NCBI RefSeq assembly: GCF_041345015.1
Contig: NZ_CP166769.1
Location: forward strand, 1,054,001 to 1,118,000
DNA: 64,000 nucleotides
DNA from: Bartonella sp. DGB1
GTDB lineage: Bacteria > Pseudomonadota > Alphaproteobacteria > Rhizobiales > Rhizobiaceae
Direction of reading: 5' to 3'
Every line of letters begins with the position of its first letter. Position 1 is the stretch's first letter. This document shows positions 1 to 64,000 of this stretch, piece after piece. The notes under the pieces are model-generated. The model saw only the letters and a list, made by a program, of their open reading frames with translations, made no database searches and had not been told where the DNA came from. The translations under genes were made by a program, and so were the position numbers.

Positions 1-275
1 CGATTTAAAATTTTATCATCGAGGACCAAATCTGATTTATTATTATCTAATGATAATAATATCTTTTGTTGCTCTAAAAAATTATCTTCCTCAGTAGCAT
101 GCACTAAAAAAGAATCTTTTTCAAACGTCCATAGATAATCATTAAAATTATTTAACTTTATAATTGAATGAAAGCGTATTTCTATATTCCAGTTATTTGT
201 CAAAGATTTTTGAATCAAATTTAAAAGTATTTTTTCAAAATTAGCATCTGACAATTGGTAAAAAATAACTTCCAT
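1..275 (-). CDS. holC: DNA polymerase III chi subunit (partial, C-terminus beyond window)
   Basis: I translated this frame by hand; it starts at ATG 275 and stays open to the window edge (91 codons). Chi links single-strand-binding protein to the clamp loader at the replication fork. The N-terminus MEVIFYQLSD, a later LWTFEKDSFLVHA stretch and the gene size match alphaproteobacterial HolC, where LWTY-x-x-x-SFLPH is typical. The gene runs divergently from surA across a 132-bp spacer. In related alphaproteobacteria holC usually follows pepA, which is not here. Confidence is reduced because the C-terminus is off the window and HolC is a weakly conserved family. Confidence 0.72.
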   Translation of the reverse strand, partial: MEVIFYQLSDANFEKILLNLIQKSLTNNWNIEIRFHSIIKLNNFNDYLWTFEKDSFLVHATEEDNFLEQQKILLSLDNNKSDLVLDDKILN

Positions 276-407
276 TTACTACCTTCAATTACAAAAACAT
301 CATTATATAATATAAGATATTTTATGTAAAATAATAAATAGTTCACTTGAAAAATAATAATAATTACTGTAGTTATATAGAATAGATTTTATAACTTTGG
401 ATAAATC

Positions 408-1352
408 ATGTATATAACTTGCAAATATATTATTTCCTTACTAGCTATCTTATTGTCATTAACAAATGTTTTTATAACACCAATTGCTAAGGAAAAAAAT
501 CAAGTTAAAATAATAGTTAATGGCATGCCAGTAACTTCTTATGATATAAAAAATCGTATGTCTCTAATAAAATTACAAGGATACCAAGGTCCAGACTTAG
601 AAGCTACTGCTAAGCGCTCATTAATTGATCAAATTATTAAACAAACAGAAACGCTAAAAGCTAACATAGAAACTCCTAACGAATTATTAAGTGAAGCAGT
701 TACTAATCTAGCTAAACAAAATAATATGACAATAGGACAATTTAAACAATTAATAGAAACTAATAATGTTTCCTTTCAACATTTTATCGATTCAATTTCT
801 GTACAAATAGCCTGGGAACGTTTTATAGGAAATAAATTAAGAGAAAAAGTTTTTTTAGAATCTGAAAAATCAGCAAAAAACTTAAAAAAAGACATTAAAG
901 ATATACCAAGCGTAAAAGCTTATGTATTAAAATCGGTAACGTTCTTTGTTCCTCAAGACAGCAGCGATGAATTTATTAATAAACGTTATAAAGAAATAAA
1001 AAAATTACAAACAGAAGTTAAACATTGCAATCAACTAAAAGAAAAATCATCGAAATATAATAATGTAATTTATAATCATCTAGGATTAAAATCACTTGAC
1101 GAATTTCCAGAACCTTATCAAAAACTAATTTTAGATACTAAAATATCAACATTAAGCGAACCTATCAGAACCAACGAAGGATTATCCTCCATAATGGTTT
1201 GCTCAATAGAAAATATAAAAAATGATGCTGTAGTTAGACACGTAATATCTAATAAAAAATTCCAATCTTTAACGCAACAAGAATTTATGGAAGAAGAAAA
1301 AAAATTGTTTAACGAATTAAAATCAAAGGCAATAATAATTAATGCAACCTAA
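408..1352 (+). CDS. surA: SurA-like periplasmic chaperone / peptidyl-prolyl isomerase
   Basis: Periplasmic chaperone for outer-membrane protein folding. Residues 1-28 form a signal peptide with a hydrophobic core. A SurA N-terminal domain follows (about 30-150, with the NGMPVTSYDIKNRM segment). The rest (about 160-290) looks like a single shortened and divergent parvulin domain. At 314 residues it resembles short alphaproteobacterial SurA proteins rather than the two-parvulin enterobacterial form. The end overlaps pdxA by 11 nt, so the two are probably co-translated. The usual upstream neighbour lptD is absent. Whether isomerase activity remains cannot be judged from sequence alone. Confidence 0.85.
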   Translation: MYITCKYIISLLAILLSLTNVFITPIAKEKNQVKIIVNGMPVTSYDIKNRMSLIKLQGYQGPDLEATAKRSLIDQIIKQTETLKANIETPNELLSEAVTNLAKQNNMTIGQFKQLIETNNVSFQHFIDSISVQIAWERFIGNKLREKVFLESEKSAKNLKKDIKDIPSVKAYVLKSVTFFVPQDSSDEFINKRYKEIKKLQTEVKHCNQLKEKSSKYNNVIYNHLGLKSLDEFPEPYQKLILDTKISTLSEPIRTNEGLSSIMVCSIENIKNDAVVRHVISNKKFQSLTQQEFMEEEKKLFNELKSKAIIINAT

Positions 1353-2352
1353 TCTTCCTATAATTATTAGTTGTGGAGATCCAGCAGGTATAGGACTAGA
1401 ACTAATTTTTAAAGCTTGGTTACAGCGCACTGAGAAAAAATTACCGCCTTTTATTTGTCTAGCAGATCCTGAATATACTAACAAACAGAAAAAAATCTTA
1501 AATTTTAATATTCCAGTCGCCTCAATAAATACCCCTTTAGAATTTAAAATTTTTGACAACTATTTACCTATAATACCTTTAAAGAATAAAATTACTGGTG
1601 AATTAGCAAAGCCTAACACAGAAAATGCTTCTGCAATAATTGAATCAATTAGTAGATCTGTAGAATATATTGCAAAAAACCAAGCTAGAGCTCTAGTAAC
1701 TTGCCCTATATCAAAAAATAACTTATATCAATCCGGTTTTACCTTCCCCGGTCATACAGAGTTTTTAGCGGCATTAGCAAAAAAATTTTTCAATCAAGAC
1801 GCTACACCCGTGATGATGTTGGCTGGTGAAACTTTGAAAACTGTTCCTATAACTATCCATATACCTTTATCAGAAGTGGCTGAACGATTATCTAAAGAAG
1901 TTATAATAGATACTGCAACTATAGTACATAATGAGTTGGTTAATAAATTCAAAATTACTTCTCCTCGAATTGTTATCACCGGTATTAATCCTCATGCCGG
2001 AGAAGCAGGAACTATAGGTAGCGAAGAAGAAACTATAATTATACCAGCTATAAATTACTTAAAGCAAAATAAGAATATCAATATATTAGGACCTTTTCCG
2101 GCTGATACTTTATTTCATTCAGAAGCACGACAAAAATATGATGTAGCTTTATGTATCTATCACGATCAAGCTCTTATACCAATAAAAACATTACATTTTC
2201 ATGATGCTGTTAATATTACTCTAGGATTACCATTCGTTCGCACTTCTCCTGATCATGGTACAGCTTTTGACATTGCTACTAAAAATATAGCTAATGCTGA
2301 TAGTTTAATAGAAGCAATTAAAACTGCTGATAAATTAACAAAGGCCTTTTAA
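1342..2352 (+). CDS. pdxA: 4-hydroxythreonine-4-phosphate dehydrogenase
   Basis: Oxidises 4-phosphohydroxy-L-threonine in the DXP-dependent pathway to pyridoxal 5'-phosphate, in the cytoplasm. The 336-residue protein is full length. It shows the N-terminal GDPAGIGLE motif (12-20), the metal-ligand region PGHTEF (136-141), GINPHAGE, YHDQALIP and TSPDHGTAFD, all hallmarks of PdxA. The start lies inside the end of surA and the stop is 1 nt before rsmA, giving a tight surA-pdxA-rsmA operon. Together with pdxH near 50 kb it indicates vitamin B6 synthesis is at least partly kept. Confidence 0.97.
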   Translation: MQPNLPIIISCGDPAGIGLELIFKAWLQRTEKKLPPFICLADPEYTNKQKKILNFNIPVASINTPLEFKIFDNYLPIIPLKNKITGELAKPNTENASAIIESISRSVEYIAKNQARALVTCPISKNNLYQSGFTFPGHTEFLAALAKKFFNQDATPVMMLAGETLKTVPITIHIPLSEVAERLSKEVIIDTATIVHNELVNKFKITSPRIVITGINPHAGEAGTIGSEEETIIIPAINYLKQNKNINILGPFPADTLFHSEARQKYDVALCIYHDQALIPIKTLHFHDAVNITLGLPFVRTSPDHGTAFDIATKNIANADSLIEAIKTADKLTKAF

Positions 2353-2353
2353 T

Positions 2354-3196
2354 ATGTCTAAGGACCTCCTTCCTTTATTACCTCTGCAACAGATAATTAA
2401 AAAATATAATTTAATTGCTGAAAAGTCTCTCGGGCAGAATTTTCTATTAGATACGAATTTAATTAATAAAATTACCAGTCAAGCAGGCAATATAGAAGGA
2501 GAAACAATCATTGAAATAGGACCAGGGCCAGGAGGTCTAACTAGATCAATATTACAAAAAAATCCTCAACATCTCATTGTAATTGAACGAGATAAAAGAT
2601 GTATTCCAATATTAGAGGAAATCTCTGCAGCATATCCTAATAAATTAACTATAATTAGTGCAGATGCTCTAACGGTTAATTTCGAACAACTAGCACAAAA
2701 TTGCGCTAACAAACCTAAAATAATCGCCAATTTACCTTACAATATAGGAACACAACTATTAGTTAATTGGTTACTAACTAGTGACTGTCATGCCTTTTAT
2801 AAAGATATGACTTTAATGTTCCAAAAAGAAGTGGCTGAAAGAATAACAGCTAAAGTAAATACTGAAAAATATGGTAGGTTATCTTTGTTAGCTAACTGGA
2901 AAACTATAAATAAAATTTGCTTAACTCTTCCCCCTTCAGCTTTTACCCCTCCTCCAAAAGTTAATTCCGCTGTAGTATTTTTAAAACCAAAAGAAAATCC
3001 TATCGCTGTAGACGCAAAAATTTTTGATAAAATTGTTAAAATGGCTTTTGGGCAAAAAAGGAAAATGCTTCGACAAAGCTTAAAATCCATAAATGCTAAC
3101 GATATTTTACCGAAACTTAATATTGATCCACAAAGACGAGCAGAAACATTAACTTTAGAAGAATTTATTGCTATAATTAAAGCAGTATCAGATTAA
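2354..3196 (+). CDS. rsmA: 16S rRNA (adenine1518-N6/adenine1519-N6)-dimethyltransferase
   Basis: KsgA/RsmA dimethylates two adjacent adenines in the 3' hairpin of 16S rRNA late in small-subunit assembly. Visible are the family opening SLGQNFL (25-31), the S-adenosylmethionine motif EIGPGPGG (54-61), the catalytic motif IV NLPYN (126-130) and a C-terminal helical domain. Length (280) is normal. It is the last gene of the surA-pdxA-rsmA run. Its stop codon overlaps the stop of the convergent gmk gene, leaving no room for a terminator between them. Confidence 0.97.
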   Translation: MSKDLLPLLPLQQIIKKYNLIAEKSLGQNFLLDTNLINKITSQAGNIEGETIIEIGPGPGGLTRSILQKNPQHLIVIERDKRCIPILEEISAAYPNKLTIISADALTVNFEQLAQNCANKPKIIANLPYNIGTQLLVNWLLTSDCHAFYKDMTLMFQKEVAERITAKVNTEKYGRLSLLANWKTINKICLTLPPSAFTPPPKVNSAVVFLKPKENPIAVDAKIFDKIVKMAFGQKRKMLRQSLKSINANDILPKLNIDPQRRAETLTLEEFIAIIKAVSD

Positions 3197-3867
3197 AGAT
3201 CGTTACTAAAATTATATATAAAATTAGACAAATTTTGTTTACGCTTAATTTTTTGCTGTTCAGCTATAATTATAGATATTAATTGTTGCGTAGTTTGTTC
3301 GATATCATCATTAATCAATAGATAATCAAATAACTGATATTGTTCTATTTCAATTTTAGCTGTTTCTATCCTCTTTTTTATTAATGATAAATTATCTTCT
3401 CCTCTTTTATGTAACCGCTGTTTTAATTGGCTAGCTGAAGGTGGTAAAATAAAAACTGAAACAATATCTTCTGGGCAAATAGTCTTAATTTGTTTAACTC
3501 CCTCCCAATTAATATCAAATAATATATTGTTACCTTTTACTAAATTTTTTTCAACTTCTAAGTAAGGAGTACCATAATAATGTCCATGTATTTCTGCCCA
3601 TTCTAATAAACTATTATTCTTGACTAATTGTAAAAATTCTTCTTTTGAAACAAAATAATAATCTATAGCATTTTTTTCATTCCCCCTAGGCAAACGGGTT
3701 GTAATGCTTATGGAAGAATTAAAATTCAAAGATTTATCATCCATTAAACGGCTAGCTAGAGTAGATTTACCACCTCCTGACGGAGCCGATAAAGAAAGAA
3801 TAAAACCACGAGTAAATATTGGTAAGTTTTTTAAATTATTAAAATTTATGTCCATTCTATTTACCAT
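3193..3867 (-). CDS. gmk: guanylate kinase
   Basis: Phosphorylates GMP to GDP. The P-loop is SAPSGGGKS at residues 27-35. The GMP-binding region includes TRLPRGNE and YYFVSKEEF, and the lid/core is intact. I prefer ATG 3867 because AAAGGA lies just upstream at good spacing, giving 224 residues and an 11-nt overlap with mltG. ATG 3855, one base after the mltG stop, is the alternative, and the frame stays open upstream to 3918. It is the last gene of the fab-mltG-gmk cluster. The yicC gene that usually sits between mltG and gmk in alphaproteobacteria is missing. Confidence 0.95.
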   Translation of the reverse strand: MVNRMDINFNNLKNLPIFTRGFILSLSAPSGGGKSTLASRLMDDKSLNFNSSISITTRLPRGNEKNAIDYYFVSKEEFLQLVKNNSLLEWAEIHGHYYGTPYLEVEKNLVKGNNILFDINWEGVKQIKTICPEDIVSVFILPPSASQLKQRLHKRGEDNLSLIKKRIETAKIEIEQYQLFDYLLINDDIEQTTQQLISIIIAEQQKIKRKQNLSNFIYNFSNDL

Positions 3868-4849
3868 TATTTCCTTTACTATATTCTCTCCATTGTTGTA
3901 CATTTTGATTATGTTCAACTAAAGTCTCTGAAAAATTATGTTTTCCCATACCATTACTTACAAAATATAAAGCTTTTGTTTTTGCAGGATGTGCTACAGC
4001 CTGTAAAGCAGTAGTACTAGGATTAGCTATAGCCCCAATAGGTAACCCTAAAATTTTATAAGTATTATATTCATTTTTATTATTAAGATCTTTATTATAT
4101 AGCTTAAAACCTTCAGGAGGCTTTGCACCACGCCATATTCCATATACTACCGTAACATCCGATTGTAACCGCATAGATTTTTTTAATCTATTTATAAACA
4201 CCCCTGCAACCATTGGCTGCTCTTCTGGTAAAGAACTTTCTTTTTCTACTATAGAGGCCAAAATAACAAATTCCTCAATAGTTTTAATTGGTAAATCCTT
4301 ATCTCTTTTCTGCCAGATAGAATTTACTCTTTGTTGTTGTTTAAGTGCTAATTCTTTAATTATCGATTCTCTTGAAGCACCTCTAAAATAATATATTGTA
4401 TCCGCTAATAACCAACCTTCTGGTGGCATCTCTTTAGGTATATCTCCGGTTAAATAAGGATTATTTTTCAGATTTTCTATAATAGCAACATGTGTCTGAC
4501 CTTCAACGACCGTAAAACTCCGTCGCAATGACTTACCTTGCTTTAAAAGTCTAACTAAGTCTATTAAAGATGCATGTTCATTTATTTGATATTCTCCAGC
4601 TTTTAAAGAATTACCCATCAATGGAGATTGCAATAGTAATTTAAAAATATGTGGTGATTCAATAACATTATTATCTACCAGCTCATTTACTATAGTTTGA
4701 ACATTGCTATTAGGTTGTACATATATGATGTAGCTCTCTTTTAAAGGTCCAGATTTAAACATCTGATACAATAAAGCACCACCTGCTAAAATAAACACCA
4801 CTAATATATAAGATATAATGAATGATTTACTTAGCAGTTGTTTTGACAT
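3857..4849 (-). CDS. mltG: endolytic murein transglycosylase MltG (YceG-like)
   Basis: Inner-membrane lytic transglycosylase that cuts nascent glycan strands and terminates peptidoglycan polymerisation. Residues 9-28 form one membrane anchor. A LysM-like YceG subdomain follows, then the catalytic domain with the conserved glutamate in ASIVEKES (E202) and LQSDVTVVYG. ATG 4849 is preferred over GTG 4852 because AAGGA is 7 nt upstream of it. It lies 16 nt after fabF and overlaps gmk. Its presence implies that some peptidoglycan is made. Confidence 0.95.
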   Translation of the reverse strand: MSKQLLSKSFIISYILVVFILAGGALLYQMFKSGPLKESYIIYVQPNSNVQTIVNELVDNNVIESPHIFKLLLQSPLMGNSLKAGEYQINEHASLIDLVRLLKQGKSLRRSFTVVEGQTHVAIIENLKNNPYLTGDIPKEMPPEGWLLADTIYYFRGASRESIIKELALKQQQRVNSIWQKRDKDLPIKTIEEFVILASIVEKESSLPEEQPMVAGVFINRLKKSMRLQSDVTVVYGIWRGAKPPEGFKLYNKDLNNKNEYNTYKILGLPIGAIANPSTTALQAVAHPAKTKALYFVSNGMGKHNFSETLVEHNQNVQQWREYSKGNNGK

Positions 4850-4865
4850 CACTATATCCTTATAT

Positions 4866-6125
4866 CTACTCTTTAAAACGTCGCATTACGATAGAAGCAT
4901 TAGTGCCTCCAAAACCAAAGGAGTTGGATATAACTACATTAATTTCTTTCTGTTTAGCTTTATGTGGTACTAAATCAATTTTAGTATCAGTATCAGGATT
5001 ATCTAGATTCAATGTAGCTGGCGCTATATTGTCCCTGATTGCTAACAGAGAAAAAATCGCTTCTAATGCTCCGGCTGCACCTAAAGCATGCCCTATTGAA
5101 GATTTAGTCGAAGACATCGTTAAATTTTCAGCGTGTTTACCAAACAATTGCTCTACAGCAGATAATTCTATTATATCAGCCATAGTTGAAGTACCATGCG
5201 CATTAATATAATCAACCTGATTAGGCTCTATTTTTGCTCTATTTAATGCTGCTTCCATACATCTTTTTGCTCCATCTCCGGTTGGACTAGGTGCAGTTAT
5301 ATGATATGCATCGCCTGAAAGACCATATCCGATAATTTCTCCATATATTTTTGCCCCTCTTTTTCTAGCATGTTCTAATTCTTCTAAAATTAGGATACCA
5401 GCTCCCTCTCCTATTACAAAACCATCTCTATCTTTATCAAATGGACGTGATGCACGTTGTGGATCATCATTATATTTTGTTGATAATGCTCTACAAGCGC
5501 CAAATCCTGCTAAAGCAATACGACTGATTACCGCTTCTGTTCCACCAGCTACCATAACATCAGCATCTCCATATGCAATTAATCGCATAGCATCCCCAAT
5601 GGCATGTGTACCAGATGCACAGGCAGTAACTACAGAATGGTTAGGGCCTTTAAGTCCATATTTAATAGATACATAACCAGAAGCAAGATTGATTAAACAA
5701 CCAGGAATAAAGAATGGAGATATTTTACGAGCGCCTTTATCTTTTAAAATATAGCCATTTTCAACTATACCCTCCAAGCCACCTATACCGGCTCCTATTA
5801 ACACACCAGTTTTTACTTGTTCTTCATAAGAAGTAGGATGCCAATTTGCATCTTCTAGAGCTTCTTTTGCAGCTGCCATAGCATAGATAATATATGGATC
5901 CACTCTTTTTTGCTCACGTGGTTCCATAATTAAGTCTGGATTAAATGCGTATTTTTGCTCACCTTTAGGTACCATACAGGCTATTTTTGAAGATAAATCA
6001 TCTACTTCAAAAGCGGTTACTTTTTTAGCAGCATTTACCCCTGCTAACAGTTGTTTCCAACTATTTTCCACCCCATCAGCTAGAGGTGATATCATACCTA
6101 AACCTGTTATAACAACACGTCTCAT
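4866..6125 (-). CDS. fabF: beta-ketoacyl-ACP synthase II
   Basis: Elongating condensing enzyme of type II fatty acid synthesis, joining malonyl-ACP to acyl-ACP. The Cys-His-His triad is visible: C169 in TACASGT, H310 in NAHGTST and H346 in SSIGHALGA. Length (419) is typical of FabF. It follows acpP, with a strong inverted repeat (6165-6200) in the spacer, and precedes mltG. AGGATAT lies 5-11 nt upstream of the start. Confidence 0.97.
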   Translation of the reverse strand: MRRVVITGLGMISPLADGVENSWKQLLAGVNAAKKVTAFEVDDLSSKIACMVPKGEQKYAFNPDLIMEPREQKRVDPYIIYAMAAAKEALEDANWHPTSYEEQVKTGVLIGAGIGGLEGIVENGYILKDKGARKISPFFIPGCLINLASGYVSIKYGLKGPNHSVVTACASGTHAIGDAMRLIAYGDADVMVAGGTEAVISRIALAGFGACRALSTKYNDDPQRASRPFDKDRDGFVIGEGAGILILEELEHARKRGAKIYGEIIGYGLSGDAYHITAPSPTGDGAKRCMEAALNRAKIEPNQVDYINAHGTSTMADIIELSAVEQLFGKHAENLTMSSTKSSIGHALGAAGALEAIFSLLAIRDNIAPATLNLDNPDTDTKIDLVPHKAKQKEINVVISNSFGFGGTNASIVMRRFKE

Positions 6126-6164
6126 AAAATATATCCTATAATATTTTCATATCCTACAAATAGT

Positions 6165-6200
6165 TAATATTTAACAGATTATACAATCTGTTAAATATTA
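6165..6200 (-). terminator. perfect inverted repeat between acpP and fabF
   Basis: A 16-bp perfect stem (6165-6180 with 6185-6200) closes a 4-nt loop, directly after the acpP stop in transcript order. No run of T follows on the minus strand, so it is not a classic intrinsic terminator. Partial termination or an RNA 3'-end stabiliser could raise acpP mRNA over fabF; that role is inference. Confidence 0.5.
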
Positions 6201-6203
6201 CAA

Positions 6204-6437
6204 TTATTTTACAGAATCAATATAATCTGCAGCATCTTTAATTGTACGAATATTTTGCGCTGCATCGTCATTAATTTCTATACCAAATTCTTCTTCAAAA
6301 GCCATAACAAGCTCTACTGTATCTAAGCTATCAGCACCTAAGTCTTCAATAAAACTTGCATTATCAGTTGCTTTTTCAGGTGTTACACTCAATTGTTCAC
6401 AAACAACTTTTTTTACACGTTCAATAGTATCACTCAT
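6204..6437 (-). CDS. acpP: acyl carrier protein
   Basis: Small acidic carrier of fatty-acyl intermediates, 77 residues. The phosphopantetheine attachment serine is S37 in [10 protein letters not shown]. It sits between fabG and fabF as in most bacteria. Spacers of 229 nt upstream and 78 nt downstream both contain long inverted repeats, which suggests a separately stabilised or separately transcribed message for this abundant protein (inference). Confidence 0.98.
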
Positions 6438-6490
6438 ATTTTTAACCTTTTGTTATAGTTATTACCTTATCTGTAAGGACAGATTGTTAT

Positions 6491-6558
6491 TAGAATATTA
6501 ACTGTATTAATATTCTATTATTTTAACTTTTAAGTTATATCATTTTAAAAGTTAAAAT
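6491..6558 (-). repeat. two consecutive long hairpins in the fabG-acpP spacer
   Basis: Two A+T-rich hairpins lie end to end. The first pairs 6491-6501 with 6507-6517 (11 bp, 5-nt loop). The second pairs 6520-6533 with 6545-6558 (14 bp, 11-nt loop). Both lie between fabG and acpP on the fab transcript. Neither is followed by a strong T-run on the minus strand. They may mark an attenuator or RNA processing region; no coding capacity is seen around them. Confidence 0.5.
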
Positions 6559-6666
6559 AAATTCTATTTTTAGCCCTTTAACACGCCTTTTAAAAAACCT
6601 AAAGTATTTTTTAATTTTATTTACTTAATTATTGTTAATAAATCTAATTAATCAATGGTTTTACCT

Positions 6667-7401
6667 TTAAACCATATACATACCACCGTTAACATGTAAA
6701 GTTTGCCCCGTTATATAAGAACTAGCATCACTAGCTAAATAAGCAACCGCATTAGCTATATCAGCTCCCTTACCCATACGTTTTTGTGGTATACGTGCTA
6801 AAATTAATTCTCTCTGTTTTTCATTTAATTCCTGCGTCATTGCTGTCTCGATAAAACCAGGAGCAATAGCATTCACTGTTATATTACGACTTGCTACTTC
6901 TTGCGCGAGAGCTTTACTAAAGCCGATAATTCCAGCTTTTGTAGTACAATAATTAACTTGCCCTGGATTGCCACTTACACCAACAACTGAAGAAATATTT
7001 ATTATTCTACCATAACGACGTTTCATCATGGATTGAACTATATCTTTTGTTAAATTAAAAACGGCTGTTAGATTAACTGCTAATACCTGATCCCAGTCTT
7101 CATCTTTCATTCTTATAAATAAACCATCTTTAGTAATACCAGCATTATTAACTAGGATATCCACTCCGCCCTTTTCTTCAACTTTTTTTGCTAATTCTTT
7201 TACTTGAGACCTATCTGCTAAATTAGCTGTAATCACATGACAATTGGATCCTAATTCGCTAACCAACTCATTAAGTTTTTCCTCTCTTGTACCATGTAAA
7301 AATATTTCTGCGCCCAAACTATGTAATTGTCTTACTATGGATTCACCTATTCCACCACTAGCCCCGGTGATTAATGCTTTACGACCTGATAAATCAAACA
7401 T
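6667..7401 (-). CDS. fabG: 3-oxoacyl-ACP reductase
   Basis: NADPH-dependent short-chain dehydrogenase that reduces 3-oxoacyl-ACP in fatty acid elongation. The nucleotide motif is TGASGGIG (12-19), then NNAG, the catalytic serine near S137/S138, and Y151-x-x-x-K155. The ending ITGQTLHVNGGMYMV is characteristic of FabG. 244 residues, full length. It starts 9 nt after fabD, so the two are in one transcript. The neighbouring acpP, fabD and fabF make the assignment firm despite the large SDR family. Confidence 0.97.
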   Translation of the reverse strand: MFDLSGRKALITGASGGIGESIVRQLHSLGAEIFLHGTREEKLNELVSELGSNCHVITANLADRSQVKELAKKVEEKGGVDILVNNAGITKDGLFIRMKDEDWDQVLAVNLTAVFNLTKDIVQSMMKRRYGRIINISSVVGVSGNPGQVNYCTTKAGIIGFSKALAQEVASRNITVNAIAPGFIETAMTQELNEKQRELILARIPQKRMGKGADIANAVAYLASDASSYITGQTLHVNGGMYMV

Positions 7402-7410
7402 TTTTATTCC

Positions 7411-8352
7411 TTAATTTAATTTGTTTAGAAAATCTTTTATTTCTTCTATTGTACCAATATTTATTAAATTAACATCGCTAGATATACGTTTGGCTAGACC
7501 TGTTAATATTTTTCCTGCTCCAACTTCAGCTATCTGAGTAACATTATTTTTTTCAAACCATTCGATGGTTTCTCTCCATCTTACTTGTCCGGTAACCTGT
7601 TTTACTAATAACTGAATAATTTCTTCTGCATTTGTTACTGGTTCTACTAGTACGTTAGATATTACCGGTATTGAAGCATTATTCTTTTTAACCTTGCTTA
7701 ACTCTTCTTGCATTTTTTCAGCCGCTGGTTGCATTAGCTCTGAATGAAAAGGAGCCGATACAGGTAATGCTATTGCTCTTTTTGCTCCCTTTTCTTTACT
7801 TAGGATCATAAGTTGCTCAACGGCTAGTTTTTCTCCTGAAACTACTAATTGTCCTCCACCATTATCATTTGCTATTTGACATTTTCCAATATTTTTTACT
7901 TGAAAACAAAGATCTTCAACCACTTCAGCAGATAATCCAATAATAGCGGCCATAGCTCCAACACCTACAGCTACTGCTTCCTGCATAAATTTACCTCTAT
8001 TTTTTAACAATTGTGCAGTATCATGTAAAGAAAAAACTCCTGCTGCGCATAAAGCACTATATTCACCAAGAGAGTGACCCGCTAACCATTTAACATTATC
8101 TTTTAAAATAAAACCTTCAGTTTCTAAAATACGTACCACAGCTATAGAAACAGCCATTAATGCTGGTTGAGTATTTACGGTTAATTTTAGCTGCTCTTCT
8201 GGACCATTAAAAATAATATCAGACAAAGAAAAATCTAAAGCATTATCCACTTCTTGAAATACTTCTTTAGCAACGGTAAAATTCTCATATAAATCCTTAC
8301 CCATGGTGACAAACTGACTACCTTGTCCTGGAAAAGTAAAAGCTTTCAACAT
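7411..8352 (-). CDS. fabD: malonyl-CoA:ACP transacylase
   Basis: Loads malonyl groups onto acyl carrier protein. Seen are the oxyanion motif GQGSQ (9-13), the nucleophile S94 in AGHSLGE and H203 in PVSAPFHS. Length 313 is normal. It is the first gene of the minus-strand fab cluster. Its upstream side faces a long empty spacer and the divergent rpsF operon, a gene arrangement shared with many alphaproteobacteria. fabH and plsX, which often head fab clusters elsewhere, are not in the window. Confidence 0.96.
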   Translation of the reverse strand: MLKAFTFPGQGSQFVTMGKDLYENFTVAKEVFQEVDNALDFSLSDIIFNGPEEQLKLTVNTQPALMAVSIAVVRILETEGFILKDNVKWLAGHSLGEYSALCAAGVFSLHDTAQLLKNRGKFMQEAVAVGVGAMAAIIGLSAEVVEDLCFQVKNIGKCQIANDNGGGQLVVSGEKLAVEQLMILSKEKGAKRAIALPVSAPFHSELMQPAAEKMQEELSKVKKNNASIPVISNVLVEPVTNAEEIIQLLVKQVTGQVRWRETIEWFEKNNVTQIAEVGAGKILTGLAKRISSDVNLINIGTIEEIKDFLNKLN

Positions 8353-8853
8353 TTTTATTCCCTAGCTTAATTATTACCTTACTTTATTAAATATTACGTT
8401 ATGCAATATGGTCTTAGTAAATTATTATTGCTTTCTGTAAAAATTACAATATCTATAAGTAGATGACTGATTATATCTATTTACATCTATAAAACCAATT
8501 TGATAGCAAAAAAGACTATATTTAGCAACAGCCTTTAATTAAATTAATTATAATAACACCAATTATAGTTATATTCTCTTTACTAATTAATATAATAAAT
8601 CAACCACCGCAATATAATTTTATCTTAAATTATAAACTTTAAATCTAATCTTAACAAACGATCAATACAAAAAATATTTATTAAAAAATATAAATTTTTT
8701 AGTAGAACACAAAAGATAAACAATCATAAGATTGGTTAATAAAATTGAAATAATATTAACACCATAATATTATCTATCTGACATCATCCACTTTAATTTA
8801 ATATTACTTAATTCTATCACTAAAAATAACTTGTAAAAAAAGAAAAAATTAAT
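8353..8853. other. non-coding A+T-rich spacer between fabD and the rpsF promoter
   Basis: About 500 bp with no plausible coding frame on either strand and no similarity I recognise. It is very A+T-rich with scattered short palindromes. It must contain the fabD promoter (minus strand), but I cannot single one out among many A+T-rich candidates. It could be the remains of a lost gene. Confidence 0.6.
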
Positions 8854-8859
8854 TATAAG
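8831..8859 (+). promoter_or_regulatory. predicted sigma-70 type promoter of the rpsF operon
   Basis: TTGTAA at 8831-8836 and TATAAG at 8854-8859 are separated by exactly 17 nt. This places the expected transcript start near 8866, about ten bases before the structured leader at 8877. The spacing and position relative to that structure make it the best promoter candidate in the divergent region. Confidence 0.55.
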
Positions 8860-8876
8860 GAAACTTGTAATTAACC

Positions 8877-9035
8877 TATGTTCGGCTGGGGGCTGAACGG
8901 AGGCATGGAATATATTAATATTCTATGTTGAGCCTTGGCTCTATCCTTCCCGTGTCTCCGCTCTCGATCATATAGTTTTAGCGTCCTTTCTTCAGTTTTT
9001 CTAAGAGATGTCGCAGAGGCTTGGCGTCGAACATA
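8877..9035 (+). ncRNA. structured RNA leader upstream of rpsF (or a small RNA)
   Basis: This 159-nt block has 73 G+C (46% by my count), standing out from its A+T-rich surroundings. Pairings I can trace: outer stem 8877-8884 with 9028-9035 (8 bp, no mismatch); second stem 8891-8897 with 8991-8997 (includes two G-U); third stem 8898-8902 with 8956-8960; hairpin 8904-8913 with 8918-8927; hairpin 8930-8933 with 8938-8941. It ends 20 nt before the rpsF ATG and starts just after a predicted promoter. The likeliest role is an S6:S18 autoregulatory leader, known in principle for rpsF operons, but an independent small RNA is possible. It lacks hallmarks of SRP RNA, RNase P RNA and tmRNA. Confidence 0.6.
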
Positions 9036-9055
9036 CTTTTGAAGAAAGGCAAATT

Positions 9056-9487
9056 ATGGCTTTATATGAACATATAATCATGGCTCGCCAAGATTTATCT
9101 ACACAACAAGTTGAATCTATGATTCAACAATATAAAAATGTTATTGAATCAGAAGGTGGTAAAGTAACACGTGTAGAAAATTGGGGGCTTAGAACTCTAG
9201 CTTATCGAATCCAAAAAAATCGTAAAGCTCATTATGCTATGCTAAATATTGATGCACCAGCAACAGCTATTTTTGAACTTGAACGTCAGTTGCGAATCAA
9301 TGAAGATGTTATTCGTTTTCTTACTATCCGTGTAGAAAAACACGAAGAAGGAGCTTCTATCTTTATGTCTCGTCGTGAACGTGACGAATCTAATCAACAA
9401 GAAAATCGCAGTAATCATGCTAAATTAGATAATAAGTTAGATAAAAAGTTAGACGAATCTAATAAAGAGGAAAATAACAATGAATGA
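9056..9487 (+). CDS. rpsF: 30S ribosomal protein S6
   Basis: Binds the small-subunit platform with S18. The start at ATG 9056 is set by a GAAAGG ribosome-binding site and by the family N-terminus [15 protein letters not shown]. An upstream ATG at 9008 would run into the leader structure and is rejected. Core residues 1-100 are typical. The C-terminus carries a charged Lys/Asp/Asn/Glu-rich tail of about 40 residues, as in many alphaproteobacterial S6 proteins. It overlaps rpsR by 8 nt. Confidence 0.96.
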
Positions 9488-9731
9488 TACAGCTAGCTTG
9501 TCTTCCGTACGTCGTCCTTTTAGCCGCCGTCGTAAAAATTGCCCTTTTTTAGAAAAAGGCGCCGCTCCTATTGATTATAAAGATGTAAAATTATTGCAAC
9601 GTTATATTTCTGAACGCGGCAAAATAGTCCCGTCACGTATAACTGCAGTAAGTCAGAAAAAACAACGTGAACTAGCAAAAGCTATTAAGCGTGCTCGTTT
9701 CCTTGCTTTTTTACCTTATGTAGTAAAATAA
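9480..9731 (+). CDS. rpsR: 30S ribosomal protein S18
   Basis: Partner of S6 on the small-subunit platform. 83 residues, with the typical RRKNCPF segment, the [18 protein letters not shown] core and the ending [11 protein letters not shown]. It starts inside the rpsF 3' end, so the S6 and S18 messages are translationally coupled. The 141-nt spacer after it contains an imperfect hairpin. Confidence 0.98.
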
Positions 9732-9775
9732 TTAACTTAGGTTCATTATCTAAGATACTAAAATATTTGGTTGGG

Positions 9776-9833
9776 GTTGCATAAATAATTTAGATATAGA
9801 GATTTAATTCCTATAACTAGATTATTTCGCAAC
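9776..9833 (+). repeat. imperfect hairpin between rpsR and the DUF2232 gene
   Basis: GTTGC (9776-9780) pairs with GCAAC (9829-9833), and AAATAAT (9783-9789) with ATTATTT (9821-9827), with a 2-nt bulge on one side and one on the other. No clear T-run follows. It may lower read-through from the ribosomal genes into the membrane-protein gene (inference). Confidence 0.4.
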
Positions 9834-9872
9834 TTCTAACTGCCAACAATAACTCAGGCAGGACAGCAGATT

Positions 9873-10952
9873 ATGACATTTAATTCCCGTATATTTTTTA
9901 TATCTATTTTCTTTGGCGTTCTAGCTGCTTTATTCTCTATATCGCCGCTTTTCGCCTTTTTATGTCCATTACCGATATTATATATATCTTTAAAATTTGG
10001 TAATTTTGCTAGCTTATTTGCAACCACAGTAACAGCAGCTATATTATCATTTTTATATCCAGGTGGAGAAACTAATTTTTTCCATTATTTATTAGTATAT
10101 ATTATACCCGCATTTTTAACTGGATACATGTTAAATATTTCCCGTAATAGCAATGATATAAAAAATAATAAATTTTTTAATTTATTATTTACATCATCTT
10201 CAGATAAAAGTAATATAAAGATAACTAATAAAACTTTAAAAGCAACGAATCAAGCTCAGAACAAGGTATTTTTAAGTATACCTCATCTGGTATTATCAGT
10301 TATAATAATTTTATTATTCAGTTATAGTTTATCTATTAAATTTCAATTTTATTCTCCAGCAATGGAGGCACAAATAACCAAATTATCTGAATTTATTTAT
10401 ATGGAACTTAAAGATAAACTGTTACTTTCAAAACAAATAGTTTTGGTAAAAGAGGATCTTTTAAATCTATATACTAAAGTCATTATTAATTTACTAACAA
10501 TTTTTATTGGAATATCGCTTTTCTTTAATATGATAATAAATCTATATTTAACACGCAATGTTGTTCCTAATCCTATCTCAGGTAGGGTATGGACGCCTTT
10601 AACTAAAAGTTTTCGTCTATCGTTATTCACCAAAATTATTTTATTAGTTACTCTTATTAGTATATTCACCATTTCAAACTTAAATATACAATTATTTTTA
10701 AATGTCTTTCTAGGCTTATTAATAGCTGCTACAATAGCAGCCGGTTTTGCCGTTATACATAATTTTTCGTCGCATAAAACATGGGGTAATAAACTCCTTT
10801 TAACGACTTATATTTGTTCAATTGGCTTTTTAGTAATGGGACAATTAGTTGCTTTTACCAATGTTTTTATTGCCGTCATGTTACAAATTATTAGCTTCAT
10901 TAGCTTTATGCTAATTTTTCTTATCGGAATTTTTGCAAAAACTGCAAAATAA
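9873..10952 (+). CDS. DUF2232 family integral membrane protein
   Basis: A 359-residue polytopic protein with about eight to nine predicted membrane spans (one cluster at 10-130, another from 140 to the end). Its position between rpsR and rplI is the usual one for DUF2232/YybS-like proteins in alphaproteobacteria. The middle of the protein has a polar, low-complexity Asn/Ser/Lys stretch (about 90-125). No catalytic motif is visible and the molecular function of the family is not established. The family call rests mainly on synteny and topology. AGGA lies 10-13 nt before the ATG. Confidence 0.75.
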   Translation: MTFNSRIFFISIFFGVLAALFSISPLFAFLCPLPILYISLKFGNFASLFATTVTAAILSFLYPGGETNFFHYLLVYIIPAFLTGYMLNISRNSNDIKNNKFFNLLFTSSSDKSNIKITNKTLKATNQAQNKVFLSIPHLVLSVIIILLFSYSLSIKFQFYSPAMEAQITKLSEFIYMELKDKLLLSKQIVLVKEDLLNLYTKVIINLLTIFIGISLFFNMIINLYLTRNVVPNPISGRVWTPLTKSFRLSLFTKIILLVTLISIFTISNLNIQLFLNVFLGLLIAATIAAGFAVIHNFSSHKTWGNKLLLTTYICSIGFLVMGQLVAFTNVFIAVMLQIISFISFMLIFLIGIFAKTAK

Positions 10953-10979
10953 TCATATTATATTTGAAAGGATTATACC

Positions 10980-11510
10980 ATGAAAGTCATCTTATTAGAA
11001 CGCGTACTTAAATTAGGTCAAATGGGTGAAATAGTCGATGTTAAACCCGGTTATGCACGTAATTATTTAATTCCACAACAGAAAGCATTACGTGCAAGTG
11101 CAGCTAACTTAGCTAAATTTGAAAACCAAAAAATTCAACTTGAAGCACAAAATTTAAAACGTCGTGAAGAAGCTGAATATGTAGCAGAAAAACTTAACAA
11201 GAAAGTTTTCACTATCATTCGCGCTGCTTCAGAAACAGGACAATTATATGGTTCTGTAGCTACTCGTGATATAGTAGAATTACTTAAAGACGGCGGATTT
11301 ACTTTACAACGCAGCCAAATTCAAATTGCTAATCCTATCAAAATTCTAGGATTACATACATTACCGATTTATTTACATGCAGATGTAAAAATCACAATCA
11401 CTATTAATATAGCCAGAACTCCAGATGAAGCTGAAAAACAATTAGAATCATCTGCTGAAAAAGAGCAAAAAATAGAAGAAGAAATTACTACTGCTGAAAC
11501 AGAAGAATAA
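10980..11510 (+). CDS. rplI: 50S ribosomal protein L9
   Basis: Binds 23S rRNA near the base of the L1 stalk and spans the subunit in an extended shape. The N-terminal domain opens MKVILLERVLKLGQMGEIVDV, followed by KPGYARNYLIPQ, the long connecting helix (about 45-75) and the C-terminal rRNA-binding domain. A Glu/Lys-rich tail extends it to 176 residues. AAAGGA precedes the start. A strong hairpin (11517-11548) follows the stop. Confidence 0.98.
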   Translation: MKVILLERVLKLGQMGEIVDVKPGYARNYLIPQQKALRASAANLAKFENQKIQLEAQNLKRREEAEYVAEKLNKKVFTIIRAASETGQLYGSVATRDIVELLKDGGFTLQRSQIQIANPIKILGLHTLPIYLHADVKITITINIARTPDEAEKQLESSAEKEQKIEEEITTAETEE

Positions 11511-11516
11511 ATGCAT

Positions 11517-11548
11517 TGATAAGGTACCATAAAATTGGTACCTTATCA
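11517..11548 (+). terminator. strong hairpin after rplI
   Basis: A 13-bp perfect stem (11517-11529 with 11536-11548) with a 6-nt loop lies between rplI and dnaB. It is not followed by a T-run, so full rho-independent termination is doubtful. It could be a partial terminator or a 3' stabiliser separating the ribosomal genes from dnaB. Confidence 0.6.
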
Positions 11549-11597
11549 CTCTATATTACTTATGAAAAAATATATTATGTAGTTAAGGTAATTTTTA

Positions 11598-13085
11598 ATG
11601 AATCTATCTCCTGAAGAAGTTCTTGCCAACGAAGAAGAAAAGCAAAAAACTTCTGATATAGAGCAAACGACTAATAATATTAGAGAAGCGCCTTTCAACA
11701 TTGAAATAGAACAAGCTATTCTAGGCGCTCTATTAGTCAATAATGAATATTATGATAAAATATCCCATATTCTAGAACCAAATTTTTTCTATGAAAAATT
11801 ACATCAAAAAATATATTCAATTTGTAGTAAATTAATTCAAGCAGATAGACGAGCTGATTATAAAACAGTAAAAAGCTATCTGCCCTCAAATTTACTAGTT
11901 TCGGATGAATTACCTATATCTGAATACCTAGTAAACCTATGTTTAGACACTGTTGCAATTATAAATATCAAAGATTACGCTCAAATTATTTATGAGTTAT
12001 ACTTAAGACGGCAATTAATAAATATAGGTGAAGACATTGTTAATACAGCGTATGAAGTAGAAATTGATATTCCTCCGGTTGAACAGATAGCACAAGCGGA
12101 ACTGAAGCTTTTTAATTTAGCTGAACATAATGCTCCTGAACAAGGACCGCAACCTATTTCAATAGCGCTAACTGAATCTATCGCCATGGCGGAAGCAGCT
12201 CATAAAAGAACGGGGCATTTATCAGGGATTGCTACTGGTTTATCTGATTTAGATAAATTAATGGGCGGGCTGCAAAAATCAGATCTTATTATTTTAGCCG
12301 GTCGTCCTGGTATGGGTAAAACCTCTTTAGCTACTAATATAGCTTTTAATATTTCTTATGCTAAAAAAAACAAATTAGAAACTAACGGTAATATATTATT
12401 TTTCTCATTAGAAATGTCATCAGAACAATTAGCTACGCGTATCATTTCAGAGCAATCTGAAATTTCCTCCGCAAATATTCGACGAGGAAATTTAACAGAT
12501 ATTGAGCTTGATAGGTTAATCAAATGTTCGCGTGAATTACAAGAACTACCTTTATACATTGATCCAACTGGCGGTATATCTAGCTCTAAATTATCTGCTA
12601 GAGCTCGTCGTCATAAACGTCAATTTGGATTAGATGTAATAGTAATTGATTATATCCAACTTATGACGGTTGCTAATTCTAGTAGTTCTAATAATAGAGT
12701 AGCTGAAATAACTGAAATAACCAATAGTCTTAAAGCCTTAGCTAAAGAATTGAATGTTCCTATTATTGCCTTATCACAACTTTCTCGACAGGTAGAAAAC
12801 AGAGAAGATAAGCGCCCGCAACTTTCTGATTTAAGAGAATCAGGATCAATTGAGCAAGATGCAGATGTGGTATTATTTGTTTATCGTGATGAATATTATT
12901 TACAAAATACTGAACCTGAATTAGACTCATCTAAATATACTGAATGGCAAACAAAAATGAATGCATCTAAAGGTAAAGCAGATGTAATTATCGCTAAACA
13001 ACGTCATGGTCCAACAGGAACCGTGAAATTGCAATTTGAATCTCGCTATACTCGCTTTAGTAATTTAGCAGAAGATAACAACTAA
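11598..13085 (+). CDS. dnaB: replicative DNA helicase
   Basis: Hexameric ATP-driven helicase that opens the fork. The N-terminal domain spans about 30-135. The RecA-like domain has Walker A GRPGMGKT (235-242), Walker B within VIVIDYIQLM, and the ALSQLSRQVE and LRESGSIEQDAD motifs. 495 residues, with no intein or interruption. It is followed after 17 nt by radA. In many alphaproteobacteria alr (alanine racemase) lies between these two genes, but here it does not. Confidence 0.97.
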   Translation: MNLSPEEVLANEEEKQKTSDIEQTTNNIREAPFNIEIEQAILGALLVNNEYYDKISHILEPNFFYEKLHQKIYSICSKLIQADRRADYKTVKSYLPSNLLVSDELPISEYLVNLCLDTVAIINIKDYAQIIYELYLRRQLINIGEDIVNTAYEVEIDIPPVEQIAQAELKLFNLAEHNAPEQGPQPISIALTESIAMAEAAHKRTGHLSGIATGLSDLDKLMGGLQKSDLIILAGRPGMGKTSLATNIAFNISYAKKNKLETNGNILFFSLEMSSEQLATRIISEQSEISSANIRRGNLTDIELDRLIKCSRELQELPLYIDPTGGISSSKLSARARRHKRQFGLDVIVIDYIQLMTVANSSSSNNRVAEITEITNSLKALAKELNVPIIALSQLSRQVENREDKRPQLSDLRESGSIEQDADVVLFVYRDEYYLQNTEPELDSSKYTEWQTKMNASKGKADVIIAKQRHGPTGTVKLQFESRYTRFSNLAEDNN

Positions 13086-13102
13086 AATTAATAGTAGGTT
13101 TT

Positions 13103-14491
13103 ATGGCTCGCAAACGCTCTCGTTTTATTTGTTCATCGTGTGGAACCAGTCATCCACGTTGGAGTGGACAATGCGACTCGTGTAACGATTGGAATTCTAT
13201 TCAGGAACAAGAAATAACCTATGGTATAGGATCTAAAGATACGGTTAAAAACGGTAAAAAGCTTGAGTTAGTTGGTCTAGAAGGCAGCTCTCCAGAAAAG
13301 CCACGTATTAATTCACAAATAAAGGAATTAGATAGAGTAACCGGCGGTGGTTTTGTACGCGGCTCCGTATTATTGGTAGGCGGTGAACCCGGTATAGGTA
13401 AATCAACTATTTTAATGCAAGCTGCAACTTCTCTTGCTCAGGCTGGACATAAAATAATTTATATATCTGGTGAAGAAGCCATAAGCCAAATTAGATTACG
13501 AGCTAAAAGATTAGGCGTTAGTAAGAGCCATGTCTTATTAGCTGTAGAGACTCATATAGAAACTATATTGACCACCCTACAAAATCAAGAAAAAGCTGAC
13601 CTAGTTATCATCGATTCAATCCAAACTATCTGGAGCAATGGAGCCGATTCCACCCCTGGTACAGTAACTCAAGTTAGATTATGCTCACAAGCTTTAATTA
13701 ACTATGCTAAAAATAACGATGTTACTATGATATTAGTTGGACATGTCACCAAAGAAGGACAAATCGCTGGCCCTAGGGTTGTAGAACATATGGTAGATTG
13801 TGTGTTATATTTTGAAGGCGATAATCAACATCATTATCGATTATTAAGAGGTGTCAAAAATAGATTCGGCGCAACTAACGAAGTTGGTGTTTTTGAAATG
13901 ACAGAATATGGTTTAAAAGAAATAGCTAATCCATCTAGTTTATTTCTTGGAAAAATCGAAAATAGATCCGCCGGTAGCGTTATTTTCGCTGGTATTGAAG
14001 GAACACGCCCTATTTTAGTAGAAATACAAGCTTTAGTAGTTATTACTGCTTCAACTAATGTTAAACGATCATGCGTGGGTTTTGATAACCAAAGATTGCA
14101 TATGATATTAGCTGTACTGGAAGCACATTGCGGTATAAAACTCAGCAATTATGATATTTACATTAATGTTGCCGGTGGTTATAAAATTCAGGATCCTGGA
14201 GCTGATCTTGCAGTAGCGGCGGCTATAGTTTCCTCATTTTCTAATATTATTCTGCCTTCTAGATGTGTTTATTTTGGTGAGATCAGCTTATCGGGGAACC
14301 TACGTCCTGTAGCTCAAGCAAATTCTAGAATTAAAGAAGCGCAAAAATTAGGTTTTAATCAAGCAGTTTTATCTGCAGATAACATTGATATAACATCTAA
14401 TGAAGAGTTTGCGACAGCTAACATCAATAAATTACAAGAGGTAGTAGAACGAATTTTAGCTAGGGATAAAATTAGGAAACAACATAAATAA
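13103..14491 (+). CDS. radA: DNA repair protein RadA
   Basis: RecA-related ATPase that helps branch migration during recombinational repair. It has an N-terminal zinc finger (C10, C13, C24, C27), Walker A GGEPGIGKS (93-101), the RadA signature KNRFG, and a C-terminal Lon-protease-like domain without protease function. Length 462 is typical. AGTAGG precedes the ATG. The short spacing from dnaB suggests a shared transcript. Confidence 0.97.
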   Translation: MARKRSRFICSSCGTSHPRWSGQCDSCNDWNSIQEQEITYGIGSKDTVKNGKKLELVGLEGSSPEKPRINSQIKELDRVTGGGFVRGSVLLVGGEPGIGKSTILMQAATSLAQAGHKIIYISGEEAISQIRLRAKRLGVSKSHVLLAVETHIETILTTLQNQEKADLVIIDSIQTIWSNGADSTPGTVTQVRLCSQALINYAKNNDVTMILVGHVTKEGQIAGPRVVEHMVDCVLYFEGDNQHHYRLLRGVKNRFGATNEVGVFEMTEYGLKEIANPSSLFLGKIENRSAGSVIFAGIEGTRPILVEIQALVVITASTNVKRSCVGFDNQRLHMILAVLEAHCGIKLSNYDIYINVAGGYKIQDPGADLAVAAAIVSSFSNIILPSRCVYFGEISLSGNLRPVAQANSRIKEAQKLGFNQAVLSADNIDITSNEEFATANINKLQEVVERILARDKIRKQHK

Positions 14492-14553
14492 ATTGTTTTT
14501 TAACCATAATTACTTATATTCATTGCAATAGATTAATAAATTAAAGGTGGAAA

Positions 14554-15123
14554 ATGTCAGTTACCTTTCTAGATGGTGCCGTAGTTGTAATTGTAGTTAT
14601 ATCTGGTATTATCTCAATGTTAAGAGGCTTTTCGAGAGAAATATTTTCTATATTCTCTTGGGTAGTAGCTGCTTTAATAAGCTATTATGGAGTTGAACAT
14701 TTATTACCTTATATACAACCGCATATTAGCAATAACTTAATAGCTTTTTTAATAACTGGCATCTCACTTTTTCTAATAGCCCTTATAATTATGTCCTTAA
14801 TCACGAAAAAATTAAGCAACATGGTAACTGACAGTAGAGTTGGCCCTGTGGACAATATTTTAGGACTAATTTATGGAGGTATCAGAGGATTTATAATAGC
14901 TTTATTAGCTTTTATGTTTTTAGATAAATTAATATCACCTATCAATCAACCTAAATGGCTACATGAGGCTAGCTTTCGTCCATTTTTAGAAGCTACATCA
15001 GAAAAATTATATAATTTATTTCCTCCTGCACCAGAAGATTGGCTAGAATGGGTCGAAAAAAAGATTGACGAAATATCAACACCTCAAGACTTTGAACATA
15101 TACCTCCAGAAGAAGAGCAATAA
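14554..15123 (+). CDS. cvpA: CvpA family inner-membrane protein
   Basis: A 189-residue protein with four predicted membrane spans (within about 5-130) and an acidic cytoplasmic tail. The opening LDGAVVVIVVISGIISMLRG and the DNILGLIYGGIRGF region match CvpA. In Escherichia coli CvpA is tied to colicin V production and envelope stress; the exact activity is unknown. The radA-cvpA-purF order is the usual alphaproteobacterial one. AAGGTGG precedes the start. Confidence 0.9.
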   Translation: MSVTFLDGAVVVIVVISGIISMLRGFSREIFSIFSWVVAALISYYGVEHLLPYIQPHISNNLIAFLITGISLFLIALIIMSLITKKLSNMVTDSRVGPVDNILGLIYGGIRGFIIALLAFMFLDKLISPINQPKWLHEASFRPFLEATSEKLYNLFPPAPEDWLEWVEKKIDEISTPQDFEHIPPEEEQ

Positions 15124-15170
15124 TAACTTATAATAATTTACTATTTTACTTTAAATCAGTAAAAATATAT

Positions 15171-15176
15171 TATAAT
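15171..15176 (+). promoter_or_regulatory. possible -10 box upstream of purF
   Basis: A consensus TATAAT lies about 50 nt upstream of the purF start. The -35 region at optimal spacing is weak, so this could be chance in A+T-rich DNA. It would allow purF to be transcribed apart from cvpA. Confidence 0.35.
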
Positions 15177-15224
15177 GTACTATCGCTAAATTATTATAAT
15201 GTTGGATCTCGGTAAAGGATAAAT

Positions 15225-16688
15225 ATGTATAAATTTGATATTTATAACGATAGGCTTCGAGAAGAATGCGGCGTCTTCGGAATTATAGGACATGTAGATG
15301 CAGCTAAGTTAACAGCTTTAGGATTACATGCCTTACAACATAGAGGTCAAGAAGCGGCAGGAATCGTAACTACTGATGGTCATAAATTTTATGAAGAAAA
15401 ACATCTAGGATTAGTAGGTGATCATTTCACTAGCATTAATAATTTAAATAAACTTTCTGGTTCAATTGCTATAGGTCATGTTAGATATTCTACAACTGGT
15501 GAAACTAGTCGTCGTAATATTCAACCTTTATTCTCTGAATCAATAGAAGGTGGATTAGCAGTAGCGCACAATGGTAACTTTACTAATGGGCTCACCATAC
15601 GTAAAGAACTAATAAAAACAGGAGCTATTTATCAATCTACTACAGATACTGAAGTAATATTACACCTCATTGCTAGAGCCCAAAATTCCAACATTATAGA
15701 TAGATTTAGAGCATCTATACAACAAATTGAAGGCGGATTTGCTTTACTAGCCTTAACAAATAATAAACTCATAGTAACAAGAGATCCTGTTGGTATTCGC
15801 CCGCTGGTTATGGGGCTCTTAGATGGTAAACCAATTTTTTGCTCGGAAACATGTGCTTTAGATATCGTAGGAGCAACATATGTCAGAGATGTAAAAAATG
15901 GTGAAATTATAATCTGTGAACTAAAAGAAGATGGAGAAGTTACTATCGAAACTATACAACCATCTGCTACTAAGCCCGAACGTCTTTGTATGTTTGAATA
16001 TGTATATTTTGCACGTCCTGATTCAATCGTTGGTGGCAAAAGTATTTACAATGCTCGCAAAAAAATGGGTGAAATTTTAGCTACAGAACATCCATGTGAT
16101 GCTGATATAGTAGTTCCTGTACCAGATGGTGGAACACCAGCTGCGATAGGATATGCACAAAAAAGTGGTATCAATTTTGAATTAGGTATAATACGTAATC
16201 ACTACGTTGGTAGAACATTCATAGAGCCCACCCAACAAATAAGAGCTTTAGGAGTGAAGTTAAAACATTCGGCTAATAAAACTGTTATCGAAGGTAAAAA
16301 AGTCGTACTTATAGATGATTCTGTAGTTCGAGGAACTACATCTCTAAAAATAGTACGCATGTTAAGGGAAGCAGGAGCAAAAGAAGTCCACCTTAGAGTA
16401 GCTAGCCCCCGTATTTATTACCCTGATTTTTATGGAATAGATACTCCACATCGACATAATTTAATAGCTAATAACCATTATACCGTTGAAGAAATGAGCG
16501 ATCAAATTGGTACTGATTCTTTAAAATTTCTATCAATTGATGGCCTTTATCAAGCCGTATGTGGTCAAAATAGAAATAATTCATCACCCCAATTTACTGA
16601 TCATTATTTTACCGGAGATTATCCAACCCCGTTAAAAGATAACGAAGATGATGAACTTTTACAACAGTTAGGTACAAACCAAATATAA
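15225..16688 (+). CDS. purF: amidophosphoribosyltransferase
   Basis: First committed step of purine synthesis, making phosphoribosylamine from PRPP and glutamine. The short propeptide ends at the catalytic Cys15 in REECGVFG. The glutaminase (Ntn) domain covers about 15-250. The phosphoribosyltransferase domain follows, with the PRPP-binding LIDDSVVRGTTS stretch. 487 residues, full length. AAAGGA precedes the ATG. Together with purD at 51.7 kb it suggests a functioning de novo purine pathway. Confidence 0.98.
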   Translation: MYKFDIYNDRLREECGVFGIIGHVDAAKLTALGLHALQHRGQEAAGIVTTDGHKFYEEKHLGLVGDHFTSINNLNKLSGSIAIGHVRYSTTGETSRRNIQPLFSESIEGGLAVAHNGNFTNGLTIRKELIKTGAIYQSTTDTEVILHLIARAQNSNIIDRFRASIQQIEGGFALLALTNNKLIVTRDPVGIRPLVMGLLDGKPIFCSETCALDIVGATYVRDVKNGEIIICELKEDGEVTIETIQPSATKPERLCMFEYVYFARPDSIVGGKSIYNARKKMGEILATEHPCDADIVVPVPDGGTPAAIGYAQKSGINFELGIIRNHYVGRTFIEPTQQIRALGVKLKHSANKTVIEGKKVVLIDDSVVRGTTSLKIVRMLREAGAKEVHLRVASPRIYYPDFYGIDTPHRHNLIANNHYTVEEMSDQIGTDSLKFLSIDGLYQAVCGQNRNNSSPQFTDHYFTGDYPTPLKDNEDDELLQQLGTNQI

Positions 16689-17009
16689 AAATTACTATAA
16701 TTTAGTTAAGCCCTCTCTATAAATAAAGCTGTTCCTCACCTAATCTGCAATAGGTTTAAAACCCTCTTTATCCATATCCACTGCAACCATAACCCATACG
16801 AAATAGGCTAAATAGCCTATTCTATCTCTAGATACTTAGTTATCCATAGCCGGTTAAACTTGTCTAATCCAAAATATAGTGACAAAGAACACAATAAAAT
16901 AACTCTAAATTATCCGCAGAGTTACTCTAACATTTACCTTAACTGAAAATACTTCCAAACTATTATCTAAGCGATCAGGTTCGCAGATTTAATTTGAGCC
17001 TGTTCCAGG
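16689..17009. other. spacer between purF and pssA, possible gene remnant on the minus strand
   Basis: A 321-bp spacer with no intact gene. On the minus strand two stop-bounded segments look protein-like: 16905-16988 (ends in stop; contains LEVFSVKVNVRVTL) and 16740-16835 (contains YFVWVMVAVDMDKEGFKP before a stop). They faintly recall the end of a hotdog-fold acyl-CoA thioesterase, but this is weak. An inverted repeat (16802-16810 with 16813-16821) falls inside the second segment. A short hairpin (16997-17002 with 17006-17011) overlaps the pssA stop and may help end that transcript. Confidence 0.3.
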
Positions 17010-17762
17010 CTACTCCAAGTTACCGTAATTCTTGTGCCAATAGTAATAACTAATAGGTATAAAAATAAAATATACTATACTGAATAACAACATGATTATC
17101 CACAAATATGTCATTAATAAACTTATAAAGGCTCCTGCAATCAATAAAGCAAAAATAATAGTTTCTATTTTAAAATTAGTTCCTAACGCTTTACCATTAG
17201 CTATAGGGAAACGGCTTATTAATAAAAAAGAAATCACTATAGCATAGATACTAGAGATAATAATAAACTCTTTATTAAAAACAAGATCTGTATTAATAGT
17301 TTCTGCTATATATATTGGTAACAATAATAATAATGCTCCTCCTGGTGAAGGTAAACCAACAAAATAATATTTTTCCCATTCATTTGTATTATCAGACTCT
17401 AAATTAACGTTAAAACGCGCTAACCTCAAACAACAAGCTACTGTATAGGTAACAACTATTATCCAGCCTAAATGCTCATATTGATTTAATATATAAAAAT
17501 ATAATATTAACGGCGGTATTACACCAAAATTTATAACATCAGCTAAGGAGTCTAATTGTCCACCAAAAGAAGTGTTAACTTTCAACGCTCTAGCCACTCT
17601 ACCATCTAAACCGTCTAAAAAAGACGCTGTTAATAATAATAACAAGGAATTAAAAAAATTACCCGCCAAGGCTGAACGTAAAGACGCAATCCCCGCACAA
17701 ATTGCAAGAACAGTTATAAAGCTTGGAACAAATAACCTTATAGAAAATAAATTTTTAGACAT
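17010..17762 (-). CDS. pssA: CDP-diacylglycerol--serine O-phosphatidyltransferase
   Basis: Makes phosphatidylserine at the inner membrane, the precursor of phosphatidylethanolamine. The CDP-alcohol phosphotransferase signature is visible as D-G-x-x-A/D-G-R (FLDGLDGRVAR) and LDSLADVINFG. About seven membrane spans, 250 residues. It follows psd by 7 nt in the same operon, the usual alphaproteobacterial psd-pssA pair. Confidence 0.95.
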   Translation of the reverse strand: MSKNLFSIRLFVPSFITVLAICAGIASLRSALAGNFFNSLLLLLTASFLDGLDGRVARALKVNTSFGGQLDSLADVINFGVIPPLILYFYILNQYEHLGWIIVVTYTVACCLRLARFNVNLESDNTNEWEKYYFVGLPSPGGALLLLLPIYIAETINTDLVFNKEFIIISSIYAIVISFLLISRFPIANGKALGTNFKIETIIFALLIAGAFISLLMTYLWIIMLLFSIVYFIFIPISYYYWHKNYGNLE

Positions 17763-17769
17763 TAGTTAA

Positions 17770-18471
17770 TTAACTCTTTCTAAAGGATAAAATATTACTT
17801 TGATCACCTAATTTTGCTAAGACAGTTTCTCCAACAATTGCATTTTGTGTAACATCTACTTGCTCTAACAAATTAGTAGGTAGATATAAATCTACTCTTG
17901 ATCCAAAGCGAATTAAGCCAAATCTTTGTCCAGCTACTAAATGATCCCCTTCTTTTACCCAACAACAAATTCTACGTGCTAACAAACCGGCCACTTGTAC
18001 TACTGCTAACTCTCCATGTGGGCTATCAATTATCAAAATATTACGTTCATTTTCTTCACTAGATTTATCTAGCTCAGCACTTAAAAATTTACCTTTTTTA
18101 TATATTATTTTTTTTATAGTTCCACTAACAGGAGATCTATTAACATGACAAGAGAAAACATTCATAAAAACGGAAATACGCAAAACTTCTTCATAATCCA
18201 AACCTAATTCTTTAGGCGGTACAATTTTTTCTACACAAGATATTTTACCATCAGCAGGACTAATCACTAAAGAATCATCTTGTGGAGTTACTCTCTCAGG
18301 ATCGCGGAAAAAATACATACACCATACAGTTAAAATTAATCCTATCCAAAAAAAAGGTTGCCAAACTACTACCCCTAGCACTAAAGCGGTTACAAAAAAT
18401 ATTGCAATAAAAATATACCCTTCTCTATGAATTGGAACCAAAACATTACGTATAGTAGTTACTATATTCAT
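17770..18471 (-). CDS. psd: phosphatidylserine decarboxylase
   Basis: Decarboxylates phosphatidylserine to phosphatidylethanolamine. The protein has an N-terminal hydrophobic hairpin (about 18-52), [21 protein letters not shown] and the [13 protein letters not shown] segment. In FGS the serine becomes the pyruvoyl group after self-cleavage. Its 233 residues fit the short, Psd-B-like class. It is the first gene of the psd-pssA operon. Confidence 0.96.
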
Positions 18472-18622
18472 GATTACCTCACCTAAGTTTTATTATTAAG
18501 TTTTGATATTATCTTTACTTAACATATTGTTAAAGACAAAAAACTATTTAGTAAACAAAAAAATGCTATATAACTTAAAATATTGCTATAATAAAATATT
18601 TTCAACTAACAAGGAGTTTGAT

Positions 18623-19180
18623 ATGGCTATAGAATCAGTATGTGTATATTGCGGAGCTGCCCCAGGTAAAAATCCAATTTATGTTGAACAAGCAACTTTA
18701 TTAGGTAAATTATTATCAAAAGCAAACCTAAAGCTAGTATACGGCGGTGGTTTTAAAGGAATAATGGGAGCCGTAGCTAAAAGTATGCAACAAAATGGTG
18801 GACACGTAACTGGTATTATTCCGCACTTTTTAATTAATCGAGAATCCAGTCACGATCAATTACTCCTATTAAATGAAGCTATATTCACTGAAAATATGCA
18901 CCAACGTAAACAAGAAATGTTCACTAGAGCTGATGCTTTTTTAGCCTTACCAGGCGGCATAGGAACAGTAGAAGAAATAGTAGAAATTTTTACTTGGTCA
19001 CAAATAGATCAACATAAAAAACCGTTCATTTTCGTCAATATAAATAATTACTGGGATCCTATTAAAGTATTTTTTGAACATATGTTAACAGAGGGTTTTA
19101 TCACATCTTTTCAAGATAATGGACCTCTATTTGTAAATAATGTTGAAGAAGTATTTCCTCTATTAGACAGCCTAAAATAG
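18623..19180 (+). CDS. LOG family protein (TIGR00730 type, nucleotide 5'-monophosphate phosphoribohydrolase)
   Basis: Lysine-decarboxylase-like Rossmann protein; characterised members hydrolyse cytokinin- or purine-type nucleotide monophosphates. Motifs: VCVYCGAAPG at the start, YGGGFKGIMG, and PGGIGTVEE. The start is ATG 18623, with AAGGAG at 18611-18616, giving 185 residues. The frame is open further upstream but the extension has no family similarity. The stop lies 1 nt from the convergent cysS stop, and a hairpin overlaps both ends. The substrate in this organism is unknown. Confidence 0.88.
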   Translation: MAIESVCVYCGAAPGKNPIYVEQATLLGKLLSKANLKLVYGGGFKGIMGAVAKSMQQNGGHVTGIIPHFLINRESSHDQLLLLNEAIFTENMHQRKQEMFTRADAFLALPGGIGTVEEIVEIFTWSQIDQHKKPFIFVNINNYWDPIKVFFEHMLTEGFITSFQDNGPLFVNNVEEVFPLLDSLK

Positions 19181-19183
19181 GCT
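19169..19183. terminator. hairpin over the convergent stops of the LOG gene and cysS
   Basis: AGCCTA (19169-19174) pairs with TAGGCT (19178-19183) around a 3-nt loop, spanning both stop codons. The stem is short and T-runs are weak, so bidirectional termination is only plausible. Confidence 0.35.
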
Positions 19184-20696
19184 AACTAATATCTTTTATT
19201 TCCCAATTAGTCTTTCTGACCCCTGAATTGGGGTCTTTATAATCTTTTAACACAATCTTTTTTTCCAATAAATTTTGCCTTATTAGATCTGCTTGGTGCC
19301 AATCTTGTTTATCAATATAAGCCTGCCTAATTTTTATTTGTTCCAAAATATAGTTTTCATCGACAACAGAAGTCTGAATAAAGATAGGATGATTATCATT
19401 CAATAGATCACTAGAAAATAATCCTAGTAATTGCATTGCAGCTAATAAAGGCAATATTTCCTTTTCTTTATAGCTCTTCCTCATATAAGTAATTAAAGCA
19501 GGAGTAGCTAAATCATCATTAAGGATATTAGCAGCATTTTGTAAATCCTCCTGTTTAATTTCATTAATATTTACTTTTTCGTTACGTAAAAATTTATACC
19601 ATCTATATAATTCTTTACTTGCATTACATAATCTATCATATGTCCAATTAAATGGTTCATGATAGTGAGTTTGTAAGATTGAAAATCTTGTTGCTAATCC
19701 ATTCCATTTACTATTAATTTCCGCAGGTAAATTATTGATATTTTCTAATATAGAATAATTCAACACTTCATGAATAGTTAAAAAATTGCCGGTGCTCTTT
19801 GACATTTTTTTACCTTCTAACTGTACGAACCCATTGTGAATCCAATAATTTGCCATAATCTCAGTGTTTAAAGCACAACATGATTGTGCTATTTCATTTT
19901 CATGATGTGGAAATATTAAATCTATACCCCCGCCATGGATATCAAAAATATTTTTTTCAGCTTTATCATTATCCAACCCGCCCCCAAAAGGCATCAGTAA
20001 AGTAGCATATGACATAGCTGAACATTCAATATGCCATCCTGGTCGACCTTTGATAGTAACTCCTTTAGGAGACTCCCACGCTGGTTCATTTTTCAATGAA
20101 GGCTTCCATAAAATAAAGTCAAATTCACTTTGTTTATAATCTTCCACCTCAACCCTTGCACCCGCTTGCATATCTTGCAAACACCTATGTGACAATTGTC
20201 CATATTGTAAATTACTTTGGTTCATTTTAGTAACAGAGAATAACACATGTTCTTTCGCTATATATGCAAAGCCTTTATCAATCAAAAGATTGATCATTTC
20301 TCTCATTTGGTCAATATATTCAGTAGCTTTAGGCTGTACATCAGGTGATAAACAGTTTAAAAAATTTACCTCTGTTTGTAATTCTTTATTAATATCATTT
20401 GTTAATTTTTTAATAGCAAGATTAATATCTATATCTGGATATAATTCATTTGCTCTTTTTATAATTTTATCATCAATATCAGTAATGTTACGCACATATA
20501 TAACATTTTTTTTACCGAAATTTTGCTGTAATAACCTAAATAAAATATCAAAAACTATAATTGGACGTGCATTCCCTATATGAGGACTATCATAAACCGT
20601 AGGACCACATACATACATACGAATATTTTCAGGATCTATTGGTTGGAATGTTTCTTTAGTTTGACTTTTAGTATTATATAATGATAAACACGTCAT
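19182..20696 (-). CDS. cysS: cysteinyl-tRNA synthetase
   Basis: Class I synthetase charging tRNA-Cys. The HIGH-like motif is HIGN (39-42), the zinc-binding site lies around C30 and the HHENEIAQ stretch, and the KMSKS motif is at 297-301. 504 residues, longer than the E. coli enzyme (461) but complete, with a normal C-terminal domain. It is transcribed alone, convergent with the LOG gene. Confidence 0.97.
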   Translation of the reverse strand: MTCLSLYNTKSQTKETFQPIDPENIRMYVCGPTVYDSPHIGNARPIIVFDILFRLLQQNFGKKNVIYVRNITDIDDKIIKRANELYPDIDINLAIKKLTNDINKELQTEVNFLNCLSPDVQPKATEYIDQMREMINLLIDKGFAYIAKEHVLFSVTKMNQSNLQYGQLSHRCLQDMQAGARVEVEDYKQSEFDFILWKPSLKNEPAWESPKGVTIKGRPGWHIECSAMSYATLLMPFGGGLDNDKAEKNIFDIHGGGIDLIFPHHENEIAQSCCALNTEIMANYWIHNGFVQLEGKKMSKSTGNFLTIHEVLNYSILENINNLPAEINSKWNGLATRFSILQTHYHEPFNWTYDRLCNASKELYRWYKFLRNEKVNINEIKQEDLQNAANILNDDLATPALITYMRKSYKEKEILPLLAAMQLLGLFSSDLLNDNHPIFIQTSVVDENYILEQIKIRQAYIDKQDWHQADLIRQNLLEKKIVLKDYKDPNSGVRKTNWEIKDIS

Positions 20697-20799
20697 ATTA
20701 TTTCCTTTATTAGCAGCTTTTATTTTAATTTATCTCACTTGTCAAACAACAAAACCAACCCATAACTTTAAATGTAACATTTATTTTAAGGGTTATAGA

Positions 20800-21186
20800 A
20801 TGGCAAAATATATATACTTTATTCTATTATTTTTTAATGCTAATTATATTGTGTTAAGTAATAATTATCAACAATTATACGATAGCAATATTTACAATCA
20901 GAAAATTAATCGTCTCAGTGAAATTTTAGGGTCGTTACAATTTTTAGAACGATTATGTAATAGTAAATCTGCAATATGGAAAAATTATTTAGAACGTTTA
21001 ATTGAAGCACAAAACGCCTCTGATGAACAAAAAACACAAATGATTTCTTATTATAATCATGGTTACCAATCTTTCAGAGATAACTATGAATATTGTACTA
21101 CATCAGCAACAATAGCAAGACAAAAATATCTAAAAAATATTGAATTACTTAGTATAGAATTACTAGAAAAATATAAAACTAAATAA
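20800..21186 (+). CDS. TIGR02301 family secreted protein
   Basis: 128 residues beginning with a hydrophobic signal-like segment (about 5-20). The body matches the alphaproteobacterial TIGR02301 pattern: RLSEILGSLQFLERLC, an IWKNYLE stretch, YNHGYQSFRDNYEYCT and ARQKYL. Two conserved cysteines (about 52 and 97) may form a disulfide after export. Function is unknown. It stands alone between cysS (divergent) and groES. The family call is by recalled pattern. Confidence 0.7.
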   Translation: MAKYIYFILLFFNANYIVLSNNYQQLYDSNIYNQKINRLSEILGSLQFLERLCNSKSAIWKNYLERLIEAQNASDEQKTQMISYYNHGYQSFRDNYEYCTTSATIARQKYLKNIELLSIELLEKYKTK

Positions 21187-21219
21187 TTTAGCTTATGTTG
21201 AAAATATTATTTGATTACC

Positions 21220-21249
21220 CTTGAAATTAAAGATAACAATTTTTATCTA
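21220..21249 (+). promoter_or_regulatory. possible heat-shock (RpoH-type) promoter of groESL
   Basis: CTTGAAA at 21220-21226 is followed, 15-16 nt later, by TTTATCTA at 21242-21249. CTTGAA is the -35 box typical of sigma-32 promoters, but the downstream half lacks the usual C-rich start. No CIRCE inverted repeat is seen before groES, so sigma-factor control is more likely than HrcA control. Confidence 0.4.
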
Positions 21250-21285
21250 TTAGAAAGAATTAAATGTTAGATTAAGAGGTTAAAA

Positions 21286-21582
21286 ATGACAAATGTAAAC
21301 TTTCGTCCATTACATGACCGTGTTCTGGTAAAAAGATTAGAATCAGAAGAAAAAACCGCTGGCGGTCTTTTCATCCCTGATACAGCAAAAGAAAAACCTC
21401 AAGAAGGTAAAGTAATAGCTGTAGGAACTGGCACAAAAGATGAAAACGGCAAAGTCATAGCTTTAGAAGTAAAAACCGGTGACCATATTCTTTTCGGCAA
21501 ATGGTCTGGCACTGAAGTTAAGATCAATGGTGAAGATCTTTTAATAATGAAAGAATCTGATATTCTAGGAATTATTGCTTAA
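21286..21582 (+). CDS. groES: co-chaperonin GroES
   Basis: Forms the heptameric lid of the GroEL folding chamber. It has [20 protein letters not shown] at the start, a mobile loop at about 17-35, and the ending KESDILGII. 98 residues, full length. It lies 30 nt before groEL with GGAGAG in between. Codon use here favours translation-optimal forms such as GGT, CGT and GCT more than in the neighbours, consistent with high expression. Confidence 0.98.
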
Positions 21583-21600
21583 TTAATTACTAAATTATAG

Positions 21601-23262
<1,662 letters not shown>

Positions 23263-23294
23263 TCCCCGACAGCAAAACCCTCTATTACTTAAAG

Positions 23295-23321
23295 AAAGCG
23301 GCTTTTATAGTCGCTTTTTTT
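23295..23321 (+). terminator. intrinsic terminator of groESL
   Basis: A 9-bp stem (23295-23303 with 23309-23317, one G-U pair) with a 5-nt loop runs into seven T residues. This is the clearest rho-independent terminator in the window. Confidence 0.88.
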
Positions 23322-23380
23322 AATATTAAATAATTGAATTGTGTAATAAGCAAAAAAAAGCATTAACGAAACATAATTAA

Positions 23381-23389
23381 TGCTATAAT
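23381..23389 (+). promoter_or_regulatory. extended -10 promoter of fumC
   Basis: TGCTATAAT combines a perfect -10 box (23384-23389) with the TG-n extension, which lowers the need for a -35 box. The start point would be near 23396, leaving a leader of about 25 nt before the fumC ATG. Confidence 0.5.
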
Positions 23390-23421
23390 ATGTAAAATAT
23401 TATTAACAATATGGAAAAAAA

Positions 23422-24813
23422 ATGAAAGATACTCGTAACGAAACTGATAGCTTCGGTAGTATCGAAGTACAATCAGATAAATATTGGGGTGCGCAAACAC
23501 AAAGATCTTTATTAAATTTTAAGATAGGCACTCAAAAACAACCAATAGAACTTATTCATGCCTTAACTTTAGTAAAACAAGCTGCTGCCGTTACTAATGA
23601 AAAATTAGGAAAACTTGATACTAAATTAGCTCAAGCTATAATAACTGTAGCTAAGGAAATACGTAGCGGAAAATTAGATGATCATTTTCCTCTAGTGGTC
23701 TGGCAAACCGGTTCAGGAACCCAAACCAATATGAATGTTAATGAAGTAATCTCTAATCGTGCTATTGAATTATTAGGCGGTGAATTAGGTTCTAAAAAAC
23801 CCATACACCCTAATGATCATGTTAATATGGGACAATCTTCTAATGATTCCTTCCCTACCGCTATGCATATTGCGATAGCTAGCAAGACTATAGATACACT
23901 TATTCCAGCTTTAGATAAAATACGTGATGAATTATATGAGAAAGAACAAAAATTCTCTAATATCATCAAAATAGGACGCACCCATACACAAGATGCAACT
24001 CCAATAACTTTAGGGCAAGAATTTTCTGGCTATAGAGCGGCTTTAGATTATGCTAAAGTACGTATCTTAAATAGTTTAGAAGATGTCTTTTTACTTGCTC
24101 AAGGCGGAACTGCTGTAGGTACAGGATTAAACAGCGCTAAAGGATTTGCAGAAGCTTTTGCTCAAGAAGTAGCAAATATAACCAATCTACCATTTAAAAC
24201 TGCTGGAAATAAATTCGAAGCTTTAGCTAGTCATGGAGCATTGACAAATTTCCATGGTAGCCTAAATTCTTTAGCTATGGATTTATTTAAAATTGCTAAT
24301 GATATCAGATTTTTAGGTTCAGGCCCACGTTCAGGAATTGGTGAATTACAACTACCTGAAAATGAACCTGGATCTTCTATTATGCCTGGCAAAGTTAATC
24401 CAACCCAATGTGAAGCACTAACCATGGTAGCCACTCAAATATTTGGAAATAACGCAACTGTTGGTTTTGCTGCCTCACAAGGACATTTTGAATTAAACGT
24501 ATATAAACCAGTAATAGCTTATAATGTTTTAGAATCTATTCGCTTATTATCAGATGCTATGGTTTCATTTACTGATCATTGTATTAAAGGCATAATAGTG
24601 AATGAAGATAATATTAAAAATTTACTAGAACGTTCGCTTATGCTAGTTACCGCATTAGCTCCTGTAATCGGTTATGATGCCGCTGCTACCATTGCTAAAA
24701 AAGCTCATAACAATGGTACTACTTTAAAGGAGGAAGCGTTAAAAACAGGGTTAATCTCAGAAAAAGACTATGACATTATCGTGGATCCTAGTCTAATGTT
24801 AGAACCAGCTTAA
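23422..24813 (+). CDS. fumC: class II fumarate hydratase
   Basis: Iron-independent fumarase converting fumarate and malate in the citric acid cycle. The 463-residue sequence has the family opening [40 protein letters not shown] and the signature loop [11 protein letters not shown] (about 315-325). The ending DPSLMLEP is typical. It is followed 22 nt later by a peroxiredoxin gene, probably on the same transcript. Confidence 0.98.
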
Positions 24814-24835
24814 TAACTTAAAATTGGAGATACAA

Positions 24836-25363
24836 ATGAAAATTGGCGATATTTTACCAGATATTACTTTCCATACAAGAGTAAAAGATGAAAGCGTCGG
24901 CGGTGAAAATCCTTACCGCTGGCAAGACTATACTACAGATGATTATTTTGCTAATAAAAAAGTCATCCTATTTGCTTTACCAGGTGCATTTACACCAACC
25001 TGCTCTAGTACACATTTACCTCGATTTGATGCTTTATATGAAGAATTCAAAAAATTAGGCATAGATGAAATATATTGTTTATCTGTTAATGATGCTTTTG
25101 TAATGAATGCCTGGTCTAAACACTTAAATATTAAAAATGTGAAATTTATTCCAGATGGCTCAGCTGAATTTACTAAAGCTGTAGATATGCTAGTAGCAAA
25201 AGATAATTTAGGCTTTGGTGAGCGCTCTTGGCGTTATGCAGCTATTATCAACAATAAAAAAGTTGAAGCTTTATTTAGCGAAGAAGGCAAACAAGATAAT
25301 GCACCTAATGATCCTTTTGAAGTAAGTAATGCAGAAACTGTATTAAATTATTTAAAAAATTAA
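24836..25363 (+). CDS. thioredoxin-fold peroxiredoxin (Prx5 type)
   Basis: Thiol peroxidase that detoxifies hydrogen peroxide and organic peroxides. The peroxidatic cysteine is C56 in PGAFTPTCSSTHLP, the Prx5-type active site. ATG 24836 is chosen over an in-frame TTG at 24824 because GGAG sits 7 nt upstream. 175 residues, complete, without a fused glutaredoxin domain. A hairpin terminator follows (25376-25409). Linked to fumC, which needs no oxygen-sensitive cluster, so both fit aerobic growth. Confidence 0.93.
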   Translation: MKIGDILPDITFHTRVKDESVGGENPYRWQDYTTDDYFANKKVILFALPGAFTPTCSSTHLPRFDALYEEFKKLGIDEIYCLSVNDAFVMNAWSKHLNIKNVKFIPDGSAEFTKAVDMLVAKDNLGFGERSWRYAAIINNKKVEALFSEEGKQDNAPNDPFEVSNAETVLNYLKN

Positions 25364-25366
25364 TAT

Positions 25367-25600
25367 TACTTATCCGTTAACCTATTTTACCTTTGTAGAA
25401 TAGGTTAACAAATAAAGTTCCCCTACAGACAAATAAATGCAGTAACTACTAACAGCATTAATGTTAACTTCATAATATTATATAATCAACATAAACATAT
25501 ATTAATAAAGCTATTAGAATTAATATTTGCTAAATTTATCGTAGCTTATATAATTTCATCTTACTTACCACAATTTATGTAGCATATAATTTTCTTCATT
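25367..25600. repeat. first copy of a roughly 290-bp duplicated spacer segment
   Basis: This segment matches 25653-25890 with an offset that drifts from 290 to 296. Shared anchors are the hairpin at 25376-25409, the CAGTA-CTACTAAC stretch near 25440, ATAAACATAT near 25491 and TTTGC-AAATTT near 25526. Toward its end it still shows faint similarity to the hisS 3' fragment of the second copy. No coding frame is intact. Confidence 0.7.
25376..25409 (+). terminator. hairpin terminator after the peroxiredoxin gene
   Basis: An 11-bp stem (25376-25386 with 25399-25409) with a 12-nt loop lies 12 nt after the stop codon. The bases after it are A-rich rather than T-rich, so it would work as an intrinsic terminator mainly for the opposite strand, or as a 3' stabiliser. 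A degraded copy of the same hairpin is at 25666-25699. Confidence 0.5.
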
Positions 25601-25652
25601 TTTTATGTTACTTAATAATTTTCTACATCAATTTAAAATTATTAATAATAAA

Positions 25653-25890
25653 ATATTATTTAGCTGTTAACCTAGTTTACCTTTGTAGAATAGGTTAACA
25701 AATAAAATTATCCTGCAGTCCAATAGGTAAGCGCAGTAGCTACTAACATCGCTAATATTAATTTTAATCTATCATATAATAAGTATAAACATATAATATT
25801 CATAAGGATATTATATTAACGTTTGCCAAATTTCTTACAGCTAATTACTTTATCGTATTTTACCGTAATTTGCACTGGACGTAATTCTTT
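25653..25890. repeat. second copy of the duplicated spacer segment
   Basis: Counterpart of 25367-25600. Its hairpin (25666-25699) carries a G-A mismatch that shortens the stem to 9 bp. It runs directly into a clear copy of the hisS 3' end (25836-25942). The 617-bp gap between the peroxiredoxin gene and hisS is therefore duplicated debris rather than a hidden gene. Confidence 0.7.
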
Positions 25891-25942
25891 CCATTCATTA
25901 TGGCTAGTAATTTGTTCAAGCAATTTTAAACCTGTTACTAAT
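25836..25942 (-). pseudogene. broken duplicate of the hisS 3' end
   Basis: About 107 bp nearly identical to 26011-26119 inside hisS. From 25864 onward the offset is 177 with only a few substitutions and no gaps; near 25841-25863 a 2-nt deletion changes the offset to 175 and shifts the frame. The copied part encodes the anticodon-binding domain end (around EQITSHNEWKELRP). It has no start or upstream coding part, so it is a non-functional fragment. Confidence 0.85.
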
Positions 25943-25980
25943 AACTATTTTATATTCTAGTTATGAGTAACCATACTTAT

Positions 25981-27471
25981 TTACTTATTCACTTTGTCTA
26001 AAATATCCTTTACAGCCGGTATTATTTTATCATATTTTATCGTAATTTGCGCTGGACGTAATTCTTTCCATTCGTTATGGCTAGTAATTTGTTCAGACAA
26101 TTTTAAACCTGTTACTAAATCTTTTATTTCTACTACGCCTTTTTCTCTCTCATTAGTACCTTGCAAAATTATACAAGCAGCTCCTCTTTTATCAGCATAT
26201 TTCATCTGTGCTTTTAAACCAGCCGACCCAACATATAATTCTGATGCGATATTAGCACTGCGTAATTTTTGCACTATATTTTGGTAAATTTTTAAACTTT
26301 CTAGATCTTTATCCATAACGGCAACTACTACTAGTTCTTTATGATTAATTTTACCTAATAACCGTAAATTTTTTAAAGCTTGTAATAATCTAGAAATACC
26401 TATAGAAAATCCTGTTGCAGGTACAGAGTCTGATCTGAATCTATCTATTAAACCATCGTAACGACCACCGCCACCAATAGACCCAAAAACCACTATTTGA
26501 CCATCTTCATTAGGAATATCACCTTCCAACGTTGCTTCAAATACGGGGCCCGTATAATATTCTAAACCTCTTACTATAGAAGGATCTATTTTAATACAAT
26601 CACTATAACCAGCAGAATTAACAATAGTCTGAATAATTTTTAACTCTTCAATACCTTCTTGCCCTATTGCAGAATCACCCACAATTAATGACAGTTGATG
26701 TAAAATCTCTTCCTGACTAAATTTATTACAATTTAAGTAAGCTAAAATCTTATCAATTGCTTGCGGCGCTAATTCAGCTCCCTTAGTAAAATCACCACTT
26801 TCATCCATGCGCCCTTCAGCTAATAATAATTTAACACCTTCTATACCAAATTTATCTAACTTATCTATAGCCCGTAATATAGTTAATTTAGTATCATTTT
26901 TTACATCTGCAGTGATACCTATTTGCTGTAAAATACCATCTAAAATTTTGCGATTATTCACTCTAATGTTAAAGTTAGCTCTATTGATATCCAATTGTAT
27001 TAAAGCATCAGCTGCCATCATACATATTTCTGCATCAGCTAACATATTAGCAGTACCAACTATATCTGCATCAAATTGTAAAAATTGACGATAGCGGTCC
27101 GGTCCGGCTTTTTCATTACGAAATACCCAACCATAACGATAACTTTTATATGGTTTAGGTAACCTTTCAAAATTTTCTGCTACATATCTAGCTAAAGGAG
27201 CGGTCAAGTCATATCGTAACGATAACCATTGTTCGTCTTCATCCTGTAAAGAAAAGACACCATCATTAGGACGATCACTATCTGGTAAAAATTTTCCTAA
27301 TACCTCAGTATATTCAAACATTGGTGTTTCAATTTCATCAAAACCATATTGCTGGTAGATATTTCTCAATTTATTGATCATATTTCTCAAATAATCTAAT
27401 TGATCTTTTGAAATATCAGAAAATCCTTTTACCACGCGTGGTATTATAAGCTTTTTACTATTTTTTGCCAT
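25981..27471 (-). CDS. hisS: histidyl-tRNA synthetase
   Basis: Class II synthetase charging tRNA-His. Seen are ETPMFEYTEV, motif 2 with the YRYGWVFRNEKAG stretch, the histidine-binding IVRGLEYYTGPVFEA, GGGGRYDGL, and the C-terminal anticodon-binding domain. ATG 27471 is preferred over an in-frame TTG at 27480 (496 residues). The roughly 500-residue size is usual in alphaproteobacteria, where the enzyme recognises an unusual tRNA-His identity. Its 3' end was the source of the neighbouring pseudogene fragment. Confidence 0.97.
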   Translation of the reverse strand: MAKNSKKLIIPRVVKGFSDISKDQLDYLRNMINKLRNIYQQYGFDEIETPMFEYTEVLGKFLPDSDRPNDGVFSLQDEDEQWLSLRYDLTAPLARYVAENFERLPKPYKSYRYGWVFRNEKAGPDRYRQFLQFDADIVGTANMLADAEICMMAADALIQLDINRANFNIRVNNRKILDGILQQIGITADVKNDTKLTILRAIDKLDKFGIEGVKLLLAEGRMDESGDFTKGAELAPQAIDKILAYLNCNKFSQEEILHQLSLIVGDSAIGQEGIEELKIIQTIVNSAGYSDCIKIDPSIVRGLEYYTGPVFEATLEGDIPNEDGQIVVFGSIGGGGRYDGLIDRFRSDSVPATGFSIGISRLLQALKNLRLLGKINHKELVVVAVMDKDLESLKIYQNIVQKLRSANIASELYVGSAGLKAQMKYADKRGAACIILQGTNEREKGVVEIKDLVTGLKLSEQITSHNEWKELRPAQITIKYDKIIPAVKDILDKVNK

Positions 27472-27796
27472 GTTTCTCAAACCAACCTATAATTTAATTC
27501 TAAAGATCTAACATTTTATTATTTTTAAAACAAGTTTATTGATATCCAATAATATTGATATCTACTACTTACAATTCTTGTATTAATAATAAATTTATAA
27601 CCAAAGTTTTTAATATATTTAAGCAGATAAATTACTGTAGGATATTATAATAGTGATTTTCAGTACAAATCTTATATTTACAATATTAGCAAACAACTAG
27701 CCCTAATAACCCAAGACACCTGACGCAAACGCTTTAACTAAATATATCTTTAATTTTTACGCTACATTATACTCATTATTAATTAAAAAGAATTTA
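27472..27796. other. non-coding spacer between xseA and hisS
   Basis: 325 bp, very A+T-rich, with no credible frame on either strand. Two GATATC palindromes about 20 nt apart near 27541-27562 are the only local structure I note. A promoter for hisS (minus strand) is expected here but not resolvable by eye. Confidence 0.5.
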
Positions 27797-29224
27797 TCAT
27801 TCATTAACATCATCCAATAAATTTGCTAGTAAATTACCTTGCAAATTATTACTAGATGTAATTTTATGGCTATTATTTGCCGTAATTTTAGCAATAGCTT
27901 GTATTTCTGCATCAGCAAATTTTATTTTTATCAATTTATTAGGTTGAATATTTTGAGCTCTAACAATAGCTTTATTATTTTTATCTAAAATTAAAGCAAA
28001 TCCCTTATCTAAAATTCTTAAATAAGATAAATTTTCTAATAATCTAGCTAAAGAAGATAATGATTGAGTTAAATGGATTATTTTTTGCTTAACAAAATAA
28101 ATTTGTTGATTAGATAAATATTGTAACCTTTGTTTATATTTATAAAAATAACTATCCCAAGAAAAATTAATTAAACGATAAGTTAATAATTCATACCTAT
28201 CTGTTTTTTTAACTGTTATATAATTTGTCAATGCTTCTATGAGCCTATTTGATAATATATCAAATTGCTGATAAGGAACTGCCAATATATTATCCAAATT
28301 ATTTAAAATTCTAACAGCAAAATTTAACTCTTTATATTTTAATTCAATTAATTTAGTTATAGCTACTTTTTTTCGATTACTTAATTCATCTATTTTTTGT
28401 ATTAACTCTTGTAATTTAGGGGTAGAAGCCTCCGCTGCCGCTGTAGGAGTAGAAACACGTAAATCTGATACTAAATCTAACAATGTCCAATCTGTTTCAT
28501 GTCCAATCGCAGAAATTATAGGAATTTTAGATTCACTAACCGCATGAATAAGCTCTTCATCATTGTACCCCCAAAGATCCTCTATACTACCACCACCTCT
28601 AGCAATGATAATTACATCTGGTCTCTTAATATCTGTATTTGCAGTTAATTTATTACACTCTTTAATAGCATTACAAATTTCTTTACTTGAATTTTCACCT
28701 TGTACATTTACAGACCAAAGTGACATATGTGTTGGAAAACGATGTAATAATGTCTTCCAAATATCTCGTATTACTGCACCAGTAGGTGAAGTTATAACAC
28801 TTATAATTTTAGGAAAAAATGGTAATTTTTGCTTTCGACTTTCATCAAATAAACCAAGCGCAGCTAACTTTTTTTTTCTTTCTTCTAACAGAGCTAATAA
28901 AGCTCCTTCGCCAGCAACTTGCATTTTATCAATTACAATTTGATATTTAGAAGTTTTTCCAAAAGTTGTTACATTTCCATTAACAATTACTTCCATGCCA
29001 TCTTGTGGTTGAACCGATAGTTTTGACACGTTCCACTTCCACATGATCACATCTATTCTAGCATTTTCATCCTTAATAGAAAAATATAAATGCCCTGAAG
29101 CATGCGCACCTTTATAGCCAGAGATTTCCCCTCTTAACTGGATATTACTAAAATTATCTTCAACACTTTTTTTAAGAGCTAAAGATAAAGAAGATACACT
29201 AAACTCAAGGCATTCATCTTGCAT
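27797..29224 (-). CDS. xseA: exodeoxyribonuclease VII large subunit
   Basis: Degrades single-stranded DNA with the small subunit XseB, which is not in this window. It has an N-terminal OB-fold (about 1-105, ISGYKGAHASGHLYFSIKD), the catalytic core (ITSPTGAVIRDI, ARGGGSIEDLWGYNDE, ISAIGHETD, STPTAAAE) and a long coiled-coil region (about 275-410). 475 residues, complete. It starts 6 nt after the upstream lipoprotein gene. Confidence 0.96.
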   Translation of the reverse strand: MQDECLEFSVSSLSLALKKSVEDNFSNIQLRGEISGYKGAHASGHLYFSIKDENARIDVIMWKWNVSKLSVQPQDGMEVIVNGNVTTFGKTSKYQIVIDKMQVAGEGALLALLEERKKKLAALGLFDESRKQKLPFFPKIISVITSPTGAVIRDIWKTLLHRFPTHMSLWSVNVQGENSSKEICNAIKECNKLTANTDIKRPDVIIIARGGGSIEDLWGYNDEELIHAVSESKIPIISAIGHETDWTLLDLVSDLRVSTPTAAAEASTPKLQELIQKIDELSNRKKVAITKLIELKYKELNFAVRILNNLDNILAVPYQQFDILSNRLIEALTNYITVKKTDRYELLTYRLINFSWDSYFYKYKQRLQYLSNQQIYFVKQKIIHLTQSLSSLARLLENLSYLRILDKGFALILDKNNKAIVRAQNIQPNKLIKIKFADAEIQAIAKITANNSHKITSSNNLQGNLLANLLDDVNE

Positions 29225-29230
29225 ATGAAC

Positions 29231-29572
29231 CTACTTACAACCCTTTTTATTCAATAAATTTGAAAGCTGTAATAAACGTTGTTGATAGGCATTATATTCA
29301 ACTTGCTCACCTTGTTTTAAATCAAGAAAAAACCAAAGAATCGGAAAAGTCAAACCTAAAACTCCAAAGACGACATTCCTTGTTGTTTTATCTCGATATG
29401 GAGCCAACAGCGACATTTGTTGATTGATCTCCATCACTTCATACTCCAAAGAGCTACAACTTTTAGAATTATCACCAGGTTGAATCATTGGAACAGGATT
29501 TCCTATTCTGCCTGCACATGCAGTTAAACAAAATGACATAAATAATACCATAAATATATTAAATTTTCTCAT
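29231..29572 (-). CDS. small lipoprotein of unknown function
   Basis: 113 residues. The signal peptide ends in a lipobox (LTAC, Cys about 18). A helix follows around 39-52, then a hydrophobic stretch VVFGVLGLTFPILWFFLDLK (about 67-86) and a C-terminal helix ending in a cysteine. The layout resembles small alphaproteobacterial lipoproteins with a G-x-x-x-FWP-x-x-F-x-D core, but I cannot name a function. ATG 29572 is chosen over ATG 29581 because GGA lies 9 nt upstream only for the former. Confidence 0.7.
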   Translation of the reverse strand: MRKFNIFMVLFMSFCLTACAGRIGNPVPMIQPGDNSKSCSSLEYEVMEINQQMSLLAPYRDKTTRNVVFGVLGLTFPILWFFLDLKQGEQVEYNAYQQRLLQLSNLLNKKGCK

Positions 29573-29630
29573 AATTAACATTCCATCAAGTTAAGTTAAA
29601 TTGACTTAACGTATAACATATATTTTTATT

Positions 29631-31013
29631 CTATGGTATAGTAATATATGCACTATTAAATACTTTATTAATATCTAAATTCCATTCGTTATAATAATTA
29701 TCTCTCCACTTATTTGCTAAAGTTTCACCATTTTTCACTATATCATATAATGGTTGCAAATAAATAGTTTCATCTTGCTGTTTATTATTAATAAAACTAC
29801 GTTTTTCTAAACCAAGATTTGCTATATTTAAAACTTTTAATGCGATGTCTTTCAATTTTTCTTTTCTAAAAGTGACATTTAATGCCCGTGAAGGCACTTG
29901 ATCTCTTAAGGTAAGAATTTCTTCCAATTTCCAATCTTTGGTTAAGTCAGTTATTTGTTGCAATGAATTTTTATCATATAATAAACCAACCCATAATGCC
30001 GGTAACGCACAAATATGCTCATAGGAACCAAAATCAGCTCCTCTTACCTCAATATATTGTTTTAATCTTACATCTGGAAACAACGTGCCTAGATGATTAA
30101 TCCAATCACCCATATTAGCGTGATAATCTTTTATTTTATTTTTCATCGCTCCATTGATAAATTGCCTAAAAGTAATATCTGTTGCTTGATGATATTTATT
30201 ATCACGCAATATAAAATACATAGGTATATCTAAGGCCCAATTTATATAATCTTCAAAACCAAAATTTTCCTTGAATACACATGGTAAAATACCACATCTT
30301 ACATTATCAGTATCCTGCCAGATAGCTGCTCTCCAAGATAATAAACCGTTAGGAATAGCACAATTAAAAGGCGATGCAGCAAATATAGCAGTTATTAACG
30401 GTTGCAGTTTAAAAGAAATTTGCATCTTATTACGCATATCTTCTTCAGAACAATAATCTAAATTAGCTTGAATAGTGCAAGTTTGATGCATCATATTCAA
30501 GCCTCTAGTACCTACTTGCGGCATATAAGATCGCATAATATTATAACGACTTTTAGGCATCTGCGGAAGATTTGCTAAACAAACATTAGGTACAGCTCCC
30601 ATACCTAAAATAGACACCTGCATATTTTGTATTACTTGCTGTAAATTAACAAAATGCTGCTTAAGTTCATTCGAGGTTTGATGAATATTTTCTAACGGAG
30701 CGCCTGATAATTCAAACTGTCCTCCTGGCTCCAAAGATATAGCCGCCATAGTCATAGGATCATATAAGCCAATTAAATTACCATTATCAATAATTTTTTG
30801 CCACTTTAACTTATCAGCCATTTTTTCTAAAATAACAGCAATACCATTATCACCTTCATATGGTAATGGCGTTAAATTATCAGGATTAAATAAGATTTTT
30901 TCATGTTCTGTTCCTACTTTGAGATCAGATTTAACCTTACAACCCTCAACAAAATAATCTATTAAATCATTTATATTAGAAATTTTTTGTGCGTTAGTGA
31001 TGTCACGTGCCAT
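29631..31013 (-). CDS. gshA: glutamate--cysteine ligase (class III, plant/alphaproteobacterial type)
   Basis: Makes gamma-glutamylcysteine, the first step to glutathione. The 460-residue protein has the GTEHEK motif near residue 40, EPGGQFELSGAP, an MRSYMP region and RGADFGSYEHICALPALWVGLL split over the active site. This matches the plant-like GCS2-type enzyme found in alphaproteobacteria rather than the E. coli type. gshB, for the second step, is not in the window. It sits between rsmE and the lipoprotein gene on the same strand. Confidence 0.95.
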   Translation of the reverse strand: MARDITNAQKISNINDLIDYFVEGCKVKSDLKVGTEHEKILFNPDNLTPLPYEGDNGIAVILEKMADKLKWQKIIDNGNLIGLYDPMTMAAISLEPGGQFELSGAPLENIHQTSNELKQHFVNLQQVIQNMQVSILGMGAVPNVCLANLPQMPKSRYNIMRSYMPQVGTRGLNMMHQTCTIQANLDYCSEEDMRNKMQISFKLQPLITAIFAASPFNCAIPNGLLSWRAAIWQDTDNVRCGILPCVFKENFGFEDYINWALDIPMYFILRDNKYHQATDITFRQFINGAMKNKIKDYHANMGDWINHLGTLFPDVRLKQYIEVRGADFGSYEHICALPALWVGLLYDKNSLQQITDLTKDWKLEEILTLRDQVPSRALNVTFRKEKLKDIALKVLNIANLGLEKRSFINNKQQDETIYLQPLYDIVKNGETLANKWRDNYYNEWNLDINKVFNSAYITIP

Positions 31014-31060
31014 TGTACTACCTTTATTTTCTAATCTATAATATATAGATTTATATTATC

Positions 31061-31804
31061 TTACCAATCACCGACGGTTAAACCAATCACTGTTAGCGCA
31101 GCGACAGCGGCAGTATCAGCACGCAAAATACGAGAACCTAAACCAATAGAAATAACAAATGGTAAAGCTCTTAATTGTTTTCTTTCTTGCTCCGAAAAAC
31201 CACCTTCTGGACCTATTAATAATGCCACAGATTTTAATTTAGGCATTTTTATTAATTTTTGTAGAGGATTTTCTTTAAAACAAGTCTCATCACAAAAAAT
31301 TAATGGTATTTCACTATTCCAATTATTTAAAAATTTATCAAAATTAATTAACTCACGAACTAAAGGTACATTTAAATTACCTGATTGTTCACAAGCTTCT
31401 ATGGCATTAGCTCTTATTTTATCTAATGAAACTTTAGATATTTGAGTATGTTGTGTTAGAATAGGTTGCAAAATATTAGCCCCCATCTCCACCGCTTTTT
31501 GTACCATATAATCTAAACGAGCATGTTTTAACAAAGCAAAACAATATATTATATCTATTTTATCTGGCTGTGAATTAGTTTGTTGAATGATCTTAATAGT
31601 AAGATATTTTTTTTTAATCTCTATTATTTCTGCTAAATATTCTCCCTGCTTTCCATTAAAGATTAAAAATTTATCACCTACTTTTAATCGTAACACATTA
31701 ATAAGATAATGATATTGTTTATCTTTTATTATTAATTCTTGTTCGAGATCAATAAGTTGATCTAAAAATAATCTTTGTAACTTATAAAAAGGGCGTTGTA
31801 GCAT
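31061..31804 (-). CDS. rsmE: 16S rRNA (uracil1498-N3)-methyltransferase
   Basis: SPOUT-class methyltransferase acting on the assembled 30S subunit. The N-terminal PUA-like domain (about 1-75) is followed by the knotted SAM domain with LLIGPEGGFSEQE, LGSRILRADTAA and the C-terminal alpha-beta end. 247 residues. It follows hemA by 6 nt, so hemA-rsmE is one transcript; gshA follows after a 47-nt spacer. Confidence 0.95.
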   Translation of the reverse strand: MLQRPFYKLQRLFLDQLIDLEQELIIKDKQYHYLINVLRLKVGDKFLIFNGKQGEYLAEIIEIKKKYLTIKIIQQTNSQPDKIDIIYCFALLKHARLDYMVQKAVEMGANILQPILTQHTQISKVSLDKIRANAIEACEQSGNLNVPLVRELINFDKFLNNWNSEIPLIFCDETCFKENPLQKLIKMPKLKSVALLIGPEGGFSEQERKQLRALPFVISIGLGSRILRADTAAVAALTVIGLTVGDW

Positions 31805-31810
31805 TTTATC

Positions 31811-33022
31811 TCATTCCTGATAATTAATATTATATTTTTCCCATAAATCAGATAAAGCTATCTTAAGATCATTTATCATTTCATCAGTATGAAATGGCGT
31901 AGGAGTAATTCTTAACCTTTCTTCGCCCCTAGTTACGGTAGGATAATTTATTGGCTGTATATAAATATTATAATTCTCCAATAATTCATCAGTTACTTTT
32001 TTACATAATTCAGCATTTCCTACTATCAATGGTATGATATGACTTTTATTTTTTTTAATAGGCAAACCCGCTTGTGATAAAGATTGTTTAGTCTTTTCTA
32101 CTATTTCCTGATGTTTTAAACGCTCGATATCAGAATTACGCAAATAACTTATAGAAGCATAAGCAGCAGCAGCAGAATGAGGTGCTAATGCAGTAGTAAA
32201 AATAAAAGCAGACGCATAAGAACGTATTAAATCTACAATCTGTTTTGAAGCTGCAATATATCCACCAAAAGTACCAAAACCTTTAGCTAGAGTTCCTTCA
32301 ATAATATCAATTTTATCTTCTAAACCTAATTTTTGAGCATATCCTCCACCCTGTTTACCATATAGACCTACCGCATGTACTTCATCTATATAAGTTAAAG
32401 CACGATATTTTTTAGCTAAATCAATAATATCCGCAATTGGAGCGATATCACCATCCATAGAATAAACTGATTCAAAAGCTATTATTTTAGGTTGTTGCAA
32501 AGATATTTTTTTTAATTTTTCTTCTAAATCAACTATATCATTATGTTTAAAAATATATTTTTCTGCACCAGAATGTTTAATACCTTCTATCATTGAGGCA
32601 TGATTTTTCTGATCAGAAAAAACCACGCAATTTGGTAAAATCTTACCCAAAGTAGATAAAGCACAATCATTAGCCACATAACCAGAAGAAAAAACTAAAG
32701 CCGCTTCTTTATTATGTAATGCAGCTATTTCTTGTTCTAATTTTACAATCTGACAATGCGTTCCTGAAATATTTCTAGTACCGCCTGCCCCTACACCCAT
32801 TCTATCAATAACAGATTTAGTCTCGTTTAAAACTTGTTTATTAAAACCCATCCCTAAATAATCATTAGAACACCATAAAATTACCTCTTTTTCCCCCACA
32901 CTAGAATGCCAAATAGCATAAGGAGGTTTAGAAACTTGTCTTTCCAAATTAATAAACACACGATATCGTTTCTCTTGATGTAATTTTGCTAAAGCAAGAT
33001 CAAAAAATTCACTATAATTCAT
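31811..33022 (-). CDS. hemA: 5-aminolevulinate synthase
   Basis: PLP enzyme condensing glycine and succinyl-CoA to 5-aminolevulinate, the Shemin route to heme used by alphaproteobacteria and mitochondria. It has [28 protein letters not shown] (213-222) and the PLP lysine K247 in GTLAKGFG. 403 residues, full length. This gene is the strongest taxonomic pointer in the window. It is linked with proC upstream and rsmE downstream. Confidence 0.98.
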
Positions 33023-33029
33023 AAGCTTC

Positions 33030-33863
33030 CTATAACTTATTATTCAAATTATTGCTGACAGCGGCACCTAATTCTTTCGATCTTTTTTCTGCAGCTAAGA
33101 TAGTATTTTTTAGTAAAGGAAATAAACCATGAGTTTGATGCATTAATATTTCCAAGGCTTTTTGTGTTGTTCCGTTTGGGCTAGTGACCTGTTGACGTAA
33201 TTCCTCGATAGAAAAGTCACTTTTCTCACTAAGCAAAACGGCTCCTTTTACAGTATTTTGCGCTATTTTATAAGCTGTTTCTTCATTAAAACCATATTCT
33301 TGCGCCATTTTTATCATAACTTCTAAAAAATAAAATACATAAGCAGAGCCTGACCCTGATAAAGCTGTTACTTTATCTAAATCTAATTCATTTTTTACCA
33401 AGAAGCTATATCCATTATAAGATAGTAATGTTTCTACTATCTTAATATCCTCCTCCGCTACTAAATCATTTGCCCAATAGCCTAACACACCTTCCCCTAT
33501 AGCAGAAGGTGTGTTAGGCATAACTCTAACTAAGGCTAGATTTTCCCCTAATTTTTGTTGATAAACAACTTCCGTCACTCCAGCAACTACGGTTAAAAAG
33601 ATAGCTTTAGTAATAAGATATTTATAGCTAGGTAAGATATCTAATAAAACTTGTGGTTTAACAGCAAAAACTACAATAATGTTAGTTAACTCTGGTAATT
33701 CGTCAACTTTAGAAAATACATGGACTCCTAATTCCGCAACTTTATCTCTAGAATGTTGAGAGGGCTGTACCACGTATATATTTTGTGGATCAATATATTT
33801 TACCCACCTTTGCAAAAGAGCAAAGCCCATTTTACCACATCCTATTAACAGAATTTTTTTCAT
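33030..33863 (-). CDS. proC: pyrroline-5-carboxylate reductase
   Basis: Last step of proline synthesis, NAD(P)H-dependent. An N-terminal Rossmann motif ([10 protein letters not shown], residues 6-15), the [14 protein letters not shown] segment and the C-terminal signature [13 protein letters not shown] with the TVKGA region are visible. 277 residues, complete. It is the first gene of the proC-hemA-rsmE-gshA run, divergent from folD. Confidence 0.96.
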
Positions 33864-33966
33864 ATATCCTTGCTCCAGTAATTGTTATTATATAATAATA
33901 TCTTACAACCAAATTTTATATTATTTTTTATAAAATAACAATAAATAAACAAGGATAAGCAATATC

Positions 33967-34878
33967 ATGGCTGAGATTATTGATGGCAAAAAATTAGCAA
34001 ATAAACTAACAAAAGCTATGATGCAAGAGACTGAATATCTTAAAAAAAAATATTCTACCACGCCTGGGTTAGCAGTTATTATTTTGGGTAATGACCCAGC
34101 CAGTCAAATATATGTTAACTCTAAAAGCAAAAAAGCTCAACAATTAGGCTTTTTATCTATACAAAAAAATTTACCAGAAAACACCTCTCAAGCAGAATTA
34201 GTAAGTTTAATTAAACAATTAAATAATGATCCTAATATACATGGTATATTAGTCCAACTTCCGCTGCCAAAACATATAGATCCTAATATAATTATTCAAA
34301 CTATTAATGCAGATAAAGACGTAGATGCTTTTAATAATATTAACGTTGGTAAATATGTAACAAATGATAATAGTGGATTTATCCCTTGTACACCCGCAGG
34401 TATTTTATTAATGATTCAACAAATATTAGGAGATAATCTTGCAGGTTATAATGCTTTAGTTGTGGGTAGATCCAATATTGTCGGCAAGCCTATGGCAAAT
34501 CTATTAATTAATCATAATGCCACCGTAACAATAGCTCATCGTTATACTAAAAACTTACCAGATTTATGCAAAACAGCAGATATTTTAATAGTAGCAGTAG
34601 GTAAAGCTCACCTAATAAAAGCTAATTGGGTTAAAGAAAATTCTATAGTTATAGATGTAGGAATTAATAGAATTAATGAAAATGGAATTAGCAAACTAGT
34701 AGGTGATGTGGATTTTAATAATGTAAAACAAGTTGCAAAGGCTATCACTCCTGTACCGGGCGGCGTTGGTCCGATGACAATCGCTATGCTTATGGCTAAC
34801 ACCTTAAATTCTACTAGACTTAGCTTATCTCTTGATAAAATTGACTGGCAAAAACAACTGAACTTAAATTCTATCTAA
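33967..34878 (+). CDS. folD: bifunctional methylenetetrahydrofolate dehydrogenase / cyclohydrolase
   Basis: Interconverts 5,10-methylene-, methenyl- and 10-formyl-tetrahydrofolate, feeding purine and formyl-Met supply. Motifs: YVNSKSKKA with the catalytic lysine, ILVQLPLP, VDAFNNINVG, CTPAGI, VGRSNIVGKP and TPVPGGVGPMT. 303 residues. Its end overlaps the convergent FAD oxidoreductase gene by 15 nt, so the last codons are shared in antisense. Confidence 0.98.
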   Translation: MAEIIDGKKLANKLTKAMMQETEYLKKKYSTTPGLAVIILGNDPASQIYVNSKSKKAQQLGFLSIQKNLPENTSQAELVSLIKQLNNDPNIHGILVQLPLPKHIDPNIIIQTINADKDVDAFNNINVGKYVTNDNSGFIPCTPAGILLMIQQILGDNLAGYNALVVGRSNIVGKPMANLLINHNATVTIAHRYTKNLPDLCKTADILIVAVGKAHLIKANWVKENSIVIDVGINRINENGISKLVGDVDFNNVKQVAKAITPVPGGVGPMTIAMLMANTLNSTRLSLSLDKIDWQKQLNLNSI

Positions 34879-36132
34879 TAAAGCATACCAGGTCATTGCT
34901 AAAAACAACAGTGGGTTTTGTAAGTAACGCCCACCAGGAAATGGAAATGTTTTCAATTCTTGTATTAAATCAAAATATTTATCATAACTTTTAGTTATTT
35001 TTTTACTATATAAATAACCAAAAAAATTTGCTAACATAACACCATGACCAGAATATCCACCAATATAATAAACATTATGTCTAACTTGCTGTACATAGGG
35101 CATACGAGAAATAGTAATAGCAACATTTCCGCCCCATGCATGTGTTATTTTTACTTTCTTTAATTGCGGATAAACCTCAGCTATTTGCTTGGACATTTTT
35201 TTAGCTAAATCCTTAGGGTCATTTTTCGTATAGGCTTCTTTTCCTCCAAATAATAAATTCCCTTGTGGAGTTTTTTTGAAATATCTGACAACAAATCGAG
35301 AATCATCAACAGATTCACCATAAGATAATATATTAAATTCATCGTCCAATATTTCTGTCGCCGCTACATAAGAACGAATTGGCATTACTCTAGCTGCACT
35401 TTTAGATTCTAAATTACCAGTATATCCATTAGTAGCTAATAATAAATGCTCGGCTTTTACCGCAATATTTTTATGCTTTAATAAAATTTTACCATCTACT
35501 ATATTAATATTTGACACATAAGTATTTTCATAAATTTTTGCTCCGGCACTACTAGCTAATTCAGCCGTAGATAATAATAATTTTAGTGGATTTAAATGTC
35601 CTGTCCCTTTATCTAATATTCCGCCTGAGTAACGTCTTGACCCTAAATGTTTCGCTAATTGCTCTTTATCCAAGAATGACAATTTATCATAACCAAAATG
35701 TTGCATTGTAATGATATGATCTTGATAAGCGCTTTTAAACCTAGGTTTATGTATTGCTGATATATGACCATTTACATAATCAACATCTAAATTATTATCT
35801 GTTATAAAATTCAATAAATGTTTTTTTGCATGTTCAGCTAAATTAAACAAAGCTTTTGTTTTTTCAAAACCATATGCTTTTTCTAAATCTTCTAGCCACA
35901 ATCTATGTCCTGTTCCTAATTGTCCGCCATTTCTACCAGATGCACCTGATCCTATTTTACATTGTTCTAACAATATCACATTTAAACCGGCCTTAGCCAA
36001 ATGATAAGCAGCAGAAACACCTGTAAAACCACCTCCTATGATGGCGACATCACAATTACTATCCTCTTGTAAAGCAGCATAATTTTTACGCCTAGTAAGA
36101 GTAGCTTCATACCAAACATTATTTAAATTCAT
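34864..36132 (-). CDS. FAD-dependent oxidoreductase (PuuB-like, DAO family)
   Basis: Flavin amine oxidase of the D-amino-acid-oxidase fold. The FAD motif AIIGGGFTGVSAAYHL begins near residue 30 and is followed by GSGASGRNGGQLG near 61. The C-terminal NVYYIGGYSGHGV completes the FAD site. The opening WYEAT resembles gamma-glutamylputrescine oxidase (PuuB), and the gene lies 2 nt after a PuuA-like glutamine synthetase homologue. Putrescine breakdown is a reasonable guess, but PuuC and PuuD homologues are not here and the substrate cannot be read from sequence. 422 residues. Confidence 0.82.
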   Translation of the reverse strand: MNLNNVWYEATLTRRKNYAALQEDSNCDVAIIGGGFTGVSAAYHLAKAGLNVILLEQCKIGSGASGRNGGQLGTGHRLWLEDLEKAYGFEKTKALFNLAEHAKKHLLNFITDNNLDVDYVNGHISAIHKPRFKSAYQDHIITMQHFGYDKLSFLDKEQLAKHLGSRRYSGGILDKGTGHLNPLKLLLSTAELASSAGAKIYENTYVSNINIVDGKILLKHKNIAVKAEHLLLATNGYTGNLESKSAARVMPIRSYVAATEILDDEFNILSYGESVDDSRFVVRYFKKTPQGNLLFGGKEAYTKNDPKDLAKKMSKQIAEVYPQLKKVKITHAWGGNVAITISRMPYVQQVRHNVYYIGGYSGHGVMLANFFGYLYSKKITKSYDKYFDLIQELKTFPFPGGRYLQNPLLFLAMTWYALLDRI

Positions 36133-36134
36133 CG

Positions 36135-37565
36135 TTACACATTCAATAATAAAAACTCACGCTCCCATGGACTAATAACTTCCATAAAAGTTTCAAATTC
36201 AGCTCTTTTAATAGCAGCATATACCGGCACAAATTGCTCCCCCAAAATTTCCCGTAATCTTTTATCAGCTTCAAAAGCAGCTACCGCCTCTAATAATCCT
36301 CTAGGAAAAGATATATCATCTTCATAATTAACACCTGTTTTTGATGGAGCATCTGGAATTAATTTATCAATAATCCCTATTAATCCACAAGCTAAAGATG
36401 CAGCAATAGCCAAATATGAATTAGCATCTGAAGCTGGTATTCTATTTTCTATTCTACGAGCATTCGCATTAGATATTGGAACTCTAAAAGCTGCTGTGCG
36501 ATTATCATAACCCCAATGAACATTAACCGGCGCAGCAGCATCTGGTACTAATCTTCTATAAGAATTAACATAAGGTGCTAGCATGACGATAGCAGAAGAC
36601 ATATGTTTTTGTAGACCACCAAGATAATTAAAAAAGATATTAGATTCATTACCATCATCATCTGAAAAAATATTTTTTCCAGTAATTTTATCCGTTATTG
36701 ATTGATGAATATGCATTGACGATCCTGGCTGTCCCTGGATAGGTTTGGCCATAAAAGTAGCATATATATTATGTTTAAAAGCAGCCTCTCTAATAGTACG
36801 CTTAAATAAAAATACTTGGTCCGCTAACTTAAGCGGATCTCCATGTCGCAGGTTTATTTCAAACTGTCCTACTCCTTCTTCGTGAATTAAAGTATCAATT
36901 TCTAAACCTTGTGCTTCGGAAAAATGATATATATCATCAATAAGATCATCAAACTCGTTAACCCCAGCTATAGAATATCCATTGCCACCACTTATTATAC
37001 GCCCAGAACGACCAATAGGTGGTCTAAGCGGATAGTCAGGATCAGTATTTTTATCAACTAGATAAAATTCTATCTCTGGCGCCACTACTGGATTTAACCC
37101 TAAATCATCATACATAGTTAAAATACGACGCAATACATTACGCGGAGTAAATTCTACATATTGCCCTTTTTGATCTACTAAATCACATATAACTTGTGCT
37201 GTTGGATCATCCTCCCAAGGTACAACAGATAAAGTAGATAGATCTGGAACCAATTTAAGATCTCCATCAGTTTCTGGATACTGAAAAGAATGACTATCTT
37301 CTGGATAAGAGCCCGATATAGTAGTCATAAATACGGCTCCAGGCAATGCTAGAGAAGTTTCAGAAACAAATTTTTTTGCCGGCATCATTTTACCCCTAGC
37401 GATGCCAGCGTGATCAGGTGTTATACACTCAATATCTTCTATATTTTTCTCTTTTAGCCACCTTTCTGCTTGTGACCAATTCTCTACCCCTTTGATAGAA
37501 TTAAGATATTTATCTGCATCACTATTTACATTAAATTTTTTGTCAATATCTTTTATATTATTCAT
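36135..37565 (-). CDS. glutamine synthetase family protein (PuuA-like, gamma-glutamylpolyamine synthetase)
   Basis: Ligates glutamate to an amine using ATP. The beta-grasp domain opens near residue 36. The catalytic domain shows PEIEFYLVD, the GVGQFEINL-RHGDPL region, SSMHIHQSI and NRTAAFRVP. The WLKEKNIEDIECITPDHAGIARGK-type opening and 476-residue length fit PuuA-like enzymes rather than GlnA, which would carry an adenylylation tyrosine loop; I do not see one. Coupled with the FAD oxidase gene downstream. Confidence 0.85.
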   Translation of the reverse strand: MNNIKDIDKKFNVNSDADKYLNSIKGVENWSQAERWLKEKNIEDIECITPDHAGIARGKMMPAKKFVSETSLALPGAVFMTTISGSYPEDSHSFQYPETDGDLKLVPDLSTLSVVPWEDDPTAQVICDLVDQKGQYVEFTPRNVLRRILTMYDDLGLNPVVAPEIEFYLVDKNTDPDYPLRPPIGRSGRIISGGNGYSIAGVNEFDDLIDDIYHFSEAQGLEIDTLIHEEGVGQFEINLRHGDPLKLADQVFLFKRTIREAAFKHNIYATFMAKPIQGQPGSSMHIHQSITDKITGKNIFSDDDGNESNIFFNYLGGLQKHMSSAIVMLAPYVNSYRRLVPDAAAPVNVHWGYDNRTAAFRVPISNANARRIENRIPASDANSYLAIAASLACGLIGIIDKLIPDAPSKTGVNYEDDISFPRGLLEAVAAFEADKRLREILGEQFVPVYAAIKRAEFETFMEVISPWEREFLLLNV

Positions 37566-37607
37566 TGCACAACTTATTATAAAATATTAATTTATAATAT
37601 CCTTAAC

Positions 37608-37940
37608 TTACGTTAATCTCTTTTTTTTCTCTTCACTAATTTGATCACATTTTCCACTACGAAACAACTCCCACTCTTCACATATTACACCTTTTTTTAT
37701 CTCACAATAGCCTGTTTGCCCACCATCTTCATCAGTATAAAGATATAATTTACCACCAATGTCTTTACAGTGAACTGCAGCAGGATTTGCTAAAGTAAGC
37801 AAATTTTTTTCAGCTGCTGGATTTGCTAAATTAGGCTTTTTTCCATCGTTAGAATCTTTTTCACAAGCAATCAAAAAAATAGTAAGCCCAACAATAAATC
37901 CTGACCTCTGCAATTTTTTAATTAAATTCATAGATTTCAT
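37608..37940 (-). CDS. DUF333 domain lipoprotein
   Basis: 110 residues. A lipoprotein signal ends at LIAC (Cys about 26). The C-terminal half is a DUF333 domain: LANPAAVHCKDIGGKL, a DGGQTGYCEI stretch and EEWELFRSGKC. The short linker before the domain contains a second LANPAA, an internal copy of the domain's own first motif. DUF333 proteins are small secreted proteins of unknown function, sometimes loosely annotated as hemolysin-like; I see no basis for toxin activity. A downstream start (MNLIKK) is possible. Confidence 0.78.
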   Translation of the reverse strand: MKSMNLIKKLQRSGFIVGLTIFLIACEKDSNDGKKPNLANPAAEKNLLTLANPAAVHCKDIGGKLYLYTDEDGGQTGYCEIKKGVICEEWELFRSGKCDQISEEKKKRLT

Positions 37941-38091
37941 AACTCTTTCTCACTTCATATCAATATTATACCATACATATATCAGTTAAGTCATTATCTA
38001 TAAATTTAGTTCAATTAATATTGTAATATTATAATATTGGAACAAAAACTTACTTAGATCTTTAATAAGAATATATCTAAGGAGTTTAACA

Positions 38092-38646
38092 ATGGATAAG
38101 AATATTAACAATAAACGTCCCCTCAATGATCGCCCTATAACAAATTATAAAAAAATAAATATAAAATCTAAAAAAGGACGCTCAAGCAAAAAAGATGATC
38201 TAATAGATAATAACAGATTATTAAGAGAAAAATATTTATATGAAGATAGGCCCGCTTATCCATATATTACACATGAACGGCCTACCCGTTTAAATAATGC
38301 GGCTCATAATGTATATAGTGAGCGATTAAGAGGAGAACCACTATATAAAGATAGATCACCGCAATCTAGTTCTATTATTTGGCGAAGCTTTTTAGTATTA
38401 GCTTCTATTTTAGGATTATTATGGTTATCATTCGCACTCTATAATTATAATCAAAAAACCACTATAGAACCACATAACGCGATAGAGGGTTTACCCCATA
38501 TGAGAGATCAACCAATATCACAACCTCTCACGGGTGGTGAACGAGTACCTATAATAATTGAAGGACAAAATTTAAAAGAAAAAGATACGCTAAATCAATC
38601 AATAAATCCACAGGTTACACCGCAAATTTCACCTAGACGTCAATAA
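38092..38646 (+). CDS. unknown single-span membrane protein
   Basis: 184 residues I do not recognise. The N-terminal 95 residues are very basic and rich in Asn, Lys, Arg and Tyr with short ERP/DRP-type motifs (NDRP, EDRP, HERP). One membrane span follows (about 98-116, VLASILGLLWLSFALYNY). The polar C-terminal tail ends SPRRQ. The layout (basic cytoplasmic part, one span, extracytoplasmic tail) recalls SPOR-domain proteins that have lost the SPOR domain, but that is speculation. AAGGAG at 38080-38085 gives it a good ribosome-binding site, which supports it being real. Confidence 0.6.
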   Translation: MDKNINNKRPLNDRPITNYKKINIKSKKGRSSKKDDLIDNNRLLREKYLYEDRPAYPYITHERPTRLNNAAHNVYSERLRGEPLYKDRSPQSSSIIWRSFLVLASILGLLWLSFALYNYNQKTTIEPHNAIEGLPHMRDQPISQPLTGGERVPIIIEGQNLKEKDTLNQSINPQVTPQISPRRQ

Positions 38647-38759
38647 TATAATCACTCCAATAAGTTATAATGTTGATAATGAATCTAATTGGTGACCGGA
38701 TGTCCTAAAAATAATTTCCAGGTAAACCTAACTATTATAATGTAATAAATTACTATAAT

Positions 38760-38793
38760 CTATTAAAGGCAATAATTTTATTGCCTTTAATAG
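38760..38793. repeat. 13-bp inverted repeat upstream of rplM
   Basis: 38760-38772 pairs perfectly with 38781-38793 across an 8-nt loop. No T-run follows on the plus strand; the run of seven A after it would give T's only before the hairpin on the minus strand. It probably separates the orphan membrane-protein gene from the rplM promoter. Confidence 0.5.
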
Positions 38794-38802
38794 TAAAAAA
38801 AC

Positions 38803-38831
38803 TTGACAGAGGAAGTTAAAAGCATTAAAAA
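38803..38831 (+). promoter_or_regulatory. possible promoter of rplM-rpsI
   Basis: A perfect TTGACA at 38803-38808 is followed 17 nt later by TAAAAA (38826-38831), a poor -10 box. A leader of about 85 nt would precede rplM. Confidence 0.4.
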
Positions 38832-38923
38832 ATACCATCTATTATCTTATAGATATATCGTTACTAAGTAACATAAGCAACAAAAAATGTCCTAAATAAT
38901 AGGGTTAATATAGAGGATTTTCT

Positions 38924-39388
38924 ATGACTACTTTCTCTCAGAAGCCTGCAGAAGTCGTAAAAAAATGGATCGTCATCGACGCAGAAGGCGTGGTTGTCGG
39001 TCGTTTGGCTGCTTTTATTGCCAATCGACTAAGAGGAAAACATAAAGCAACATTTACTCCACATGTGGATGATGGTGACAATGTCATTATCATTAATGCA
39101 GATAAAGTTGTTTTTACCGGCAAAAAATACACTGATAAAATATATTACTGGCACACAGGATATATAGGTGGTATCAAACAAAGAACAGCGAGACAATTAA
39201 TTGAAGGACGCTTTCCTGAAAGAGTAATCGAAAAAGCTGTAGAACGTATGATACCTCGTGGTCCACTGGGACGTCGTCAACTTAAAAACTTACGAGTTTA
39301 TGCTGGTAACACACACCCACATGAGGCACAACAACCAGAACTTGTGGTATTCGCTGATCAAAATCCAAAAAATAAGAGGGACCGTTAA
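38924..39388 (+). CDS. rplM: 50S ribosomal protein L13
   Basis: Early-assembly large-subunit protein. 154 residues, with [30 protein letters not shown], the [12 protein letters not shown] region and [22 protein letters not shown] lies 9-12 nt before the start. The stop codon overlaps the rpsI start (TAATG), so the pair is translationally coupled. Confidence 0.98.
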
Positions 39389-39882
39389 TGGCTGACCAAT
39401 TAAATTCTTTAGCAGATCTTGCAACATTAAATAATTCTGATAAAGCTGATCATAAGCTAACTGAAGCACCCGTCTACGTTCAAAAATTAGATTCTTATGG
39501 ACGTGCTTACGCAACAGGAAAACGTAAAAATGCTATCGCTCGTGTATGGGTAAAGCCAGGCAATGGTAAAATTACTGTTAACGGTAAAGATTATACTAAA
39601 TATTTTGCTCGCCCAGTTTTACAAATGATATTATGCCAACCTGCTGTTTTAGTTGACCGTCGCACAGAATTTGATATAGTAGCAACTGTAGCGGGTGGTG
39701 GATTATCTGGTCAAGCTGGTGCTGTAAAGCATGGAATAGCAAAAGCACTAACATATTACGAGCCAGAACTACGTACAGCTCTTAAAAAAGGCGGTTTCTT
39801 AACTCGTGATAGCCGTATAGTAGAACGTAAAAAGTATGGTAAAGCTAAAGCTCGCCGTTCTTTCCAATTCTCTAAACGATAA
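39388..39882 (+). CDS. rpsI: 30S ribosomal protein S9
   Basis: Its C-terminal tail reaches the P-site tRNA. 164 residues, with an N-terminal alphaproteobacterial extension (about 1-38), then [39 protein letters not shown] and the basic ending SFQFSKR. GAGGG in the rplM 3' end serves as ribosome-binding site. A long hairpin (39900-39944) follows. Confidence 0.98.
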
Positions 39883-39899
39883 AACTGTCTATTTATTCA

Positions 39900-39944
39900 T
39901 ACAGAAAGACAAATTAAACATAATAATTAATTTGTCTTTCTGTA
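39900..39944 (+). terminator. terminator of rplM-rpsI
   Basis: An 18-bp perfect stem (39900-39917 with 39927-39944) and a 9-nt loop, followed within four bases by five T residues. It can act as a rho-independent terminator and a very stable 3' end. Confidence 0.82.
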
Positions 39945-39988
39945 TAACTTTTTAAATTAAGATGACTTCTGAAATGTAAGAGTTTGCT

Positions 39989-40906
39989 ATGGCTATAAAA
40001 GTTTTTATCGATGGTGAATATGGCACCACAGGATTACAAATACACCAACGTTTAGCCGAGCAAAATAATATTAAATTAATCTCAATAGATTTTCAAGATC
40101 GCCATAATATTACCGCTAAGAAAGCTATATTAGATAAGGTTGATGTAGCTATTCTATGTTTACCTGATCAAGCTGCAGTTGAAACCGTAAAGTTATTAAG
40201 TGATAATGATCATATCAGAATAATTGATGCCTCTACAGCTCATAGAACTAACAATAATTGGATCTATGGTTTTGCGGAAATGTGTCGAGATCAAAAGAAA
40301 TTAATTCAAGAAGCTAAATTTATTTCTAACCCCGGTTGTTATGCTACAGGGGCTATTGCTCTTATTCGTCCATTAACGGAAAATAATATTATTCCCGCTA
40401 ATTTTCCATTTAATATACATGCTGTTTCTGGTTATACCGGCGGAGGAAAAGAACTAATAAAAGAAATGCAATTAGATAACCATCTTAATTATTTTACCTA
40501 TAATATGCATGGCGGGCATAAGCATTTACCTGAAATAACTAAATATTCTTTATTAAAAAATACCCCTATCTTTACACCTAGCGTAGGATCTTTTCCTCAA
40601 GGAATGCTTGTGTGTATTAGCTTAAATCTAGCTATGCTAGAAACAAACTATAATGTATCTTTGATAAAAGAAATATATACCTCTCACTACGCTAATCAAA
40701 ATTTTATTTCTATAGCCACAGATGATGAAATCAACAATATTTCTCGTCTTAATCCAGCGGACTTCATTAATAGAGATGATCTAAAAATTTATATTTTCCC
40801 GCAGAAAGATCAACAACAAATTCTATTAGTTGCACAATTAGATAATTTAGGTAAAGGCGCTGCCGGCGCAGCTGTACAAAATCTAGAATTAATGTTTAAC
40901 CATTAG
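39989..40906 (+). CDS. argC: N-acetyl-gamma-glutamyl-phosphate reductase (type 2)
   Basis: NADPH-dependent step of arginine synthesis. The short type-2 form (305 residues) has the Rossmann opening FIDGEYGTTGLQIHQRL, the catalytic cysteine in SNPGCYATG, and HAVSGYTGGGK. It lies 106 nt after rpsI, beyond a strong terminator, so it likely has its own promoter. Its last 28 or so nucleotides and the following spacer are duplicated at 41032-41098. No other arginine genes are in this window. Confidence 0.96.
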   Translation: MAIKVFIDGEYGTTGLQIHQRLAEQNNIKLISIDFQDRHNITAKKAILDKVDVAILCLPDQAAVETVKLLSDNDHIRIIDASTAHRTNNNWIYGFAEMCRDQKKLIQEAKFISNPGCYATGAIALIRPLTENNIIPANFPFNIHAVSGYTGGGKELIKEMQLDNHLNYFTYNMHGGHKHLPEITKYSLLKNTPIFTPSVGSFPQGMLVCISLNLAMLETNYNVSLIKEIYTSHYANQNFISIATDDEINNISRLNPADFINRDDLKIYIFPQKDQQQILLVAQLDNLGKGAAGAAVQNLELMFNH

Positions 40907-40941
40907 TTTAATATTATAACAATATTTATATTATCCCTTTG
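40876..40941. repeat. duplicated segment, copy 1 (argC 3' end and spacer)
   Basis: Matches 41032-41098 at an offset of 156, with scattered substitutions and a 1-nt gap near the end. It holds the final argC codons, the stop and about 35 bp of spacer. Confidence 0.75.
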
Positions 40942-41031
40942 GTAATCTAACCATACATTCCAATATATAAACAACTAAATATGTTAATTACTCAATTATT
41001 TAATTTAGATACATAGCTACCGAAATAGCTA

Positions 41032-41098
41032 CACAAATCTAAAATTAATATTTAACCCTTAGTTTGATATTATAACAATATTTTTATATTATCCCCTT
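41032..41098. repeat. duplicated segment, copy 2 (reaching into the ctaA 3' end)
   Basis: Second copy of 40876-40941. Its right half encodes, on the minus strand, the last nine codons and the stop of ctaA (KGDNIKILL). The two copies show that argC and ctaA 3' ends share a recent common sequence. Confidence 0.75.
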
Positions 41099-42134
41099 TT
41101 GCAATTTGACGATGTACTACAGCAAATATCAAAACCACAAATGCAATTAACTGATGCAATAATGCCCATTCAATAGAAATATCAGTTAATAAAGTACATA
41201 CTCCTATTATTGCTTGTAATAACACCACTAAAAACAAATATAATGCTGATTTAGAGTGACGGCTAGCTGGTACCACTTGAGAAGTCCAAAAACTATGCCA
41301 CCCCACAATAATCACCAGTAAATAAGCAAACATCCTATGTACAAATTGTACTGTTAATTTATCTTCAAATAATGATACCCACCAAGGATTGCTTGGAAAT
41401 AAATCTGCCGGTAAAAATCCACCTGTCATTAAAGGCCAGCTAGTATCAATATAACCCGCCCTTAATCCTGCTACTAATGCTCCTAAATAAATTTGTACAA
41501 TAATTAAAAAAATTATTATCCCGCTACCAATTCGAACTGATTTCGGTGCGAATAAATAATTTTTATGAATTAATTGGCACGCCAAAGAAAATACTAAAAA
41601 GATAAGGACAGCAGCAAATGTAAGATGAATAGCTAGACGATAATGACTAACAAAAATCAACGAGCTATTTCCTACACCTGAAGAAACCATCCACCAACCA
41701 ATAAAACCTTGCAATGCTCCAATCGCTAAGATAAATAGCAAACGACGTTTTAAAGCCTTATTAAGTTTTTTAGTTATCCAAAAATACAGTAAAGGTACAA
41801 TAACTAAAAAACCAACTAATCTAGCTAAAAATCTATGGATCCATTCCCACCAAAAGATTTTTTTAAATTCCTCTAATGTCATACCTTGATTAAAAATTTT
41901 ATATTGAGCTATTTGTTGATATTGAAAAAATTCCTGTTGCCACTGAGCCAGGTTTAATGGTGGTATTATACCATATATTGGTTTCCATTCGGTAATTGAT
42001 AAACCAGAATCAGTCATTCTAGTAATGCCCCCTACCAAAACAATCACTAATAATAAAAATAATATTGAGTATAACCAATAACGAATATATTTATTGCGTT
42101 TTAATTGCTGTGAGTTTAACGAAAAATACGGCAT
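41070..42134 (-). CDS. ctaA: heme A synthase
   Basis: Converts heme O to heme A for cytochrome oxidase, in the inner membrane. About eight spans are visible over 354 residues. Conserved segments: LVGGITRMTDSGLSITEWKP near the start, WWEWIHRFLARLVG with a heme-ligand His, LGALVAGLRAGY, VQFVHRMFAYLL and LLHQL with further ligand histidines. This is the alphaproteobacterial/mitochondrial COX15-like type. Implies aerobic respiration with an aa3-type oxidase. The last nine residues come from a duplicated segment. Confidence 0.97.
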   Translation of the reverse strand: MPYFSLNSQQLKRNKYIRYWLYSILFLLLVIVLVGGITRMTDSGLSITEWKPIYGIIPPLNLAQWQQEFFQYQQIAQYKIFNQGMTLEEFKKIFWWEWIHRFLARLVGFLVIVPLLYFWITKKLNKALKRRLLFILAIGALQGFIGWWMVSSGVGNSSLIFVSHYRLAIHLTFAAVLIFLVFSLACQLIHKNYLFAPKSVRIGSGIIIFLIIVQIYLGALVAGLRAGYIDTSWPLMTGGFLPADLFPSNPWWVSLFEDKLTVQFVHRMFAYLLVIIVGWHSFWTSQVVPASRHSKSALYLFLVVLLQAIIGVCTLLTDISIEWALLHQLIAFVVLIFAVVHRQIAKGDNIKILL

Positions 42135-42296
42135 TGGAGCTTCCTATTAAAATTACCTAAATCTACTAAAAAATCAAATAATTCGCTAGTATTTTCATGT
42201 TTTTTTACATAAATAACTTTATCTGAAATTAACATATCATCCTATAGATATAAAATTAACTTGCAGTTAAAGCTAAAAATAGCTAAAAGAAAAATA

Positions 42297-42374
<78 letters not shown>

Positions 42375-42418
42375 TTTTTATTAAAAATACAGATTAAGCT
42401 TATCTGAAAGATTATATA

Positions 42419-43660
42419 ATGAATTTATCCTCCTCATCGGTTTCTGAAATATCGAAAAAAACATCTACTATAGTTTTATCTTTATTATTAGGAATTGCAA
42501 GTGCACTCATTATTGCTAATTTATACTATAATGATCTATTAATCCCCTATATAGCACAAGATCTTAACATAACTGAAGTATCCGTGGGTTGGATGATGAC
42601 CGCAATAAAAACCGGTTATCTTACTGGATTAATATTCTTAGTCCCTTTATCAGATAAATTAGATAATAAAAAAATGTTAATCGCTATATTATTACTATTA
42701 GGTATCTCATCTTTATTTTTTTCCATCTCAACAACACCTACATATTTAATCATAGCTTCTTGTTTTATTGGATTAAGTCTCTCAGCTAATCAATATATAA
42801 TTTTATATGCAGCTTTTATCTCTAATGAACAGAACCGTGGTACAATTACTGGAGCGGTAACTAGTGGTCTTATGCTCGGGGTTGTATTTGCACGTACTTT
42901 TGCAGGACAAATGGCTAGCTTATTATCTTGGCACTGGGTCTATTATTTTTCTGCACTTTCATCATTGATATTAATTTTTACTTTAAACCATTATTTACCT
43001 GCTAAAAAACCCAAGAATAATATTAAATTAACTCAGATTCTTAAATCTATGGCCGTTTTTTTCATTAAAATGCCTGTATTACAACGTCGTTCAATATATC
43101 AAGCTTTACTTTTTGCCCTATTCACTATATTTTGGATGACAGTTCCACGTTTTATCCGCGTAGAATTTAATTTATCGCCTAATGAATTATCTATTTTTGC
43201 ATTAATAAGCTTTGTTGGTGTTATAACCGCTTCTTTAGGAGGATATATAGCTGATAAAGGCTACATAAATATATCTACAATTGGTTCTATAATTTGTGTA
43301 TCATTGAGTTTTTTAATTCCTATGTCAGCTTATTATATAGGACATCTATCAATTACTTACTTTATTATTGCCGCTATCTTGATGGATTTTGGTTTTACTT
43401 TACATTTAGTAGTTGGACAAAAAGAAATATTACAGCTAGGAGAAAACATTAGAGGAAGATTAAACAGTGTTTACCGTACTATATTTTTTGTAGGCGGCGT
43501 AATGGGTTCTATTATAGGAACTTATGCTTACAGCGATATATCATGGTTAATTACGGCAAAAGTTGCTTTAATAATTTGTATTATATTATTCCTTTATTAT
43601 TTAACAGAATTATTACCACATAAAACCACTAATATTTATAAGGCACAAGATGAACTTTAA
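42419..43660 (+). CDS. major facilitator superfamily transporter
   Basis: 413 residues and about twelve membrane spans. The DHA1-like start ASALIIANLYYNDLLIPYIAQ, and the spacing of charged loop residues (SDKLDNKKM after span 2, ADKGY after span 8) fit a drug- or metabolite-proton antiporter of the YnfM/AraJ kind. Substrate unknown. It begins 45 nt after tRNA-Pro and overlaps the next transporter gene by 11 nt. Confidence 0.85.
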   Translation: MNLSSSSVSEISKKTSTIVLSLLLGIASALIIANLYYNDLLIPYIAQDLNITEVSVGWMMTAIKTGYLTGLIFLVPLSDKLDNKKMLIAILLLLGISSLFFSISTTPTYLIIASCFIGLSLSANQYIILYAAFISNEQNRGTITGAVTSGLMLGVVFARTFAGQMASLLSWHWVYYFSALSSLILIFTLNHYLPAKKPKNNIKLTQILKSMAVFFIKMPVLQRRSIYQALLFALFTIFWMTVPRFIRVEFNLSPNELSIFALISFVGVITASLGGYIADKGYINISTIGSIICVSLSFLIPMSAYYIGHLSITYFIIAAILMDFGFTLHLVVGQKEILQLGENIRGRLNSVYRTIFFVGGVMGSIIGTYAYSDISWLITAKVALIICIILFLYYLTELLPHKTTNIYKAQDEL

Positions 43661-44843
43661 AAGCTATAATTTATCTTTTAGAAAATTTTCTATCTTATTA
43701 AGTATAGCTTGTGGGCTAATAGTAGCTAATTTATATTATAGTCAACCACTAACACGTAATATTGGTTACCTTTTAGGAATATCACCTTTTTACAGTAGTT
43801 TTATCCCCGCCTTCGTACAATTAGGCTACGCTTTTAGTTTATTATTTATTTTGCCTATAACTGGTAGTATAAATAATAAACTTTTAATTTTATTATTATG
43901 TGCTATTAATTTTACTAGTCTATTTTTGTTCAATAATGCTTCTTCTTGGGGTCTATTATTAATATTATCATTTTTCATTGGCTTATCCGGTTGTTTGATA
44001 CAATTAATTTTATCTTATATAAAAAATAACTTTCCTGCATCTTATAAAAGAAAAGCTATAGGTAATATTTTAACTGGAATCATAATCGCAATTCTATTTG
44101 CTAGACCTTTAGCAAGCTTTTCAGCACAAATTTACTCATGGCGATTAATTTATTGTGTTTCAGCTATCGCTATCTTTATAATTTTTTTATTGTTAAGCTA
44201 CTTGCTTCCTAATAATATTTCTCGTCAAAAGAACTCCTATAAAGACTTAGCCCCTTCTTTAAAAAATTCTTTATTAAATAAAAAATTTATCCATATATCT
44301 TTGTACCATAGTTTAATTTTTGCCTGCTATAATTTATTTTGGATAATCATACCGTTACATTTATTAAGCCCTATTATAGGTCTTAATCAAGAAGGCGTAA
44401 CTTTATTTTATTTAGCAGCTATTTTCGGTATTAGTGTTACTCCATTCATTACACAATATTTAGACAAAAAATGTTATTATATATTATCTGGACTAGCTAC
44501 TTTCTTAATTATATTATCATTCTTGTTAGCACATATAGCCCCGGTCAGCTCTGTATTTTCTTTAATATTACTTATTATAGCTGCTATCATAATCGACATT
44601 GGTTTAGTAACAAATTTTATAATAGGACAAAAAATCTTTGCTAGTTTTGACAAGGATACTTATGAAATATTAAATAAATATTATTTAGCCATATTTTTTA
44701 TAGGGGGAGCTTTAGGAACAATCATTGGTGGTTTTAGCTATAATTTAGGAGGGTTGCCTTTAGCTACTCAAATTGGAGCTTTATTATCCTTTATGATTTT
44801 TTTATATTATTTAACGCAAAAAAAATTATATAAAGATATGTAA
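43650..44843 (+). CDS. second major facilitator superfamily transporter
   Basis: 397 residues, about twelve spans, paralogous to the preceding gene (GLIVANLYYSQPLTRNIGYL against ALIIANLYYNDLLIPYIAQ). It is more diverged: the conserved charged loop after span 2 is weak (TGSINNKLL, no Asp-Arg pair). It may form a pair with the upstream protein or may be decaying. Start ATG 43650 lies in the end of the upstream gene, with AAGG 7 nt before. The following pabB starts 4 nt after the stop. Confidence 0.8.
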   Translation: MNFKSYNLSFRKFSILLSIACGLIVANLYYSQPLTRNIGYLLGISPFYSSFIPAFVQLGYAFSLLFILPITGSINNKLLILLLCAINFTSLFLFNNASSWGLLLILSFFIGLSGCLIQLILSYIKNNFPASYKRKAIGNILTGIIIAILFARPLASFSAQIYSWRLIYCVSAIAIFIIFLLLSYLLPNNISRQKNSYKDLAPSLKNSLLNKKFIHISLYHSLIFACYNLFWIIIPLHLLSPIIGLNQEGVTLFYLAAIFGISVTPFITQYLDKKCYYILSGLATFLIILSFLLAHIAPVSSVFSLILLIIAAIIIDIGLVTNFIIGQKIFASFDKDTYEILNKYYLAIFFIGGALGTIIGGFSYNLGGLPLATQIGALLSFMIFLYYLTQKKLYKDM

Positions 44844-44846
44844 CTT

Positions 44847-45983
44847 ATGTCGTATCAGCACCAAAAAATTATATTTTTTAAAGATGATATTAATAACAAA
44901 AATATTCTTTTTCAAAATCCTATAAAAGAAATAATCTGTTATGAAGCTAAAGATATAGCTCATTGTTTTCAACAATTAGAAAAATATCATCAAGATGGTT
45001 ATTGGCTAGCAGGTTATTTCTCTTATGAATTAGGATATTGTTTAGATGATAATTTAATAGACTATCTACCACAAAATCGTAAAATTCCGTTGATATATTT
45101 TGCGATCTTTAATGCACCTACAACGGAGTTACCTAATTTTAATATTGATAAAAAATTTAACTTAGATAATCTAACACCAACTTTATCATTTGATGATTAT
45201 AAAATTAAATTTGATAAATTAGTTACTCATCTAAAAAATGGTGATTTATTTCAAGGTAATTTAACCTTTCCATTTACTGCAGATTGGAATGGAAATGCCT
45301 GGAACGCTTTTCTAAAGTTAGCAAAAAATCAACCTGTATCTTATTCAGTTTTTTGCAACTTAGGTGATGAAATTATTCTATCTAGATCTCCAGAATTATT
45401 TTTCAACATTGATGAATATGGCTGGATAGAAACAAGACCAATGAAAGGTACATCCCCACGCGGAAAGACGCAAGCAGAAGACCAAAAATTAAAAAATCAA
45501 TTAAAAAATGATCCTAAAAATCTCTGTGAAAATGTTATGATAGTCGATCTGCTTAGAAATGACATTGCACGTATTTGTGAACCAAAAAGTTTAACGGTAA
45601 CAAAATTATTTGACATAGAGACCTATAAAACCTTGCATCAAATGGTTTCTTCTATAAAAGCTAAATTATTACCTAATTTAACCTTATATCAAATATTTTC
45701 TGCGTTATTTCCTTGTGGATCAATCACTGGTGTACCTAAAATTAGAACCATGCAAATATTAAAAGAATTAGAAGTAACATCACGTGATATATATTGTGGT
45801 ACTTTAGGTTATATTTCTCCTAAGAAAGAGCTTAATTTTAATGTAGCAATTAGAACTTTAACATTATATAAAAACAATAAAGCTATTTTAAATGCTGGAG
45901 GTGGAGTAATTTACGATTCTACGGCGCTAGAAGAATATCAAGAAGCATTATTAAAAACCACCTATATAAATATATTAAAGTAA
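44847..45983 (+). CDS. pabB: aminodeoxychorismate synthase component I
   Basis: Makes 4-amino-4-deoxychorismate from chorismate for folate synthesis. The lysine of PMKGT (K200) marks PabB rather than TrpE, which has PIAGT. Other motifs: ENVMIVDLLRNDI and CGSITGVPKIRTM. 378 residues, lacking the long N-terminal domain of E. coli PabB but close to alphaproteobacterial forms. The glutaminase PabA is not in the window. It is 3 nt from pabC. Confidence 0.92.
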   Translation: MSYQHQKIIFFKDDINNKNILFQNPIKEIICYEAKDIAHCFQQLEKYHQDGYWLAGYFSYELGYCLDDNLIDYLPQNRKIPLIYFAIFNAPTTELPNFNIDKKFNLDNLTPTLSFDDYKIKFDKLVTHLKNGDLFQGNLTFPFTADWNGNAWNAFLKLAKNQPVSYSVFCNLGDEIILSRSPELFFNIDEYGWIETRPMKGTSPRGKTQAEDQKLKNQLKNDPKNLCENVMIVDLLRNDIARICEPKSLTVTKLFDIETYKTLHQMVSSIKAKLLPNLTLYQIFSALFPCGSITGVPKIRTMQILKELEVTSRDIYCGTLGYISPKKELNFNVAIRTLTLYKNNKAILNAGGGVIYDSTALEEYQEALLKTTYINILK

Positions 45984-45985
45984 TA

Positions 45986-46621
45986 ATGAATACTGATCTA
46001 AAACTAATAGAAACTTTTTTATATATACCTAATTATGGCGCTGTTAACTTATTAGATCATTTAGCCCGCTTGGATAAATCCGCGGCATATTTTAATTTTC
46101 CTTATACAAAAAATAAAATACAAAAATTTCTAACTAATAAATTAGAAAGCTTTAAATCTATCAAAAAAGTAAGAATAACTTTAGATAAAGACGGTAGACT
46201 AGAATTAACTGAAAATGATTTTATTCGACAAGCACCATATAATAAATGGAATATAGCTATAGCCTCAAAAAAATTAGATAATAATAATATTTTATATAAT
46301 CATAAAACTTCTTATAGAGAAATATATAAAATTGCTAGAAATGAATTTGATCAAAAAACAATCCAAGAAGTGATTATTTTTAATAAAAATAATCACTTAG
46401 CTGATGGTACTATTAGTAATATCTTCATTGAAACCCCTCAGCGACAATTATTGACTCCAGATCTATCTTCAGGAGCTTTAGATGGTATATTAAGAAAAAA
46501 ATTAATAAAATATTTGCAAGTTAAACCAACGCAAATAACTCTAAGCGATATAAAAACATCCCGAAACATTTATATAGGTAATTCTGTAAGAGGAATAATT
46601 AAAACTAATATAATATATTAG
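45986..46621 (+). CDS. pabC: aminodeoxychorismate lyase (class IV aminotransferase fold)
   Basis: PLP enzyme releasing 4-aminobenzoate. The PLP lysine is K107 in YNHKTSYRE; ADGTISNIF and IGNSVRG are the other family motifs. At 211 residues it is shorter than free-standing PabC (about 270) and matches the C-terminal half of the fused PabB-PabC proteins common in alphaproteobacteria. So pabB and pabC here look like a split version of that fusion. A hairpin covers the stop. Confidence 0.87.
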   Translation: MNTDLKLIETFLYIPNYGAVNLLDHLARLDKSAAYFNFPYTKNKIQKFLTNKLESFKSIKKVRITLDKDGRLELTENDFIRQAPYNKWNIAIASKKLDNNNILYNHKTSYREIYKIARNEFDQKTIQEVIIFNKNNHLADGTISNIFIETPQRQLLTPDLSSGALDGILRKKLIKYLQVKPTQITLSDIKTSRNIYIGNSVRGIIKTNIIY

Positions 46622-46629
46622 TTTTAATT
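46597..46629. terminator. hairpin at the pabC 3' end
   Basis: A 14-bp perfect stem (46597-46610 with 46616-46629) with a 5-nt loop includes the pabC stop codon. A+T-rich flanks on both sides could allow bidirectional termination between pabC and the convergent sseA. Confidence 0.65.
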
Positions 46630-46652
46630 ATTATTTACACTTCTAAATAATG

Positions 46653-47477
46653 CTACAAAGCGCCCCATTCTGCCCAAGAACCATCATATAATCTAGCATT
46701 TTCTATCCCCAAAGATGTTAATGCAAAAATAATCATCGCGGCAGTTACACCAGAACCACAAGTAGCAACTATTGGATCATCTAGATTAATATTCTTTTCT
46801 TTAAAAATTTTACTTATTTCAGGTAGTTCTTTTAAAAATCCATCTTCTGTGAATATATTATAAGGCAAATTAATTGCACCAGGCATATGACCAGATTTAA
46901 GATTACTCCTAGGCTCCGGTTCCAATCCATTAAATCTAGCTGAACTTCGGGCATCTATAATATTAGCCTTTTGTTCTGCTACAATTTTTTGCATTTCTGA
47001 TAAAGATACCACCATATCCGGGTGAAAATTACTTTTAAAACTACCTAATTTAGGAGAAATAACATCATTAGTTACAGGTAATTTATTTTTCTGCCAAGCT
47101 TTAAATCCACCATCTAATATAAAAGCTTTTCTATGTCCCATTATTCTAAAAAGCCACCAGACACGTGGAGCAGAAAAATATCCATGTTGATCATAAATAA
47201 CTATTGGATCCCAAGTAGAAATACCTAATTTTGCTACTGAAGTTTCAAATAATTCTACCGGGGGTACCATATGTGGTAGTGAGGAATTTTTATCACATAT
47301 TTCATCTAAATCAAAAAAAACAGCATTAGGTATATGCTGCTTGTTATATTCCAACTTAGCATTAACATCTTGATTTGGTAAATACCAAGAAGCATCTATG
47401 ATTTTAAGTTTATCATCTGTTAAATTTTCAGCTAACCATTCAGATGATAAAATCCAAGGACTTTTTTTTAAAATCAT
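46653..47477 (-). CDS. sseA: 3-mercaptopyruvate / thiosulfate sulfurtransferase
   Basis: Two rhodanese domains (about 8-130 and 160-272). The active-site loop is C230 in CGSGVTA, the form typical of 3-mercaptopyruvate sulfurtransferase rather than thiosulfate-specific CRKGVT. 274 residues. It lies 38 nt after fabI on the same strand. It probably serves cysteine-derived sulfur transfer or cyanide/sulfide handling; the in vivo role is not clear. Confidence 0.92.
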   Translation of the reverse strand: MILKKSPWILSSEWLAENLTDDKLKIIDASWYLPNQDVNAKLEYNKQHIPNAVFFDLDEICDKNSSLPHMVPPVELFETSVAKLGISTWDPIVIYDQHGYFSAPRVWWLFRIMGHRKAFILDGGFKAWQKNKLPVTNDVISPKLGSFKSNFHPDMVVSLSEMQKIVAEQKANIIDARSSARFNGLEPEPRSNLKSGHMPGAINLPYNIFTEDGFLKELPEISKIFKEKNINLDDPIVATCGSGVTAAMIIFALTSLGIENARLYDGSWAEWGAL

Positions 47478-47515
47478 TTGTGTTCCTCAATTTAAGATAT
47501 AACAACACTCTGTAA

Positions 47516-48331
47516 TTAATCTTTAACTACACTTATATCTGGCGCGTCAACCGCCTTCATTCCGATCACATGATACCCAGAATCAGTATGATGAACTTCG
47601 CCGGTCACACCTCTAGATAAGTCTGATAAGAAATAAAGAGCAGAATCACCTACTTCTTCGATAGTCACAGTCCTGCGTAATGGTGCGTTATATTCATTCC
47701 ACTTAAGAATATATCTAAAATCTCCAATTCCTGAAGCTGCCAAGGTTTTAATAGGTCCAGCTGAAATAGCATTCACACGTATATTTTGTGGTCCCAAATC
47801 AACTGCAAGATATTTAACTGAAGCTTCTAAAGCAGCTTTAGCTACGCCCATTAAATTATAATTTGGCATAACTTTTTCTGCTCCGTAATAAGTCAAAGTT
47901 AACACAGATCCGCCGTCAGACATTAATTTTTCAGCTCGCTGCATTATGGCAATCAATGAATAAACAGAAATATTCATAGTTTGAGAAAAGTTTTTTTCAG
48001 AACTATCAACAAACCGCCCGGTTAATTCATCTTTATCTGAAAAAGCTACCGCATGTACTAAAAAATCAATTTTCCCCCATTTTTCTTTTATAACATTGAA
48101 AATATTATCAATAGAAGCAGGATCAGTTACATCACAATGTCCTACTACTAAAGCATCTAGTTCTTCTGCTAATGGCTCAACCCTTTTTTTAAGAGCATCA
48201 CCCTGATAAGTAAAAGCTAATTCTGCACTTGCTTCATGTGCAGCTTTAGCAATACCCCAAGCTATAGAACGATTATTTGCTACCCCTATAATTAATCCTT
48301 TTTTACCTTTCAGTAATCCAACTTTATCCAT
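47516..48331 (-). CDS. fabI: enoyl-ACP reductase (NADH)
   Basis: Last reduction of each fatty-acid elongation cycle. Modified SDR motifs: GVANNRSIAWGIA near 16-28, Y148, and the catalytic Y158-x6-K165. 271 residues. Completes the fab set with fabD, fabG, acpP and fabF at 4.9-8.4 kb; fabZ and the initiating fabH are outside the window. FabI is the triclosan-target type. Confidence 0.97.
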   Translation of the reverse strand: MDKVGLLKGKKGLIIGVANNRSIAWGIAKAAHEASAELAFTYQGDALKKRVEPLAEELDALVVGHCDVTDPASIDNIFNVIKEKWGKIDFLVHAVAFSDKDELTGRFVDSSEKNFSQTMNISVYSLIAIMQRAEKLMSDGGSVLTLTYYGAEKVMPNYNLMGVAKAALEASVKYLAVDLGPQNIRVNAISAGPIKTLAASGIGDFRYILKWNEYNAPLRRTVTIEEVGDSALYFLSDLSRGVTGEVHHTDSGYHVIGMKAVDAPDISVVKD

Positions 48332-48441
48332 ATTTAACTAGCCTTATATTATAAATATTATTTTATCTTATTAAAGATGCGTATTTTAAAACTTTTTATA
48401 CTGTTTTGTCTAGAGGGTAATAAATAGATCTAATTACATAA

Positions 48442-48945
48442 TTAGTGATGATGGTGATGTTTATGATTTTTATTATGTTGTCTCTTATTAGTTCTAACAT
48501 CAAAATCTATAGTAACCACGCCTAAATTAGAAAATTTTAAACCAACCTTTACTTTTTCTCCAGCCTTTATATTATTGTTATTTAATTTTTCAAACATAAT
48601 ATGATAACTGCCTCTTTTTAAAATTACCTCTTTACCAGCTGGTATCTTTAAACCATTTTTCATATGCACCATTTTCATAGCACCATCTCTAACTACCATA
48701 TTATGTATCATAACTGATTGAGCAATATCAGAAAAAGCATCAATTAAATATTCGTCTTTAGTACCTAAATTACGAATTTTCATATATCCAGCTGTCACCT
48801 TACTACTTGTTAAAGGCTCATTTATTACTGGATTACTTATCACTAGATCACCAAATTTATATTCTACATTAGGTGAATGAGCATTAGCGGTATTTATACA
48901 AAATAACAGTGCAATTAAAGCAATTAATACACGTTTTAAAAACAT
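48442..48945 (-). CDS. PCuAC-type periplasmic copper chaperone with histidine-rich tail
   Basis: Delivers Cu(I) to the CuA site of cytochrome oxidase. A signal peptide (about 1-22, ending ANA) is followed by a DUF461/PCuAC domain with the copper motif residues in MIHNM, KMVHM and SYHIMF. The C-terminus ends in a basic, His-rich run (NKNHKHHHHH). ATG 48945 is chosen because AAAGGA is 8 nt upstream; ATG 48951 would have none. 167 residues. ctaA at 41-42 kb is a functional partner in oxidase assembly. Confidence 0.88.
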   Translation of the reverse strand: MFLKRVLIALIALLFCINTANAHSPNVEYKFGDLVISNPVINEPLTSSKVTAGYMKIRNLGTKDEYLIDAFSDIAQSVMIHNMVVRDGAMKMVHMKNGLKIPAGKEVILKRGSYHIMFEKLNNNNIKAGEKVKVGLKFSNLGVVTIDFDVRTNKRQHNKNHKHHHHH

Positions 48946-48962
48946 AATCATATCCTTTTATA

Positions 48963-49850
48963 TCAGTTGTTGCTTAAAAAATCTTTTAGTTTTTGATCAG
49001 ATTCATCTGGTAAAATTATCATTAATTTAAGATATAGATCACCAAATCCACCTTTTTTTAATTTTAATCCTTTGCCTGGTATTCTAAAAATTTTTCCTGA
49101 ACTACTCCATTCAGGTATTTTTACAGACAATTTACCTGTTAAGGTACTTATCTCTTTTTTAGCTCCCAATACAGCTTCTTTCAAAGTTACGGCTAAATCC
49201 ATATATAAATTTCTATTTTTAACTTCAAAAATATCATGATGCTTTATTTTAATTTTTATTAAAGCATCTCCTTTTTTACCTAAAGAATTTACTTCACCTT
49301 GTCCTTTTAGACGAATAACCTGCCCATCTTCTATATAATCAGGTAATTTTATTTTAATTTTCCTACCATTAGGAAATGTAACTTCTGTTGTATCTCTTAA
49401 CATTAATTGTTCTAGAGTAATAGTAAGATTAATTTCTATATCAGTTACTTTTGGAGAGGCTGATTGATAAGTAAAATTATGGTCAGGACGTCTGTTTGTT
49501 GTAGAGCCCATCGAGGAAAATAATTCACTAAAGATATCTTCAAAACCAGCAGTAGATTGCCGAGAAAAACCATTGAATCCACCTTGATTATTACCAAAAC
49601 CATAGGAAGAAAAATCTGGCGCCTTAGGCTTTCCTTCAGCGTCTATCTCACCATTATCATATTGTTGCTTTTTATTTTTATCACCTAATATTTCATAAGC
49701 AGAACTTATTTTAGCAAATCTTTCTTTTGCTTTAGGATCATCCTTATTTTGATCTGGGTGATATTTTTTAGCCAATTTACGAAAACTACTTTTAATCTCC
49801 GTAGCTGTAGCATTTCTGGATACCTCTAATACCTTGTAAAGATCTTCCAT
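48963..49850 (-). CDS. CbpA-like DnaJ-domain co-chaperone
   Basis: J-domain protein stimulating DnaK. The J domain covers 1-68 with the HPD motif at 31-33. A Gly/Phe/Asn-rich linker (about 75-115) follows, then two C-terminal beta-sandwich domains with LKGQGEVNSLGKKGD and PGKGLKLKKGGFGDLYL. There is no cysteine-rich zinc finger, so it is CbpA-class rather than DnaJ. ATG 49850 fits the family start (MEDLYKVL); the open frame runs 17 codons further up without similarity. 295 residues. Confidence 0.92.
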   Translation of the reverse strand: MEDLYKVLEVSRNATATEIKSSFRKLAKKYHPDQNKDDPKAKERFAKISSAYEILGDKNKKQQYDNGEIDAEGKPKAPDFSSYGFGNNQGGFNGFSRQSTAGFEDIFSELFSSMGSTTNRRPDHNFTYQSASPKVTDIEINLTITLEQLMLRDTTEVTFPNGRKIKIKLPDYIEDGQVIRLKGQGEVNSLGKKGDALIKIKIKHHDIFEVKNRNLYMDLAVTLKEAVLGAKKEISTLTGKLSVKIPEWSSSGKIFRIPGKGLKLKKGGFGDLYLKLMIILPDESDQKLKDFLSNN

Positions 49851-49958
49851 ATTTTTACCTTTGACGTATAATATTATAGTAATTATTGTACTATAATACA
49901 TATAGTACTATAATAGAAATAATAACTTATAAATCCGTTATAACATATAGAGTTGCAT

Positions 49959-50585
49959 ATGTCTGTTAGTTTTACACAAATAATACAAGATTTTGATAAG
50001 GCAGATTGTCCATTTAAATTGTTTAAAAATTGGCTAGAGCTTGCTAAGCAAACTGAGCCAAAAGATCATAATGCCTTTTCTTTAGCTACCGTAAACCAAG
50101 AAGGGCAACCAAATGTACGTATTTTATTACTTAAAGAATATAATCATGAATATTTTATCTTTTATACTAATTTTGAAAGTACAAAAGGGCAGGAATTATT
50201 AACAAATAAAAAGGCTGCTATGGGCTTTTATTGGAAGTCACTAGAACGACAAATAAGAATTAGAGGAATAATAGATGTCGTTTCTGACGCTAAAGCTGAT
50301 TCTTATTTCGCTAGTCGACCCTATCTAAGCAAGATTGGTGCTAGAGTATCGCAGCAATCAAAAATTTTACCTTCAAGACAATATTTTGAAGATAAACTAC
50401 TCAAAGAACAAAAAAAATACCCTAACGATAAGGTACCTCGCCCTGATTACTGGTCAGGTTTCTGCTTAAAACCTTTATCAATAGAATTTTGGCAAGCAGA
50501 ACCCTCTAGATTACATGACCGTATAATATTTAATCGCGAGGATACAAATAGCAATCTGTGGCAAAAACATAGGCTCTACCCCTAA
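49959..50585 (+). CDS. pdxH: pyridoxamine 5'-phosphate oxidase
   Basis: FMN enzyme making pyridoxal 5'-phosphate from pyridoxine- or pyridoxamine-phosphate. 208 residues from ATG 49959 (an in-frame TTG at 49953 is rejected). Motifs: DHNAFSLATVNQEGQPNVR, FMN-site LLKEYN and FYTNFESTKGQEL, FYWKSLERQIRIRG, the SRPYLSKIGA stretch, and the ending NLWQKHRLYP. Pairs with pdxA in vitamin B6 metabolism. It stands alone between two minus-strand genes. Confidence 0.96.
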   Translation: MSVSFTQIIQDFDKADCPFKLFKNWLELAKQTEPKDHNAFSLATVNQEGQPNVRILLLKEYNHEYFIFYTNFESTKGQELLTNKKAAMGFYWKSLERQIRIRGIIDVVSDAKADSYFASRPYLSKIGARVSQQSKILPSRQYFEDKLLKEQKKYPNDKVPRPDYWSGFCLKPLSIEFWQAEPSRLHDRIIFNREDTNSNLWQKHRLYP

Positions 50586-50612
50586 TAAATAATCAGGGTC
50601 GAGCATCAACTT

Positions 50613-51602
50613 TTAAAGATAAGATGTCACTAATAAATAAATTAAACTTAGCCATAAAAATATAGCGAATAAAAAACCTATTTTAGCATTATCTTTAAAT
50701 AATTTTAAACATAATTCTGGATTAGCTATATCTAATTTTATTATTTGCTGCACAAGACCAGAAGCAAAGAAAATTAACCCTATGTATGCTATTATAGGCG
50801 CATTCACATAAAATAATGCCATAGCCAAAAATATAACGGTAAAACTATATAATATAGATATAGCTAAACGGCTATTCTTTTCAAAGAACAATGCTGTTGA
50901 ATATATTCCAACTTTCCTATCATCTTCAATATCTTGATAAGCATATATCGTATCATAAGCAATAACCCAACATATATTAGCTAGATAAACAAAAATAGGC
51001 GGTAAAGATAATCCTCCAGCCATAACACTCCAACCAAGCAACGCTCCCCAACTAAAACATAAACCTAAAATAACTTGTGGAAAATAAGTTATTCTTTTCA
51101 TAAAAGGATAAAGAGCTACCAAAAAAACAGAAGAAAGCGCTAACCAAAAACTATAATTATTAAATTGTAAAATCACTAAAAAAGCTACTAAAAGCTGTAA
51201 AAATAAGAATATCCAAGCTGATAAACGAGATATTTGCTTTGCTGGTAATGGGCGTAACTTTGTACGATCCACCTTAGTATCCAGATTCTGATCCACTAAA
51301 TCATTATAGGTACAACCCGCCCCCCTAGCAGCTATAGCACCTATCGTAAATAATATTAGATAATATAAATATTCTTTTGCTTTTATCTGAGTTGGATCAA
51401 GTTGGGCTTGATCTATAGAATATAAGAATAGCGAAAATATACAGGGTATTAATAATAATTTCCAACCTATGGAACGCTCCCATCTAGCTAGCTGTGCAAA
51501 AGGTAAAATTCTTTTAACATTCATATTATACCAAAGACTATTATCAGCATCTTTAATTTTAACCTCTGATTTTTTAGGTGTGATGTTAGTATCTCTTGCC
51601 AT
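50613..51602 (-). CDS. ubiA: 4-hydroxybenzoate polyprenyltransferase
   Basis: Attaches the polyprenyl tail to 4-hydroxybenzoate in ubiquinone synthesis at the inner membrane. The first Asp-rich motif is N100-D101-x-x-D104-x-x-x-D108; the second is in YDTIYAYQDIEDD. About eight spans after a 30-residue polar N-terminal extension. 329 residues. The tail substrate would come from the IspB-like enzyme at 58.2 kb. Confidence 0.94.
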   Translation of the reverse strand: MARDTNITPKKSEVKIKDADNSLWYNMNVKRILPFAQLARWERSIGWKLLLIPCIFSLFLYSIDQAQLDPTQIKAKEYLYYLILFTIGAIAARGAGCTYNDLVDQNLDTKVDRTKLRPLPAKQISRLSAWIFLFLQLLVAFLVILQFNNYSFWLALSSVFLVALYPFMKRITYFPQVILGLCFSWGALLGWSVMAGGLSLPPIFVYLANICWVIAYDTIYAYQDIEDDRKVGIYSTALFFEKNSRLAISILYSFTVIFLAMALFYVNAPIIAYIGLIFFASGLVQQIIKLDIANPELCLKLFKDNAKIGFLFAIFLWLSLIYLLVTSYL

Positions 51603-51665
51603 TATTTTCCTCGTGTTATAATATGTTAATTCACACTAGCATTAATTATTAATTTGGATATGTCT

Positions 51666-52949
51666 ATGAATATTCTACTTATTGGTTCAGGTGGTCGAGA
51701 ACATGCTTTAGCTTGGAAAATCTCTCAATCGCCATTAGTCAAAAATTTCTACGCTTTACCCGGCAGTTTAGGCATATCACATTTAGCGCAAATTATTCAA
51801 GCATCTATCACAGATATTGAGTTTATTTGTGAATTTGCTAAAAATAATCAAATTGATTTAGTCGTTATAGGTCCTGAGCAACCTTTAATAGACGGGTTAA
51901 GTGACGCGCTAACTAACAATAATATTTTAACCTTTGCTCCGTCACAAGCAGCTGCGATATTAGAAGGTTCAAAAGGTTTTACGAGAGATTTATGTTATAA
52001 ATATAATATACCTAGCGCCAAATATGCAAGATTCTCATCAATAGAGAAAGCTAAAGAATATCTATCACAACAAACTATGCCAATAGTAATTAAACAAGAC
52101 GGTTTAGCCGCTGGAAAAGGCGTAGTAGTGACTAATTGTAGAATCGAAGCACAGCAAACTATTGAAAAATTCTTATCTAATACAGAAAATCCTAATATAG
52201 TAATCGAAGAATGTTTAATAGGTGAAGAAGTTAGCTTTTTTTGTATATGTGATGGCGAAAAAGCGATAGCTTTCGGTAATGCACAAGACCATAAAAGATT
52301 ATTCAATAATGACCAAGGTCCTAATACTGGGGGTATGGGCGCATATTCACCGGCTCCTATCTTCACCGATGAATTACAACAAGAAGTTTTAGAAAAAATT
52401 ATTAACCCTACATTATTAGCTATGAAAGAAAATAATATGCCTTTTAAAGGTATTTTATATGCTGGGCTAATGTTAACTAAACAAGGGGCCAAATTAATTG
52501 AATATAATGTAAGATTAGGCGATCCTGAATGCCAGATATTAATGAGACGTTTAAAAGATGATATTATCCCTTGGTTAAAAGCTGCAGCAGAAGGAAAATT
52601 ACCAGATAACAAACAGCCTAATTGGAGTGCTGAATTTGCTACTTGTATAGTAATGGCCGCAGAAGGATATCCAGAAGCACCAGTAAAAGGTGATGTAATA
52701 ACCGGTATAGAGGAAGCGGAAAAAATAGAAAATATAAAATTATTCTATGCTGGGGTTAGTAAGGATGAAAACCAAAATTACATAACCGCAGGAGGAAGAG
52801 TATTAAATATTACTTCTGTAGGTAAAGACCTAAAACAAGCATTAGATACAGCTTACTATGCCGTTGATAAAATATCATTCAATAACGCTCAATGGCGTAC
52901 GGATATAGGACAAAAAGGATTAGCTTTTTATAAAACTACTAAAGCTTAA
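51666..52949 (+). CDS. purD: phosphoribosylamine--glycine ligase
   Basis: Second step of purine synthesis. ATG 51666 (MNILLIGSGGREHALAWKI) is the family start and has GGA seven bases upstream; in-frame TTG 51654 and ATG 51660 are rejected. ATP-grasp features: KQDGLAAGKGV, EECLIGEEVSFF, the QDHKRLFNNDQGPNTGGMGA segment and EYNVRLGDPE. 427 residues. The end overlaps the convergent FAD oxidase gene by 11 nt. Confidence 0.97.
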   Translation: MNILLIGSGGREHALAWKISQSPLVKNFYALPGSLGISHLAQIIQASITDIEFICEFAKNNQIDLVVIGPEQPLIDGLSDALTNNNILTFAPSQAAAILEGSKGFTRDLCYKYNIPSAKYARFSSIEKAKEYLSQQTMPIVIKQDGLAAGKGVVVTNCRIEAQQTIEKFLSNTENPNIVIEECLIGEEVSFFCICDGEKAIAFGNAQDHKRLFNNDQGPNTGGMGAYSPAPIFTDELQQEVLEKIINPTLLAMKENNMPFKGILYAGLMLTKQGAKLIEYNVRLGDPECQILMRRLKDDIIPWLKAAAEGKLPDNKQPNWSAEFATCIVMAAEGYPEAPVKGDVITGIEEAEKIENIKLFYAGVSKDENQNYITAGGRVLNITSVGKDLKQALDTAYYAVDKISFNNAQWRTDIGQKGLAFYKTTKA

Positions 52950-54351
52950 ATATTTTATTAGGATTCATTATATTATTAGGGTCAATTGTCTTTTTTATTG
53001 ACCTCATTAATTTTAAACTAATTTTATCTTTATAACTATCCATCTCTTCACGTTTCAATTGCCCTACGCCATGTTCGGCTGAGAAACTACCTGAAAATTT
53101 ATGTACTAATTGATGTATTTCTTGATTAATAAACTTCCATTTTTTAATAAATAATTCTGGATCTTCTGTAACAGAAGGCAAAATATTATAATGTAAATTT
53201 CCATCGCCTAAATGACCAAAACACATAATTCTTGCATTTGGCAATAACTTTTTAATCAAATTATCTGCTGCTATAATAAAATCTACTATTTTAGAAATAG
53301 GCAAAGAAATATCATGTTTTATAGAGGGAGATTCTTTTTTTTGCACCTCAGACATAAGATCACGTAGTTTCCAAAAAAAATTAGCTTGATTAATATTTTG
53401 AGCAATTATAGCTTCTCCAATACTATTTTTATCAACCAATATATTACAGAAATCTATTAGCTGTTGTTGCCCTTCATCACTATCAAAAGGACTAGAAACT
53501 TCCAATAAAATATACCAAGGATAAAATTGGTTAAATATCTTTGGACTATTATAATAATTATATTTTTTCAGTAACTCTAAACCAAAATGTGGCATTAATT
53601 CAAAAGCTGTTAGCATATTAGAAAAATTATGCCGAGCTTGTTGTAATATGTCTAAAGCTTGAGCTAATTCAGTGATAGCTATAAAAGCAATATTTTTTGA
53701 TTTTGGTAGAGGTAGTATTTTCAAAGAAGCGGCAGTAATAATACCTAAAGTTCCTTCTGATCCAATAAAAAGATCTTTAATATCGTAACCACTATTATCT
53801 TTATATAAATTTTTCAAGTCATTAATAATAGACCCATCTGGTAAAACCACCTCTAGCCCTAAACATAATTGGCGCACCATACCATGAGCAAGCACATTAC
53901 TACCACCGGCATTAGTTGCTAAAATACCACCTATTTGACTTGATCCTTGTGAAGCAAGTTTCAAAGCAAAGAAATAATTTGATGTTTGTAACTGTTGCTG
54001 TAATTTTTCTAAAATAACCCCTGCTTCCACCGTTGCGATCTGATCTAACAAATTAATAGATCTTATTTTATTTAACTTAGATAAAGATAAAATTATTGAT
54101 TTTTTAATTGTATTAGGCTGTTGTCCACCTACTAAACCGGTATTTCCACCTTGAGGAGTAATTGTAACATCTTCCTCTTTTGCTAATTTTACAATTGCAC
54201 TTATTTGTTGAACATTAGTAGGTTGTAAAATTAAATCTGTAGTACCATGAAATAGATTGCGTTTTTCCTGCAAAAACGGCTGCATTAACTTAGGCTCAGC
54301 AATTATAGAATGACTACCAACTATATTAACAAACTTTTCATATAAGGACAT
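52939..54351 (-). CDS. FAD-linked oxidase (GlcD / D-2-hydroxyacid dehydrogenase-like)
   Basis: 470 residues with an N-terminal PCMH-type FAD domain (about 35-215; TPQGGNTGLVGGQ, NAGGSNVLAHGMVRQ, GSEGTLGIITAA) and a C-terminal FAD-oxidase domain ending with GHLGDGNLHYN, SAEHGVGQLK and DPNNIMNPNKI. It belongs to the VAO family near D-lactate, glycolate and D-2-hydroxyglutarate dehydrogenases. The substrate is not resolvable by eye; no glcE/glcF partners are adjacent. It begins 8 nt after tsaC. Confidence 0.88.
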   Translation of the reverse strand: MSLYEKFVNIVGSHSIIAEPKLMQPFLQEKRNLFHGTTDLILQPTNVQQISAIVKLAKEEDVTITPQGGNTGLVGGQQPNTIKKSIILSLSKLNKIRSINLLDQIATVEAGVILEKLQQQLQTSNYFFALKLASQGSSQIGGILATNAGGSNVLAHGMVRQLCLGLEVVLPDGSIINDLKNLYKDNSGYDIKDLFIGSEGTLGIITAASLKILPLPKSKNIAFIAITELAQALDILQQARHNFSNMLTAFELMPHFGLELLKKYNYYNSPKIFNQFYPWYILLEVSSPFDSDEGQQQLIDFCNILVDKNSIGEAIIAQNINQANFFWKLRDLMSEVQKKESPSIKHDISLPISKIVDFIIAADNLIKKLLPNARIMCFGHLGDGNLHYNILPSVTEDPELFIKKWKFINQEIHQLVHKFSGSFSAEHGVGQLKREEMDSYKDKISLKLMRSIKKTIDPNNIMNPNKIFKL

Positions 54352-54359
54352 TATTCCCT

Positions 54360-55325
54360 CTAGTCTTTGTTAGCAGATGCTCTAATTAAACGGTCGTTAA
54401 TAGCCACGCCTAAACCATAATTAGGAATAGGTTCTACAGCTATGATAGCATTATTAAGTAAGTTATCTAATTTATGTAAATAATCAAATAAATTATAAGC
54501 AGCCTCAATCAAATTACCTTCGGGGCTTAAATTTAAATAATAAGCAGCATTTTCTGAATTAATAGCTCTATCTTTTCCAAAAGCTAGCAATAATTCACCG
54601 TTATAAATCTCATTAGCATTCATTCGAATAATTTTATTAGGCGCATAATGTGATTTTAACATTCCAGGTGCTTCAATGGCCTGCGCAATATTTAAAGTTA
54701 TTAATTTTTGCTGTATTTTTTGTTCAATTTGTTCAATAGCTAATCCACCAGCTCTTAGTAAATATATATTACCTGTAGCATCTATTTTTATAATAGTAGA
54801 TTCCAAACCTATGTCACAAGTTCCACCATCTAAAATTAATGGCAATTTATCACCTAAATCATTATATACCGCTTGCGCCGTGGTAGCACTTAAAAACCCT
54901 GAGCTATTAGCACTAGGAGCAACCAAAGGTCGATTTAAAATCTGAGCAATTTCTGCTATAACCCCATGTGGTTTACGTAAGGCTATAGTTGATAAACCTG
55001 CAGAAGCACGAGAGCTAATAGAGCTATTTTTTTTTAAAGGTAATACTAAGGTCAGCGGCCCAGCCCAAAAATATTCAGCTAATATTTTTGCCTTGTTACA
55101 AAATACAGCATGCTGCATTGCCATCTCTAAATCAGCAACGTGAGCTATTAATGGATTAAATTTAGGTCGCCCCTTAATAGTATAAATTTTATCTATAGCT
55201 GTAGTATTATAAGAATCTGCAGCTAAACCGTAAACTGTTTCTGTTGGTAATGCGACTATGTCACCAGCAGTTAATAATTCAACAGCTTTAGTAATAGATT
55301 TTGTTGTTAATGTTTCTATAGTCAT
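54360..55325 (-). CDS. tsaC: L-threonylcarbamoyladenylate synthase (Sua5 type)
   Basis: Makes the activated threonylcarbamoyl for the t6A37 modification of ANN-reading tRNAs. A YrdC/TsaC domain (about 1-195; ALPTETVYGLAADS, YTIKGRPKFNPL, APSANSSGF, DGGTCDIGLESTI) is followed by a Sua5 C-terminal domain (about 225-318), with the linker APGMLKSHYAP. The two-domain form is often called sua5. Adjacent rnhB and ispE run on the same strand with almost no spacing. Confidence 0.95.
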   Translation of the reverse strand: MTIETLTTKSITKAVELLTAGDIVALPTETVYGLAADSYNTTAIDKIYTIKGRPKFNPLIAHVADLEMAMQHAVFCNKAKILAEYFWAGPLTLVLPLKKNSSISSRASAGLSTIALRKPHGVIAEIAQILNRPLVAPSANSSGFLSATTAQAVYNDLGDKLPLILDGGTCDIGLESTIIKIDATGNIYLLRAGGLAIEQIEQKIQQKLITLNIAQAIEAPGMLKSHYAPNKIIRMNANEIYNGELLLAFGKDRAINSENAAYYLNLSPEGNLIEAAYNLFDYLHKLDNLLNNAIIAVEPIPNYGLGVAINDRLIRASANKD

Positions 55326-55934
55326 TTATAATTTTAACCGTAATGGAGCAAAAGTTAATCGATGAATACCATCTATTGCACCATAAGAATCTAATGATTG
55401 TCTATGCAATAAAGTGGCATAACCTGCGTGTTTTTTAAAAGCATAACCATGATGATAATCATCTAATCTTGACATTATATTATCTCTAGTTACTTTAGCA
55501 ACTATTGAAGCTGCTGCAACCGACATAGATTTTTGATCGCCTTTAATTAAAGCTTTACCTACACAAGGAAGATTTTTTGGTATATATTTACCATCTATAA
55601 TTGCACAATCCACTTTGATAGACAAAGCATTAACAGCTTTTTGCATAGCATCTAAACTAGCCTGTAAAATATTTTTTTCATCAATATATTTAGCATTAAG
55701 ACTACAAATACTAATAGAGAGAGCTTTAGACAATATTTGCTGATATAAATATTGTCTCTGTTTAGCTGATATTTTTTTAGAATCTTGTAAAGGCAAATCA
55801 CAGTTATATGGATCTAATACCACCGCCGAAACGACTACCGGCCCTGCTAAAGGCCCTCTCCCCACTTCATCTACACCTGCTACAAAGTTTGCCCCTTCCT
55901 TAATAAGTTCTAATTCATGTAAAAAATCCGGCAT
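55326..55934 (-). CDS. rnhB: ribonuclease HII
   Basis: Removes ribonucleotides from DNA and RNA of DNA-RNA hybrids. The catalytic D22-E23 lie in GVDEVGRGPLAGPV; further acidic residues are in AIIDGKYIP and KVTRDNIM. 202 residues. The stop directly abuts the tsaC start and the start is 1 nt from the ispE stop, so this is a compact operon. Confidence 0.97.
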   Translation of the reverse strand: MPDFLHELELIKEGANFVAGVDEVGRGPLAGPVVVSAVVLDPYNCDLPLQDSKKISAKQRQYLYQQILSKALSISICSLNAKYIDEKNILQASLDAMQKAVNALSIKVDCAIIDGKYIPKNLPCVGKALIKGDQKSMSVAAASIVAKVTRDNIMSRLDDYHHGYAFKKHAGYATLLHRQSLDSYGAIDGIHRLTFAPLRLKL

Positions 55935-55935
55935 T

Positions 55936-56844
55936 TTAGCCTATAAAAGTTGTACTATTAACAAAATATTTTGGGTAATCTCGTTTGATTTTATCACTAA
56001 TGCTACAAATGTCAATATCGCTAGAATAAATTCCAAAACAGCTAGCTCCTGAGCCTGACATAGAATAAAATAAAGCACCACTATTCTTAAGAAGATTCAA
56101 GACATTTTGGATAGATGGTTCTAATTCTAGTGCAATATCTATTAAATCATTACCATATCTACGTAAATAAGCAACCAAATTAGTTACATTAGTTAAATCA
56201 TTTACCGTTGGTTCAATAATGTTAGCTGTATATTTCCTATTAGTAGTTTTAATTTCATCTGTATATTTATTAAAGACTAATTCTGTTGAAACAGCTTTTA
56301 AGTTATTTATTAATAATAATTTAAAAGCTGGAAATCTCGGTAAGACGGTTATTTTTTCACCAATACCAGTAACCCATAAATTCTTATTTTCTAAAATATT
56401 ATACACACACATGGGCACATCTGCACCTAATTTACCAGCTAATTGATATATAATTTCATTAGCTAAATTTAAATTCCATAATTTATTAAGCCCTACCAAA
56501 GTAGCGGCTGCATCACTAGAACCACCTCCTATACCTGCTGATATAGGTAAATTTTTCTGTAAACAAATCAGAGTATTTCCGATATATTTTTTAGCTATAA
56601 CGGCTTGTTGTTTAACTAGATTATAAGTTTTGGTAACTAAGTTATTTTCTTGATTGAGTTTAGAAGCATATTCGCCCCGGATGGAAAATCGATCAACATT
56701 TGACTTTTGCAAATATATCCTATCACCGAAATCAGCGAAACAAACCAAACTACTTAGCAAATGATATCCATCAAACCTTTTACCAGAAATAGATAAAGAT
56801 AAATTAACCTTAGCTGGAGCTAATATATCAAGCTGCTTTATCAT
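55936..56844 (-). CDS. ispE: 4-diphosphocytidyl-2-C-methyl-D-erythritol kinase
   Basis: GHMP kinase of the non-mevalonate isoprenoid pathway. Motifs: the start APAKVNLSLSISGKRFDGYH, the ATP loop PISAGIGGGSSDAAA and the C-terminal MSGSGASCFGI. 302 residues. Its start overlaps the stop of the small upstream gene (TAATG). Provides isoprenoid units for IspB, UbiA and the peptidoglycan carrier. Confidence 0.95.
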   Translation of the reverse strand: MIKQLDILAPAKVNLSLSISGKRFDGYHLLSSLVCFADFGDRIYLQKSNVDRFSIRGEYASKLNQENNLVTKTYNLVKQQAVIAKKYIGNTLICLQKNLPISAGIGGGSSDAAATLVGLNKLWNLNLANEIIYQLAGKLGADVPMCVYNILENKNLWVTGIGEKITVLPRFPAFKLLLINNLKAVSTELVFNKYTDEIKTTNRKYTANIIEPTVNDLTNVTNLVAYLRRYGNDLIDIALELEPSIQNVLNLLKNSGALFYSMSGSGASCFGIYSSDIDICSISDKIKRDYPKYFVNSTTFIG

Positions 56845-57029
56845 TATTCTTTAAAAAAGTGATAATGCCTAGTTTTACGATTATAAACTAATATGCCGTT
56901 TTTTACCTTTTTTCGGTGAGTTTTATCTTTAACAGAAATAGGAGCTAATAGAGCTATACTCCTATTCAATAATAAAACACAAGCTACTAATAGCAATAAA
57001 AAAGTAATTGCAAAAAAATACTCAACCAT
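56844..57029 (-). CDS. small single-span membrane protein of unknown function
   Basis: 61 residues from ATG 57029, which has AAGGTGGG just upstream; longer in-frame starts at 57044 (ATG) and 57050 (TTG) are less supported. Residues about 3-22 form one membrane span (FFAITFLLLLVACVLLLN). The C-terminal half is basic (KDKTHRKKVKNGILVYNRKTRHYHFF). The 1-nt overlap with ispE and the good ribosome-binding site suggest a real gene. No family recognised. Confidence 0.6.
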   Translation of the reverse strand: MVEYFFAITFLLLLVACVLLLNRSIALLAPISVKDKTHRKKVKNGILVYNRKTRHYHFFKE

Positions 57030-57139
57030 AAGACCCACCTTCATAATCAAGGATAACTTATATCTCTACAGTAAGTTCCCTTGTTCTATAAGTTCCCCAT
57101 TCTTATCTATAACATATAGTTAAAAGATATTCAAAATTT

Positions 57140-57913
57140 TTATATATCAAATATAGATTTTTTTCCGTTAAGAAGTTCCTCTATTTCTGGTAAAAAGGAC
57201 GAATCTTCATCACTATGGAGAATTAAAGCTGGTTTAATAGATAATGGTTTTTTACTAGCTTTTCTAGCTAATATTATTATTCTATTAGCATTTTGCTTTC
57301 TTTTAGAATGGATAGCCACGATATTAATATCGCCAAAATATTTCTCTAAATTGTGTAATATTTCTGCTAAACAGAAAGGTCTAGCTATCATTGCTAAATA
57401 AGCTTTAGATTTTAATATTATAGCTGCTGTTTTTATCCATTGTTCGATCATATTTTGTTGCATAACATGAGCATGTTGCTTTAATAGTCGGGGCGTTTTA
57501 GTTTCATACCAAGCATTAAATGGAGGGTTAATCAAAGCAAAATCAAAATAATTATCAATTAAACCGCTTTTTATACGCTGTTGCCCTGTAACACCAATAT
57601 CAGCTTTTAATATTCTAATTCTTTCTAAAAACTCAGTATTTTGCGGTAAATTAAGGGTTTTTTCTGCTAATTCTATCATAAAAGGATCATTTTCTACTAG
57701 AGTAGCCTTAGCATTCTTACATCGACTTAATACCGCATAAGCAACAGCACCTACACCTGACCCTAAATCCACTAAATTACCAGAAAAATTACTAGATACA
57801 CTAGAAGCCAACAACATAGCATCTACACCACTACGATGACCAATTTTTTTTGGTTGTAACAAGTAAAAACGACCTCGATGAAATGCATCGCAAGTAATCT
57901 CTATATTATCCAT
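57140..57913 (-). CDS. tRNA1(Val) (adenine37-N6)-methyltransferase-like protein
   Basis: SAM-dependent N6-adenine methyltransferase of the TrmN6/YfiC kind. Motif I is DLGSGVGAV (about 50-58) and the catalytic motif is NPPFN (about 131-135). The opening GRFYLLQPKKIGHRSGVDAMLL matches the family. ATG 57913 (257 residues) has GGA 8-10 nt upstream; a TTG at 57925 is rejected. Its place, divergent from the polyprenyl synthase gene, is the usual alphaproteobacterial one. The exact target tRNA is inferred from the family. Confidence 0.87.
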   Translation of the reverse strand: MDNIEITCDAFHRGRFYLLQPKKIGHRSGVDAMLLASSVSSNFSGNLVDLGSGVGAVAYAVLSRCKNAKATLVENDPFMIELAEKTLNLPQNTEFLERIRILKADIGVTGQQRIKSGLIDNYFDFALINPPFNAWYETKTPRLLKQHAHVMQQNMIEQWIKTAAIILKSKAYLAMIARPFCLAEILHNLEKYFGDINIVAIHSKRKQNANRIIILARKASKKPLSIKPALILHSDEDSSFLPEIEELLNGKKSIFDI

Positions 57914-58246
57914 TTCTAATTCCAATTTTTAATTTATCACTATATTATCACAGACAATTAACTTAATAAGTTGATAAAATATAATATCACAAGTAATATA
58001 TTTATTACCCATTCCTATAACTTAATAAGTTGATAAAATATAATATCACAAGTAATATATTTATTACCCATTCCTAATGCTAATTTTTAATTTATAACTA
58101 TATTCTGGCAGATAATTAACTTATTTACTTGCTAAAGAATAAAAAAAAACCTTATAAAGTAAAAAATATGCTAAAATATTTAAGATATATAATATATTAA
58201 TGAGTAACCTACGGTATTACCGTCCTTCTATAAGAAAAATAAAACT
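57914..58246. other. repeat-filled spacer between the methyltransferase gene and ispB
   Basis: 333 bp with no coding frame. Most of it is repeats (see 57959-58076). An A+T-rich tract at 58130-58200 probably contains the ispB promoter but I cannot fix its boxes. Confidence 0.6.
57959..58076. repeat. perfect 59-bp tandem duplication nested in a larger imperfect repeat
   Basis: 57959-58017 and 58018-58076 are identical, head to tail, with no spacer. Outside them, 57916-57965 resembles 58072-58124 with a few substitutions, so the 59-bp pair sits inside an older imperfect duplication. The perfect match means the inner duplication is recent or maintained. Confidence 0.92.
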
Positions 58247-59218
58247 ATGAATATATCAAAACTTATTAATCTTACCTATGAAGATATGAAAAAAGTTGAT
58301 GCTTTTTCATTAAATAATATGCAATGTCATATACCTATGATCGATGAAATAAATGATTATTTATTTTCAGCCAATGGCAAACGTCTAAGGCCGATGCTTA
58401 CTCTTGCTGCTTCTCGTTGCTGTAACTACCAAGGATCTCATCATATAACCTTAGCTACCGCTATAGAATTTTTACATACAGCTACTTTGTTACATGATGA
58501 TGTAGTAGATGAAAGTGATATGCGTAGAGGTAAAAAAACAGCCCGTTTATTATGGGGAAACCAAGCAACCGTCTTAGTAGGTGATTTTTTATTAGGGCAA
58601 GCTTTCAAAATGATGGTAAACGTCGACAATATTGAAGCATTAAAACTAATATCCAATGCTTCATCTATTATCGCGCAAGGTGAAGTAATGCAGCTTGCCG
58701 CAGCTGATAATTTACATACCTCCGAAGCAGAATATATGAAAATAATTTATAATAAAACAGCGATATTATTTGCTGCTGCAACAGAAGTAGGAGCCATACT
58801 AGCCAATAAAGAAAACTACAGGGAAGCTTTTAAAAATTATGGTTTAAATTTAGGTTTAGCCTTTCAAATAATGGACGACATCTTAGACTATAAAGGTGAC
58901 AGTCAAAATCTAGGAAAAAACACTGGCGATGACTTTAGAGAAGGTAAAATAACCTTACCTATAATTCTAAGCTATAAAAATGGCGACACCCAAATTAGAA
59001 GTTTTTGGGAAAAGACCTTCAACAATAACATCAAGGATACAGAATCATTACAACAAGCTTTAACTATCTTGAAAAATGGTAAAATATTAGAACAATGTAA
59101 AGAAAAAGCTATACAACATGTAATATTAGCTAAAGAATCGCTACAAATATTACCTGAAAATCCATATAAAGTTGCTTTATTAGAAACTGTTGATTTTTGC
59201 TTAAATAGAATTAAATAA
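58247..59218 (+). CDS. ispB: octaprenyl/decaprenyl diphosphate synthase
   Basis: Builds the long isoprenoid chain used by UbiA for ubiquinone. First Asp-rich motif LLHDDVVDESD (about 77-87), second QIMDDILDYKGD (about 211-222), plus NGKRLRPML near the start and GKNTGDDFREGKITLP. 323 residues. Chain length cannot be fixed by eye, though alphaproteobacteria commonly make C45-C50. It heads the ispB-TPR-glyQ-glyS series. Confidence 0.93.
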   Translation: MNISKLINLTYEDMKKVDAFSLNNMQCHIPMIDEINDYLFSANGKRLRPMLTLAASRCCNYQGSHHITLATAIEFLHTATLLHDDVVDESDMRRGKKTARLLWGNQATVLVGDFLLGQAFKMMVNVDNIEALKLISNASSIIAQGEVMQLAAADNLHTSEAEYMKIIYNKTAILFAAATEVGAILANKENYREAFKNYGLNLGLAFQIMDDILDYKGDSQNLGKNTGDDFREGKITLPIILSYKNGDTQIRSFWEKTFNNNIKDTESLQQALTILKNGKILEQCKEKAIQHVILAKESLQILPENPYKVALLETVDFCLNRIK

Positions 59219-59250
59219 TTTCACCATAAATAAATATAATTGAGGCTTTT

Positions 59251-60996
59251 ATGCAACGTATAAATATTAAATTATCAGTTTTTTTAACTATTTTTATTAT
59301 TATAACCTCAATTATATTTATTTATAATAATCATATAAATAAATTTATTCTAAAAAATGTAAATATTTCTCCTAGTCGTACTGATAATTATTCTGGCTAT
59401 ATTTTAATAGGTCAAGTTGCAAGCTTTGAGCAGAATATCCCTACTGCTATTAACTCATTTGAACAAGCTCTTATATATCAACCAAATTCATTAGAATTAA
59501 AAAGAGATATTTTTTTAAAAAATCTATTAAGTAACAATTTTGAACAAGCTTTAAAATTAGCAACAGATTTGATAAATGATCCTGAAGTAGGTACTTGGGC
59601 AAAATTAGCTCTAACTTTACAAGCTATCAAAACCCATGATTATGATAAAGCTTCAAAATATATAAATTTTTCTGATAATCTGTCTCCTATGGAACAAGAA
59701 ATACAAAAAACCGTCGAGAGCTGGCTTATTTTCGCCAAAGATGGTTATGATAAAGCTATAGCGAGGCTTTTTGCTAAACCAGTAGAAGAATGGAATAAAT
59801 TTATTATTTATAATCAAGCATTTTACATGGCACAATTAAGCAATAGAACTGAAGATATAATAAAATATTATCAAAAAATAACTAAAAACAAAGATCCTGT
59901 TACTACTAATAGTTATCTTAGATCTGTTAGTAATTACATCTTGTTATTGTCTTTACAAAAAAAACACAAGCAAGCAATAAATTTTTTAGGCAAAGTTCCT
60001 GATATTGAAGGAAATTTATTATATACGGCGCTTTATACCACTATAGCTAAACAAGATGAAATTCCTCTATTAGTTACTAATAGCACAGAAGCCTTAAGTG
60101 AATTTTTTGTTACTTTGGTAGATATTTTGGAAAAATTAAATATTAGATTATTACCATCTATTTATAATAGTTTTAGCCTTGGACTTAACCACAAAAATTC
60201 CTTATCATTATTATATAATGGCACAATGATAAGATATTTAGATACACAAAAATCCATATTTTATTTTAATCAAATAACTAAACAAGATCTATATTATGTA
60301 GATGCTCAATTAGAGAAAGCTTATAGTTTATCTTTACTAAAAGAATATGATAATGCACTGCAAGTTTTAAATACTCTAGAAAAAGATTATCCTTTCTTAC
60401 GAGATTTATTAATCTTAAAAGCTAAAATATATATAGAACAACAAAATTATGATAAAGCTTTAGATACATTAACTTCTTATTTAACTAATGTAAAAAAAAT
60501 ATCCACTGAAGATTGGCAATTATATTATCTAACCGCTTTAAGCTATAAACATTTAAAAAATAACATAGCTATGCGAGAAAATTATGAAAAAGCTATTAAG
60601 TTATTTCCATCAGATCCGTTACTGCTAGCAGATTACGCTTTAGCTTTATTACAAACAGAGCCAAAACAATATAAAAAAGCATTAACTATGGCAAAGAAAG
60701 CTTATAATTTACAATCAGAAAATGGTGCAATAGTAGATACTTTAGGCTGGATATATTATAATATGAAAGATTATAAAAATGCGCAAAAATATCTAGAAGA
60801 AGCATTAGTAATCTTACCGAGAAATGCCACTGCTCAAGATCATTTAGGTGACCTATATTGGGCAATAAATAAAAAATTATCTGCTTTATACCAATGGAAG
60901 CAAGCTAAAAAACTTGACATATCAGACGAATTGAAAGATTCACTTACGCAAAAAATTAACAATGCACAAAAAGATTTACAATTAAACCAAAATTAA
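59251..60996 (+). CDS. TPR-repeat protein, membrane-anchored or secreted
   Basis: 581 residues. A hydrophobic N-terminal segment (about 9-27) serves as signal anchor. Tetratricopeptide repeats are visible at about 48-115 (IPTAINSFEQALIYQPNS) and again from about 345 to 575, with NYEKAIKLFPSDPLLLADYA, TLGWIYYNMKDYKNAQKYLE and HLGDLYWAINKKLSALYQWK. Between ispB and glyQ many alphaproteobacteria carry such a TPR gene. A protein-assembly scaffold role is plausible but unproven. Confidence 0.85.
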   Translation: MQRINIKLSVFLTIFIIITSIIFIYNNHINKFILKNVNISPSRTDNYSGYILIGQVASFEQNIPTAINSFEQALIYQPNSLELKRDIFLKNLLSNNFEQALKLATDLINDPEVGTWAKLALTLQAIKTHDYDKASKYINFSDNLSPMEQEIQKTVESWLIFAKDGYDKAIARLFAKPVEEWNKFIIYNQAFYMAQLSNRTEDIIKYYQKITKNKDPVTTNSYLRSVSNYILLLSLQKKHKQAINFLGKVPDIEGNLLYTALYTTIAKQDEIPLLVTNSTEALSEFFVTLVDILEKLNIRLLPSIYNSFSLGLNHKNSLSLLYNGTMIRYLDTQKSIFYFNQITKQDLYYVDAQLEKAYSLSLLKEYDNALQVLNTLEKDYPFLRDLLILKAKIYIEQQNYDKALDTLTSYLTNVKKISTEDWQLYYLTALSYKHLKNNIAMRENYEKAIKLFPSDPLLLADYALALLQTEPKQYKKALTMAKKAYNLQSENGAIVDTLGWIYYNMKDYKNAQKYLEEALVILPRNATAQDHLGDLYWAINKKLSALYQWKQAKKLDISDELKDSLTQKINNAQKDLQLNQN

Positions 60997-61056
60997 AAAT
61001 ATCCCTTGTTAATTAATTAAAAGTACTTTAATCTAAAGAAAAAATATGAGTATTGT

Positions 61057-62004
61057 ATGTCTAATATCACCAATCTTAACCCTAAAAAATCCTTTCAAGA
61101 TCTAATATTAACATTGCAAAATTACTGGGCAATGCAAGGATGTGCTATATTACAACCATATGATATGGAAGTAGGAGCCGGTACTTTCCATCCAGCTACC
61201 ACTCTCAGAGCTCTTGGTTCCAAGCCCTGGAATGCTGCTTATGTACAACCGTGTAGACGACCTACAGACGGTAGATATGGCAAAAACCCTAATCGTTTAC
61301 AACATTATTATCAATTTCAAGTTATCTTAAAACCATCACCGCCTAATTTACAAGAACTGTATCTTGGCTCCTTAAAAGCAATCGGCTTAGATTTTGCTGT
61401 ACATGATATCAGATTTGTAGAAGATAACTGGGAAAGCCCTACCCTAGGTGCCTGGGGACTTGGTTGGGAATGCTGGTGTGATGGAATGGAAATATCTCAA
61501 TTTACTTATTTTCAGCAAGTATGCGGTATTGAATGTACTCCTGTAGCCGGCGAACTTACCTATGGCTTAGAAAGATTAGCAATGTATCTTCAAGGTGTAA
61601 ATAATGTTTATGAATTAAATTACAATGGTCGCACAGATGAGAATCGACTTAGTTACGGCGATATCTTTCTACAAGCTGAAGAAGAATTTTCACTTTATAA
61701 TTTCGAATTAGCAAATATAGAAACTCTATTTTCTTTATTTAATCAAGCTGAAGAAGAATGTTTAAATATTTTAAAACTAGGTCAAAATTCGACAGAAATG
61801 GATGAACATAAATGTGTCTTACCTGCTTATGACCAATGTATAAAAGCAAGTCATATTTTTAATTTACTGCAAGCACGAGGCGCTATATCTGTTACACAGC
61901 GTCAAAGCTATATTTTAAAAATTAGAGACTTAGCACGAAAATGCGGTGAGGCTTTTTTACAAACTAAAGCTGGTGGTTTTAAAAAAAATATTAATATTAA
62001 CTAA
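61057..62004 (+). CDS. glyQ: glycyl-tRNA synthetase alpha subunit
   Basis: Catalytic subunit of the tetrameric bacterial glycyl-tRNA synthetase. Conserved blocks: [72 protein letters not shown], and [20 protein letters not shown]. 315 residues, complete. glyS begins 18 nt later. Confidence 0.98.
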
Positions 62005-62022
62005 CCAAATAAAGGAACTTAA

Positions 62023-64000
62023 ATGTCAGATCTGCTCGTTGAACTCTATAGTGAAGAAATCCCGGCTTCTCTACAGCAAGATGCGGCTTGTCAATTACAA
62101 AAAAAATTGACAGATTCTTTAGTAGAACATGGCTTATCCTATCAAACTGCGCAAATTTTTTATACTCCACGTCGTCTGACATTATTTATTCATAATCTTT
62201 CTAATCATACTGCTAAGCGTATAGAAGAAAAAAAAGGCCCCTCAACCAAAGCTCCTAAATCAGCGATTGATGGTTTTATCCGTTCTAATGGTTTACAATC
62301 TATTGAAGAAGCTACTATAAAAACTGACCCTAAAAAAGGCAGCTATTATTGTGCTACAATTACCTATCCATCTCAACCAGCAAAAGAAATAATTGCACAA
62401 ATATTACCTGAAATTATTAAAAATTTTTCTTGGGGCAAATCAATGCGCTGGGGCTCTAATTCTATATCACTAAATTCATTAAAATGGATTAGACCATTGC
62501 GATCTATTTTATGTATCTTAAGTGATAATGACCAGTCAGAGATAGTTAACTTTAAAGTTGAAGATATAGCCTCAGATAATCTTACTTACGGCCACCCGTT
62601 TTTGGGTCAATCTCAAGCAATTGCTGTCAATAATTTTGAAGAATATCAAGATAATTTAGCTAAACAAAAAGTAATTTTAGATGTAAATCAGCGTAAAAAT
62701 ATTATTATTACTGACGCCAAAAATATTGCTTTTGCTAAACAATTAAAAATTGTTGAAGATCAAAATTTATTAGATGAAATAGCAGGATTAGTAGAATATC
62801 CAGTTGTCTTTTTAGGAGAATTTGATCCTAAATTTTTAACCATGCCGGCTGAAATTACTAGATTAACAATAAAAGTTCATCAAAAATCCTTTGTTACCTA
62901 TCAAGGTGATGATATTAATAATTTATCTAACCATTTTATTATTGTAGCAAATATTTTACCCACCGATAAAGGTGAAAAAATTATAACAGGTAATAGCAAA
63001 GTAGTTAATGCCCGTCTATCAGATGCATTATATTTTTGGCAAAAAGATCAAGAGCCTTTAACCAATATTGAAAATTCAACCATAATTGCAGAAAGATTTA
63101 ATTTAGATCTTAGCAAACCCCTAGATCAACGATTAGCCAAATTAATCTCATTAAATGTTATCTTTCACTCTTCATTAGGCACATTAGGTGATAGAATTTT
63201 ACGCATAATAAAAATGTCCTCTTATATAGCTCCATTACTAGATGCTGATAAAAACTTAGTTGTAAGAGCTGCTATTTTATGCAAAGCAGATCTACAAACT
63301 GAAATTGTAGGAGAATTCCCTGAGTTACAAGGTATAATGGGTGGTAAATATGCTAAACTACAAGGCGAAACAGATGCAGTAGCTTCCGCTATTAGTGATC
63401 ATTATCGTCCTCAGGGTCCAAATGATTATGTACCTACTTCTGCTGTAACTGCAAGTTTATCATTGGCTGATAAAATAGATATTTTATGTAGTTTTTGGTT
63501 AATAAATGAAAAACCAACCGGTTCACGTGATCCATTTGCTCTAAGACGTGCAGCATTAGGAGTTATTAGAATATTATTAACTCAAAAGAAATATATTAAC
63601 TTACTCCCTATCTTACGTCATTCCTTATCAAATATAGCAAAAGATCTTCAATTAACTAAAGCTCCAGATATTGAAAAAACCGCAGATGATTTATTAAAAT
63701 TCATTCAAGAACGTTTTAAAATTATTTTACTAAGTGAAGGTAAAAAAATAGATCTAATAGATGCTTTAATGCTCAAAGAGAATGATGATCTATATTTAAT
63801 AGCAGGTCGAATAGATGAATTAGCAAAATGGTTAATAAATAATCCAAACGTAAAAAATTCTCTCTATCGAATCTATAATATATTAAATGAACAAAAATTA
63901 TCCAATGATTTAACCTTACCTAATATTGATAATTTTACTCATAATGCAGAAAAAGAATTATATAATAAGTTATTAGAGGTCACAAAAAGAATAAATAATT
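62023..64000 (+). CDS. glyS: glycyl-tRNA synthetase beta subunit (partial, C-terminus beyond window)
   Basis: Hand translation from ATG 62023 (AAAGGAACTTAA upstream) is open to the window edge: 659 codons, close to the usual total of about 690. Recognised blocks: SDLLVELYSEEIPAS, the YTPRRLTLFI stretch, KSMRWGSNS, TYGHPFLG, DEIAGLVEYPVVFLGEF, FPELQGIMGGKYA, ALADKID-like SLADKIDILCSF and GSRDPFALRRAALGVIRI. The beta subunit carries tRNA-binding and editing-like domains. Only the last residues are missing. Confidence 0.96.
   Translation, partial: MSDLLVELYSEEIPASLQQDAACQLQKKLTDSLVEHGLSYQTAQIFYTPRRLTLFIHNLSNHTAKRIEEKKGPSTKAPKSAIDGFIRSNGLQSIEEATIKTDPKKGSYYCATITYPSQPAKEIIAQILPEIIKNFSWGKSMRWGSNSISLNSLKWIRPLRSILCILSDNDQSEIVNFKVEDIASDNLTYGHPFLGQSQAIAVNNFEEYQDNLAKQKVILDVNQRKNIIITDAKNIAFAKQLKIVEDQNLLDEIAGLVEYPVVFLGEFDPKFLTMPAEITRLTIKVHQKSFVTYQGDDINNLSNHFIIVANILPTDKGEKIITGNSKVVNARLSDALYFWQKDQEPLTNIENSTIIAERFNLDLSKPLDQRLAKLISLNVIFHSSLGTLGDRILRIIKMSSYIAPLLDADKNLVVRAAILCKADLQTEIVGEFPELQGIMGGKYAKLQGETDAVASAISDHYRPQGPNDYVPTSAVTASLSLADKIDILCSFWLINEKPTGSRDPFALRRAALGVIRILLTQKKYINLLPILRHSLSNIAKDLQLTKAPDIEKTADDLLKFIQERFKIILLSEGKKIDLIDALMLKENDDLYLIAGRIDELAKWLINNPNVKNSLYRIYNILNEQKLSNDLTLPNIDNFTHNAEKELYNKLLEVTKRINN

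Follow-up and report, generated by a model that had tools for sequence, protein, structure and literature searches.

The locus lies in a 64,000-nt stretch of DNA (hereafter the window) and centers on rpsF and rpsR, which encode the ribosomal proteins S6 and S18 and overlap by 8 nt (Table 1). Pfam matches give the downstream proteins in the order S6, S18, one without a family, L9, and DnaB; the L9 (rplI) and DnaB genes, further 3', run in the same direction as rpsF. Between rpsR and rplI, positions 9873–10952 hold a 359-aa frame rich in hydrophobic stretches, for which no Pfam match was found at E ≤ 0.001. On the 5' side of the rpsF leader, a divergent block begins with an acyltransferase gene (Pfam Acyl_transf_1), which we take to be fabD. 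The longest rpsF reading frame begins 48 nt early, at an in-frame ATG at 9008, and automatic annotation may misplace the start owing to this codon. We set the start at 9056 because 9008 lies inside the leader and homologues begin at the 9056 codon, with MALYE-/MPLYE-like peptides.

Upstream of rpsF, the 159 nt from 8877 to 9035 are 45.9% G+C, versus 18.9% in 8400–8870. Across the 64 kb, only 0.2% of sliding 159-nt segments (step 10) are as G+C-rich, the median being 31%. The original prediction had described this block (46% G+C amid A+T-rich DNA), a perfect 8-bp stem closing it, an end 20 nt before the rpsF ATG, and a TTGTAA-N17-TATAAG promoter ahead of it, and each of these features is present in the sequence, with TATGTTCG and CGAACATA as the arms of the closing stem. 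The + strand of 8870–9042 folds at –52.7 kcal/mol (z = –2.71, matched by 1 of 200 shuffles), and the – strand of 8877–9035 gives z = –1.71 (matched by 10 of 200 shuffles). A generic promoter scan missed the promoter because the scan requires the –10 box to end in T, and 8400–9800 holds no more promoter-like sites than expected by chance (6 vs. 7.6 in shuffles). Among relatives, a TATANN box stands 5' of the conserved core in 101 of the 132 leaders having 60 nt of upstream sequence, and 101 of 106 TATANN occurrences fall at –28 to –39 from the core. Of the 54 genus-level leaders for which 75 nt of upstream sequence was available, 38 likewise have the box; by eye, it often follows CTTGC by ~17 nt. 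Transcription would be expected to start near 8866, giving a leader of about 190 nt. The functional structure extends past the 159-nt block, since the Shine-Dalgarno sequence pairs back into it.

Table 1. Features of the rpsF leader and operon (positions in the window).
Feature	Position	Strand	Basis
Sigma-70-type promoter, TTGTAA (8831–8836)-N17-TATAAG (8854–8859)	8831–8859	+	Sequence; TATANN similarly spaced in most relatives
P1 5' arm, pairs with 9028–9035	8877–8884	+	Perfect 8 bp; covariation; swap test z = –11.9
P2 5' strand, consensus YGGNGGC, pairs with 8954–8960	8887–8893	+	96.4% of cells paired, 51 sequences
UGA bulge, then AC pairing with 8952–8953	8894–8898	+	Near-invariant
P3 5' strand, pairs with 8946–8950	8899–8903	+	21 two-sided changes at one pair; helix score 212
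Hairpins P3a (about 8905–8926) and P3b (about 8930–8941)	8904–8945	+	Minimum-energy fold; variable between species
P3 3' strand, one-nt bulge (8951), then GU	8946–8953	+	51 core sequences
P2 3' strand, GUCUCCG	8954–8960	+	Core alignment
P4 5' strand, CUCUCGAU, pairs with 9010–9018, bulged base 9014	8961–8968	+	Covariation
P5 5' strand, internal anti-Shine-Dalgarno, CCUUUCUUCA	8985–8994	+	Ten uninterrupted Watson-Crick pairs with 9040–9049
P4 3' strand	9010–9018	+	Covariation; P4 pair table
Conserved junction, GGCUUNGC	9018–9025	+	Columns invariant or nearly so, 52 sequences
P1 3' arm	9028–9035	+	Perfect stem; covariation
Shine-Dalgarno, P5 3' strand, UGAAGAAAGG	9040–9049	+	Complementary to own-genome 16S 3' tail CCUUUCU
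rpsF (ribosomal protein S6)	9056–9487	+	Pfam Ribosomal_S6, E = 9.7e-33
rpsR (ribosomal protein S18)	9480–9731	+	Pfam Ribosomal_S18, E = 4.9e-25

The leader recurs in related genomes. S6 protein matches were obtained in 61 of 61 genomes, the window's own included, and the leader DNA blocks 8884–8903 and 8948–8967 were found in many of these (among the matches listed). We read the rpsF-upstream DNA in 59 relatives and the window, leaving out one genome (G038) at a contig edge, and built a covariance model of the core, R1 (90 positions, 14 pairs), from 51 of these 60 loci. R1 matches 58 of the 60 (its own genome and 57 of the 59 relatives), always at the rpsF leader, including seven of the nine loci outside its training set; the weakest of these matches (L009) scored 24.4 bits. 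A match was absent at L077 (G043) and L080 (G039). At L080, from a genome of 1.4 Mb, the place of the leader is taken by A+T-rich DNA alone, possibly a natural loss. L077 may keep the 3' half, because AGAGGCTTTGCGCC and the pair of CGCCTTTC and GAAAGGC can still be made out by eye.

In a search of 120 genomes of the phylum, R1 was found in 16 of the 17 belonging to the order (own included) and in none of the 103 others; the one missed genome of the order (G058) does give a match in a direct search of its leader (L074). Across the class, at least 10 of 289 genomes matched, including members of families f74 and f82, which both lie outside the order; the count is a lower bound because scoring was limited to 14 candidates per genome. 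Among 81 further alphaproteobacterial rpsF loci (80 genomes), R1 matched L103, from the same order, as well as L111 and L119. Among named genomes, a DNA pattern of the core occurs in at least 118 stretches, including those of Rhizobium, Sinorhizobium, Mesorhizobium, Phyllobacterium, Roseibium, and Aurantimonas; the stretches listed are presumably all from Hyphomicrobiales, or from metagenome-assembled genomes labelled only Alphaproteobacteria, Proteobacteria, or Pseudomonadota. The leader is not peculiar to the A+T-rich genome of the window but common to rhizobia and their relatives, and this distribution of the core model supports the earlier suggestion of a lineage-specific regulator. That so A+T-rich a genome has kept it indicates strong selection.

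Next, we asked how well the helices hold up in comparison. In the 51-sequence core alignment, 97.3% of the P2 and P3 cells are paired, against 93.5% in shuffles and 48–57% when the strands are slid by 1–3 columns, and 31 cells carry two-sided changes, against 8.5 in shuffles. Changes in P2 are mostly one-sided, with two-sided changes at one pair. For the entire leader, we arranged 134 sequences, the window included (124 distinct rows), in six ungapped blocks that together comprise 143 columns. The blocks were anchored on conserved motifs, the anti-Shine-Dalgarno and Shine-Dalgarno anchors were picked independently, and P3a and P3b lay outside them. This arrangement replaced a full MAFFT alignment (A1) because RNAalifold gave only 10 pairs there; the hairpins vary in length and pseudoknots are impossible for that method. 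We scanned every antiparallel 5-pair stretch within the blocks that paired in at least half of the cells. Clade effects dominated the scan as long as shared background was left uncorrected, and we therefore applied the average-product correction and a phylogeny-aware null of 20 alignments, in which the parsimony substitutions of each column were re-placed on the S6 protein tree.

Four helix regions scored above all 20 null alignments, whose maximum was 118.3: P1 (8880–8884/9028–9032, 216), P3 (8899–8903/8946–8950, 212), P4 (8965–8969/9009–9013, 189), and P5 (8991–8995/9039–9043, 151, reached by 0 of 20 nulls). The remaining entries above the null are neighboring registers of these four; P2 was not recovered by the 5-pair scan of the 134 leaders because it is too conserved. 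In a swap test, in which partners were exchanged among 58 genus-level leaders (2000 permutations), pairing was weakened both for the P1 arms (z = –11.9) and for the Shine-Dalgarno with its internal complement (z = –4.7), with none of the permutations reaching either value. For the control pairs, z was +1.6 (S5:D) and –2.0 (S5:F, 49 of 2000), the second of which shows some shared-ancestry signal in this test; the pair D:S3 (z = –3.1, 4 of 2000) was left aside because S3 includes the Shine-Dalgarno sequence. As in other r-leaders, the 5' untranslated region of this ribosomal protein operon is structured and its helices covary. The covariation for which the original prediction had proposed to look in relatives is present, and compensatory changes in the helices bear out the selection on RNA structure that it had assumed. 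They also contradict the view that the block is a conserved DNA element or a chance G+C-rich island with no function as RNA. Conservation of the core includes its sequence and not just its structure, as would be expected of a DNA element, but with compensatory changes and four helix regions above a phylogeny-aware null, this view has next to no chance of being right.

Of the four helices, P5 bears most directly on expression: it pairs the internal CCUUUCUUC with the rpsF Shine-Dalgarno sequence GAAGAAAGG, so that the structure overlaps an expression signal. P5 crosses P1 and P4 and therefore makes a pseudoknot, with the Shine-Dalgarno as its 3' strand. The Shine-Dalgarno core is nearly unvarying, and the P5 signal comes from the flank: among the 134 leaders, the 8991–9043 pair is U-A in 73 and C-G in 25, and the 8993–9041 pair is G-C in 44 and C-G in 34. 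No individual P5 pair reached significance when all pairs were searched (best E about 5), whereas the helix as a whole is. In its fixed register, P5 has at least six contiguous pairs in 121 of the 134 leaders and fewer in 13. We also sought the longest match between the sequence that follows the core and the 22 nt immediately 5' of rpsF at nine further loci that R1 had found in other genomes (L089–L097). Five (L089–L093) have 8–9 contiguous pairs over the Shine-Dalgarno, in letters mostly unlike those of the window (AGCTTCTC with GAGAAGCT, for example); in the other four (L094–L097), the longest stretch has 6 pairs or is not clearly a Shine-Dalgarno pairing. The anti-Shine-Dalgarno strand resembles the 16S 3' tail of its own genome, which ends CCTCCTTTCT. 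Calculated duplex energies are –14.8 kcal/mol for the Shine-Dalgarno with the internal strand and –7.9 kcal/mol with the 16S tail, and the closed form should therefore be able to compete with the 16S tail. Judged by comparison of genomes, the leader appears to be a Shine-Dalgarno-sequestering pseudoknot that can hide the ribosome-binding site.

The + strand of 8400–9800 has no intrinsic-terminator-like site, which favors translational control. Transcription attenuation, by which some ribosomal protein leaders in other bacteria work (PMC4538822), is for the same reason very improbable here. The missing terminator bears as well on the idea that the leader is released as a stable RNA of 110–190 nt that acts in trans. 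In Sinorhizobium meliloti, sra29 was estimated at 110 nt on Northern blots and called a 'probable leader for rpsF' (PMC2245857), and SmelC246, a 187-nt transcript of the type mRNA leader, is listed together with sra29 (PMC2873474). These RNAs are of the size that a released leader would have, but the covarying P5 helix ties the leader to the Shine-Dalgarno of the downstream gene, and the two papers themselves speak of a probable rpsF leader or 5' UTR and of an mRNA leader. An independent small RNA would be expected to have its own promoter and intrinsic terminator, and of these, the promoter box is present and the terminator-like site absent. We therefore regard release in trans as improbable, and the small-RNA option of the original prediction is the weaker of those it had offered. 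The passages on these RNAs report a transcript 5' of rpsF without a structure or mechanism. The sra29 table gives '-' for the other listed rhizobia and for Brucella; in our comparison, by contrast, conservation of the core is wide. Our 134 leaders include that of S. meliloti 4H41 (L199).

We then compared the leader with known RNAs. At the gathering score, the sole Rfam match of the whole window was a tRNA, with no 6S RNA or tmRNA. Within 8820–9100, the sole Rfam match at E up to 10 was to IMES-4 (14.8 bits vs. a cut-off of 48), which we rejected. RF02893 (RpsF_leader), whose membership cut-off of 37 bits the leader does not reach, gave no match in 8820–9100 at E up to 10 and none in the loci of eleven relatives at E up to 1, where one match to a cyanobacterial tmRNA model fell far under its cut-off. 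The same model scored 110.1 bits on E. coli and was found in 7 of 120 genomes of the phylum at E ≤ 0.001 (6 above the cut-off), all outside the class. The leader resembles RF02893 in lying upstream of rpsF and in holding the Shine-Dalgarno inside its structure. By contrast, the Shine-Dalgarno region of the E. coli RNA closes a simple nested fold, whereas here it pairs with the P4 loop in a pseudoknot.

The canonical S6:S18 motif has a stem containing the Shine-Dalgarno, a hairpin, and CC(G/A) in a 3' bulge between the two. A motif of this type, CUCCUU-GCCGGC...GCCGGCUA...CCA-UAAGGAG, occurs in Alphaproteobacteria and is like our leader in its gene, its class, and the pairing of the Shine-Dalgarno within the leader. 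We modeled it from 24 alphaproteobacterial leaders (R2, the CUCCUU-GCCGGC...AAGGAG motif). R2 matches 47 of the 81 further loci at E ≤ 0.1 and 39 at E ≤ 0.001, counts that include the 24 used to build it. It also matches, weakly (E 0.02–0.08), 5 of 7 gammaproteobacterial rpsF leaders, E. coli included, in overlap with RF02893 matches; the gammaproteobacterial label is established for E. coli and for the others follows from the RF02893 match. At the leader itself, R2 matched 0 of the 60 loci of the order, with one off-place match at E = 0.84. No locus matched both R1 and R2 at E ≤ 0.1, and 31 of the 81 matched neither. Canonical-looking leaders are common outside Hyphomicrobiales (L104–L129, L252–L293). 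Of the 24 that were aligned, 22 have CCA in the bulge and two have CCG, as is also found in the E. coli leader, and the 16S rRNA of the window organism reads CACCAGTGG at the equivalent place; leader bulge and rRNA may change together. A canonical-type S6:S18 motif thus seems to extend to the Alphaproteobacteria, with the Hyphomicrobiales leader standing in its place.

These searches matched no ordinary known RNA, and in failing both RF02893 and R2 the leader is, in line with the original prediction of a larger and possibly lineage-specific regulator, distinct from the compact S6:S18 motif. It looks like a different, structurally undescribed self-control switch for ribosome parts. We found no published structure for a Hyphomicrobiales rpsF leader in a literature search whose coverage mostly leaves out subscription journals. 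Eckert and Weinberg (2020) noted that an S6:S18 leader is conspicuously absent from Alphaproteobacteria and referred to promising motifs not then published (PMC7247131); this leader may well be among them.

Mimicry of an rRNA site is common, though not universal, among r-leaders, and on sequence identity to one strand we did not find it here: the best 10-mer identity between the leader and a 19-nt strand of the S18 site in its own 16S rRNA was 7, equalled by 176 and 199 of 200 shuffles. The likeness of CCNGUG in the leader to CCAGUG in its own 16S rRNA was not above chance and was dropped; GGAGGCUGAA in the leader is a candidate likeness to the E. coli leader, to which we give no weight. An S6:S18 r-leader candidate in Chlorobi is likewise lineage-specific and is described without evident rRNA mimicry (PMC7247131).

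We propose, with a probability of roughly 0.7, that the rpsF-rpsR leader is an autogenous translational repressor with a Shine-Dalgarno-blocking pseudoknot and that its ligand is S6:S18. The leader would adopt a three-way fold in which P1 encloses P2/P3 and P4. The loop of P4 would offer its anti-Shine-Dalgarno to the rpsF Shine-Dalgarno outside P1, and the resulting P5 would block binding of the 30S subunit. S6:S18 in excess of what 16S rRNA takes up would bind the conserved P2/P3 core and stabilize the closed form, shifting the balance so that translation of rpsF goes down and, with it, that of rpsR, which begins before rpsF ends. We infer the ligand from the identity of the gene, from the rule that established r-leader ligands recur (PMC7247131), and from E. 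coli, where S6:S18 is reported to repress rpsF translation through a leader that holds the putative Shine-Dalgarno (PMC4647458).

The same pseudoknot might instead answer to another ligand, be it S6 or S18 alone, L9, another protein, a small molecule, or temperature. The absence of detectable rRNA mimicry, the lack of a match to the canonical S6:S18 model, and the L9 and DnaB genes that follow in the same direction would all fit such a switch. However, the rpsF leaders of E. coli and B. subtilis bind S6:S18 and those of Chlorobi are predicted to (PMC4647458, PMC7247131), and the leader occupies the place of the canonical motif, with no locus matched by both models at E ≤ 0.1. We consider a different ligand unlikely, and S6:S18 remains our preferred reading.

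If S6:S18 is the ligand, an ancestor of the Hyphomicrobiales might have swapped the widespread S6:S18 leader for an unrelated RNA that answers to the same protein pair, has no copy of the rRNA site, and shuts off rpsF by a pseudoknot, the Shine-Dalgarno being captured by an internal CCUUUCU like that of the 16S 3' tail. We offer this replacement tentatively, at somewhat short of even odds. It would be a clean case of how one ribosomal protein regulator replaces another. This one leader, from an order with many plant symbionts, now has a proposed structure with its coordinates, a mapped distribution, and a pseudoknot that can be tested, and annotation pipelines could find it.

Upon a closer inspection of the core, we noted some variation among species. 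The bulged nucleotide at 8951 is C in 44, G in 5, and U in 2 of the 51 sequences. Insertions in the P3 domain stretch the core to 126–189 nt in L054, L074, and L075, with both conserved strands kept. In L025 and L030, the 3' strand has extra sequence inserted where P3 gives way to P2 (CCCTTGCGTC and CCCTTCCCGTC, vs. CNGUGUC elsewhere), possibly a variant core.
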